In this document: positions 1-36,563 of the stretch, in pieces
Position numbering within the stretch: position 1 is the stretch's first letter
Layout: every line of letters starts with the position of its first letter
DNA from: a virus
Length of the DNA: 36,563 nucleotides
Strand: one strand, 5' to 3'
IMG/VR virus record: IMGVR_UViG_3300025132_000123
Span: 1 to 36,563 of that record
Program-made: the position numbers and the translations under genes
The notes under the pieces: model-generated
Told to the model about the DNA's origin: nothing
The model's database searches: none
What the model saw: the letters and a program-made list of their open reading frames with translations, nothing else

Positions 1-99
1 CACACCACCTATGGTCAAATTTAATTAAAAATGTCTACAATGCACAGAAATAAAGGGTTTCAGGTAAAAAAAATGACCCCCTACCCCCCAAAATGCCAA
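1..99. repeat. Terminal direct repeat, left copy (99 bp)
   Basis: These 99 bases are identical to the last 99 bases of the window. Base 100 (c) continues past the repeat. An exact overlap at both ends means the sequence closes into a circle of 36,464 unique bases. An odd length of 99 is also what a k-mer assembler leaves when it closes a circular graph, so this need not be the physical terminal repeat of the virion DNA. The repeat holds a run of C (about positions 77-90) and no convincing gene. Confidence 0.95.
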
Positions 100-203
100 C
101 TTGTTGCTATATGTATGGATTCTTGTACACAGCGAAGGGGATATTTAGATATTAACTTTTGTTAACTACTTGTACATAGGTTAACTTTGTGGTATATAGG
201 GGT
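100..203. other. Noncoding leader between TerS and the resolvase gene
   Basis: Together with 36377-36464 and the 99-bp repeat this forms about 290 bp of noncoding DNA on the circle between TerS and the next gene. It contains two copies of the palindrome GTTAAC (161-166 and 180-185) and two copies of CTTGTACA (122-129 and 170-177). No strong -35/-10 pair was found. The repeated words could be a regulator or packaging-protein site, which is inference. A 44-codon ORF at 31-165 was judged not real. Confidence 0.4.
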
Positions 204-539
204 ATGGCTGATAAGGCATGGAAGCAAAGAGAACGACAAGTAGCTGCTTATTTTGGTGGTCAGAGGACACCTTTGAGTGGTGGTAATGGCAAGATCACGA
301 GGGCAGATGTAATTCATGATAATTTATTTATTGAATGTAAGTTGAGAAAAAAGCATACTGTAATAACATTATGGGATGACACAAATGTTATGGCAAAGAA
401 AGAGGGTAAGACCCCAGTTGTAGCTTTGTGTGAAAAGGGGAGGGCAGGGTTTTGGATAATGGTTCATAGTGATGATCTTGATAAATTAGAAAAAAAACCA
501 GTAGATTGGCAATGGCAACTTACTCCAACTCAAGGATGA
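204..539 (+). CDS. Holliday-junction resolvase-like PD-(D/E)XK nuclease
   Basis: A 111-residue protein that should cut branched DNA such as four-way junctions. Visible residues match the archaeal Hjc-type layout: an early Glu (E10), R21-T-P-L-S25-G26, Asp35 in 'RADVI', then E44-C-K46, the core of the PD-(D/E)XK site. Its place between TerS (across the circle junction) and TerL suggests it clears recombination branches from concatemers before packaging, the job endonuclease I does in T7; this role is inferred. I chose the ATG at 204; an in-frame GTG at 189 would add five residues. The gene ends in an ATGA-type overlap with the next one. Confidence 0.72.
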   Translation: MADKAWKQRERQVAAYFGGQRTPLSGGNGKITRADVIHDNLFIECKLRKKHTVITLWDDTNVMAKKEGKTPVVALCEKGRAGFWIMVHSDDLDKLEKKPVDWQWQLTPTQG

Positions 540-739
540 TAGAATGGATAGCAAGTATAACAGCAATAGGAAGTATTTGGTTATATGGTAATAATTGGAA
601 ATATGCTGGGTACTTTGGATTGGTTAGTCAATTTTTTTGGTGGTGGTTTTCATTTATATATGATTTAACATCAATGTATGTATTATGTGGATTTATGACA
701 GCTACCCATATTAGAAATATAATAAAGATGAGAAAATGA
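536..739 (+). CDS. Small two-helix membrane protein
   Basis: A 67-residue hydrophobic protein, rich in Trp and aromatic residues, with two likely membrane segments (about residues 5-20 and 24-55) and a basic end (KMRK). I recognise no family with certainty; the aromatic pattern is faintly like part of a PnuC-type transporter, but it is far too short. The ATG at 536 overlaps the resolvase stop (ATGA), the usual coupling in this genome. In-frame ATG 512 and TTG 506 are possible longer starts. It overlaps the next gene by four bases, so it belongs to the same late operon. Confidence 0.6.
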   Translation: MIEWIASITAIGSIWLYGNNWKYAGYFGLVSQFFWWWFSFIYDLTSMYVLCGFMTATHIRNIIKMRK

Positions 740-936
740 TAGAATATATTTTAATAATGGTTTTTTATATTACTCCAGCTAATTCTTCTACAGAAATATA
801 TGAACTTCAATTAAATACAGATGCAGAAACTTGTTATAGATTAGATATGGGTGTTCAACTTAATTATGAACAACAAGAACATTTTAGAATTACAAGTCAA
901 TGTATAGAAAGGTATAAAGTCATTGCAAATAAATAA
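736..936 (+). CDS. Small protein with hydrophobic N-terminus, unknown
   Basis: A 66-residue protein starting in an ATGA overlap with the previous gene. Residues 1-15 are hydrophobic and could be a signal peptide or anchor, followed by a polar domain with two cysteines (C33 and C56) that might form a disulfide if the protein is exported. No family recognised. The position between the resolvase and TerL has no known functional meaning. Confidence 0.6.
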   Translation: MIEYILIMVFYITPANSSTEIYELQLNTDAETCYRLDMGVQLNYEQQEHFRITSQCIERYKVIANK

Positions 937-1036
937 ATGGATAATAGGACTAATTGTATTAGAAATAATCTTGCATTTATGTGAAATAGCATTTGATATG
1001 ATGCAGCATATACATTTCTATGGTTTTGATTTTTAA
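923..1036 (+). CDS. Possible 37-residue single-helix membrane peptide (TTG start)
   Basis: This short frame reads a hydrophobic helix ('WIIGLIVLEIILHLCEIAF' after a basic start) and ends in a TAATG overlap with the zinc-ribbon gene, the coupling used throughout this genome. The only possible start after the upstream in-frame stop at 905 is TTG at 923, with AAAGG at 908-912 as a ribosome site. It overlaps the previous gene by 14 bases. Unknown function. The rare start codon makes this a tentative gene. Confidence 0.4.
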   Translation: MQINKWIIGLIVLEIILHLCEIAFDMMQHIHFYGFDF

Positions 1037-1188
1037 TGAAGTGTTGGCATTGTACAACTGAATTAATGTGGAATAATGATTTTGCTATAGACCATGAAAA
1101 CGAAGATTATTCTATGGAAACTAATTTAAGTTGCCCTAAATGTGGTTCTTTTGTAATAGTTTATTTACCAAAAGATAAAGATGAATGA
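1036..1188 (+). CDS. Zinc-ribbon mini-protein
   Basis: A 50-residue protein with two Cys pairs, C3-x2-C6 and C33-P-x-C36-G, a typical zinc-ribbon arrangement, separated by an acidic stretch. Its start overlaps the previous stop (TAATG) and its end overlaps the TerL start by eight bases, so it sits inside the translational chain leading to the terminase. Zinc ribbons of this size often bind nucleic acid or proteins; a role with TerL is only suggested by position. Codon use matches the neighbours. Confidence 0.75.
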   Translation: MKCWHCTTELMWNNDFAIDHENEDYSMETNLSCPKCGSFVIVYLPKDKDE

Positions 1189-2605
1189 TTTAGCTAGAGC
1201 ATTAGAAATAGCCAAAGAATTGGAATTTCGTAAAAAAACTAATCAGATGGCACAGTATGAGCCATATGAGTATCAAAAAAAATTTCATAATAGTAAAGCT
1301 ACCCAACGATTATTAATGGCAGGTAACAGGGTAGGTAAATCATTTAGTGGTGCTATGGAAATGGCATATCATTGTACAGGGTTATATCCTAAATGGTGGG
1401 AAGGGAGAAAATTTGATAGACCTGTAAGATGTTGGGTTGGTGGTGTATCTAATGAAACAACCAGAGATGTATGTCAAAAAGAATTAGTAGGGCAGCCAGA
1501 TGACCCTAGTGCTAAAGGTACAGGTAGTATTCCTCTTAAATTAATTGGTGAAACAGTAAGAAAACCCGGAGTTCCTAATGCAATGAATAGTGTAGTTATA
1601 CGACATAAGAGTGGAGGATATTCTCGTATAGGGTTTAAAGCATATGAGATGGGTAAAGAAAAATGGATGGGTGAGTCATTAGATGTTATTTGGTTAGATG
1701 AAGAACCACCACAAGGTATATATTCACAAGCATTAACTCGTACTGCTGATAAAGGGGGTATTGTTTATATGACATTTACACCAGAGCAAGGCATGACCGA
1801 AACAGTTGCACAGTTTGTAAACAATTTAAAAAAAGGTCAAGACCTTATACAAGCGACTTGGGATGATGCACCTCACATGACTAAAGAAGTGCGAGAACAA
1901 ATTTTAGCAGCATTACCACCTCATGAACGAAAGATGAGAGAAAAAGGAATACCACAATTAGGTTCTGGATTGGTATTCCCAATAAATGAAGAAGATATAT
2001 TATGTGAGCCATTTGATATACCAGATTACTATCCAAAACTGTGTGGTATAGATTTTGGTTGGGATCACCCAACAGCTTGTGCATGGATAGCATGGGATAG
2101 AGATAGTGATATTGTGTATATGTATGATGGATATAGTATGCGACAAGAAACTGTACCTGTTCATGCATCAGCAATAAAAGCAAGAGGTAAGTGGATTCCT
2201 GTTATATATCCTATGGATGGTAGACAGGCAGATAAAGGTAGTGGTAAAAGTCTTGCTATGCAATATAGAGATGAGGGTGTTAATTTATTAAGAGAGCATT
2301 TTACGAATCCACCACAAAATGGAATGAAAGAAGGTAGTGGTGGTATAAGTGTAGAAGCAGGAGTAATGGAAATGTTAACAAGATTTCAAACAAAGAGGTT
2401 GAAAATATTTTCTAATCAAAGTAAGATATTAGAAGAAATTAGGTTGTATCACAGGAAGAATGGTAAGATTATTCCTATGAATGATGATATAATATCTGCA
2501 CTACGATATGCAGTAATGTCATTGCGAAAGGCAAGAACAAGGAATACCGAACCTATGCAGATACAATCTGATTCTAGTTTTAACTTATTTACAAGGAGTA
2601 TATAA
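1181..2605 (+). CDS. terL: Terminase large subunit (packaging ATPase-nuclease)
   Basis: The motor that cuts concatemeric DNA and pumps it through the portal into the prohead. At 474 residues it is full length. The ATPase half shows Walker A 'AGNRVGKS' (47-54), Walker B ending in WLDEE (171-175) and coupling motif TFTP (198-201). The C-terminal RNase H-fold nuclease shows D291 in 'GIDFGWDHPTA', D346 in 'YPMDG' and the acidic pair at D435-D436 in 'NDDIISALRY'. TerS lies upstream across the circular junction with the resolvase and small genes in between. The Walker and nuclease signatures are clear; whether packaging is headful or site-specific cannot be read here. Confidence 0.95.
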   Translation: MNDLARALEIAKELEFRKKTNQMAQYEPYEYQKKFHNSKATQRLLMAGNRVGKSFSGAMEMAYHCTGLYPKWWEGRKFDRPVRCWVGGVSNETTRDVCQKELVGQPDDPSAKGTGSIPLKLIGETVRKPGVPNAMNSVVIRHKSGGYSRIGFKAYEMGKEKWMGESLDVIWLDEEPPQGIYSQALTRTADKGGIVYMTFTPEQGMTETVAQFVNNLKKGQDLIQATWDDAPHMTKEVREQILAALPPHERKMREKGIPQLGSGLVFPINEEDILCEPFDIPDYYPKLCGIDFGWDHPTACAWIAWDRDSDIVYMYDGYSMRQETVPVHASAIKARGKWIPVIYPMDGRQADKGSGKSLAMQYRDEGVNLLREHFTNPPQNGMKEGSGGISVEAGVMEMLTRFQTKRLKIFSNQSKILEEIRLYHRKNGKIIPMNDDIISALRYAVMSLRKARTRNTEPMQIQSDSSFNLFTRSI

Positions 2606-2688
2606 TGCCACATGGAAAAGGAACTTATGGATCAAAAGTTGGTAGACCATCAAAAAAAAAGAAAATGACGAAAGGTAAGAAAAAATAA
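2605..2688 (+). CDS. Lys-rich mini-protein 1 (27 aa)
   Basis: A 27-residue protein that begins in a TAATG overlap with the TerL stop. It has ten Lys and one Arg and opens 'MPHGKGTYGSKVGRPSKK'. Short proteins with this opening recur beside terminase genes in marine phages as far as I recall. It is the first of three consecutive basic mini-proteins joined by stop/start overlaps. Such charge suggests DNA or RNA binding or packaging with the genome, which is inference. Confidence 0.72.
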   Translation: MPHGKGTYGSKVGRPSKKKKMTKGKKK

Positions 2689-2813
2689 TGGTAAAAAAAT
2701 TATCCCCTAAACAAAAAAAATTAGCAAGTAAAGCATCACCAAGAGGTAAAATTACAGGTGCAGATTTTAAAAAAGTTAAAAGAACTAAAAAAGGATTATT
2801 AAGAAGATCATGA
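2688..2813 (+). CDS. Lys-rich mini-protein 2 (41 aa)
   Basis: A 41-residue protein with about twelve Lys and four Arg, starting in a TAATG overlap with mini-protein 1 and ending in an ATGA overlap with mini-protein 3. The basic residues are spaced along the chain with a short central 'GKITGADF' segment. No family recognised. The tight coupling to both neighbours supports translation; a nucleic-acid-associated virion or packaging role is inferred from charge and position only. Confidence 0.7.
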   Translation: MVKKLSPKQKKLASKASPRGKITGADFKKVKRTKKGLLRRS

Positions 2814-2977
2814 AAGGTATGCACAAAACTAAATCTGGTAAAATGGCTAAAAAAGGTCTTTACTATAATATTAACAAAAAAAAGAAAGCTGGAACTTCTA
2901 GGACTAAAAAAAAGTCAACTATTAGTTCTAAAGCATATGCAAATATGAAAAAAGGTTTTCCAAAAAAGAAAGGGTAA
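2810..2977 (+). CDS. Lys-rich mini-protein 3 (55 aa)
   Basis: A 55-residue protein, roughly one third Lys. The central 'KKGLYYNINKKKKAGTSR' resembles small proteins I associate with marine podoviruses and cyanophages, of unknown function. It starts in an ATGA overlap with mini-protein 2. Its basic residues alternate with Gly, Ser and aromatic residues, so it may fold only on DNA. It closes the basic cluster between TerL and the portal region. Confidence 0.72.
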   Translation: MKGMHKTKSGKMAKKGLYYNINKKKKAGTSRTKKKSTISSKAYANMKKGFPKKKG

Positions 2978-2980
2978 GTT

Positions 2981-3190
2981 ATGGGTGGATTTTTCTCAGC
3001 ACCAAGACGTCCAGCACCTCCCCCACCACCTCCTCCTCCTCCAGCTCCAGAGCCAAAAGAGCCACAATCGGCAAAGGATGCAAGAGAAAGAAGGTTGAGA
3101 GGTAAGGTAAGAGGTATGGGATATGGTTCAGGAAGCACTCTTGGGGGTGCAGAAGATGCTGCAACTGCAAGAACTATTCTTGGTCAATGA
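2981..3190 (+). CDS. Proline-rich virion-associated protein, T7 gp7.3-like, copy 1
   Basis: A 69-residue protein: 'MGGFFSAP', then a run of nine prolines (residues 13-21), a charged helix, and a C-terminal 'STLGG...ATARTILGQ'. The gene at 3622 has the same plan (MGG..SAP, Pro/Met-rich linker, charged helix, TLLTSGEG, TLLGG), so the two look like paralogues flanking the acetyltransferase gene. The ending resembles small tail-assembly or host-specificity proteins placed between terminase and portal in T7-like phages. It overlaps the next gene by ATGA. Confidence 0.6.
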   Translation: MGGFFSAPRRPAPPPPPPPPPAPEPKEPQSAKDARERRLRGKVRGMGYGSGSTLGGAEDAATARTILGQ

Positions 3191-3612
3191 TTGTTGCCAA
3201 AACTGATAAATCATTAGCACAAGAAGTTTTAAAGTTTGTAGCACCAAGAGCAAATATTCAAGGAGTACACTCTGACTTTGCTCATATAGGGTACTATGAT
3301 AATGATAAAATAGTAGGTGGTACTATATTTTCTCATTATGATGGTTTTAATATATGGATGCATTTAGCACTTGATAATCCTAGAGCAATGAGGAGGAGTT
3401 ATGCAAAACAAGTATTTGAGTATTGCTTTTATACTTGTAAATGTGTTAGAGTAACTGCAATGACTAAACCGAGCAATACAAGATGTAGAAAATTAATTGA
3501 ATCGGCAGGATTTAAACAAGAAGGTATTGTTAGGAAAGTTATTAAAGATGGTATGAAATTTCACAATGCTGTGTTATATGGATTATTAAGAAATGAATGT
3601 AAATATTTATAG
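3187..3612 (+). CDS. GNAT-family N-acetyltransferase
   Basis: A 141-residue acetyltransferase-like protein. The GNAT signature is best seen near the end: 'SNTRCRKLIESAGFKQEGI' (96-114), the helix-turn region before the final strand, followed by 'NAVLYGLLRNEC'. Members move acetyl from acetyl-CoA to amines on proteins or small molecules; the target here is unknown. Its place among structural genes suggests modification of a virion protein or of a host protein late in infection (inference). It starts in an ATGA overlap and is followed by a strong ribosome site (AGGAGA) for the next gene. Confidence 0.8.
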   Translation: MIVAKTDKSLAQEVLKFVAPRANIQGVHSDFAHIGYYDNDKIVGGTIFSHYDGFNIWMHLALDNPRAMRRSYAKQVFEYCFYTCKCVRVTAMTKPSNTRCRKLIESAGFKQEGIVRKVIKDGMKFHNAVLYGLLRNECKYL

Positions 3613-3621
3613 GAGAGTCTA

Positions 3622-3858
3622 ATGGGTGGAGGAATGAAATCAGCACCAAGTATGCCAATGCCACAGCCAATGCCAGAAATTGATGATAAGGTTGCAGAGT
3701 CAGAAGCAAAGTTAGAAGCTGAAAGACAAAGAATGATAGCACTCGGTAAACAAGGTTCTTATGGCACATTATTAACATCTGGAGAGGGTGTAAAAGAAGA
3801 AGCGCCTGTAGCACAAACATTATTAGGTGGTGTAAAAAAACCAACTAGAATAACCTAA
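3622..3858 (+). CDS. Virion-associated protein, T7 gp7.3-like, copy 2
   Basis: A 78-residue protein: N-terminal Met/Pro-rich linker (7-18), a charged helix (about 20-42), then 'GSYGTLLTSGEG' and 'AQTLLGG'. The Thr-Leu-Leu-Gly pair of motifs is shared with the gene at 2981, indicating duplication around the GNAT gene. It is preceded by AGGAGA at a good distance and ends in a TAATG overlap with the portal gene, implying stoichiometric production with the portal. Assignment to the gp7.3-type family is by layout and short motifs only. Confidence 0.62.
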   Translation: MGGGMKSAPSMPMPQPMPEIDDKVAESEAKLEAERQRMIALGKQGSYGTLLTSGEGVKEEAPVAQTLLGGVKKPTRIT

Positions 3859-5522
3859 TGGCAAATTTTGAATACATAAAAAAAAGACTTGCACAATTAG
3901 AAAGTCATAGAGGAACATGGGAAGAACATTGGCAAGACATTCTTGATTATGTAATGCCACGAAAAGCAGAAGTAGTATCTAAAAGAGAAAAAGGTGAAAA
4001 AAGAACAGAAGTATTATTTGATTCTACTGCTATAACTGCAAACAATTTATTAGCTGCAAGTTTACATGGCACATTAACATCACCATCATTACAATGGTTT
4101 CATTTAAAATTAAGAAGTGCTGAACTAAATCAAAACAGAGATGTGCAATTATGGTTAGAAAATTCTGCAAAAAGAATGTATGACCTATTCAACGAATCTA
4201 ATTTTAACACAGAAGTACATGAGTTATATCTTGATTTATGTTCTATAGGTACAGGTGCATTATTTGTAGAAGAAAGTAAAAAAGGATTTAATGAGGGTGG
4301 TATTCATTTTAATACATTACACATTAAAGAATTTTATATTAAAGAAAACAATGATGGTAGAATAGATACAGTATATCGTAAATATAATTTAACAGCACGA
4401 CAAGCTATTCAAGAGTTTGGCGAAAAGAATGTTGGAGAAAAACTTGTAGAAGCAGCCAAAGATAAACCAGATAAAGAATTTACATTTATTCATGCAGTAG
4501 AGCCAACTGAAGATTATGAAAGAGCAATGGGTAAGGTTAAAACTAAATTACCTTTTTATTCTTGTCATGTATGTATAGAAGATAAGATGACAGTAAGAGA
4601 AGGTGGTTATAGTGAGTTTCCATACCTTGTGCCTAGATGGGCAAAAGCAACAGGTGAGATATATGGAAGATCACCAAGTTATAATGCATTGCCAGATATT
4701 AAAACATTAAACAAAGCAGTAGAAATAGGATTAAAAGCATGGGCAAAAGCTATTGACCCACCATTACTTGTAACAGATGATGGTGTTATTGGTAGAGTAA
4801 GAATGACACCTGCTGGTATAACTGTTGTTAGAAACGAAGGTAGTGTAAGACCATTACCTATTGGTAGTAATTGGCAGATAACAGATATGAAAGAAAACCA
4901 ATTACGAACTGCAATACGACAAGCATATTATTCTGACCAACTACAATTACAACAAGGTCCTCAGATGACAGCTACAGAGGTACAAGTTAGATATGAATTA
5001 ATGCAAAGATTATTAGGACCAACATTAGGTAGATTCCAAAGTGAGTTTCTTAATCCATTAATTGAAAGAGTATTTGGTATTATGTTAAGAGCAGAAGCAT
5101 TAATACCTGCACCAGAAGTAATACAAGGGCAAACAGTAGATGTAGAATATGTAGGACCATTAGCACGATCACAAAGAATGGAAGAATCTATTGCTATTGA
5201 TAGATTATATGCATTAGCTATGCAAGTAGGTCAGATAGACCCAAGTATTATGGATAATATAAATCATGATCTTGCAATTAGAACTAGAGCAAATTTACTT
5301 GGTGTTCCTAAAACTGTATTACGAGGTACAGAAGAAGTTGCAGAAATGAGAGAAATGAGAGCACAACAACAGCAACAAGCACAAGAAATGGCTATGCAAC
5401 AACAACAAGCACAAACAGCATTAACACAAAACCAAGCTATTAAAGAGTTAGGTACACCAGAAGCACAACAAGGTGCAGAACAAGTAGAAGAATCGGCAAG
5501 AGCCATTGGTCTAGTTGAATAA
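3858..5522 (+). CDS. Portal (head-to-tail connector) protein
   Basis: A 554-residue protein of the T7 gp8-like 'bacteriophage head to tail connecting protein' family. Portals form the dodecameric ring at one vertex through which DNA enters and to which the tail attaches. The start 'LESHRGTWEEHWQDILDYVM' is typical of the family, as are the central 'GEIYGRSPSYNALPDIK' and the helix-rich C-terminal part. The last 60 residues are very Gln-rich (about 500-530), a low-complexity tail. It sits between TerL and the scaffold as expected, with TAATG overlaps on both sides. Confidence 0.93.
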   Translation: MANFEYIKKRLAQLESHRGTWEEHWQDILDYVMPRKAEVVSKREKGEKRTEVLFDSTAITANNLLAASLHGTLTSPSLQWFHLKLRSAELNQNRDVQLWLENSAKRMYDLFNESNFNTEVHELYLDLCSIGTGALFVEESKKGFNEGGIHFNTLHIKEFYIKENNDGRIDTVYRKYNLTARQAIQEFGEKNVGEKLVEAAKDKPDKEFTFIHAVEPTEDYERAMGKVKTKLPFYSCHVCIEDKMTVREGGYSEFPYLVPRWAKATGEIYGRSPSYNALPDIKTLNKAVEIGLKAWAKAIDPPLLVTDDGVIGRVRMTPAGITVVRNEGSVRPLPIGSNWQITDMKENQLRTAIRQAYYSDQLQLQQGPQMTATEVQVRYELMQRLLGPTLGRFQSEFLNPLIERVFGIMLRAEALIPAPEVIQGQTVDVEYVGPLARSQRMEESIAIDRLYALAMQVGQIDPSIMDNINHDLAIRTRANLLGVPKTVLRGTEEVAEMREMRAQQQQQAQEMAMQQQQAQTALTQNQAIKELGTPEAQQGAEQVEESARAIGLVE

Positions 5523-5722
5523 TGGAATTAAAAGAATTACAAAAAATGTACAGAATTACTTTTGACTCAGGAGAAGGGAAGGAAGTATTAGCAGATTTAA
5601 AGTCTGCTTATTACCATAGGAGTTCGTTTGATACTTGTCCTTATGAAACAGCATATAAGGAAGGTCAACGAGCTGTTATAATACGAATAATCAATCTATT
5701 AAAGGAGCAAAAAAATGATTGA
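5522..5722 (+). CDS. Bbp19-like phage protein
   Basis: A 66-residue protein matching, from memory, the small Bbp19-type family found between portal and scaffold in many podoviruses: 'YRITFDSGEGKEVLADL' near the start and 'TAYKEGQRAVIIRIINLL' near the end. The function of the family is not known to me; the constant position suggests a head-assembly or virion role. It starts in a TAATG overlap with the portal stop and overlaps the scaffold start by eight bases. Confidence 0.7.
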   Translation: MELKELQKMYRITFDSGEGKEVLADLKSAYYHRSSFDTCPYETAYKEGQRAVIIRIINLLKEQKND

Positions 5723-6551
5723 AGAAACGACCACAACAGAAGGTAACCCTGTAGAACAACCTGTTGAACAGCCAGAAAGTTCTGTATTAGGGTCTACTGT
5801 AAGTGATAATCAAGATTGGAAATCAACATTACCAGAAGATTTAAAAAACGATCCTACATTATCTAATTTTAAAGATGTAGAATCATTAGCTAAAACAGTA
5901 GTGCATCAACAAAAAGTATTAGGTAATCGTATTCCTATACCAAAAACTGATGAAGAAAGAATGGAAGTCTATAATAAATTAGGCAGACCAGAAGCTGCTG
6001 ATAAATATGAAGTAAATGTGCCAGAAGATTATTCTGCATATTTTACTGAGGATCAGATTAGTCAATTTAAAAATGTAGCTCATCAAATGGGTTTAAACCA
6101 ACAACAAGTAGAAGGTCTTGTTAATTATCAAATGGAATCTATAAAGAATCAAGGAGATATGTATGCATCTCAAGTAGATGTACAAAGACAAGAATCTGAA
6201 GCTATGCTTAAAAAAGAATGGGGTTATGATTATGATGCCCAAGTTCGCAATGCTAGGAGAGCAATAGATGTTTATGGTGATAATGAAATAAAAGAACTAA
6301 TGAACACAGAAGCAGGTAATCATCCTGCTGTTGTTCGTTTGTTTGCTAGATTAGGTAAAGATATTACTGAAGATATGGCACAAAACACACAAAATAACAC
6401 TTTAGCATCATCACCATTAGATGCAAAACAAGAGATACAGGACACTTTTAATAATCCAGAACATCCTTATCACAACCCTAGACATAAGGATCATCAACCT
6501 GCTGTAGAAAAAATGCGACAGTTACATGAAAAAGTGTATGGTAATTCTTAA
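5715..6551 (+). CDS. Capsid assembly scaffolding protein
   Basis: A 278-residue acidic, helix-rich protein equivalent to T7 gp9, which guides coat protein into proheads and leaves before DNA fills them. The N-terminus is disordered and rich in Glu, Thr and Pro, followed by 'WKSTLPEDLKNDPTLSNF' (about 36-53) and 'ESLAKTVVHQQKVLGNRIP' (57-75), both typical of podovirus scaffolds. The C-terminal 'HPYHNPRHKDHQPAVEKM' segment is basic and probably binds coat. It lies directly before the coat gene as expected. Confidence 0.9.
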   Translation: MIEETTTTEGNPVEQPVEQPESSVLGSTVSDNQDWKSTLPEDLKNDPTLSNFKDVESLAKTVVHQQKVLGNRIPIPKTDEERMEVYNKLGRPEAADKYEVNVPEDYSAYFTEDQISQFKNVAHQMGLNQQQVEGLVNYQMESIKNQGDMYASQVDVQRQESEAMLKKEWGYDYDAQVRNARRAIDVYGDNEIKELMNTEAGNHPAVVRLFARLGKDITEDMAQNTQNNTLASSPLDAKQEIQDTFNNPEHPYHNPRHKDHQPAVEKMRQLHEKVYGNS

Positions 6552-6616
6552 AAAAGTATGATATTATTGTTTTGTATGTATTGCCCTTATGGATAACAGT
6601 ACATAAAGTCTAACGA

Positions 6617-6641
6617 CTATAAACGAGGTTTCCCTTTATAG
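6617..6641 (+). promoter_or_regulatory. Hairpin in the coat-protein leader
   Basis: The 139-bp gap between scaffold and coat genes holds a perfect 7-bp inverted repeat, CTATAAA (6617-6623) and TTTATAG (6635-6641), with a loop that can add GG-CC pairs. It has no T run, so it is not a clear terminator. It may be an mRNA processing or stability element that allows much higher coat expression, since the coat gene has its own strong site (TAAGGAG) just before 6691. No convincing -35/-10 pair was found in the gap. Confidence 0.5.
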
Positions 6642-6690
6642 GACAAAAACTGCATAAATAATAATATTAATTTTAATAAGGAGAACTATA

Positions 6691-7554
6691 ATGAGTGTTC
6701 AAATTACTACAGCTTTTGTAGAACAATATAAAAGCAATGTATTCCATTTGGCACAACAGAAAGGCTCAAGATTAAGAGATGCAGTTAGAACAGAAACTGT
6801 AACAGGTAAATCTCACTTTTTTGAAAGAATTGGTGATACTGCTGCTCTTAAAAGAACATCTAGACATAGCGATACACCTAGAGTTGATACCCCTCACTCT
6901 AGACGTAAAGTTACTATGGATGATTATGATTGGGCTGATCTGATTGACCAAGAGGACAAAGTTAGAATGTTAATCTCCCCACAATCTGAGTATGCAATGA
7001 GTGGTGCTTGGGCAATGGGTAGAGCAATGGATGATGCAATTATTTCTGCTGCTAGTGGAAATGCTTTCGGTGGTGTATCTGGTGGTACAACTGTAGCATT
7101 ACCTTCTGGACAGAAAGTTGTTCATGCTTCTGCTGGATTAACTCTAGCAAAATTAATTAGTGCTAAAGAAGTTTTAGATGCTGCTGATACTGACCCAGAC
7201 GAGCCAAGATATATGGTTGTGTCTGCAAAACAGTTAAGCGACCTTTTAGGTAGCACAACTATTACTTCAGCAGATTTTAATTCTGTTAAAGCGCTAGTAC
7301 AAGGTGAGTTAGATACTTTCTTAGGATTTAACTTTATCAGAAGTGAACGACTAAGCACAGATAGTGATGGTAATCGATCTGTACTTGGTTTTTGTCAATC
7401 TGCAATAGGTCTTGCACTTGGCAGAGATATTGAAACAAGAATCTCTGAAAGAGCTGACAAGAACTATGCAACACAAGTATTTTTATCAATGACAATCGGA
7501 GCTACGAGAGTAGAGGACGAAAAAGTTGTAGAAATTGCTTGTACAGAGTCATAG
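6691..7554 (+). CDS. Major capsid protein
   Basis: A 287-residue coat protein, probably of the HK97 fold, that builds the icosahedral shell. The N-terminal 'TAFVEQYKSNVFHLAQQKGSR', the central 'MDDYDWADLIDQEDKVRML' and the later 'AMGRAMDDAIISAASGNA' are features I associate with podovirus coats of the Phage_capsid_2 type. It follows the scaffold gene and has the best ribosome site seen so far (AAGGAG, 8-9 bases before ATG), fitting very high expression. It is followed by AGGGAGGT for the next structural gene. Confidence 0.93.
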   Translation: MSVQITTAFVEQYKSNVFHLAQQKGSRLRDAVRTETVTGKSHFFERIGDTAALKRTSRHSDTPRVDTPHSRRKVTMDDYDWADLIDQEDKVRMLISPQSEYAMSGAWAMGRAMDDAIISAASGNAFGGVSGGTTVALPSGQKVVHASAGLTLAKLISAKEVLDAADTDPDEPRYMVVSAKQLSDLLGSTTITSADFNSVKALVQGELDTFLGFNFIRSERLSTDSDGNRSVLGFCQSAIGLALGRDIETRISERADKNYATQVFLSMTIGATRVEDEKVVEIACTES

Positions 7555-7565
7555 GGAGGTAAATC

Positions 7566-8111
7566 ATGGCAACAGCTAAATCTGTAGAGATTACAAACTT
7601 AGATGCATCTCCCAGAGTCATTTCCGAAGTCGGAAGTGTTCATGGCAAGATGAGAGTATTTGCTGATACTATTGCAGCAGGTACAGGTGATATTGATAAT
7701 GATGATGTAATTATGATGGCAGAAATTCCATCTAATGCAAAAGTTATGTCAATAAAACTTTATAATGATGACCTTGATTCAAATGGTTCACCATCATTAG
7801 CAGCTAATGTAGGTCTATATAATGGAGCTACAAAGTACACTATTGCTGGTACTGAAACAGCAGCAGAAGCAGTTATTGATGAAGATTGTTATGCATCAGC
7901 TATAACAACTTTACAAGCAGCTAATACTGCTGGTGTAGAAGTTGCATTTGAAGCAAGAAATGTCAATGCAATAGCTAATCATGCATGGGAAGATGGTGGT
8001 CTGGCATCAGACCCTAAAGTTCCATTAAGAATTGCCTTAACAATGTCTAATGCAGCAGCAACAGCAGCAGCAGGTGATATTACTATGGTAGTTACTTATA
8101 TTACTGATTAG
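7566..8111 (+). CDS. Structural protein, possible capsid decoration or head-fibre protein
   Basis: A 181-residue, mostly beta, Ala/Thr/Asp-rich protein with few charged lysines, located directly after the coat gene. Phrases such as 'MMAEIPSNAKVMSIKLYNDD' and 'ADTIAAGTGDIDNDDVI' resemble small head proteins that follow coat genes in marine podoviruses and cyanophages. A strong ribosome site (GGGAGGT) and a terminator right after the stop point to co-expression with the coat protein. Decoration of the capsid is inferred from position and composition; no catalytic motif is visible. Confidence 0.7.
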   Translation: MATAKSVEITNLDASPRVISEVGSVHGKMRVFADTIAAGTGDIDNDDVIMMAEIPSNAKVMSIKLYNDDLDSNGSPSLAANVGLYNGATKYTIAGTETAAEAVIDEDCYASAITTLQAANTAGVEVAFEARNVNAIANHAWEDGGLASDPKVPLRIALTMSNAAATAAAGDITMVVTYITD

Positions 8112-8131
8112 GATAATAGACTAAACAATTT

Positions 8132-8159
8132 GGGGGTTGCAAAAGACCCCCTTTTTGTT
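8132..8159 (+). terminator. Rho-independent terminator after the head genes
   Basis: Stem GGGGGTT (8132-8138) pairs with GACCCCC (8145-8151) around a GCAAAA loop and is followed by TTTTTGTT. It lies between the coat/decoration genes and the tail genes and would cut most transcription there, so head proteins are made in excess over tail proteins. The next gene has its own site (TTAGGAG), so readthrough RNA can still be translated. Confidence 0.9.
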
Positions 8160-8173
8160 AAATTAGGAGTATT

Positions 8174-8755
8174 ATGGCAACAGAAGTATCAATATGTTCA
8201 AATGCTCTAAGGAGATTGGGCGATAGTCCTATTACTTCATTAACAGAAGATAGCGAAAGAGGAAGATTGTGTAATGCATTTTACGAACCATCAAGAGATG
8301 CAATATTAAGATCACATACTTGGAATTTTGCTATTAACAGAGCAAATCTAGCAAAACTATCTACATCCCCAGCATTTGAATATGCTAATCAATTTGCATT
8401 ACCAACCGATCCATTTTGTTTACGAGTATTAAAAATGGAGTTTGAGGATTATGAATTTAAAATAGAGAATTTAGCAGGACAAGGTAGAGTATTACTTACA
8501 GATGAAGGAGAAGCTAAAATAATTTATATTGCTAGGGTTACTGATCCTAGTTTATTTGATTCTATGTTTGTTGATGTATTAACTGCTAAACTAGCAGTAG
8601 ACTTAGCATATCCTGTAACAAATAGCACAACACTACAAGCACAGATGCAAAAATTATTTGAAAGAAAATTATCCGAAGCACGAAGTCTTGATAGTACAGA
8701 AGGATCAACAGATAGTCTTATATCAACTGTATTTACTGACTTTAGAGCACCCTAA
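8174..8755 (+). CDS. Tail tubular protein A (gp11-like adaptor)
   Basis: A 193-residue adaptor that joins the portal ring to the tail nozzle, as T7 gp11 does. The opening 'EVSICSNALRRLGDSPITSL' and 'FYEPSRDAILRSHTWNFA' are hallmark segments of this family, and the C-terminal helices (about 135-180) are usual. Length fits the family. It starts just after the head-gene terminator and ends in a TAATG overlap with tubular protein B, with which it forms the short tail. Confidence 0.93.
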   Translation: MATEVSICSNALRRLGDSPITSLTEDSERGRLCNAFYEPSRDAILRSHTWNFAINRANLAKLSTSPAFEYANQFALPTDPFCLRVLKMEFEDYEFKIENLAGQGRVLLTDEGEAKIIYIARVTDPSLFDSMFVDVLTAKLAVDLAYPVTNSTTLQAQMQKLFERKLSEARSLDSTEGSTDSLISTVFTDFRAP

Positions 8756-11247
8756 TGGCAAGAGTACATCCATTTCAAACAAATTTTACATCTGGTGAAA
8801 TTTCACCTAAATTATTTGGTCAAGTAGATTTTAAAAAATATAACAATGCTGTAGAAACTATGGAGAATATGACAGTATTCCCACAAGGTGGATCAGAAAG
8901 ACGAGATGGTTCACGATTTGTATGTGAAGTAAAAAACTCTGCAAACACTACAAGACTTATACCTTTTGAATTTAATATTGAGCAATCTTATATATTAGAG
9001 TTTGGTAATTTATACATACGATTTTATAAAGATAATGGACAAATAACAGAAGCTACAAAAACAATTACAGGTATTACTAAAGCAAATCCAGCAGTTGTTA
9101 CAGCAGCATCTCATGGTTATTCTAATGGAGATCATGTATGGATTAATGATGTTGGAGGAATGACCGAAGTAAATTCAAGAAGATATACTGTTGCTAATAA
9201 AACAACAAATACATTTGAATTATCTGGAGTAAATTCAAGTAGTTATACAACTTATACTTCTGGTGGTACAGCAGCTAAAGTATATGAAATAACAACAGAA
9301 TACACATCTTCACAGTTAGCTGAATTACAGTTTGCACAATCAGCAGATGTTATGTACATAGTTCATCCTTCACATGAACCAACTAAATTAACAAGAACAG
9401 GTCATACAAATTGGAGTATTACAGATGTGGATTTTGAAAAAGGACCATATTTAGATCAAAATACAACTGATACAACATTAACATCTAGTGCAACAACAGT
9501 AGGTACAGGAAGAACATTAACTGCAAGTGCAAGTTTATTTGCAAGTACAGATGTAGGGAGATTAGTAAAAGTAAAAGATGGTCATGGAAAAATCACAGCT
9601 TATACAAGTGCTACAGTTGTAACTTATGAAATATTTACAGCAGTAGGCACAGGTAGTGCTACAAAAGAATGGTCATTAGGTGCATATTCTAATACAACAG
9701 GATTTCCAAGAGCAGTTAGTTTTTTTGAACAACGATTAATATATGGAGGTAGTACAAGTTATCCTCAAACTATATGGGGGTCACAATCTGGATTATATGA
9801 CAATTTTGATGAGGGAGATGCAGATGCAGCAGATGCATTTATATATACTATTGCAGCAAACAAAGTTAATACAATCAGATGGTTAGCACCATCTAAAGAT
9901 TTAATAGTAGGTACAGCAGGTTCAGAATATAAGGTAGGTAGACCAACAGGTGAACCATTAAAACCAGATAATGTAAATATTGCTCAACAGACAACTTATG
10001 GTGTTTATCCTGCAAGACCAATACAAATTGGTAATGTTGTTTTATTTATACAAAGACAACAAAAAAAAATTAGAGAATTTTATTATAAGTTTGAAGATGA
10101 TGCATATTCTGCACCAGATATGACTATATTATCAGAGCATATTACAGGTGATGGTATTACTGAAGTAGATTTTGCACAAGAGCCAGATTCTGTGTATTGG
10201 GCAATACGAGAAGATGGTGTATTTTTAGGTATGACATATCAAAGAGAAGAAAATGTTGTAGCATGGCATAGACATTTATTTGGTGGAAAAACAGGAACAG
10301 CAACAGTTACAGTTACAGATTATGCTAATATACCTGTAGGTAGTCGTATTGTAATAACAAAATCAGATGGAACAACAGTTACTTTTACATCAGAAACAGC
10401 AGGGAGTTCTTCACCATCAGAAACAAATGGATGGCGACCTTATACAAATAATAACACAACTGCTGATAATATCTATACAGCTATAAATGCTCATGCAGAT
10501 TTTACAGTAGCAAATCCTGCTTCAAATGTAGTAACTATTACAGAAACAAGTCCACAAGCTACAGGTTTTTTAACAGTAGAAACAACAGATTCTACAAGAC
10601 TAGCAGCAACAAGTGAATCACATTCTAAGGCAAAAAGTGTAGCAAGTATTCCAGAAGGTGGAGAAGATCAAGTATGGGTAATAGTAGAACGAGTTATAAA
10701 TGGTTCAACAGTACAATATGTAGAATATCTTGATTCTAATTCTAATATGGATAGTTATTTAACAGGCACAGTAAATTCATCATCTACAAGTGTTACATCT
10801 TTAGATCATTTAGAAGGACAAAAAGTACAAATATTAATAGGAGATGCAGTATATCCACCACAAACAGTAACGAGTGGTGCAATAACAGTAAGTTTACCAG
10901 CAGCATTATCTACTAAAACAATAAATGTAGGATTAGGGTATGTAAGTACATTAAAGACATTAAAACCAGAATTTGGTGGTCAAGCAGGTACTTCACAAGG
11001 ACGAAAAAAAAGATATAATGAAGTTATGGTAAGATTTTTAAATACAGTAGGTGCAACAATAAATGATGATCAATTACCATTTAGATCATCTGCAACACCT
11101 ATGGGTCAGAATATACCAGAGTTTACAGGAGATAAACGAGTAACAAATTTAGGATGGGATAGAGATGGGCAGATTACTGTCAAACAAACTCAACCCCTTC
11201 CTATGACAATATTAGGAATAACAGGAACACTTTTAACTGTGGATTAG
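8755..11247 (+). CDS. Tail tubular protein B (gp12-like nozzle)
   Basis: An 830-residue tail nozzle protein. The start 'FQTNFTSGEISPKLFGQVDF' and 'MENMTVFPQGGSERRDGSRF' are diagnostic of the T7 gp12/tubular B family. An inserted beta domain at about residues 100-175 ('GYSNGDHVWINDVGGMTEV') looks like the small FCCH-type fold commonly found in these nozzles. A second Thr-rich stretch (about 510-625) could be another insertion. It follows protein A by TAATG overlap and precedes the internal virion proteins, the standard order. Confidence 0.93.
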   Translation: MARVHPFQTNFTSGEISPKLFGQVDFKKYNNAVETMENMTVFPQGGSERRDGSRFVCEVKNSANTTRLIPFEFNIEQSYILEFGNLYIRFYKDNGQITEATKTITGITKANPAVVTAASHGYSNGDHVWINDVGGMTEVNSRRYTVANKTTNTFELSGVNSSSYTTYTSGGTAAKVYEITTEYTSSQLAELQFAQSADVMYIVHPSHEPTKLTRTGHTNWSITDVDFEKGPYLDQNTTDTTLTSSATTVGTGRTLTASASLFASTDVGRLVKVKDGHGKITAYTSATVVTYEIFTAVGTGSATKEWSLGAYSNTTGFPRAVSFFEQRLIYGGSTSYPQTIWGSQSGLYDNFDEGDADAADAFIYTIAANKVNTIRWLAPSKDLIVGTAGSEYKVGRPTGEPLKPDNVNIAQQTTYGVYPARPIQIGNVVLFIQRQQKKIREFYYKFEDDAYSAPDMTILSEHITGDGITEVDFAQEPDSVYWAIREDGVFLGMTYQREENVVAWHRHLFGGKTGTATVTVTDYANIPVGSRIVITKSDGTTVTFTSETAGSSSPSETNGWRPYTNNNTTADNIYTAINAHADFTVANPASNVVTITETSPQATGFLTVETTDSTRLAATSESHSKAKSVASIPEGGEDQVWVIVERVINGSTVQYVEYLDSNSNMDSYLTGTVNSSSTSVTSLDHLEGQKVQILIGDAVYPPQTVTSGAITVSLPAALSTKTINVGLGYVSTLKTLKPEFGGQAGTSQGRKKRYNEVMVRFLNTVGATINDDQLPFRSSATPMGQNIPEFTGDKRVTNLGWDRDGQITVKQTQPLPMTILGITGTLLTVD

Positions 11248-11250
11248 ATT

Positions 11251-11754
11251 ATGATAGGAGCAGCTTTAGTACCATTTGCAGCAACACCATTAGCAGCACC
11301 AACTATTTTTACATTTACAAATGTAGCACTAGCATTTAGTGTTGGGTCTACAATATTAGGAACTTATGCCCAAGTTCAACAATCAAGAAGAAATGCAGAA
11401 AATTTAAGAACTGCATCTTTATGGGATAAACAAAGAAAAGATATGCAAAGAAAACAAGAAATTATTAAAGCAAATAATGCAGCTAAAAAGTTAATGTCTG
11501 AAAAAAGAGCTTCTGTAGGTGCAAGAGGAGCAAAATTAGCAACAGGAAGTACATTATTAGATACACAAAATGTTTTAGATGAATTAGCAGATGCACAATA
11601 TTGGATAGAAAAAAATTATACATCAAGTCTAATGGCAACAGATGCAGAATTAGCAGCATCATTACATAAAGAAAGTTATGCACAAACATCTAGTATTATA
11701 GGTGGTGTGGCTAATTTAGGATTGCAAACTTATATGGCAACAAGGATAGTATAA
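11251..11754 (+). CDS. Internal virion protein B-like (gp14-type)
   Basis: A 167-residue protein with a hydrophobic N-terminus (about 2-40) and a charged central helix, then 'KRASVGARGAKLATGSTLLD' and a hydrophobic end. This matches the plan of T7 gp14-type ejection proteins, which leave the capsid and form a channel in the outer membrane. The position, right after the nozzle and before two large ejection proteins, fits. It ends in a TAATG overlap with the next gene. Sequence similarity is from memory and layout, not alignment. Confidence 0.75.
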   Translation: MIGAALVPFAATPLAAPTIFTFTNVALAFSVGSTILGTYAQVQQSRRNAENLRTASLWDKQRKDMQRKQEIIKANNAAKKLMSEKRASVGARGAKLATGSTLLDTQNVLDELADAQYWIEKNYTSSLMATDAELAASLHKESYAQTSSIIGGVANLGLQTYMATRIV

Positions 11755-13481
11755 TGGCAATAAAAATTAGACCTGCAAGAGGAGAAATTCCAGCACCTAG
11801 ATTTATTCAAGATAGAAGTATGTTAAGGTTTGCACAATTTACAAGAGCTGATGGAGCAGGTATAGCTAAAACATTAACAGATGTAGCAGGAATTGTAGTT
11901 AATCATGAAGCTAAAATGGATGCTCAAAGAATAAAAAATAAGTTAGCATTAAACGAAGCAAAATTAAGTAATAGATTAATTGACAGAACACAGGAACTTA
12001 AAGAATCAGATATTGATATATCTAATCCATTTGAAATAAATAAATTAAAAATGGAAGAAGAAAAGTTTGTAGAAAATTGGATGAAAAGTACATTTGCAAA
12101 TGATGAAAAAGCATTTAAAGAATTTGAACCATTAAAGTTTAATTATTTATCTAACTTTAATTCTAATTTATATGTATTAAAAAATAAACGAATATTAGAT
12201 GATGCTGTTTATTCTCATTCGGTAAATAAACAAAAGATAAATCAACTAATAGATACTATGCCTATAAATAGTAATGTATGGAATAAAGAAAATGAATTTT
12301 TAAGGGATTTGCGAACAACAGCACAATCAGCAAACCAAGCAAGTCCTAGTGGTGTAGCTATAGATTCAGCAGCAGAAGAAGATGCTTTTAGAAAAAAAAT
12401 ATGGGAAAGAGTTGTTATTGAAGGTAATTTAGTTCCTAGTTATAGACCAAATGAAACAATAATTAATTATGATGAAATACTAAAAGGATTAAACAATCCT
12501 ACTAAAACAGAATATTTTGGAAAAGATTTACCATTAGATATAAGAAAACATTTAAAAGAATGGGCAAAAAAAGGCAGAACAGATCAAGAACAAGATAGGG
12601 TGTATTATGAGAATAGAATAAACAATGCATCTGGTGCAAAAGCATTAGACATTATTGACCAAGCAAGAAAAGGGGAGGTGTCATTACCAGAAGCACAAAA
12701 ACAATTTGAACAAATAGAATTTACAGGTGTAAGTGGTAAAAAACAACAAAATTCATTACAAGAGCATATTGTTAATTTAAGTGTTGCAGGAACTAATACA
12801 GTTGAAAATTTAGTCAATTCAAAATATATTCAAGAACAAATAGCACTTGGAAATATTACTAGTTTAACAGAAGACCAAATAACAGAACCAACATTATTAG
12901 AAAGATATAATACATTAACAGGTAAAAATGAAAAAGCAGTATCATTAGTTGAATTAGCTCAAGAAAATATTTTAAAAAAAGAAGATATATACAGTAATGG
13001 TTTTATAAATAAAATGATTGCAAATTTTGCTGATCCTCAAAGAAAAGCAGATTTTGCAGCATTAGAAAATTGGATTAAATCCCAAGAACCACTTATTACA
13101 GCTAGTAAACAAAATCCTTTAAGCAATATAAAAGCAGAATTAAGATTTAATGATTTTGCAATAGATATGCGAGAAAGATTTATGAAAGGATATAATAACA
13201 ATATTCCTATGAAAGAGTTATTGGATTCAAGAAATAAAAATTTTATATGGAATGATAGAAATGTAACAACAGATCAAGGTGGTTATGTGCCATCACAAGG
13301 TGATGTTATTAAAGAATCAATTAGTACAGGTACAGGAAAACCTTTACCAACAGTACCAGAAGAAATTATAGAATTACAAAAAACTTTAAAAAAATTTAAA
13401 GAAGAACAAAATATGACTTTTAAAGAAATAAAACAAACAGATGAATATAAAAAACTTGAAAGTCTAAAAGCAAAACAATGA
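11754..13481 (+). CDS. Internal virion protein C-like (gp15-type)
   Basis: A 575-residue, strongly helical, Lys/Glu/Asn-rich protein without clear catalytic residues. Second in the run of three ejection proteins, it corresponds to T7 gp15, part of the internal core that crosses the periplasm during DNA entry. The N-terminal 'PAPRFIQDRSMLRFAQFTRADG' and following coiled regions are consistent with homologues in marine podoviruses. It overlaps the next start by four bases (ATGA). The assignment rests mainly on order, size and composition. Confidence 0.72.
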   Translation: MAIKIRPARGEIPAPRFIQDRSMLRFAQFTRADGAGIAKTLTDVAGIVVNHEAKMDAQRIKNKLALNEAKLSNRLIDRTQELKESDIDISNPFEINKLKMEEEKFVENWMKSTFANDEKAFKEFEPLKFNYLSNFNSNLYVLKNKRILDDAVYSHSVNKQKINQLIDTMPINSNVWNKENEFLRDLRTTAQSANQASPSGVAIDSAAEEDAFRKKIWERVVIEGNLVPSYRPNETIINYDEILKGLNNPTKTEYFGKDLPLDIRKHLKEWAKKGRTDQEQDRVYYENRINNASGAKALDIIDQARKGEVSLPEAQKQFEQIEFTGVSGKKQQNSLQEHIVNLSVAGTNTVENLVNSKYIQEQIALGNITSLTEDQITEPTLLERYNTLTGKNEKAVSLVELAQENILKKEDIYSNGFINKMIANFADPQRKADFAALENWIKSQEPLITASKQNPLSNIKAELRFNDFAIDMRERFMKGYNNNIPMKELLDSRNKNFIWNDRNVTTDQGGYVPSQGDVIKESISTGTGKPLPTVPEEIIELQKTLKKFKEEQNMTFKEIKQTDEYKKLESLKAKQ

Positions 13482-16400
13482 CCTCTTTACTTGAAGAAAT
13501 GAATGAAATGAAATCTCTAGGATTTAGTCCATTAGAGGTAGAGGATTATAAAAATAGTCAAATTGAAGAAATGAAAACATTTGGGTTTTCAGATGAAGAT
13601 ATATATAAAGAATTAAATGCAGTACATCCAAATACTTATAACAATGATACAGTTGTAAAAGAACAGAACAAATCTTTTTGGCAAAATGTTAAAGAAAAAG
13701 CAGGTGCAGTAAAAGAAGCTGCTATTGGTAAAGAATTTGATATTAATTTAAAAAGTGCAATAGGACTATCTTTATATAATTTAGGATTACAACAGGCAGA
13801 TAAAGGTATTCCTATAGAAGAAGCATTAGAAGTAGATGAAGATAGAGGATTTTTAGAACAGGGTATAGAATCAATAATTACACTCGGTGCTGATTTACCA
13901 TTTTATGGTGCATCAATATTAGGAGGAACAGTAGCAGCAGGACCTGCAGGAGGAGTAGCAGGTTTAGCTTTACCACCTACTATTAGAAGTATATTTATGG
14001 ATCAATTAGCAGAAAGTAGAGTGCAAAACTTTTCACAGTTTTGGAATGGGTGGATGCAAGAAGCATTACCAGAACAACTAAGAAATAATCCAAATGTTTT
14101 AGGTTTGTTATCTGGAAGTAAAGCTATAGGTAAAGGATTAACAGAAGCAGCATTATTAAAAGGTACAGAAAAAGCAACTAAAATATTAGATGTAATGAAT
14201 TTACCTAAAAATTATTGGACAAAGTTTGCAGCTAGATGGAATGTATTTACAGGTCTAGGAGCAGCATTAGAACAACATATGCCAACTTTAGATGATTATT
14301 TATCTAATGCAGTAATATTTAAAACACTTGGTATGGGTGAAAGTGCTGTAACTATGATGAAAAATAGAACTAAGAAAACATTAAAGAATCCAAATGAAGT
14401 AACAAAAGAAATTTTAGATGATGATATTATGAGAGCAGAAGCTATTAGTTTAAGTCATAAAACATTTACAAGAGAAAAACAAATAGACCAAACACAGATA
14501 ACAGATTTAAAATCTAAATTAACAGAAATAAAAAAAGACAAAGAATTTTTAAAAAACCCACAAGGTAATAAAGAAAGATTAAAAGAATATCAAGATATTA
14601 AAAAACAACTAAACGATTTAGCTGAACCATTTGAACCTGCACAAATAGAAAGAACAACAGAAGTTGTTAAAGATTTAAGTGCTGCCCAAAAAAAATTAAG
14701 GTCGCAAATGAGTCCAGATAAAATTAAACGACAAGAAGTTGATGCAGACCCATTACAAAGTAGATTACAAGATTGGTCAGATAAACTACATCCTATACTT
14801 ACAGTTGCTAATACAGGTAAAAAAATAGGTATTAAAGAAGCAGAAAATATATACCAAAGATTTAGAATACAACCCGGAATGATAGGTAGAGCTGAACATA
14901 TGATACGATACGAAACTTTAGATTTTAATTCTTTAAAAGGTAATGGTAAAGGTCTTATGCAAATACTTGAACCTGTAATTAAAAATGAAAAAAATTATTT
15001 AGAGTTTAAAGATTATGCAATATCAAGAAGAGTTATAGAAAAAGAAGGTCAAGATAAAAGAACAGGATTTGATTTAGATTCTGCAAAAATAATAGTTAAA
15101 GAACTTGATGGTAAATATAAAAAAGTATTTGAAGAATATTCTCAATATAACCAAAGATTATTTGAGTATATGAAAGAAAGTGGGTATATAAGCAAAGAAT
15201 TTTATCAAAAAGCATTAGAACTTAATAAAGATTATGTACCTTTTTACAGAGAGTTAGACCCTGCAACAACAACTAAAACAGGTGGTACAGGTGTAAGTGG
15301 TGTAAAAAATTTAATGAAAGAGTTTAAAGGAAGTGAAAAAAGAGTTCTTGATCCTGTAGAATCAACATATTTGAATACATATTATTTTGTACAATTAGCA
15401 GAAAAAAATTATGTAAGGAGAGATTTAATTGATGTTGTGTTAGATGCACAAAAAAAACATGGAACTAAATTAAAAAAAATAGATGATGATATAGCAAAGT
15501 TTGAAAAAGCAAAAGAAACAGAAAAAAACCCTGTTAGGTTAGAAAAAATAAATCAAGCAATAGATGTTGCTATAGCTAGAAAAAATGAATTAAATACAGC
15601 ATTTGAGTATGATAAAATTGAAAATATAAAAAAAGCAGAAACAAGAACTACAAAAGTACAGTTAAGTAAAAAAGAATTAGAAAAATTAGATGTAAAAGAT
15701 ATAGATGCAGCACTAGAAAAAGGTGCAAGTATTTTTAGAAAACAAAGAGCAGAATTAAAAGATACAGAAATGCCTGTATATAGAGATGGTAAATTAGAAG
15801 TGTATGAAGTTGGTCCATCATTAGCTAAAGCTGTAAGAGATGTAAATATAGAAAGTTGGGGTATGGTAAAAAAAATGGCAAATATTCCTACAAGAACATT
15901 AAGAGCAGGTGCAACATTAGACCCTGCATTTACAGCTAAAAACTTTTTTAGAGGTGAATTAGCAGCAACTATATTTAGTAAAAATAATTATTTTCCTTTA
16001 GTACATGGTTCATTAGGAGTATTTAGATTATTAAAAGGCAAAAGAAAACAAACTCAACTATACAAAGATTTTGTTAAATCTGGTGCTTTGCAATCTTCTT
16101 TGGTTAGTTTTGATAGACAATATATTAGAGAAGGATTTATGAAAGAAGAACTTACTTCAAGAAAAGTTATAAATCAAATAAACCCAAAAAATTATTTAGA
16201 ACATTTAAGAGTAGTTAGTGAGTTAGCAGAAAGTGCAGCAAGAATAAGTGAATTTAAAATGACACAACAAAGATTAAGAAAAACTAGACCAGAACTTACT
16301 GAACGACAAATTTTAGAACAATCTGGTTTTCAAGCTAGAGAAGTTACTTTAGATTTTCAAAAAATAGGATTACAAATGCAAGCTGTAAATGCAGTTACAG

Positions 16401-17494
16401 CATTTTATAATGCACGACTAAGAGGTTATGAACAATTAATTAGAGGTGTTGTTAAAAATCCTAAACGAGTAATAGGTACTTTATTAGCATTACAAACATT
16501 TCCAAGTGTTGTATTGTGGATTGCTAATAGAGATAGTGAAACTTATAAAAATTTACCACAATATCAAAAAGATAATTTTCATATAATAATTGTAAATGAA
16601 GGTCAAGATAATGAAATTGTATTTAGAATACCAAAACTATGGGAATTAGGATATGTATTTGGTACATTACCAGAAAGAGCATTAACTTGGATGGATAGTA
16701 AAGATAAAAAAGCAGTTGATGAAATTGTTAAAGATGCTGTGTCAAGTCTAGGAAAATTTGGCAGAGGTTTAATTCCTATACCAGAAGCAATTAGAGTGCC
16801 TTTAGAGTTGCGAACAAATGAAAGTTTTTTTCAAGATAGACCTATTATACCTAGAAGATTAGAAGGTTTATTGCCAGAATTACAACAAACACCTTATACA
16901 TCAGAAGTATCTAAATTATTAGGAGATGGATTTAGAAAAATACCTGTGTTAAAAGAAGCGAGTAGTCCTTTACAAATTGATTATGCAATTAAAGCTTGGA
17001 CAGGTGGTTTAGGTGCATATGCTTTAGAAGGTATAGATTACATATTAAAAAAAGCAAATGTTACAGAAGAATATAAAAAACCACTTAGTGATGATTTTGT
17101 TAAAAATTTACAATCTATGCCTTTTATTAAATCATTTGTAGTTAGAAATCCAACAGCAGGTGCAGAGCCATTAGCAAAATTCTGGGATAAATATAAAGTA
17201 ATAAAAGAAATTAGAGATTCCTCAGATGAGTTAAGAAGGCAAGGTAAAATACAAGAATCACAAGATATACTTACAGATGAAGCTAGAGCTTTGGGTGGTT
17301 TAGATGCATATGCAGAAGCTATTGGTGCATACAATAAATTAATTAGAGGTTTATATTTAATACCTAAAGATAATAAAGATATAACACAAAATGAAATTAG
17401 AGATTATATAGACAAATTATACGAAGCAATGATATTGCAAGGTAAGGCAGCAAATAAATTAATTAATGAAGTAGAAAAAAACTTAAAAAAATAA
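13478..17494 (+). CDS. Large internal virion protein D-like (gp16-type)
   Basis: The largest protein (1338 residues), corresponding in position to T7 gp16, which is ejected first and spans the inner membrane. A Gly/Ala-rich hydrophobic segment at about 125-170 could insert in membrane. Long coiled regions follow (about 300-450 and 640-740). The section around 800-1050, including 'RTLRAGATLDPAFTAKNFFR', resembles the 'large polyvalent protein' domain (LPD38-like) of other phage ejection proteins. I could not find the lytic transglycosylase domain that T7 gp16 carries at its N-terminus, so cell-wall digestion on entry may differ. Confidence 0.82.
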   Translation: MTSLLEEMNEMKSLGFSPLEVEDYKNSQIEEMKTFGFSDEDIYKELNAVHPNTYNNDTVVKEQNKSFWQNVKEKAGAVKEAAIGKEFDINLKSAIGLSLYNLGLQQADKGIPIEEALEVDEDRGFLEQGIESIITLGADLPFYGASILGGTVAAGPAGGVAGLALPPTIRSIFMDQLAESRVQNFSQFWNGWMQEALPEQLRNNPNVLGLLSGSKAIGKGLTEAALLKGTEKATKILDVMNLPKNYWTKFAARWNVFTGLGAALEQHMPTLDDYLSNAVIFKTLGMGESAVTMMKNRTKKTLKNPNEVTKEILDDDIMRAEAISLSHKTFTREKQIDQTQITDLKSKLTEIKKDKEFLKNPQGNKERLKEYQDIKKQLNDLAEPFEPAQIERTTEVVKDLSAAQKKLRSQMSPDKIKRQEVDADPLQSRLQDWSDKLHPILTVANTGKKIGIKEAENIYQRFRIQPGMIGRAEHMIRYETLDFNSLKGNGKGLMQILEPVIKNEKNYLEFKDYAISRRVIEKEGQDKRTGFDLDSAKIIVKELDGKYKKVFEEYSQYNQRLFEYMKESGYISKEFYQKALELNKDYVPFYRELDPATTTKTGGTGVSGVKNLMKEFKGSEKRVLDPVESTYLNTYYFVQLAEKNYVRRDLIDVVLDAQKKHGTKLKKIDDDIAKFEKAKETEKNPVRLEKINQAIDVAIARKNELNTAFEYDKIENIKKAETRTTKVQLSKKELEKLDVKDIDAALEKGASIFRKQRAELKDTEMPVYRDGKLEVYEVGPSLAKAVRDVNIESWGMVKKMANIPTRTLRAGATLDPAFTAKNFFRGELAATIFSKNNYFPLVHGSLGVFRLLKGKRKQTQLYKDFVKSGALQSSLVSFDRQYIREGFMKEELTSRKVINQINPKNYLEHLRVVSELAESAARISEFKMTQQRLRKTRPELTERQILEQSGFQAREVTLDFQKIGLQMQAVNAVTAFYNARLRGYEQLIRGVVKNPKRVIGTLLALQTFPSVVLWIANRDSETYKNLPQYQKDNFHIIIVNEGQDNEIVFRIPKLWELGYVFGTLPERALTWMDSKDKKAVDEIVKDAVSSLGKFGRGLIPIPEAIRVPLELRTNESFFQDRPIIPRRLEGLLPELQQTPYTSEVSKLLGDGFRKIPVLKEASSPLQIDYAIKAWTGGLGAYALEGIDYILKKANVTEEYKKPLSDDFVKNLQSMPFIKSFVVRNPTAGAEPLAKFWDKYKVIKEIRDSSDELRRQGKIQESQDILTDEARALGGLDAYAEAIGAYNKLIRGLYLIPKDNKDITQNEIRDYIDKLYEAMILQGKAANKLINEVEKNLKK

Positions 17495-17518
17495 TAAAAT
17501 TATGTTAGGATATGTGAA

Positions 17519-19066
17519 ATGACTATTACAACTACAACGATAAAAAACAGTTATTCTGGTGATGGTTCGCAAGATACTTTTGCCTATAGTTTTAAAATAT
17601 CAGCAGATGCCGATATACAGGTAATTATTAGATCAGCAGCAGGTACAGAAACTGTAAAAACATTAACTACACATTATACTGTAACAGGTGCAGGTAGTGC
17701 TAGTGGAGGTAATGTAGTATTTACAGGAGGTAATATACCTGCTGATACAGAAACAGTTGTATTAAGAAGAAATACCACACAAACACAAACATTAGATTTA
17801 GTTGAAAATGACCCATTTACAGCCGATAGTGTTGAAGGAGCATTTGATAAAAACTTATCTATAGCACAAGAATTACAAGAGCAAGTAGATAGATCAATTA
17901 AAATTAGTAGAACAAATACAATGACTTCTACTGATTTTACAACAAGTGCAACAGATAGAGCAAGTAAGATATTAGCATTTGATAGTAGTGGTGAAATATC
18001 AGTTACACAAGAATTAGGTACATATAGAGGTAATTGGGCAGCAAGTACAGCATATAATGCAAGAGATATGGTAAAAGATACCTCTACTAACAATATATTT
18101 ATTTGTACAACAAGTCATACATCAAGTGGTTCACAACCATTAACAAGTAATTCAGATAGTGCTAAATGGTCATTAATAGTTGATGCAGCTAGTGCTACAA
18201 CATCAGCATCAGCAGCAGCAACAAGTGCTACAGCAGCAGCTAGTAGTGCTACAGGTGCAGCTAGTAGTGCTAGTAGTGCAAGTACACAAGCATCAAATGC
18301 ATCTACATCTGCAAGTGCAGCAGCAAGTTCAGCTACAGCAGCAGCTAGTTCGGCAACAGCAGCAGCTTCTAGTGCAACAAGTGCAGCAGCAAGTTATGAT
18401 GATTTTGATGATACATATTTAGGAGCAAAAAGTTCTGCACCATCTGTAGATAATGATGGAGATGCTTTAGCAACAGGTGCATTATATTTTAATACAACTA
18501 CAGATGCATTAAATGTATACAATGGATCATCTTGGGTAGCAATAGCAGCAGATACAGATGTTAAAGTAGCAGTATCTAGTAATGATACAACAGCAGGATA
18601 TTTGAATGGTAAGTTAGTAGCAGGAGATGGTATTGATTTAACAGAAGGTAGTGATGGTGGCAATGAAACATTAACAGTAGCAGTAGAAGGTGAAATTGTA
18701 CAAAAAGATGTACAAACTACATTTACGAAAGCACAAGTAGCATCTACAGAAACAGCTACAATATCTACAACTAAAACATTAGATTTTGACACATATCAAA
18801 ATTTTATATTAACACTTGGTAGTGGTGCAAATACATTAGCTAATCCTACTACAGAAGCAAGTCAAATAGGACAAACAGGAGTTATTATATTTATTCAACC
18901 AAGTTCTTCTAGTGCAGGAACAGTAAGTCTAGGTACAGATTATGAAACTGTTGGTGGTGCAGGATTAACATTAAGTAGCACAAATAGTGCTTATGACATT
19001 GTGCCTTATGTAGTAAAAGCAGATAACAGTATATTAATTGGATCACCACAACTTGCATTTAGTTAG
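17519..19066 (+). CDS. Tail fibre protein with T7 gp17-like N-terminus
   Basis: A 515-residue fibre. Residues 1-130 ('IKNSYSGDGSQDTFAYSFKI', then 'SVEGAFDKNLSIAQELQEQV') match the T7 fibre N-terminal domain that docks on the tail. Next, 'YRGNWAASTAYNARDMV' (about 168-185) looks like a carbohydrate-binding type 5/12 module. Residues 223-292 are almost only Ala and Ser, a shaft repeat, followed by a small 'GALYFNTTTDALNVYNGSSW' domain and a beta C-terminus. It probably anchors the LamG proteins encoded next. The stop is directly followed by the next ATG. Confidence 0.9.
   Translation: MTITTTTIKNSYSGDGSQDTFAYSFKISADADIQVIIRSAAGTETVKTLTTHYTVTGAGSASGGNVVFTGGNIPADTETVVLRRNTTQTQTLDLVENDPFTADSVEGAFDKNLSIAQELQEQVDRSIKISRTNTMTSTDFTTSATDRASKILAFDSSGEISVTQELGTYRGNWAASTAYNARDMVKDTSTNNIFICTTSHTSSGSQPLTSNSDSAKWSLIVDAASATTSASAAATSATAAASSATGAASSASSASTQASNASTSASAAASSATAAASSATAAASSATSAAASYDDFDDTYLGAKSSAPSVDNDGDALATGALYFNTTTDALNVYNGSSWVAIAADTDVKVAVSSNDTTAGYLNGKLVAGDGIDLTEGSDGGNETLTVAVEGEIVQKDVQTTFTKAQVASTETATISTTKTLDFDTYQNFILTLGSGANTLANPTTEASQIGQTGVIIFIQPSSSSAGTVSLGTDYETVGGAGLTLSSTNSAYDIVPYVVKADNSILIGSPQLAFS
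18185..18394 (+). repeat. Ala/Ser triplet repeat coding the fibre shaft
   Basis: About 210 bp made of GCA, AGT, GCT, ACA and similar codons encode a 70-residue stretch of Ala and Ser with a few Thr, Gln and Asn (fibre residues 223-292). The imperfect repeats, such as the SSATAAASSATAAA units, predict a long trimeric helix or extended shaft. Such repeats change length by slippage, so shaft length may vary among relatives. A 80-codon ORF in another frame here is only a by-product of the repeat. Confidence 0.85.
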
Positions 19067-20452
19067 ATGTTTAGTAACGAATTATGGCAAAAATCTGGAG
19101 TAAGTACATACTCCATAGACCAATCAATTAGGTTTAATCCAGCAGATAGTGCTTATATGGAAAAAACTTTTTCTGGTGCTGGAAATAAAAAACAATTTAC
19201 AATATCACTTTGGTTAAAAAGAAGTTTATTAGGGTCAAGGCAAGACATTTGGTCTTTTAATCAAGATGTTCCTTTAACTTTTATGGATGATGATACCTTA
19301 CGACCTTTTTTATTTGGTAGTATTACTTTACAAACAAACAGAAGATTTCGTGATCCATCAGCTTGGTACCATATTGTTTTAACTGTTGATTCTACTAATC
19401 AAATTTCTACTGACAGAATTAGAATGTATGTTAATGGACAAAGAGAAACAAGTTTTAGTGCAGAGGTTTATCCTTCATTAAATGCTGATGCAAGTATATG
19501 GACAGCAGGCACAGATTTACGACTATTTAGATTAATTGGAGGTACTAATTATTATGGTGGATATGCAGCAGAAATACATTATTTAGATGGTTATAGTTAT
19601 GGACCAGAATATTTTGGAGAAACAAATAGTAATGGGATTTGGGTTCCCAAAGAATATGATGGTAGTTATGGAACAAATGGTTTTAAAATTGATGGTAGAG
19701 ATAGTTCTGATTTAGGAGATGATGAGTCTGGACAAGGTAATGATTTTACAACAAGTGGACTTGCAGCACATGACCAAATGCCTGATACACCTACCAACAA
19801 TCAAATTACATTTAATCCATTAAATAATCAACAAAGTGGAGGAACACCTAAAAATGGTAATTTAGAATATAGTGGTCCAGGCACAAGAACAATGATTTCT
19901 TTAACAGCAGCCATACCATCTAGTGGAAAATGGGCAGTAGCTTTTAAAACTAATACTGTTTCAACTGATGCAGGTTTTAATTTTGGTATTAATTTAATGA
20001 CAAATACAAACTATGGTGATGCAGCAGGTAGTAATGAAGATTTTGGAAACCCTCTTGGATTACATGGTTATCCTTCTACTTCTGATTTATATTTGAATTA
20101 TTATGATGGTGGAGGTAATAATGTAAACCCATCTCCATTAATAGATTTAGCTACTGATGATGAACTTTGGTGTGCTATAGATATGGATACTGGTAAAGCA
20201 TGGATAGGATTGTATAATAAAAGTGGAAGTAGCTTTATATGGATAGCAGAAGATGGGGGAAATGATGGAAACCCAGCAACTGGTGCTAATCCTAGTCATA
20301 CTTTTTCTGAGTTTATTGGAAATTCAGACGTAACTTTTGGTGTCGCAGGTAAACAAACATCAATAACTCTTACATTGTTACGAGAATCTGATTGTGAAGG
20401 AACAACACCAACTGGATTTACTTATTTTGAAAATGTAAAGGATTTAATATAA
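19067..20452 (+). CDS. LamG-like receptor-binding protein, short paralogue
   Basis: A 461-residue protein starting with a LamG/concanavalin-like jelly roll: 'FTISLWLKRS', 'WYHIVLTVDST', 'DRIRMYVNGQ', then 'GGYAAEIHYLDG' and 'YGTNGFKIDGRDSSDLGDD' (through about residue 230). A second beta domain (about 265-455) follows. LamG domains bind sugars, so this is probably a host-surface binding part of the tail or of its fibres. It is clearly paralogous to the next gene over the LamG part but lacks that gene's long C-terminal domain. It overlaps the next start (TAATG). Confidence 0.82.
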   Translation: MFSNELWQKSGVSTYSIDQSIRFNPADSAYMEKTFSGAGNKKQFTISLWLKRSLLGSRQDIWSFNQDVPLTFMDDDTLRPFLFGSITLQTNRRFRDPSAWYHIVLTVDSTNQISTDRIRMYVNGQRETSFSAEVYPSLNADASIWTAGTDLRLFRLIGGTNYYGGYAAEIHYLDGYSYGPEYFGETNSNGIWVPKEYDGSYGTNGFKIDGRDSSDLGDDESGQGNDFTTSGLAAHDQMPDTPTNNQITFNPLNNQQSGGTPKNGNLEYSGPGTRTMISLTAAIPSSGKWAVAFKTNTVSTDAGFNFGINLMTNTNYGDAAGSNEDFGNPLGLHGYPSTSDLYLNYYDGGGNNVNPSPLIDLATDDELWCAIDMDTGKAWIGLYNKSGSSFIWIAEDGGNDGNPATGANPSHTFSEFIGNSDVTFGVAGKQTSITLTLLRESDCEGTTPTGFTYFENVKDLI

Positions 20453-22941
20453 TGGGAACACCAACAATACCAAATGGCAAAGAACATTTTTTTACAACTT
20501 TATACGAAGGCAATGGTGGAGGTCAATCTGTCGGTAAGTTCGTACCTTTTACAGATAATGGTACGATTTCTAATAGTTGTAGATTTGATGATGCAAGTGA
20601 ACCTTATCTTGAAAGAACACCAAGTAGTAGTAGTAATAGAAAAACTTGGACATTATCATTTTGGATGAAATTGGGTACACTTGGTACAACGCAATTTTTA
20701 TTATCTGTAAATCAAGCATCAAGTGATTCTGGTAGGATAGCCATTTTAAAACAAAGCACAGGCGAATTGCAAATTTCTGGTTATAATGCAATTTGGAGAA
20801 AAACTAATCGTACTCTTGAAGATACTAGCAAATTTTATCATATTTTAATTGCTTGTGATACAACAGAATCAACTGCACAAAATAGGATTAGATTTTATAT
20901 TGATGGAGATGAAGTAACAAGTTGGGATACAAATCAAACTGTAACTCAAGATTCAGATTTAGCAATTAATATAAATTCAGCACATAGGTTTGCAGAAGAA
21001 ATATGGGGTGGTGGAAATCATTTTGATGGATATTTAGCTGAAGTAAATTTTGTAGATGGTTCACAATTAACACCTTCAACCTTTGGTGTTACTGATACCT
21101 CAACTGGCAGATTCATACCAAAAGCATTAACTGGAATTACTTATGGTACTAATGGATATAGATTAAAGTTTCAAGATAGTTCAGCACTTGGAGATGATAC
21201 TGGAGGTGGAGGAAATGATTTTACGGTAGGTGGTTTAACAGCATCTGATCAGACCATCAATAGTCCAACATCTAATTACAGTAATTTTACAACAAATGGC
21301 TCAACAGGAACTATTTCTTTAGCAGAGGGTAATTTAAAGCCTACATTTTCAACTAGTGCTGGAGATGCGTCTGGTTCGGCTGTGCCTTCAACCTTTCACA
21401 TACCAGTAGGAAAATGGTATTTTGAATATTATATGGCTGGTACAAATTCTGAATTAATTAATTGGGCAGTTGCAAAAACAAATACAAGTTTTTCTGGAAG
21501 ATTATTTACTCTTTCTGGTTTTAAAACATTCCATCCTTATGTAAGGTCTTTTTATGAAGGTGGTTCAGAATTAGTTACTGATACTGATATGCCATTAGGA
21601 CAAGATGATACTACAGTTGGTTTTTATATTGAAAGAAAAACTGATGGAACAGTAAATATGTGGGCAGGAGATGATGAAGCATCAACAGGAACTTTTGCTT
21701 TTCAATCTTCTATGAACCCAGCAACTGGAGCCAATGCTATTGGACATTCTTTTAGTCCTAATGATGAATTACGATTATATATAGGGAATGATGGAAATGG
21801 AAATTATAGTGGTAGTGTAAGAGGCACTTTTAATTTTGGTCAATTAAAAATAAGTCCTATTGATAGTGGTACTAGTTTAACAGATTATACTAGCACAGCA
21901 GGAGGTTATTTTAGGTTTCAACCTACAACAGGTTTTAAAGCATTACAACAAGACAACCTACCAGAAACATCAAAAGGTATAAGTGGATTAGTATGGACAA
22001 AGAACAGAGATGCTACTGATAATCACCAGTGGTATGATAGTTCACGAGGTAAACAATTAGTTTTAGCATCTAGTGCCCAAGACGGAGAATCAACAGTTAC
22101 AGATGGACTACAAAAGTTTTTAGCTGGTGGTCAACAGATTGAAGATAGCGATGCAATCAATACAGCTAGTGAATCTTTTGTAAGTTGGAACTGGGTAGCA
22201 AATGGTGGTACCACTACAAGTAATACTGATGGTTCAATTAGCTCAACTGTCCAAGCTAATACAACTGCTGGATTTTCTATTGTGCAATATACTGGAACTG
22301 GTAGTGCTGCCACAGTTGGTCATGGATTATCAAAAAAAATTGATTGGATGATTATAAAAGAGTTAGGTAATAGTAATGGGTGGATTGTATCGCATAAAGG
22401 ATTAACCAGCCAAGCAACTTATTCTCTTAATTTATCTAATACTAATGCACCATATAGTGATGCTGGAACTTATTATTGGAATAATACAGCACCAACAAGT
22501 TCTGTATTTTCAATAGCAACAGATACAGCAGTTAATCGTTCAAGTGGAAATTATGTTGCCTATTGCTGGAGTGAGATAGATGGCTTTAGTAAATTTGGAA
22601 AATTTGTAGGCAATGGTAGTACAGATGGTCCATTTATTTATACAGGGTTCAAACCAGCTTGGATTGTTTTTAAAGCAAATCGTGTTACAAACTGGTATCA
22701 GAATGATGGTGCTAGAAGTCCATTTAATCCAGTAACAATAGGTATTGACCCAAACACTACTGCTGTTGAATATGATGGAGGAGTTTATGTTGGTGGAGGG
22801 GTAGATTATTTATCTAATGGTTTTAAAATAAGACAAGGAACAGGACTTGGTTATAACTATACTGGAGAAGAAATTTATTATATGTGCTTTGCAGAACATC
22901 CATTTGTAGGAGATGGAACAAATCCAGTTACTGCTAGATAA
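20452..22941 (+). CDS. LamG-like receptor-binding protein, long paralogue
   Basis: An 829-residue protein of three parts. Residues about 40-240 are a LamG domain ('WTLSFWMKLG', 'FYHILIACDTT', 'NRIRFYIDGDE', 'FDGYLAEVNFVDG'). Residues about 280-480 are a SPRY-like beta domain ('PVGKWYFEYYMAG'). The rest, with 'FKALQQDNLPETSKGISGLV' and 'SFVSWNWVANGGTTT', matches a domain I recall (DUF7483-like) from marine phage tail proteins. It probably contacts the host surface. The repeated 'GGGGNDF' after the LamG part is shared with its shorter neighbour, showing tandem duplication. Confidence 0.83.
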   Translation: MGTPTIPNGKEHFFTTLYEGNGGGQSVGKFVPFTDNGTISNSCRFDDASEPYLERTPSSSSNRKTWTLSFWMKLGTLGTTQFLLSVNQASSDSGRIAILKQSTGELQISGYNAIWRKTNRTLEDTSKFYHILIACDTTESTAQNRIRFYIDGDEVTSWDTNQTVTQDSDLAININSAHRFAEEIWGGGNHFDGYLAEVNFVDGSQLTPSTFGVTDTSTGRFIPKALTGITYGTNGYRLKFQDSSALGDDTGGGGNDFTVGGLTASDQTINSPTSNYSNFTTNGSTGTISLAEGNLKPTFSTSAGDASGSAVPSTFHIPVGKWYFEYYMAGTNSELINWAVAKTNTSFSGRLFTLSGFKTFHPYVRSFYEGGSELVTDTDMPLGQDDTTVGFYIERKTDGTVNMWAGDDEASTGTFAFQSSMNPATGANAIGHSFSPNDELRLYIGNDGNGNYSGSVRGTFNFGQLKISPIDSGTSLTDYTSTAGGYFRFQPTTGFKALQQDNLPETSKGISGLVWTKNRDATDNHQWYDSSRGKQLVLASSAQDGESTVTDGLQKFLAGGQQIEDSDAINTASESFVSWNWVANGGTTTSNTDGSISSTVQANTTAGFSIVQYTGTGSAATVGHGLSKKIDWMIIKELGNSNGWIVSHKGLTSQATYSLNLSNTNAPYSDAGTYYWNNTAPTSSVFSIATDTAVNRSSGNYVAYCWSEIDGFSKFGKFVGNGSTDGPFIYTGFKPAWIVFKANRVTNWYQNDGARSPFNPVTIGIDPNTTAVEYDGGVYVGGGVDYLSNGFKIRQGTGLGYNYTGEEIYYMCFAEHPFVGDGTNPVTAR

Positions 22942-22971
22942 TTTATTATGAATATGGTATAAGGAGATATT

Positions 22972-23616
22972 ATGTGGGCAATAGTTAAAAATAGTCAATT
23001 AATAGAAATAAGTAATGGTAATAAACCTATTACAGTAGGAGATGTTGTTCATCCAAAAGATATATTTAAACATTGGACTAAATCACAATTAAAAGATATT
23101 GGTGTATATGAGTTTATATCTGGATCAACACCAGATGATAAGTTTGAAACTGCAACAACTACATCTTATAAAGTAGATGATTCTAAAGGTACAGTTACAG
23201 AAACTATTAATAAAAAAGATAAAGCAATAGCCGATACTTTATATACTTCTCAAAACAAAACTGATGGTGTTATTCCAGAAGGTAAAGATGTAGGAGATGT
23301 AGCAAGTAAAGGATTAAAAACTATATATACAGAACAAATACAAAAACAAGCATCTGGTTTATTAGCACCTACAGATTGGATGGTTACTAGAAAAGTTGAA
23401 GATAGTAGTAAAACAATACCAAGTGCAGTATCTACATATAGGGCATCTGTTAGAACAGAAGCTGATAAAATAGTAAAAGCAATAAGTGATTGCGATACTC
23501 TTGATAAGTTAAAAGCATTGTTTGTTACAGAATATAATAGTGATGGATCGGTTAAAACATTGGCTACAATGCAAACATTACCTAGTGATAAAGATATTGA
23601 GGAATATAAGAGATGA
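22972..23616 (+). CDS. Tail-fibre assembly chaperone-like protein
   Basis: A 214-residue protein with a C-terminal part typical of phage tail assembly chaperones: 'GLLAPTDWMVTRKVEDSSKT', then 'IPSAVSTYRASVRTEAD' and 'VKAISDC' (about 130-180). Such proteins help fibres or receptor proteins fold and are encoded next to them, as here. The N-terminal 90 residues are a separate small domain. It has a strong ribosome site (AAGGAGAT) in a 30-base gap, and its stop overlaps the next start. Confidence 0.75.
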   Translation: MWAIVKNSQLIEISNGNKPITVGDVVHPKDIFKHWTKSQLKDIGVYEFISGSTPDDKFETATTTSYKVDDSKGTVTETINKKDKAIADTLYTSQNKTDGVIPEGKDVGDVASKGLKTIYTEQIQKQASGLLAPTDWMVTRKVEDSSKTIPSAVSTYRASVRTEADKIVKAISDCDTLDKLKALFVTEYNSDGSVKTLATMQTLPSDKDIEEYKR

Positions 23617-23747
23617 TGTTAACTAAAAAAATAATTCGGCTTTCTAATATTTTAATTAGTATTCCTAATGAATGTAAAAGAATATGGGATTGTTCTGAAA
23701 ATCGTTGGGGATATAAGTTTGAAAATAAAATTAAAAATGGACACTAG
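23613..23747 (+). CDS. Small basic protein, 44 aa
   Basis: A 44-residue frame starting in an ATGA overlap with the preceding gene (a second in-frame ATG follows at 23616). It reads a hydrophobic/basic start, 'IPNECKRIWDCSENRWGYKF', and ends inside the next gene. The Trp/Cys pattern and the overlaps on both sides suggest a real, translationally coupled small late protein. No function recognised. If the downstream gene instead began at 23668, this frame would overlap it heavily, which lowers certainty. Confidence 0.55.
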   Translation: MMLTKKIIRLSNILISIPNECKRIWDCSENRWGYKFENKIKNGH

Positions 23748-23931
23748 AACATTACAAGATGTAGCTATGGAATTAGAAGCTCATGAAAGAGAATGTGCTG
23801 TTTATAGAGATATGACAAAAATGTCTTTAGACAAACTAGAAGGTAGAATTAAAAGATTAGAGGTACTTATTATGGGGTCAACTATATCTACAATATCTTT
23901 AGTAATAGTTGTAATAATGAAAATAGTATGA
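23737..23931 (+). CDS. XhlA-like coiled-coil membrane protein
   Basis: A 64-residue protein from ATG 23737: a charged coiled-coil segment ('HERECAVYRDMTKMSLDKLE', then 'GRIKRLEVLIMG') and one C-terminal membrane helix ('TISTISLVIVVIMKIV'). This plan is that of XhlA/haemolysin-type proteins that assist holins, so it may be an accessory lysis protein encoded in the late operon, away from the main lysis cassette. An upstream ATG at 23668 would add 23 residues without any ribosome site. It overlaps the next gene by ATGA. Confidence 0.6.
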   Translation: MDTRTLQDVAMELEAHERECAVYRDMTKMSLDKLEGRIKRLEVLIMGSTISTISLVIVVIMKIV

Positions 23932-24200
23932 GAAAAGAACATAAAAGTAAAACAGGTGGATTAACAGCAGCAGGTAGAAAATACTTTAAAAGAAAAGAAG
24001 GTGCTAATTTAAAACCTCCTGTTAGAAAAGGTACTAATCCTAGACGAGTTAGTTTTGCTGCTCGGTTTTCAGGAATGAAAGGTCCTATGAAGGACAAAAA
24101 AGGTAAACCAACAAGAAAAGCACTAGCATTAAAAAAATGGGGGTTTGGTAGTGTAGCAGCAGCAAAAAATTTTGCAGCAAGGCATAAGAAAAAAAAGTGA
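23928..24200 (+). CDS. Small basic phage protein, DUF6321-like
   Basis: A 90-residue Lys/Arg-rich protein. The order 'KTGGLTAAGRKYFKRKEGAN', 'RKGTNPRRVSFAARFSGMKG' and 'GKPTRKALALKKWGFG' is one I associate with a family present in many marine myo- and podoviruses (DUF6321 as I recall). Function unknown; the charge suggests DNA binding or a place in the virion. It starts in an ATGA overlap and ends in KKKK, with a GAGGGG site leading into the next gene. Confidence 0.72.
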   Translation: MRKEHKSKTGGLTAAGRKYFKRKEGANLKPPVRKGTNPRRVSFAARFSGMKGPMKDKKGKPTRKALALKKWGFGSVAAAKNFAARHKKKK

Positions 24201-24206
24201 GGGGAA

Positions 24207-24671
24207 ATGTTAATAGACCCAATTACAGCATTTGCAGCTACTAAATCTGCAATATCGTTAATACAACAAGGTGTAAAAGTAGGTAAAGATTTAACCGAAT
24301 TGGCTAGTCCTATTATGAAATGGGCAGAAGCAGAATCACATATAGATACACATTCTAGTAATAAAGGTAAAAGTATGTTTGGTAAGTTTAGTACAATAGA
24401 GCAAAATGCTATTGCAGCTCATTTAAGAAAAATGGAAATAGAAAAAATGAGAAATCAGTTACGAGAAATATTTTTATTATATGCACCAGATGGGTTAGTT
24501 CAATGGGAATCATTACAAAAAGAAATAGCTAGACAAAGAAAAGAACATAAAGATGCTATTAAAAGGCGAATAGAAGCTCGTAGAAAAAGATTACATATAA
24601 TTATGTGGTTTATAGCAGCAATAGGTGGTTCTGTTATTTTGGGTGCAGAATTTTACTTTTTGTTAAACTAA
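24207..24671 (+). CDS. Conserved-type phage structural protein with C-terminal membrane helix
   Basis: A 154-residue protein: an N-terminal Ala-rich helix ('DPITAFAATKSAISLIQQGV'), a charged middle with 'EQNAIAAHLRKMEIEKMRNQ', a highly basic helix, and a C-terminal membrane segment (about 130-152). Similar proteins are encoded near the ends of structural modules in marine phages; some are virion components, but the function is unknown to me. It is the last rightward late gene, and its 3' end overlaps the oppositely oriented phosphoesterase gene by nine bases. Confidence 0.6.
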   Translation: MLIDPITAFAATKSAISLIQQGVKVGKDLTELASPIMKWAEAESHIDTHSSNKGKSMFGKFSTIEQNAIAAHLRKMEIEKMRNQLREIFLLYAPDGLVQWESLQKEIARQRKEHKDAIKRRIEARRKRLHIIMWFIAAIGGSVILGAEFYFLLN

Positions 24672-25361
24672 TTTTTTAATCCATCTACCTCTGGTGTTTA
24701 ATATCATAGGTAATAATCTTGGAATACCATTTAAAATAATACCACAACCAACAATAAATCTTGTTCTAAAGTTTTTAGCATAACCAAATGCCATGCTTTT
24801 TTGATTAATTAAACAACCTACATTCATAGCAAAGTATAAGTTATCTGGGTTTGCCCACCATTGTATAAGAAATTTTGTATGATAATGTCCTTGTACTGCT
24901 GACATACCCATAGTTTGTGATACTTTAAGTATATCTGTTGCTCTGCCATGTGTAAAAAAACATTTTTGTTTGTTAGACATTTCTAATGTTAAGTCATCTA
25001 CCCATTCCCATTTTTTTGTACCAAGAAAATCTCCATAACTTTTTAGAAATTCTTTACTCATTCCATATCGTAATGCTCGTCTATATACTAAACTAGAATG
25101 ATTGCTTTCTACTTCTACCATATTAGGAAATATGGATTCTAATTCTTTTATATATTGTTTTGATAATTTTAATTCATCACCTGCTGATGGTAAATCTGGA
25201 TTATGTGAGTGCATACTAATTGCATGAAAATCTAAAAGATCACCAATGTTAACAATAAAATCTGGTTTATATTCTTTTTTAATTTCTTTAAGAAACGCAA
25301 AACTATCCTTATGATGATAAGGAATATGCAGGTCGCTTATAACTAATATTCTTTTGTACAT
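24663..25361 (-). CDS. Calcineurin-like metallophosphoesterase
   Basis: A 232-residue enzyme with all parts of a two-metal phosphoesterase site: D10-L-H12, G40-D41, N87-H88, H138 ('FTHG') and G158-H159-Y-H161. Such enzymes hydrolyse phosphodiesters or phosphomonoesters of nucleotides, nucleic acids or proteins; the substrate cannot be told. It is the last gene of the leftward lysis/recombination block, 40 bases after the lysozyme gene, and its end overlaps the convergent late gene. A DnaA-box-like TTATCCACA (read on +) lies in its short leader. Confidence 0.88.
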   Translation of the reverse strand: MYKRILVISDLHIPYHHKDSFAFLKEIKKEYKPDFIVNIGDLLDFHAISMHSHNPDLPSAGDELKLSKQYIKELESIFPNMVEVESNHSSLVYRRALRYGMSKEFLKSYGDFLGTKKWEWVDDLTLEMSNKQKCFFTHGRATDILKVSQTMGMSAVQGHYHTKFLIQWWANPDNLYFAMNVGCLINQKSMAFGYAKNFRTRFIVGCGIILNGIPRLLPMILNTRGRWIKKLV

Positions 25362-25367
25362 AAAAAG

Positions 25368-25376
25368 TTATCCACA
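25368..25376. promoter_or_regulatory. DnaA-box-like site
   Basis: TTATCCACA matches the bacterial DnaA-box consensus exactly. A one-mismatch partner (TAATCCACA on the minus strand) lies about 20 bases away at 25397-25405, in the small gap after the lysozyme gene. A single perfect 9-mer is expected to occur by chance roughly once in every two genomes of this size and composition, so the pair, not the single site, is the reason to note it. Confidence 0.35.
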
Positions 25377-25393
25377 GGTTAAAAGTACCATAT

Positions 25394-25410
25394 TTTGTGG
25401 ATTATGCAAG
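25394..25410. repeat. 17-bp direct repeat, copy A (downstream side of lysis cassette)
   Basis: TTTGTGGATTATGCAAG occurs here and again at 26380-26396. This copy includes the lysozyme stop codon. The two copies bracket exactly the three lysis genes (small membrane protein, holin, lysozyme), about 986 bp apart. This could mark a module exchanged by recombination, or be a repeated protein-binding site. Confidence 0.85.
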
Positions 25411-25839
25411 ACTATGCATGATTTCAGCTAGGTGTTCTGCTCTGTTTTTAGTTTGTTTTGCCCATTTAGAATCTAACATTTGTGCAGATGCTTCGGCATA
25501 ATCTTGATTTTCTAATGCTGTCCACATTTTTTTAAACTTACTTACCCCACCCATTCCTAATTGGAAAACCATTTCAACTATAATTTCGGCTGCTTTGTTT
25601 TTAATGATAGTGTTTCCAATTAATTTTTCTGCTTGGTTTACAGCTTCATTAAAATCTCCCTCAAATACATCTTCTAAATATTTCATATCGTATGCTTTAC
25701 CATCTTCCCATTCTTCATCATCTGTGCAAAGATGTCCATAACCTACTGTTCGTTTGCCTAATGTATCTTTATAAACAGTATTACAAAAACCTTCATGGGT
25801 TTTAATCCTATCTTTTAGGTTTTCTAAATTGTCAAACAT
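25402..25839 (-). CDS. Endolysin, T4-type lysozyme (GH24)
   Basis: A 145-residue muramidase that breaks the glycan chains of peptidoglycan at lysis. The catalytic triad of T4 lysozyme is visible: E16 ('THEGF'), D25 ('YKDTLG') and T31 ('RTVGYGH'). The later 'MVFQLGMGGVSKFKKM' is the usual C-terminal lobe signature. There is no clear signal peptide, so release depends on the holin encoded upstream. Its start overlaps the holin stop by one base, and its stop lies inside the 17-bp repeat. Confidence 0.95.
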   Translation of the reverse strand: MFDNLENLKDRIKTHEGFCNTVYKDTLGKRTVGYGHLCTDDEEWEDGKAYDMKYLEDVFEGDFNEAVNQAEKLIGNTIIKNKAAEIIVEMVFQLGMGGVSKFKKMWTALENQDYAEASAQMLDSKWAKQTKNRAEHLAEIMHSLA

Positions 25840-26240
25840 TATTTTTTCATGTTATCTCTAGCTATACCTTTTGACTTTTCGTAGCTACGAAGTCCACCAA
25901 GTCCGAGTAAAGATAGAGTTAGGGTCATTAATTCCCCTGTGTTTAGGTCTGGAAGTTTTATTTGGGGGTCAATCATTACTGCAATCCATTCAGCAATGGG
26001 CATAAAGAAAAAGTTAGTAAAAATGCCTAATGCACATATCCACATAATGGCAGGTCTTGCACCTGCAACAAAAAGACTAGGGTGTTTAGCTTGTTCAAGA
26101 TTTATTTCAGCTTGTTTCTTATCAAGATCATTAATTTGTTTTTTTATTTCACCATTAATCTTTGTTTTAAGGTCTTTGTCCTCAACAAATTGATCAATAA
26201 TTTTTCCTGCTACACCTATAATAGAACCAATAGGTAACAT
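25839..26240 (-). CDS. Holin, three-TM type
   Basis: A 133-residue membrane protein resembling the Holin_3TMs family seen in gene-transfer agents and many alphaproteobacterial phages. A charged helix (residues 15-50) precedes 'HPSLFVAGARPAIMWICALG' and 'FFMPIAEWIAVMI', then a last hydrophobic stretch 'MTLTLSLLGLGGLRSYEKSK'. It should form pores in the inner membrane that let the lysozyme out and time lysis. It lies directly upstream of the lysozyme gene on the same strand, forming a standard cassette. Confidence 0.85.
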   Translation of the reverse strand: MLPIGSIIGVAGKIIDQFVEDKDLKTKINGEIKKQINDLDKKQAEINLEQAKHPSLFVAGARPAIMWICALGIFTNFFFMPIAEWIAVMIDPQIKLPDLNTGELMTLTLSLLGLGGLRSYEKSKGIARDNMKK

Positions 26241-26360
26241 CTACCAAACATTCCATAATATTAAGAATAATAAAACTATTTCTATTAAATGAAAAAACAT
26301 AATTTTTTCACTATTATAAATAGTCCAATTTTCTAAAACTTCTTTAATTTTATCCCACAT
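26241..26360 (-). CDS. Small membrane protein upstream of holin (39 aa)
   Basis: A 39-residue frame with a charged first half and one membrane helix ('MFFHLIEIVLLFLILWNVW'). Its stop is directly adjacent to the holin start. No clear ribosome site is seen before its ATG. It may be an accessory lysis protein such as an antiholin or pinholin, by position only. Its upstream side holds the second copy of the 17-bp repeat. Confidence 0.5.
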   Translation of the reverse strand: MWDKIKEVLENWTIYNSEKIMFFHLIEIVLLFLILWNVW

Positions 26361-26379
26361 AAAGACAATGTTAGGGGGA

Positions 26380-26396
26380 TTTGTGGATTATGCAAG
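26380..26396. repeat. 17-bp direct repeat, copy B (upstream side of lysis cassette)
   Basis: The second copy of TTTGTGGATTATGCAAG, between the nuclease stop and the first lysis gene. On the minus strand it reads CTTGCATAATCCACAAA and lies about 20 bases before the first lysis ATG, so it could be part of a promoter (TTGCAT with TAACAT 16 bases on), though both boxes are weak. Confidence 0.85.
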
Positions 26397-26410
26397 TGTA
26401 TTTAAGTTAA

Positions 26411-27298
26411 CTAAAATATGGTATCATTAAAGTGTTTACACCATTTATTGACTCGGCAATAGTCAGCACATCTAACATCTTTACCTGCTCTGTGTACTAT
26501 TAAACAACCTTTACCTTCTTGCATATTTTTTTCTTTTAGATATTCTTTGGCATCATTTAAAGTTGGTAATACCCTTAGTGCAGATTTTCTACCATCTTTC
26601 ATAACTGCAAAACTATCTTCTTTTCTCCATCTTTCTTTAGGTGAGCAAATATCTGGTTCTTTTATATCTGCTTGTTGATGTAATCTTATTCTTTCTCTAA
26701 TAAAATGTTCTTGTTCTTCGTTTGACCATAACCTAATAGGTATCTGAACTACTTGTGCTTGGGGGTAGTTATCAGATTTACTAGCTTGTAGTTTAGACCA
26801 ATCCCTCAATATAGCTATGATATATAATTTATTTATTTTTATATTGACTTTATCTGGATTATGTTTAGCTAAAAAATATAATATATTTAATTGTTCTTCC
26901 CATTCATCTTTACCATTTTGCAAAGCATCTAAAGCTGACCAAGCTGAAGTAGTTTTAAAATCAATTAAATCTCCTTCACTTGTTATGTAATCAAATTGTC
27001 CAGATAATGTCCACCCATTAGTAATATCATCATCTTTGTAGAATAATCGTATTTCTGCTAAATCGTTTTCTATCTTTGCTCTTTCAATTACATGGTGAAC
27101 AGATGAACCAAGTAATGCCCATATTCTATCTGCAACATCTTCTTCTATTTCATCTTTATGCTTGATCTCTAAGTGTCTAATTAAAGGGGGTGCTATCAAG
27201 CGAGTAGTAGATATATCTGATCCAGAGGGGTCATAAGGATCATTCTCTACTGCCCTCTTGATAGCTAGGGGAAGGTTCATTTTATTCGTAAGTTTCAT
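26411..27298 (-). CDS. PD-(D/E)XK exonuclease, RecB/Cas4-like
   Basis: A 295-residue nuclease of the RecB/Cas4 group. Visible motifs: 'GSSVHHVIE' (64-72), D103 in 'SGQFDYI', D113-F-K115 in 'DLIDFKTT', and Q136-x4-Y141. Four cysteines (C218, C277, C281, C287) could hold an iron-sulfur cluster as in Cas4 and AddB. It probably resects DNA ends for recombination-dependent replication together with the SSB-like protein encoded upstream in the same operon. The start is separated by two bases from the small upstream gene. Confidence 0.85.
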   Translation of the reverse strand: MKLTNKMNLPLAIKRAVENDPYDPSGSDISTTRLIAPPLIRHLEIKHKDEIEEDVADRIWALLGSSVHHVIERAKIENDLAEIRLFYKDDDITNGWTLSGQFDYITSEGDLIDFKTTSAWSALDALQNGKDEWEEQLNILYFLAKHNPDKVNIKINKLYIIAILRDWSKLQASKSDNYPQAQVVQIPIRLWSNEEQEHFIRERIRLHQQADIKEPDICSPKERWRKEDSFAVMKDGRKSALRVLPTLNDAKEYLKEKNMQEGKGCLIVHRAGKDVRCADYCRVNKWCKHFNDTIF

Positions 27299-27300
27299 AA

Positions 27301-27429
27301 TTATTTACCCCATACTTTATAATATTTTCTATAATCTTCTGGCACAAAAATATCTCTGCCATGATGGTCTTTTACTATTGTGCCGAAATGATCTACAATA
27401 TAACCATCTGCATTAATATACTCTATCAT
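27301..27429 (-). CDS. Small protein, 42 aa, between SSB-like and nuclease genes
   Basis: A 42-residue acidic/aromatic protein ('YIVDHFGTIVKDHHGRDIFV', then 'PEDYRKYYKVWGK'). It fills the gap between two replication genes, eight bases after the upstream stop and two bases before the nuclease start, with codon use like its neighbours. No family recognised. Gene order makes a role in the same recombination step plausible but unproven. Confidence 0.65.
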   Translation of the reverse strand: MIEYINADGYIVDHFGTIVKDHHGRDIFVPEDYRKYYKVWGK

Positions 27430-27436
27430 GCCATTA

Positions 27437-28033
27437 TTAAAATGGTACTGTGTCATCTGGATCTATATCACTTTCTCCATGTTCTTTCACATCTTCTTGA
27501 GATTGTCCTTCAAGTTCTTTAGACTCTAATATCATGTTTCTGATACCTTCTCTTAATTGATTAAACACAGTAAGTTCACCTTTTTGATATTCCTCAATAC
27601 TAAACACTAATGATTTATTATACTGAATACCGACTTCATCTTTAGTTGGTAGCACAGTTTGAATTTTTGGTTTACCATTATTACCTTCTATAACATTAAT
27701 TTGACATACTTTGCCAACAAGGTTGCTTATATCAAAACCTTTTTTTTCATCTTCTGTAAAAGGTCTACCCCTCCAAGAAGTTAAGTCTATGGCAAGATTT
27801 GCTTTTTCATACATACTATGATTATAAAATTTACTAATCTCAAAAGGTTCTTCAGCATCTTTGTTGTGGACTTCCCAAGTTATCATAACTTTTCTTTTCC
27901 AAGACACTTCACCTTTGTATTCATTTCTTTGTGTACCTAAATCTATAACTCTAATACATCTAGCATTATGAACCCCTGTTGATAGTTGGGGATATTTAGA
28001 TTGTTGGCTATCATCTTTTATTATTAAACTCAT
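27437..28033 (-). CDS. ssDNA-binding/replication protein with SSB-like acidic tail
   Basis: A 198-residue protein. The N-terminal 'GVHNARCIRVIDLGTQRNEY' and 'LTSWRGRPFTEDEKKGFDI' match a family of phage replication proteins (annotated, as I recall, as NGO0469-like), possibly OB-fold. The last 12 residues, ESDIDPDDTVPF, closely copy the acidic hook of bacterial SSB (…DDDIPF), which recruits host replication and repair proteins. This suggests it coats ssDNA and pulls in host factors, a useful trait for a phage without a polymerase. It is the first gene of the leftward block, with its own promoter and AAAGGGA site. Confidence 0.75.
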   Translation of the reverse strand: MSLIIKDDSQQSKYPQLSTGVHNARCIRVIDLGTQRNEYKGEVSWKRKVMITWEVHNKDAEEPFEISKFYNHSMYEKANLAIDLTSWRGRPFTEDEKKGFDISNLVGKVCQINVIEGNNGKPKIQTVLPTKDEVGIQYNKSLVFSIEEYQKGELTVFNQLREGIRNMILESKELEGQSQEDVKEHGESDIDPDDTVPF

Positions 28034-28062
28034 TTTTTCCCTTTTGTTATAATTATCTAATT

Positions 28063-28127
28063 AATATAAGTTAATTCAAATAATATGTCAACTATATATT
28101 GACAAAAGTTAATAAAATTATAATATA
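28063..28127. promoter_or_regulatory. Back-to-back divergent sigma70-type promoters
   Basis: Two -35 boxes form a dyad: TGTCAA (28086-28091, a minus-strand TTGACA) and TTGACA (28099-28104), seven bases apart. Leftward: TTGACA, 17-bp spacer, -10 TATATT (minus strand, 28063-28068), then a leader with AAAGGGA before the SSB-like gene. Rightward: TTGACA with AATATA at 17 bp (28122-28127) or TATAAT at 14 bp (28119-28124), placing the start at or next to the ATG of the regulator gene (28134). The dyad could also be the operator for that regulator. Confidence 0.8.
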
Positions 28128-28133
28128 TGTAGT

Positions 28134-28331
28134 ATGAGTTATGAATTAGCCATAGAAAGAAAACAAGAAGTCATCACTAAATATGGTGGTGGCAAGAATT
28201 TATCTCGGTTATTAAAAATATCACACCCTGCTGTATCTAAATGGGAAGTGATCCCACAATTAAGAGCATTTCAGATTGCTAATTTTGGTGATTATACAGT
28301 AGATTATATTAGACCAGATTTGAAATTTTAA
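28134..28331 (+). CDS. YdaS/Cro-like transcription regulator
   Basis: A 65-residue helix-turn-helix protein. 'GGGKNLSRLLKISHPAVSKW' is the HTH region and 'VDYIRPDL' near the end is typical of the YdaS/Cro group ('LRPD'). It probably binds the dyad in its own promoter and balances the two divergent operons. The likely -10 box is 6-9 bases before the ATG, so the mRNA would be leaderless; no ribosome site exists. It is a single-gene unit closed by a terminator. With the YdaU-like gene further on it recalls the Rac prophage ydaS-ydaU order. Confidence 0.82.
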   Translation: MSYELAIERKQEVITKYGGGKNLSRLLKISHPAVSKWEVIPQLRAFQIANFGDYTVDYIRPDLKF

Positions 28332-28360
28332 AAGGGGAGCTGTGAACTCCCCCTTTAATT
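28331..28360. terminator. Bidirectional terminator between convergent small genes
   Basis: GGGGAG (28334-28339) pairs with CTCCCC (28347-28352) around a 7-base loop. On the plus strand CTTTAATTTATTT follows; on the minus strand CTTTTAAAATTT follows. It separates the rightward regulator gene from the leftward 52-residue gene. Confidence 0.85.
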
Positions 28361-28374
28361 TATTTAGACCAATG

Positions 28375-28533
28375 TTAGTCTTTGACTTTACGAAAAGTAA
28401 ATGTGTGAACTTTATCTACCATTTTATCAAGAGCCAACAAACATCTTTGTTTAGCTTTTTCTTTGGTAGTATCTGTACCCCAAGCACTTATTCTTTTGTC
28501 TTTGTCTAAAGCAAAGCATCTGAACATAAACAT
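28375..28533 (-). CDS. Small basic protein, 52 aa
   Basis: A 52-residue frame reading 'MFMFRCFALDKDKRISAWGT' then a basic helix and an end 'VHTFTFRKVKD'. It has a strong ribosome site (GGAAGGGGGTG right before ATG) and a near-consensus promoter 18 bases upstream, so it is expressed alone and probably early and strongly. No family recognised. It sits antiparallel between the regulator and the origin-like region, a location where a replication or host-takeover factor would not be surprising. Confidence 0.75.
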   Translation of the reverse strand: MFMFRCFALDKDKRISAWGTDTTKEKAKQRCLLALDKMVDKVHTFTFRKVKD

Positions 28534-28551
28534 CACCCCCTTCCTTATGAT

Positions 28552-28580
28552 ATTATATCACATCACTTAACCTAAGTCAA
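28552..28580 (-). promoter_or_regulatory. Near-consensus sigma70 promoter for the 52-aa gene
   Basis: On the minus strand TTGACT (28575-28580), a 17-bp spacer and a perfect TATAAT (28552-28557). Transcription would start about 28545, giving a short leader that contains GGAAGGGGGTG. It is the strongest promoter seen in the window. Confidence 0.85.
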
Positions 28581-28619
28581 CAATTATTTATAAGTCAATG
28601 TGAGCAAGGGTTTTAGAGC

Positions 28620-28652
28620 ATAGCATTGCCATAGCATTGTTATAGGGTTGCT
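28620..28652. repeat. Three tandem 11-bp iteron-like repeats
   Basis: ATAGCATTGCC (28620-28630), ATAGCATTGTT (28631-28641) and ATAGGGTTGCT (28642-28652) follow each other with exact 11-bp spacing, one helical turn, so a protein would see them on the same face of DNA. They lie in noncoding DNA just before the replication genes and could be initiator-binding sites. Confidence 0.7.
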
Positions 28653-28680
28653 ATTTTTTGCCAATGGCAAATTATAGCCC
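28645..28680. other. Nested inverted repeats (possible origin hairpin)
   Basis: Inner arms TTTGCC (28657-28662) and GGCAAA (28666-28671) are enclosed by GCTAT (28650-28654) and ATAGC (28674-28678), with an outer GGG/CC pair. The structure could extrude as a hairpin or bind a dimeric protein. It has no T run after it and so is not a terminator. It adjoins the iteron-like repeats. Confidence 0.6.
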
Positions 28681-28715
28681 TTCATCTTCATCTTCATCTT
28701 CACCTTCATCTTCAT
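28680..28715. repeat. CTTCAT hexamer repeat (six units)
   Basis: Six units of CTTCAT (the fourth is CTTCAC) make a 36-bp pyrimidine-biased tract. Read on the minus strand it would give an acidic Asp/Glu run, but no start codon precedes it in that frame before a stop, so it is probably noncoding. A strand-biased, easily opened tract next to the iterons and hairpin is compatible with an origin. Confidence 0.85.
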
Positions 28716-28762
28716 CTGCTATACAAGATATAAGGACACTTACACCTAATTTAAAAAAAAAG

Positions 28763-28791
28763 TTGACAATGTATTACACTTAACTTACATT
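28763..28791 (+). promoter_or_regulatory. Replication-operon promoter, apparently leaderless
   Basis: TTGACA (28763-28768), a 17-bp spacer and TACATT (28786-28791) precede the ATG at 28799 by only seven bases, so transcription should start at or within a base or two of the start codon. No ribosome site precedes that ATG. The A9 tract before the -35 box could act as an UP element. Confidence 0.72.
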
Positions 28792-28798
28792 AACAACT

Positions 28799-29176
28799 AT
28801 GCGAAAATCAATAAACCAAGAACAATCACCTTCATTTCAATTTTATGCTAGTGATTGGATAAGTAGTCCAAACAGATTAAGACTATCATTAGAAGAACAA
28901 GGTGCATACATTTTATTGTATTGTTATTGTTGGCAAGGATTTGAAATAGAGAATGATGAAGAAGTATTAAGTAGAATGTGTAATTGTAGAATAGATAAGA
29001 TAAGAAGTATAATGCCAAACATTATACATTTATTTAAGCAAGTAGAAAAAAATGGTAGAATATATTTACAATGTATTCAAGCAGAAGAAGAAAGAAAAGA
29101 ACAAGAACTCAACAGAATAAAAAGAAGTAAAGCAGGTAAGTTGGGTGCGAAGATAAGGTGGAAGAACATTAAATGA
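28799..29176 (+). CDS. YdaU-like replication protein (DUF1376)
   Basis: A 125-residue protein whose first half is the DUF1376 signature: 'FQFYASDWISSPNRLRLSLE', 'EQGAYILLYCYCWQGFEI'. The C-terminus 'KAGKLGAKIRW' is a basic segment seen in many YdaU-type proteins. These are encoded in phage replication modules and are thought to help initiation or helicase loading, but the mechanism is not settled to my knowledge. First gene of the rightward replication operon, directly after the origin-like region, probably read from a leaderless mRNA. Confidence 0.85.
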   Translation: MRKSINQEQSPSFQFYASDWISSPNRLRLSLEEQGAYILLYCYCWQGFEIENDEEVLSRMCNCRIDKIRSIMPNIIHLFKQVEKNGRIYLQCIQAEEERKEQELNRIKRSKAGKLGAKIRWKNIK

Positions 29177-29241
29177 CAATATTATTAATACTTAGTTATA
29201 TATTATTAGGTCTAATAATTTTTTTATTTGAGAATAGGTAA
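29173..29241 (+). CDS. 22-residue single-helix membrane peptide
   Basis: The frame 'MTILLILSYILLGLIIFLFE' plus two residues is a single hydrophobic helix. It starts in an ATGA overlap with the YdaU-like stop and ends in a TAATG overlap with the primase start, bridging exactly the gap between them. That double overlap is unlikely by accident, but the peptide may also serve only to carry ribosomes to the primase start. Function unknown. Confidence 0.5.
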   Translation: MTILLILSYILLGLIIFLFENR

Positions 29242-30035
29242 TGCAGTACAGAGATTTTTTATATGCTTTCGGAGAACATCATAGTTTTCAAACCTTTTGT
29301 GATAAGGGCAAGAACAAAAGATTAATTAAACAATTACATGGAACAATAGATCAGCACATAGATGAACTTACTGAACTAAATAAAAAAGGTGCAGGTGTAT
29401 ATTTTACAGTAAACCAAACTAATTTAGAGGGCAGAACTACAAAACACATTACAAAAATAAGAGCAGTATTCTGTGATTTTGATGGCACACCTATGCCAGA
29501 TAAGTTTGATATACCACCACATTTTATTATAAATACGAGTCCTAATAAGTTTCATACTTATTGGCTAGTAGAAGATATGCCATTAGAAAGTTTTACACTT
29601 TATCAACAAGCATTAGCAAGTAAGTTTGGTTCAGATAGATCGGTGAAAGATTTACCAAGACTACTGCGTATAGCAGGGTTCTGGCACAATAAAAAGAAAC
29701 CATATCCTGTCAAGATAGTTAAGCAAAATATTATGACACCATACACAATGGAAGATATTAGAGATGGATTAGGATTACAAAGACCAAAGAAAAAAGTAAT
29801 AAAATACAACCCAACTAATTTGGTTAGAAATAAAGATTTTGAAGTAAAAGGTGTAGGATTAGGGGGTAGGCATGAATTTCTTGTTAAGATGTTAGTGGCT
29901 ATGAGAATGAGAGGTGAGTCGTATGAGTATGCAAAAGACCAAGTGTTGACATTTGCCAATAAATGTAATCCTCCAGAAAGTTATAGTGAAGTTATGTTTC
30001 AATTAAACGATATATGGAATAGATATGGAACTTAG
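29241..30035 (+). CDS. AEP-type DNA primase (RepB-primase-like)
   Basis: A 264-residue primase of the archaeo-eukaryotic fold. The catalytic pair D79-F-D81 ('VFCDFDG'), 'SPNKFHTYW' (100-108, with the nucleotide-binding His) and D137 in 'KDLPRLLRIAGFWHN' are all visible. The last 60 residues form a helical PriCT-like domain. It should lay primers at the origin; some relatives can also extend DNA, which matters because no other polymerase is encoded. It overlaps the helicase gene by 11 bases, suggesting they act together. Confidence 0.85.
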   Translation: MQYRDFLYAFGEHHSFQTFCDKGKNKRLIKQLHGTIDQHIDELTELNKKGAGVYFTVNQTNLEGRTTKHITKIRAVFCDFDGTPMPDKFDIPPHFIINTSPNKFHTYWLVEDMPLESFTLYQQALASKFGSDRSVKDLPRLLRIAGFWHNKKKPYPVKIVKQNIMTPYTMEDIRDGLGLQRPKKKVIKYNPTNLVRNKDFEVKGVGLGGRHEFLVKMLVAMRMRGESYEYAKDQVLTFANKCNPPESYSEVMFQLNDIWNRYGT

Positions 30036-31506
30036 AGAATACCAAGAGTTTGCAATAGAAAATGTCAAGCAAGAATTTGCTAAAGGGAATAAAAAAGTTT
30101 TATTAGTTGCACCTACTGGAAGTGGTAAAACAGTTATTGCTAGTAGAATGATAGAAAAAGCAGAGCAAAAATATAAATCAAGTTTGTTTGTAGCACATAG
30201 AAGGGAACTTGTTAAACAATGTTCGGCAAAGCTACATCAATTTGGAATAAATGCAGGTGTAATTATGGCAGGTATAACTGGTGTATGGCATTACAATACA
30301 CAGATAGCAAGTATTCAAACATTTATATCAAGAAAAGATGATAATGATTTTAAAAAACCTAAAGCTGATTTATTAATTATAGATGAAGCACATAGGTCAA
30401 CAAGTAAATCATTTAGAAAATTATTAGCAGAATATCCAGATGCTTATGTTGTTGGTTTAACTGCAACCCCTTTAAGAAATGATAGTTCTGGATTAGGTGA
30501 TATATATGATACATTAGTAGAAGTAAGTGATATTAAAACTTTAACAAGTCAAGGTTTTTTAGTTCCTTGCAAAGTATTTGCACCGACAATACCAGATTTA
30601 AAAGGTGTTGCCACAGTAAGAGGTGATTATGATGCAAGAGAATTAGACAAAAGAATGAATCAAGTAAAATTAGTGGGTGATTTAGTAGAGCATTGGATTC
30701 AGTTTGCCCTTGATAGACCAACAGTAGTATTTGCTAGTAGTATTGCTCACAGTAAATATATTTGCAAAATATTTAATCAGAATGGTATACCAAGTGGACA
30801 TATAGATAGTGAGATGCCAGATATAGAAAGAGAAAGACAACTAAAGATGATGCAAGAAGATAAGATAAAAGTGTTATGTAATTGTCAAATACTTACTGAA
30901 GGGTGGGATATGCCTAAAATTTCTTGCGTAGTATTAGCAAGACCTACTCGTTCTATGGGGTTATATTTACAAATGGTAGGTAGAAGTTTAAGACCATTTA
31001 CAAATAAAAAAGATACAATGATTATAGATCACTCTGGTGCAGTATATGAAAATGGTTTTCCAGATGAAAAAAGAGAATGGAAATTAGAGTATAGTAAAGA
31101 AGATAAGAAGAAACTAAAAGAACCAAAAGAAATAATTAAGCAACCATTTACCTGCATTAAATGTGATTTTGTTTACAAACCTACAAAAGAAAATCCAGAA
31201 TGTCCTAATTGTAGTTTTGTGCCAACAAAAAAAGAAGTACAATTATTAATTAAGCAAGGTAGATTACAAGAAGTAAAAAAACCAAAAGAGAATATTAAAA
31301 CAGAAGATAAGAAAAGTTTTTATGCCCAACTATTGTTTATAGCTAGACAAAAAGGGTATAAAGAGGGGTGGGCAAGTCATACTTTTAGAGAAAAATACAA
31401 ACATTTTCCCCATTCTAAAATGGTCTTGCCTACACCACCAACACCAGAAGTTTTTAACTTTCTGAAACATCTACAAATAAAAAAAGCAAAAGGAATAAGA
31501 TTATGA
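30025..31506 (+). CDS. SF2 DEAH helicase with C-terminal zinc finger
   Basis: A 493-residue helicase. Motifs in order: I 'APTGSGKT' (29-36), II DEAH (120-123), III TATP (146-149), V 'EGWDMP' (292-297) and VI 'QMVGRSLRPF' (317-326, usually QxxGRxxR). A zinc ribbon follows: C377-x2-C380 and C393-x2-C396. This layout is like RadD and phage recombination helicases rather than a replicative ring helicase. It may open the origin or remodel forks and recombination intermediates. It overlaps primase and the next gene, in one translational chain. Confidence 0.9.
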   Translation: MELREYQEFAIENVKQEFAKGNKKVLLVAPTGSGKTVIASRMIEKAEQKYKSSLFVAHRRELVKQCSAKLHQFGINAGVIMAGITGVWHYNTQIASIQTFISRKDDNDFKKPKADLLIIDEAHRSTSKSFRKLLAEYPDAYVVGLTATPLRNDSSGLGDIYDTLVEVSDIKTLTSQGFLVPCKVFAPTIPDLKGVATVRGDYDARELDKRMNQVKLVGDLVEHWIQFALDRPTVVFASSIAHSKYICKIFNQNGIPSGHIDSEMPDIERERQLKMMQEDKIKVLCNCQILTEGWDMPKISCVVLARPTRSMGLYLQMVGRSLRPFTNKKDTMIIDHSGAVYENGFPDEKREWKLEYSKEDKKKLKEPKEIIKQPFTCIKCDFVYKPTKENPECPNCSFVPTKKEVQLLIKQGRLQEVKKPKENIKTEDKKSFYAQLLFIARQKGYKEGWASHTFREKYKHFPHSKMVLPTPPTPEVFNFLKHLQIKKAKGIRL

Positions 31507-31721
31507 GTGAACCTACTACACAAGATTATATATGGGCAAGTGGTCATTTTTTAGGTAAACACTTACCACCAGATTATGAAGAATGGGAAGAAGAAAAACT
31601 TGATAAGTTTCTTACAGATAATGCTTGGGAGTTTTTTGAATATTGTGAACCTAAATTTATATGGGAACAAATAGATTCTTTAGCATGGAGTGTTAATAAA
31701 TATATGGGAGAAAAAAAATGA
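31503..31721 (+). CDS. Small acidic protein, unknown (72 aa)
   Basis: A 72-residue, strongly acidic, Trp-rich protein ('LPPDYEEWEEEKLDKFLTDN') starting in an ATGA overlap with the helicase stop and ending in an ATGA overlap with the next gene. The charge suggests DNA mimicry or protein binding. I recognise no family. Its place within the replication operon suggests an accessory role there. Confidence 0.7.
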   Translation: MSEPTTQDYIWASGHFLGKHLPPDYEEWEEEKLDKFLTDNAWEFFEYCEPKFIWEQIDSLAWSVNKYMGEKK

Positions 31722-32059
31722 GTGAACAAGAATTAGAAAAACGAATGGAAGAAATTAGGCAGATTGGTAATGACTATGCTACTGCCAAAGCTAACCTAAA
31801 CTATCTTGAACATTATAGAAAGATAAGATTAGCACAAATGATGAAACAGAAAATGGCTAGTTGTAATAATATGAGTGTTGCAAAAGCTGATTTAGAATCA
31901 AGAGCAGAAGAAGAATATATTAAACTGTGTCAAGATTTAAAAAATGCAGTAGAACAAGAATCAAAACTTGCTTGGTCTAAAAAAATGGTTGAGTTAAAAT
32001 TTGAGTTTTGGAAAACCAATCAAATATCGGCTATGAGTGAACGCAAAAAATATGGGTAA
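31718..32059 (+). CDS. Helical phage protein of replication module, unknown
   Basis: A 113-residue, almost fully helical protein with 'NLNYLEHYRKIRLAQMMKQK' and 'LKFEFWKTNQISAMSERK'. Proteins of this type sit just before HNH or recombination nucleases in many phages in my recollection, with no assigned function. It probably forms coiled coils. It overlaps both neighbours, and the last residues share DNA with the start of the nuclease gene. Confidence 0.72.
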   Translation: MSEQELEKRMEEIRQIGNDYATAKANLNYLEHYRKIRLAQMMKQKMASCNNMSVAKADLESRAEEEYIKLCQDLKNAVEQESKLAWSKKMVELKFEFWKTNQISAMSERKKYG

Positions 32060-32354
32060 AAAGAAACCAACACTCAAAGAACAAAAACATATGGAAAGAG
32101 TTGCAAGTATTGGTTGCATAGTTTGTAGAAAATTAGGTTTTTATGATACACCTGCTGAAATTCACCACATAAGAAATAAAACTGGTATGGGAAAAAGGTC
32201 AAATCACTATCTTACAATCCCCCTCTGTGCATATCACCACCGAAATTCTAACGAAAGCTACCATTATTCACCTAAAAAATTTGAAAATCGTTTTGGTAGC
32301 CAAATGAAGTTGCTACAAGAGGTGTTAGATATTTTAGGTAGTTTGAATCGTTAA
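32052..32354 (+). CDS. Ref-like HNH nuclease
   Basis: A 100-residue nuclease resembling the phage P1 Ref/DUF968 group. From the ATG at 32052: C22-I-V-C25, 'EIHHI' (36-40, H38-H39), 'IPLCAYHHR' (56-64, C59 with H62-H63) make a zinc-bound beta-beta-alpha nuclease site, then H71 and 'FENRFG'. Ref cuts DNA in RecA-made D-loops, so this may process recombination intermediates. An alternative GTG start at 32037 adds five residues. It is the last gene of the replication operon and converges with the leftward small-gene block six bases on. Confidence 0.82.
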   Translation: MGKKKPTLKEQKHMERVASIGCIVCRKLGFYDTPAEIHHIRNKTGMGKRSNHYLTIPLCAYHHRNSNESYHYSPKKFENRFGSQMKLLQEVLDILGSLNR

Positions 32355-32360
32355 GAGTGT

Positions 32361-32606
32361 TTAATCTTTCTCTGTGTTGCTCTTATAGATTTGATTATCA
32401 TAGCCACCAAGATTAAATTGTCTTTCAGTTTCTTTTGGGGTTTTTACTTGTTCATCAGCAATTTCTTGCATTGTTTTTTCCCAACAAGGTAAACAAACAG
32501 TTGAGTATTTCATACCGATTGCATACATATTATGTTTTTCTATGTCAAAATGCAATTTGCACCGATTACATTGTAAACTTCTATCCTTATTTGATTTTTT
32601 GTTCAT
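32361..32606 (-). CDS. Small zinc-binding protein, 81 aa
   Basis: An 81-residue protein with two Cys pairs, C13-x2-C16 and C38-x2-C41, in a zinc-finger arrangement, followed by a charged tail. It is the last gene of the leftward small-gene block and overlaps the preceding gene by 20 bases. Such fingers can bind nucleic acid or host proteins; which one is unknown. Convergent with the HNH gene. Confidence 0.7.
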   Translation of the reverse strand: MNKKSNKDRSLQCNRCKLHFDIEKHNMYAIGMKYSTVCLPCWEKTMQEIADEQVKTPKETERQFNLGGYDNQIYKSNTEKD

Positions 32607-32778
32607 TTTCTATATAGTTTAATATACTGTGTAAATCTTGCAATAATTCACTAACAATTATTGGTTTGTGTTTGCTTTCCAAATTCATAACAACTTTTTT
32701 TAATTGTAATTCTATTTCATTAACCATGTTATCATCTTTTGGTATAGGATCAAGATTATCCATTTCATATTTATTCAT
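32587..32778 (-). CDS. Small acidic helical protein, 63 aa
   Basis: A 63-residue protein: an acidic N-terminus ('DNLDPIPKDDN') and a long helix ('EIELQLKKVVMNLESKHKPI'). No family recognised. It overlaps the genes on both sides (8 and 20 bases), so the local chain is tightly packed. Likely expressed with its neighbours as part of the early small-gene block. Confidence 0.65.
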   Translation of the reverse strand: MNKYEMDNLDPIPKDDNMVNEIELQLKKVVMNLESKHKPIIVSELLQDLHSILNYIENEQKIK

Positions 32779-32953
32779 CTTCTACAATACTTTCTATTGT
32801 TTCATCATGAACATCTGTTGGTCTACCTTCAGTAGGTTCATCAAACCACCCTTCTTGAAATTGTTTTTCTGCTTCTTCTTCTGTGTCAGCTTCTACAAAA
32901 TATTCAAAAGTTGCAGTTCCATAAGTTGTTATCTTAAAAGTTTTCTTCATCAT
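32771..32953 (-). CDS. Small acidic protein, 60 aa
   Basis: A 60-residue protein with a beta start ('FKITTYGTATFEYFVEADTE'), an 'EEEAEKQF' helix, and a very acidic tail. The pattern of a beta strand followed by 'AdteeeAe' is seen in small domains of diverse phage and bacterial proteins. Strong negative charge makes DNA mimicry possible. It overlaps the upstream gene by 20 bases. Confidence 0.68.
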   Translation of the reverse strand: MMKKTFKITTYGTATFEYFVEADTEEEAEKQFQEGWFDEPTEGRPTDVHDETIESIVEDE

Positions 32954-33101
32954 AATCCTCTATTATTTGTTCTAATGTATCATAACCCATTCTATAACCC
33001 AATGATGTAATTTTAGATGCTAAAGTTATTTCACATTTATCTGATTGGTTTGCTAGTGCTTGATTATATTCTTGGATAAGTTTTTTTAATTCTATGTTCA
33101 T
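32934..33101 (-). CDS. Small protein, 55 aa, unknown
   Basis: A 55-residue frame: 'MNIELKKLIQEYNQALANQS', then 'ITLASKITSLGYRMGYDTLE' and an acidic end. It starts in an ATGA overlap with the tiny membrane peptide and overlaps the next gene by 20 bases, completing an unbroken chain. No family recognised. Composition and codon use match the neighbours. Confidence 0.65.
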   Translation of the reverse strand: MNIELKKLIQEYNQALANQSDKCEITLASKITSLGYRMGYDTLEQIIEDYDEENF

Positions 33102-33178
33102 AAAACTAACCATGACAATAATATTTGTATTGATAATACACTTACAAAAAACAATGCTAGTATTTTAATTAAGTTCAT
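33098..33178 (-). CDS. 26-residue membrane peptide
   Basis: The frame 'MNLIKILALFFVSVLSIQIL' plus six residues is one hydrophobic helix. Both ends are ATGA overlaps with neighbouring genes, the same arrangement as the 22-residue peptide before the primase. Could be a membrane-active host-takeover peptide or only a coupling leader; nothing more can be said. Confidence 0.5.
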   Translation of the reverse strand: MNLIKILALFFVSVLSIQILLSWLVL

Positions 33179-33489
33179 TCTGTATCACATGGTTTATCGT
33201 TATCTATAATAGTCCATGAAGGATTATTTGGCTGAACATCATAAATCCACCTATCGTTTCTATATATTTCAATAGGTTTAGATAATTGTTTTTGTATTTC
33301 CCCAATTTCTTTTACTATGTTAGATTCATCTTTTTTATTGCTATAAAATTCTTTTAATTCTTCTTGCATATTTTTTGGTAAACTATCCCAATATGAATTT
33401 ACAATTACATCTAATGTATTATAACTAGAATCTAAATTACTCAAATAATCATCTATAATTTTATCTAATCGTTTAATTATGTTTAACAT
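33175..33489 (-). CDS. Small helical protein, 104 aa, unknown
   Basis: A 104-residue protein with a helical first part ('LDKIIDDYLSNLDSSYNTLD') and a C-terminal 'NDRWIYDVQPNNPSWTIID' segment that looks like a small beta domain. It has a GAGGTG site four bases before the ATG. No family recognised. It overlaps the 26-residue peptide by four bases. Confidence 0.7.
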   Translation of the reverse strand: MLNIIKRLDKIIDDYLSNLDSSYNTLDVIVNSYWDSLPKNMQEELKEFYSNKKDESNIVKEIGEIQKQLSKPIEIYRNDRWIYDVQPNNPSWTIIDNDKPCDTE

Positions 33490-33498
33490 TTTACACCT

Positions 33499-33714
33499 CT
33501 ATTCTAATCTTTCATTAATAACATCAGTTAAATGTTCCATTAAATCAATTAACTGCTCATAAGTCCAAATATCTCTAATTAAATACTTGGTTCTCATTGT
33601 AGTTTTTTCATATGGCTTTACTTCTACCAATGAATTGTAATTAAATTGCTTATGTAGTTTTTCATTGTGTTCAAAACCATTACCAATTTCTTCTTTAGTT
33701 TTATAATGTTTCAT
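33499..33714 (-). CDS. Small protein, 71 aa (or 83 aa from a leaderless start)
   Basis: From the ATG at 33714 the protein is 71 residues ('MKHYKTKEEIGNGFEHNEKL', later 'WTYEQLIDLMEHLTDVINER'), with a strong AAAAGGGGTG site just upstream. An in-frame ATG at 33750 would add twelve residues; it lacks a ribosome site but lies nine bases after a -10 box, so both forms might be made, one leaderless and one SD-led. No family recognised. Confidence 0.65.
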   Translation of the reverse strand: MKHYKTKEEIGNGFEHNEKLHKQFNYNSLVEVKPYEKTTMRTKYLIRDIWTYEQLIDLMEHLTDVINERLE

Positions 33715-33759
33715 CTTTGCACCCCTTTTTTCTGCTTTGTTTTTATTCATAATAACTTA

Positions 33760-33788
33760 ACTTTACTTAACTATTGTTTATGTGTCAA
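33760..33788 (-). promoter_or_regulatory. Promoter for the second half of the small-gene block
   Basis: On the minus strand TTGACA (33783-33788), a 17-bp spacer and TAAAGT (33760-33765). The terminator at 33808-33838 lies just upstream, so this promoter restarts transcription for the seven genes down to 32361. Confidence 0.72.
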
Positions 33789-33807
33789 ATACTTTTTTAT
33801 TTTATGC

Positions 33808-33838
33808 AAAAAAAAACCCTCACTAATTAGCAAGGGTT
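33808..33838 (-). terminator. Rho-independent terminator inside the small-gene block
   Basis: On the minus strand AACCCT (33838-33833) pairs with AGGGTT (33820-33815) around a loop containing palindromic CTAATTAG, followed by an unbroken run of T. It ends the upper half of the leftward block after the 73-residue gene. Confidence 0.9.
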
Positions 33839-33862
33839 CTTTTAGGAAGGAACTTTTATATA

Positions 33863-34084
33863 TTATTTTTGTTTTTGTTCTTCAATATGAAAAGTATTAT
33901 ATAAAGACCAGAAACTATTATTTAATTCCCTTATTTGTGATAAGTCAAGATCTTGAACTTCATTAATAGAGCAAGTTACATCTTGCAAGTTATCAAATAC
34001 CTTTTGTATAGTGTCTATCATTTTTGGAGTTAAACAATTCCCACATTTTTTTATATTAATTTTTCTTACTGTATAATCAGACAT
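33863..34084 (-). CDS. Small protein, 73 aa, with CxxC
   Basis: A 73-residue protein with C14-G-N-C17 near the start and a long helical rest ('MIDTIQKVFDNLQDVTCSIN'). The single CxxC could bind metal as a dimer or be redox active. It begins at the last base of the previous stop (TAATG), after AAGGGGGAA in the end of the upstream gene. It is the last gene before the terminator. Confidence 0.68.
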   Translation of the reverse strand: MSDYTVRKINIKKCGNCLTPKMIDTIQKVFDNLQDVTCSINEVQDLDLSQIRELNNSFWSLYNTFHIEEQKQK

Positions 34085-34284
34085 TATTCCCCCTTTACTG
34101 AATTTTTAACCATTAATAATATATTATATAAAAAGGTTGTTGCACTTATTATATATATAAAAAATACACTAATTAATTGCCTATCTGATAATAAATCAGA
34201 TTTATACTGCATTAAAAGAAAAAGAATAAGTGAGATAATCCCACTTATTCCTATTATAATTGATTGTTTATATAATTTATTCAT
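34084..34284 (-). CDS. Small two-helix membrane protein, 66 aa
   Basis: A 66-residue protein with two clear membrane segments ('IIIGISGIISLILFLLMQY' and 'LISVFFIYIISATTFLYNIL') and positive ends. It has a strong AAGGGG site five to six bases before the ATG. Unknown function; small membrane proteins in early blocks often alter the host envelope or exclude other phages, which is inference. Confidence 0.72.
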   Translation of the reverse strand: MNKLYKQSIIIGISGIISLILFLLMQYKSDLLSDRQLISVFFIYIISATTFLYNILLMVKNSVKGE

Positions 34285-34296
34285 TAAAACCCCTTG

Positions 34297-34440
34297 TTAA
34301 AAGTTTTCTATTAAAAAGTTTTCTATTGTTTTATAATTTGCTCTATCTTTTAAAAGTTTTATCAATTCTTCATTTTCCAAAGCAATTCCCACATCAATTA
34401 AATATTTGCCACATAAAGCATAAAAATCAAATTTAGTCAT
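34297..34440 (-). CDS. Small protein, 47 aa, with duplicated C-terminal ENF motif
   Basis: A 47-residue frame: 'MTKFDFYALCGKYLIDVGIA', an acidic helix, and an end 'IENFLIENF' coded by a 14-15 bp tandem repeat (34301-34327). It starts in a TAATG overlap with the previous gene after AAGGGGGGA. No family recognised. The tandem repeat may be a recent slippage event at the 3' end. Confidence 0.65.
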   Translation of the reverse strand: MTKFDFYALCGKYLIDVGIALENEELIKLLKDRANYKTIENFLIENF

Positions 34441-34715
34441 TATCCCCCCTTATTTAAGTTAGTTAATATATAAATACCTTCTTTTATTTTCTTTTCAGTA
34501 TCTTTCTTTTTCTCACCTAAAAATATATTTCTATATTTTGAAGTGGTGGTTGAGTAATCCCAGAAATAAGAATCAAGATATATTTTATTATTTAATGTAT
34601 CTTTCTTGACTATAATTGATTTATAACTCTGAAAATACCATATATCATCATCATATATAATAAATTGATTGGCAATTTTGTTGCCATTGTTTGAAGTCAT
34701 ATTTTGAACCTTCAT
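34440..34715 (-). CDS. Small beta-rich protein, 91 aa, unknown
   Basis: A 91-residue protein rich in Tyr, Trp and Lys with likely beta strands ('FIIYDDDIWYFQSYKSIIVK', 'KIYLDSYFWDYSTTTSKY') and a basic end 'NLNKGG', whose codons double as the ribosome site of the next gene. It has AAGAAGGGGT before its ATG. No family recognised. First gene after the terminator at 34795. Confidence 0.7.
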   Translation of the reverse strand: MKVQNMTSNNGNKIANQFIIYDDDIWYFQSYKSIIVKKDTLNNKIYLDSYFWDYSTTTSKYRNIFLGEKKKDTEKKIKEGIYILTNLNKGG

Positions 34716-34733
34716 TTTTAACCCCTTCTTTTG

Positions 34734-34791
34734 TTTCTGATTTCATGCTTAATTGCAATCATCAGTTGGACAAGTAGCCCAATATCAGAAA
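34734..34791 (-). other. Possible structured leader between terminator and 91-aa gene
   Basis: TTTCTGAT (34734-34741) and ATCAGAAA (34784-34791) are a perfect 8-bp inverted repeat that encloses 42 bases, inside which TTGG/CCAA can also pair. No good -35/-10 pair is visible, yet genes follow a terminator here, so this could be a structured RNA or a terminator-readthrough element. No gene is seen in 34716-34832. Confidence 0.4.
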
Positions 34792-34794
34792 TAA

Positions 34795-34812
34795 GGGGGA
34801 ATAAATCCCCCC
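34795..34812 (-). terminator. Terminator-like hairpin in small-gene block
   Basis: GGGGG (34795-34799) and CCCCCC (34807-34812) form a stem around AATAAAT. On the minus strand the stem is followed by TTATTTCTG, a moderate T tract. It lies just after the 56-residue gene and may attenuate rather than fully stop transcription. Confidence 0.65.
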
Positions 34813-34832
34813 TATATTTATTTATTAACCGA

Positions 34833-35003
34833 TTATTTACCCCCTTTAAAATAAAATTTTAATAGTTTAAGTTTACCTTTAATTGAATAATCATTTAATG
34901 GTAAATATTCATTATTAGAAGTATAATATTTTAATTCATCTTTATTCAAAAAGTTTTTAGGATAACCTAAAATATTAATTATTATTTTTAATATAACATT
35001 CAT
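34833..35003 (-). CDS. Small basic protein, 56 aa, unknown
   Basis: A 56-residue frame with a hydrophobic start ('MNVILKIIINILGYPKNFLN'), a polar middle and a basic end 'LKFYFKGGK'. It starts in a TAATG overlap with the previous gene behind GGGGGGAAA. It ends with the same GGGGGTAAATAAT element as its neighbours although no gene follows directly; a hairpin does. No family recognised. Confidence 0.68.
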   Translation of the reverse strand: MNVILKIIINILGYPKNFLNKDELKYYTSNNEYLPLNDYSIKGKLKLLKFYFKGGK

Positions 35004-35221
35004 TATTTCCCCCCATTTAAAGTATTATTTAAAAAAGCCAAAGTAAAAAGTAAAACACCAAATAAAAAACCAACTGAAAATAAGCCAATTATTATCTGTT
35101 GAGTTAAATGTAAAACCATAAAACCCCCATTTACTTCAGCAACCATTATATAAAATAGATATAGGCAGAATGAACAACCTAATATCATAAACAATGCAAA
35201 TAAATTATATAATCTAAACAT
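35003..35221 (-). CDS. Small two-helix membrane protein, 72 aa
   Basis: A 72-residue protein with two membrane segments ('YNLFALFMILGCSFCLYLFY' and 'IIIGLFSVGFLFGVLLFTLA') joined by a short polar loop, ending in LNGGK. The NGGK codons form the strong ribosome site of the next gene. A GGGGGT site precedes its own ATG. Unknown function; an envelope-acting early protein is a reasonable guess only. Confidence 0.72.
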   Translation of the reverse strand: MFRLYNLFALFMILGCSFCLYLFYIMVAEVNGGFMVLHLTQQIIIGLFSVGFLFGVLLFTLAFLNNTLNGGK

Positions 35222-35223
35222 TA

Positions 35224-35436
35224 CTACCCCCTATTCCAATGATTCATAATAATTTGATTAATTACATAATTACTTATTTTTTTATTAGGTGTAGAAAACC
35301 ACCAATAAATGTCTTGCAATTCAAATACCCATTGTTTAAATTCTGCAAGATTAGAAAAATTATCAATACATTCTACAACTTTAGAATTAATAAAAGAATA
35401 GTTTTCTAATCTATAAGTTAAAGATTTATATGTCAT
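35224..35436 (-). CDS. Small aromatic protein, 70 aa, unknown
   Basis: A 70-residue protein rich in Trp, Tyr and Phe ('EFKQWVFELQDIYWWFSTPN'), likely helical, ending 'HWNRG'. It starts in a TAATG overlap preceded by AATGGGGGTAA. No family recognised. Its composition differs from the membrane neighbours and suggests a small soluble domain. Confidence 0.7.
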   Translation of the reverse strand: MTYKSLTYRLENYSFINSKVVECIDNFSNLAEFKQWVFELQDIYWWFSTPNKKISNYVINQIIMNHWNRG

Positions 35437-35678
35437 TATTTACCCCCATTTATAAATTTTAAGCCATATTGATAAAAATCTTTTTGCATATCAAATGTAG
35501 CTTGATGATGAACAACAACTTTGCTATACCAAACAGCTCTAACAGTATATTCTTCAATAGACATACAATTTTTGCTTTGGTTGTTAGGTGTTTCATTATG
35601 ATTTTTATTTAAAGAAACAACCATTTTTCCATAAAAATTTAAAATATCTTTATCAAATTGTTTAAAAAATTTATCCAT
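35436..35678 (-). CDS. Small protein, 80 aa, unknown
   Basis: An 80-residue protein: helical start 'MDKFFKQFDKDILNFYGKMV', a middle with 'EEYTVRAVWYSKVVVHHQAT', and the NGGK ending shared with other members of the block. It has GGGGGG six to eight bases before its ATG. No family recognised. Confidence 0.7.
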   Translation of the reverse strand: MDKFFKQFDKDILNFYGKMVVSLNKNHNETPNNQSKNCMSIEEYTVRAVWYSKVVVHHQATFDMQKDFYQYGLKFINGGK

Positions 35679-35681
35679 TAT

Positions 35682-35831
35682 TTACCCCCCTATGTTTAAA
35701 TTTAATTCTTTTGCTAAAAAAATATCAGCTTTTGTTTTTAATGGTAACATTAGTTTTTCATGAAAGTATAAATTGTTTAATATTTCCATTTGAGCATTAA
35801 ACATTGTATCTAATAATATTTGATTATCCAT
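35682..35831 (-). CDS. First gene of the leftward small-gene block, 49 aa
   Basis: A 49-residue frame: 'MDNQILLDTMFNAQMEILNN', then 'LMLPLKTKADIFLAKELNLN' and an 'IGG' end. It has a strong AAGGAAGG site before its ATG and follows the promoter with a perfect -10 box at 35876-35881. Its stop lies three bases before the next start. No family recognised; its first position suggests early, strong expression. Confidence 0.68.
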   Translation of the reverse strand: MDNQILLDTMFNAQMEILNNLYFHEKLMLPLKTKADIFLAKELNLNIGG

Positions 35832-35875
35832 AAGTACCTTCCTTAAATTAAGATTAATATTATTAACATAAGTTA

Positions 35876-35905
35876 ATTATATACATATTTAACCAAAGTT
35901 TACAA
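35876..35905 (-). promoter_or_regulatory. Promoter of the leftward small-gene block
   Basis: On the minus strand TTGTAA (35900-35905), an 18-bp spacer and a perfect TATAAT (35876-35881). Transcription would start near 35869, giving a leader of about 38 bases ending in AAGGAAGG. It diverges from the TerS promoter. Confidence 0.72.
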
Positions 35906-35922
35906 GTATTATTTTAACTATA

Positions 35923-35931
35923 TGCTATAAT
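35923..35931 (+). promoter_or_regulatory. Extended -10 promoter for TerS and the late block
   Basis: TGCTATAAT is a perfect extended -10 element (TGn plus TATAAT). TTTACA upstream is 21 bases away, too far for a normal -35, so activity may rest on the extended -10 or on an activator, which would suit delayed late expression. The leader carries TTGGTGAA before the ATG at 35954. Confidence 0.68.
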
Positions 35932-35953
35932 TTATTAATAAATTGGTGAAACT

Positions 35954-36376
35954 ATGCAGAAATCAAGACTTTCAGAAAAAGAAGAAAAATTTATTAACTA
36001 TATATTACAAGGGTTAAAAACACCTGACGCAGTTCGAAAAGCTTATCCAGAATGCAAATATCCTAGTCAATATGGTTACCAACTATTAAGAAAGAATTAT
36101 ATAAAGGATCAGATTCAACAAAGAAACTTCCAACAACTAGAATCTGGGGTAAGTATTGCAATTAATAAGCTAATAGAATTGGTGAATGATAAGAAAGCAC
36201 CAAAGAGTGTTCAATTATCTGCAAGTTGTCAATTACTAGATAGAAACAATTATTCAGGTACAAGTAAAAGCGAGATAATAAACAAAATAGAAAATCTCAG
36301 CGAGGAACAGCTTCAGATAGAACTGACTAATATATTAAATCAGTTGGGTATTAATAAAGAATCAATAACACATTAA
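35954..36376 (+). CDS. terS: Terminase small subunit
   Basis: A 140-residue protein. The opening 'LSEKEEKFINYILQGLKTPD', 'AVRKAYPECKYPSQYGYQLL' and 'YIKDQI' follow the small-terminase plan: helix-turn-helix DNA-binding domain first, then a helical oligomerisation region. TerS recognises the phage DNA and hands it to TerL. It lies at the right end of the window, but on the circle it is about 290 bp before the resolvase and 1.3 kb before TerL, the normal order. Family call is from the pattern, not alignment. Confidence 0.82.
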   Translation: MQKSRLSEKEEKFINYILQGLKTPDAVRKAYPECKYPSQYGYQLLRKNYIKDQIQQRNFQQLESGVSIAINKLIELVNDKKAPKSVQLSASCQLLDRNNYSGTSKSEIINKIENLSEEQLQIELTNILNQLGINKESITH

Positions 36377-36464
36377 ATAGATGATAACATATATAATAGT
36401 ATCAATAGCATTACATATTATCTTTTAATCTTGTGAGAACTAAAATAATGGATCTCTTCCCACA
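36377..36464. other. Noncoding DNA after TerS
   Basis: These 88 bases after the TerS stop hold no gene and no clear terminator; they run directly into the terminal repeat. A CACACACA motif adjoins the repeat start (36461-36468), and the short 14-codon frame from 36449 crosses into the repeat and is too small to support. A pac or cos site near TerS would lie here or in the repeat if its location follows other phages. Confidence 0.4.
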
Positions 36465-36563
36465 CACACCACCTATGGTCAAATTTAATTAAAAATGTCT
36501 ACAATGCACAGAAATAAAGGGTTTCAGGTAAAAAAAATGACCCCCTACCCCCCAAAATGCCAA
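36465..36563. repeat. Terminal direct repeat, right copy (99 bp)
   Basis: Exact copy of bases 1-99. It is preceded by CACA, which is not part of the left copy because that copy starts at base 1. See the left copy for the interpretation as circle closure or real terminal redundancy. Confidence 0.95.

Follow-up and report, generated by a model that had tools for sequence, protein, structure and literature searches.

Gene neighbourhood and the noncoding gap

The window, i.e., the whole stretch of DNA that was analysed (36,563 bp), is a complete viral record with a terminal overlap of 99 nt and represents the genome of a marine SAR11-type phage; among named relatives, the helicase places it nearest to Pelagibacter phage EXVC032P Baldr, with 59.5% identity. 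In its replication region, a Cro-like gene on the + strand and a 53-aa ORF on the - strand are followed by a noncoding gap and then by the genes of a DUF1376 (YdaU-like) protein, a RepB-type AEP primase and a helicase. The Cro-like regulator (P22_Cro; 28134-28331, + strand) matched PF14549 with E=3e-12 and lies outside the core module that is described below. The three genes that a preliminary description of this DNA had placed after the gap were all recovered on the + strand: the DUF1376 protein of 125 aa, with a predicted winged helix and long helix (28799-29176; PF07120, E=3e-10), the primase (29241-30035; PF16793, E=6e-12; phrog_10514) and the superfamily 2 (SF2) DNA helicase (30025-31506; PF04851 and PF00271; phrog_16, E=4e-105), which is RadD-like at a level below the cut-off. 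In Rhizobium phage RHph_TM3_3_3 (locus L263, 3265-3723), the gene after DUF1376 carries the annotation of a DnaA-like replication initiator, and in loci L262 and L264 a replicative helicase adjoins DUF1376.

An iteron origin had been considered unusual for a phage with a T7-like virion. The structural genes in the window are indeed of the podovirus type, but the early region, which comprises the Cro-like gene, DUF1376, primase and helicase, resembles the early regions of temperate phages, and a scan of 20 proteins, drawn from the replication region and the larger genes, detected no DNA polymerase family. Given the lack of a polymerase in the families searched and the temperate-like early region, an origin that depends on the host polymerase is to be expected.

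The gap holds a module of ~110 bp (28619-28730) that begins with 11-bp iterons and continues through a nested dyad and a GC-rich step with a periodic tract of 6 bp to the motif CAAGATA. The three tandem 11-bp repeats that had been reported are present on the + strand (28619-28651), but they start at 28619 and not at 28620, and only two of them are good copies: iteron 1 is CATAGCATTGC (28619-28629), iteron 2 is CATAGCATTGT (28630-28640; 10/11 identical) and the degenerate iteron 3 is TATAGGGTTGC (28641-28651; 8/11 identical). The imperfect palindrome ATRGC-ATT-GCYAT lies within each of them. The nested dyad (28650-28678) was found as described, with the inner palindrome TTTGCCAATGGCAAA at 28657-28671 and the outer arms GCTAT and ATAGC at 28650-28654 and 28674-28678, respectively. 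A short GC step, GCCC (28677-28680, + strand), stands between the dyad and the hexamer tract (CTTCAT)3 CTTCAC (CTTCAT)2 (28680-28715, + strand), whose six units were confirmed with one of them being CTTCAC; this tract is proposed to serve in unwinding or single-strand loading. The conserved terminus of the module is CAAGATA (28724-28730, + strand), and the A9 run, which was also confirmed, follows at 28753-28761 (+ strand) and is shared with close relatives only. Tandem Repeats Finder gave scores of 69 (period 6) and 42 (period 11) in the gap, and in 200 composition-preserving shuffles the maximum score was 42 and the 95th percentile was 35. The repeats of the gap are real and far beyond chance, with both periods exceeding the 95th percentile and period 6 exceeding every shuffle. 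The pattern of the tract has no second occurrence within the window.

Both of the divergent promoters that had been described are present, but only one of them accompanies the module. The rightward promoter of the DUF1376 operon, TTGACA-17-TACATT (28763-28791, + strand; 10/12), overlaps operator-like TTAAC/GTTAA repeats, to which the Cro-like regulator possibly binds. The leftward promoter, TTGACT-17-TATAAT (28552-28580, - strand; 11/12), serves the inserted 53-aa ORF and is not conserved; it falls outside the conserved module because it belongs to an insertion that was seen in the window and L009. This near-consensus promoter and its leftward ORF (28375-28536) lie between cro and the module, and the insertion is absent from L008 and L002-L006. 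Additionally, GTTAAC-like palindromic sites were observed at 151-166, 26396-26411, 28566-28581, 28779-28794, 33756-33771 and 35862-35877, i.e., six matches to GTTAACTTAAGTTAAC at ≤3 mismatches versus 0.8 expected. Some of them lie over promoters, and these sites are possible Cro operators.

A switch in GC skew, which had been anticipated at the gap, was not borne out: the local cumulative minimum near 28.2 kb coincides with the change of gene strand. In the leftward genes between 24.7 and 28.0 kb, third positions on the coding strand show a skew near zero, a value that is confounded by gene composition. The skew misfits bidirectional forks from 28.7 kb and was given no weight.

Conservation of the module and arrays within DUF1376 genes

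Relatives were gathered by scanning IMG/VR with the DUF1376 protein (down to ~60% identity) and with the primase (down to ~51%), and those with at least 900 bp upstream were searched using an nhmmer profile that was built from 54 exact-dyad examples. The module was found upstream of DUF1376 in 78/78 relatives with sufficient sequence, in a single orientation throughout, so that none of them lacked the repeats, and an ORF running through the module was not conserved. The seed sequences match the profile by construction, but L010, L019, L033, L035, L040 and others, which have no exact dyad and were not seeds, were matched as well. The distance from the module to the ATG was 20-491 nt, mostly 46-92 nt. 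When loci were retrieved by the primase alone, 44/45 had the module upstream of it and in that orientation, with many of these contigs overlapping the first set. A blind DNA scan of IMG/VR for the dyad returned mostly this module among its exact matches, and of the 45 module loci from the DNA-pattern scan with enough flank, DUF1376 was the next gene in 44; the remaining locus, L155, has the module inside DUF1376. In Baldr, the module lies at ~32.30-32.42 kb, and a small gene stands between it and the downstream DUF1376. The left neighbours vary among the relatives (Cro, unrelated ORFs or terminator-like DNA), but the module stays. The helicase is shared by Pseudomonas phage YA3 and Synechococcus phage S-LBS1, and in the gaps read there, no such module was seen by eye.

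The plan of the module is kept while its sequence drifts. In the relatives, iterons such as TATAGCATTGC precede the dyad TTTTGCYAATGGCAAAA, which often lies between GCTAT and ATAGC, and a GC step of CCCC, GCCC or GCTC leads into tract units of TTCATC/TTCACC/TACAAC or of TATACA/TATACC and then into CAAGATA, whose AAGAT with the preceding C was found in 54/54 non-redundant modules. The family consensus of the tract is T-W-C-A-N-C with a 6-nt period. Among the non-redundant modules, the self-match of the iteron region was 0.54 at lag 11, 0.30-0.39 at lags 5, 6, 16 and 17 (sub-repeats) and 0.14-0.28 at the remaining lags; the tract, which also has a 3-nt sub-period, gave 0.73, 0.72 and 0.68 at lags 6, 12 and 18. 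Both the lag-11 iterons and the lag-6 tract thus persist through sequence drift. The periodic tract always lies 3' of the iterons and dyad, and the distance from the start of the dyad to (C)AAGAT is mostly 66-67 nt and otherwise mainly close to 58 or 72 nt, as would be expected if whole hexamers were gained or lost.

Some matches of the blind dyad scan fell inside other DUF1376-like genes (L155, L188, L189, L136 and L158). The dyads there sit directly after the domain-ending motif A-G-K-x-G-A-x-x-R-W, at which the DUF1376 protein of the window terminates. Near-identical modules within the DUF1376 coding sequence were found in L256, L155/L267, L268 and L270; the one in L256, from a Gemmatimonadales assembly, reads GATAGCAATGCCATAGTTTTGCCAATGGCAAACGATAGCACTTCATCTTCATCTTCATCTTC and is close to the module of the window, yet coding. 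A composite iteron and dyad pattern was also searched for in genome contigs, and most of its 18 matches were rejected as chance, often lying in unrelated genes where they encode the peptide FANGK; L256 was a clear case, and L258 and L244 were iteron-rich. These two loci, from Propionibacteriaceae (L258, ~5700-5850) and Treponema (L244, ~490-640) assemblies, are rich in ATGGCAAA or CGGCAAA repeats, and DUF1376 was not found in their genomes. In the viral contig L271, the DUF1376 tail contains ATGCAAA iterons, the dyad GTTTGCATATGCAAAAC and a AGATCCAGAGTC tract, i.e., a like plan with another half-site.

A survey of bacterial genomes for PF07120 gave 21/299 in the first group drawn and 1/80, 1/78 and 11/369 in three further groups that partly overlapped the first. 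Across 37 loci, Tandem Repeats Finder placed 13/15 period-6, 12/15 period-7 and 15/21 period-11 arrays in the DUF1376 tail, which makes up 12.7% of the sequence (binomial p of 2e-10, 6e-9 and 1e-9, respectively; these values are optimistic as some arrays within a locus overlap and related loci cannot count as independent). Among 34 bacterial DUF1376 loci of full length, mostly from Pseudomonadota, 26 had 11-bp and/or 6-7-bp arrays within 450 nt after the domain, each of the three sham windows had them in 1/34, and about a quarter of the 34 genes had no detectable array. Wherever both kinds were present, the iterons came before the tract (11/11). A simple lag-6 score on the bacterial tails (13/26 loci parsed) gave a mixed picture, and the unbiased tandem-repeat scanning was clearer. 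Because periods of 7 and 11 break the reading frame, the in-gene arrays are likely under selection at the level of the DNA rather than of the protein. The iteron sequences vary between lineages, and their covariation with the protein across divergent members was weak (Mantel r 0.20, p 0.03).

The candidate origin, its probable initiator and other explanations

An AlphaFold2 model of the DUF1376 protein, which was based on 34 aligned members, predicts with confidence (mean pLDDT 85.5) a winged helix and then a long helix. Its six best fold matches in the PDB were RepA_N plasmid initiators (4pql, 4pta and 5kbj, a Rep-DNA complex), of which 4pql and 5kbj belong to the same work as 4PTA. These matches were modest (E of 1.3e-3 to 9e-3, TM about 0.5), and those that came after the RepA_N entries were generic winged helices. 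4PTA is named as a RepA_N structure in the literature (PMC7145576). Besides DUF1376 itself, the neighbours in a viral fold library included replisome organisers of phages and a replication initiator A protein. At the sequence level, a Pfam scan of these 34 members, with E values allowed up to 10, matched DUF1376 and not RepA_N (PF06970), and the DUF1376 profile gave nothing meaningful against the sequences of solved structures. The protein of the window stops after its long helix, at residue 125, and is without the C-terminal host-interaction domain of RepA_N.

From its sequence and its conservation, we consider it very likely that 28619-28730 is the DNA replication origin of this phage, because the module is conserved and strictly linked to DUF1376, because the predicted fold of this protein has RepA_N initiators as its best, though modest, matches and because comparable arrays occur within DUF1376 genes. 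The iteron-origin architecture that had been proposed for the gap is thereby strengthened, since all 78 relatives keep the module as the flanking genes change. DUF1376 is probably the initiator of this candidate origin. Scarcely less likely than the origin itself is the reading as a whole, i.e., a theta-type iteron origin that is bound by DUF1376 and at whose tract the AEP primase and helicase are recruited. Dimers or oligomers of DUF1376 would sit on one face of the helix at the 11-bp iterons and the dyad, and this occupancy would destabilise the adjacent T-W-C-A-N-C tract. A strand of the opened tract would then be captured in a 6-nt register, the tract acting as an unwinding and strand-capture element to which the AEP primase and the SF2 helicase of the phage would be delivered, and the host polymerase would complete theta replication in a phage in which a polymerase gene was not found. 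As the promoter of DUF1376, primase and helicase lies beside the module, the synthesis of the initiator and the firing of the origin could be coupled.

It could be argued that the iterons and dyad are only an operator array through which the promoter of the DUF1376 operon is autoregulated and that replication begins elsewhere. Iteron autoregulation is common among initiators, and a conserved promoter does adjoin the module, with TTGAC[ACT] following it in 48/54 relatives versus a background of 6%. However, this promoter lies at a variable distance from the module (0-40 nt), whereas the interior of the module keeps its preferred spacing, and the promoter already has separate operator-like repeats, i.e., TTAAC/GTTAA, which were found in 23/24 versus a background of 24%. 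Moreover, the hexamer tract has no evident operator role, and other phages and bacterial DUF1376 genes carry comparable arrays in-gene, downstream of any promoter. We therefore regard an exclusively regulatory array as improbable.

A structured RNA that is transcribed over the iterons and dyad, be it a replication primer, an antisense RNA or a leader, is less probable still. RNA-controlled origins are known, and the + strand folds better than its shuffles (z -2.3), but the predicted helices are the DNA palindromes themselves and the exact 11-bp spacing of the direct repeats is a signature of protein-DNA contacts. In Rfam, no family exceeded the threshold for this region, with the two sub-threshold matches being due to chance. 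Least probable of all is a small Ser/Thr-rich protein that starts at the ATG of the dyad (M-A-N-Y-S-P-S-S-S...) and has the tract as its codons: although an ORF of ~24-41 aa spans the tract in 31/54 non-redundant modules and would suit the 3-nt sub-period, the ATG is missing in 19/54 and an early stop occurs in 4, the end of the tract is spread over the three possible frames when counted from the ATG (22/9/4), tracts of the L012 type (TATACA) alter every residue and keep the DNA period, and no ribosome-binding site is apparent. The module was accordingly rejected as a gene, as this sole candidate small ORF is not conserved. The pseudo-ORF in the window (28664-28783, MANYSPSSSS...) shares its frame with the in-gene modules of L155/L256 (..VLPMAKNSSS..), which hints that the noncoding module may descend from the tail of a DUF1376 gene.

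Significance and comparison with known replicons

Reading the noncoding module as an origin suggests what DUF1376, whose function Pfam lists as unknown, may do, and it gives a group of SAR11-type phages without a detected polymerase gene an origin and an initiator that can be put to the test. In more general terms, we see about an even chance that DUF1376 is a widespread, unrecognised class of phage and prophage initiators whose origins, composed of 11-bp iterons and then a 6-7-bp tract, usually lie in their own coding sequence, that in one pelagiphage lineage the origin lies outside the gene and the protein is cut down to the DNA-binding domain, and that the tract is a new strand-capture element, analogous to yet distinct from DnaA-trios. 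In the open-access literature searched, as judged from titles and abstracts, no paper tied DUF1376 or YdaU to an origin and no pelagiphage origin was found. The novelty lies in tying the candidate origin to an uncharacterised family of probable initiators and in the placement of such origins in or out of the gene. The odd low-complexity tails of many DUF1376 proteins (SSSS, IPIP, SDSD) could possibly be explained by origin-like DNA at that place, and in many prophages the repeat architecture could serve to find the origin. The candidate origin also bears on the question of how marine podoviruses that lack a polymerase take over that of the host, which is discussed for cyanopodoviruses (PMC9860041).

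Like the window, RSF1010-type replicons combine iterons with genes of a RepB-type AEP primase and a helicase. The window differs from them in the type of initiator and in the type of helicase. The lambda origin and O protein resemble the arrangement proposed for the window in having iterons for a phage initiator, an origin in or beside the initiator gene and the use of the host polymerase. In lambda, four 19-bp repeats lie in the middle of O, and the P protein brings the host DnaB helicase (PMC3985674). In the window, the iterons are 11 bp long and lie upstream of the gene, and the primase and helicase are encoded by the phage; a P-like helicase-loader family was absent among the matches to the neighbouring genes.

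The basal unwinding system of bacterial origins consists of DnaA-boxes, a GC-rich spacer and DnaA-trios (PMC8287927). The module is similarly arranged, with putative double-strand binding sites, a short GC-rich step and a 3-nt-periodic tract on one side. It differs in that the repeat recurs every 6 nt (6-7 across the family) and in that the middle adenine of the trinucleotides is not family-wide: the CTTCAT units fit middle-adenine trinucleotides (.A.) in one frame, whereas the TACACC and TATACA variants do not. Additionally, no exact DnaA box, TTATNCACA, was found within 3 kb. The likeness is an analogy and not membership in this system.

Close parallels exist with the RepA_N plasmid replicons (pSK41 and pTZ2162) and the phage satellite PLE, which, as proposed here, combine a winged-helix initiator with semi-palindromic iterons. 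The window differs from RepA_N in that there is no sequence match, in that its candidate initiator stops after the N-terminal domain, in that 11-bp iterons are followed by a 6-7-bp tract and in its partners, an AEP primase and an SF2 helicase. In pSK41, the origin is central within rep, and the central domain of the protein is a linker encoded by the origin DNA (PMC5703833), whereas the candidate origin of the window lies upstream of the gene and not within it. In PLE, the RepA_N origin is located in noncoding DNA (PMC7145576). The RepA_N plasmids and many DUF1376 genes thus have their origins, or candidate arrays, inside the gene, whereas PLE and the phage of the window have them in nearby noncoding DNA.
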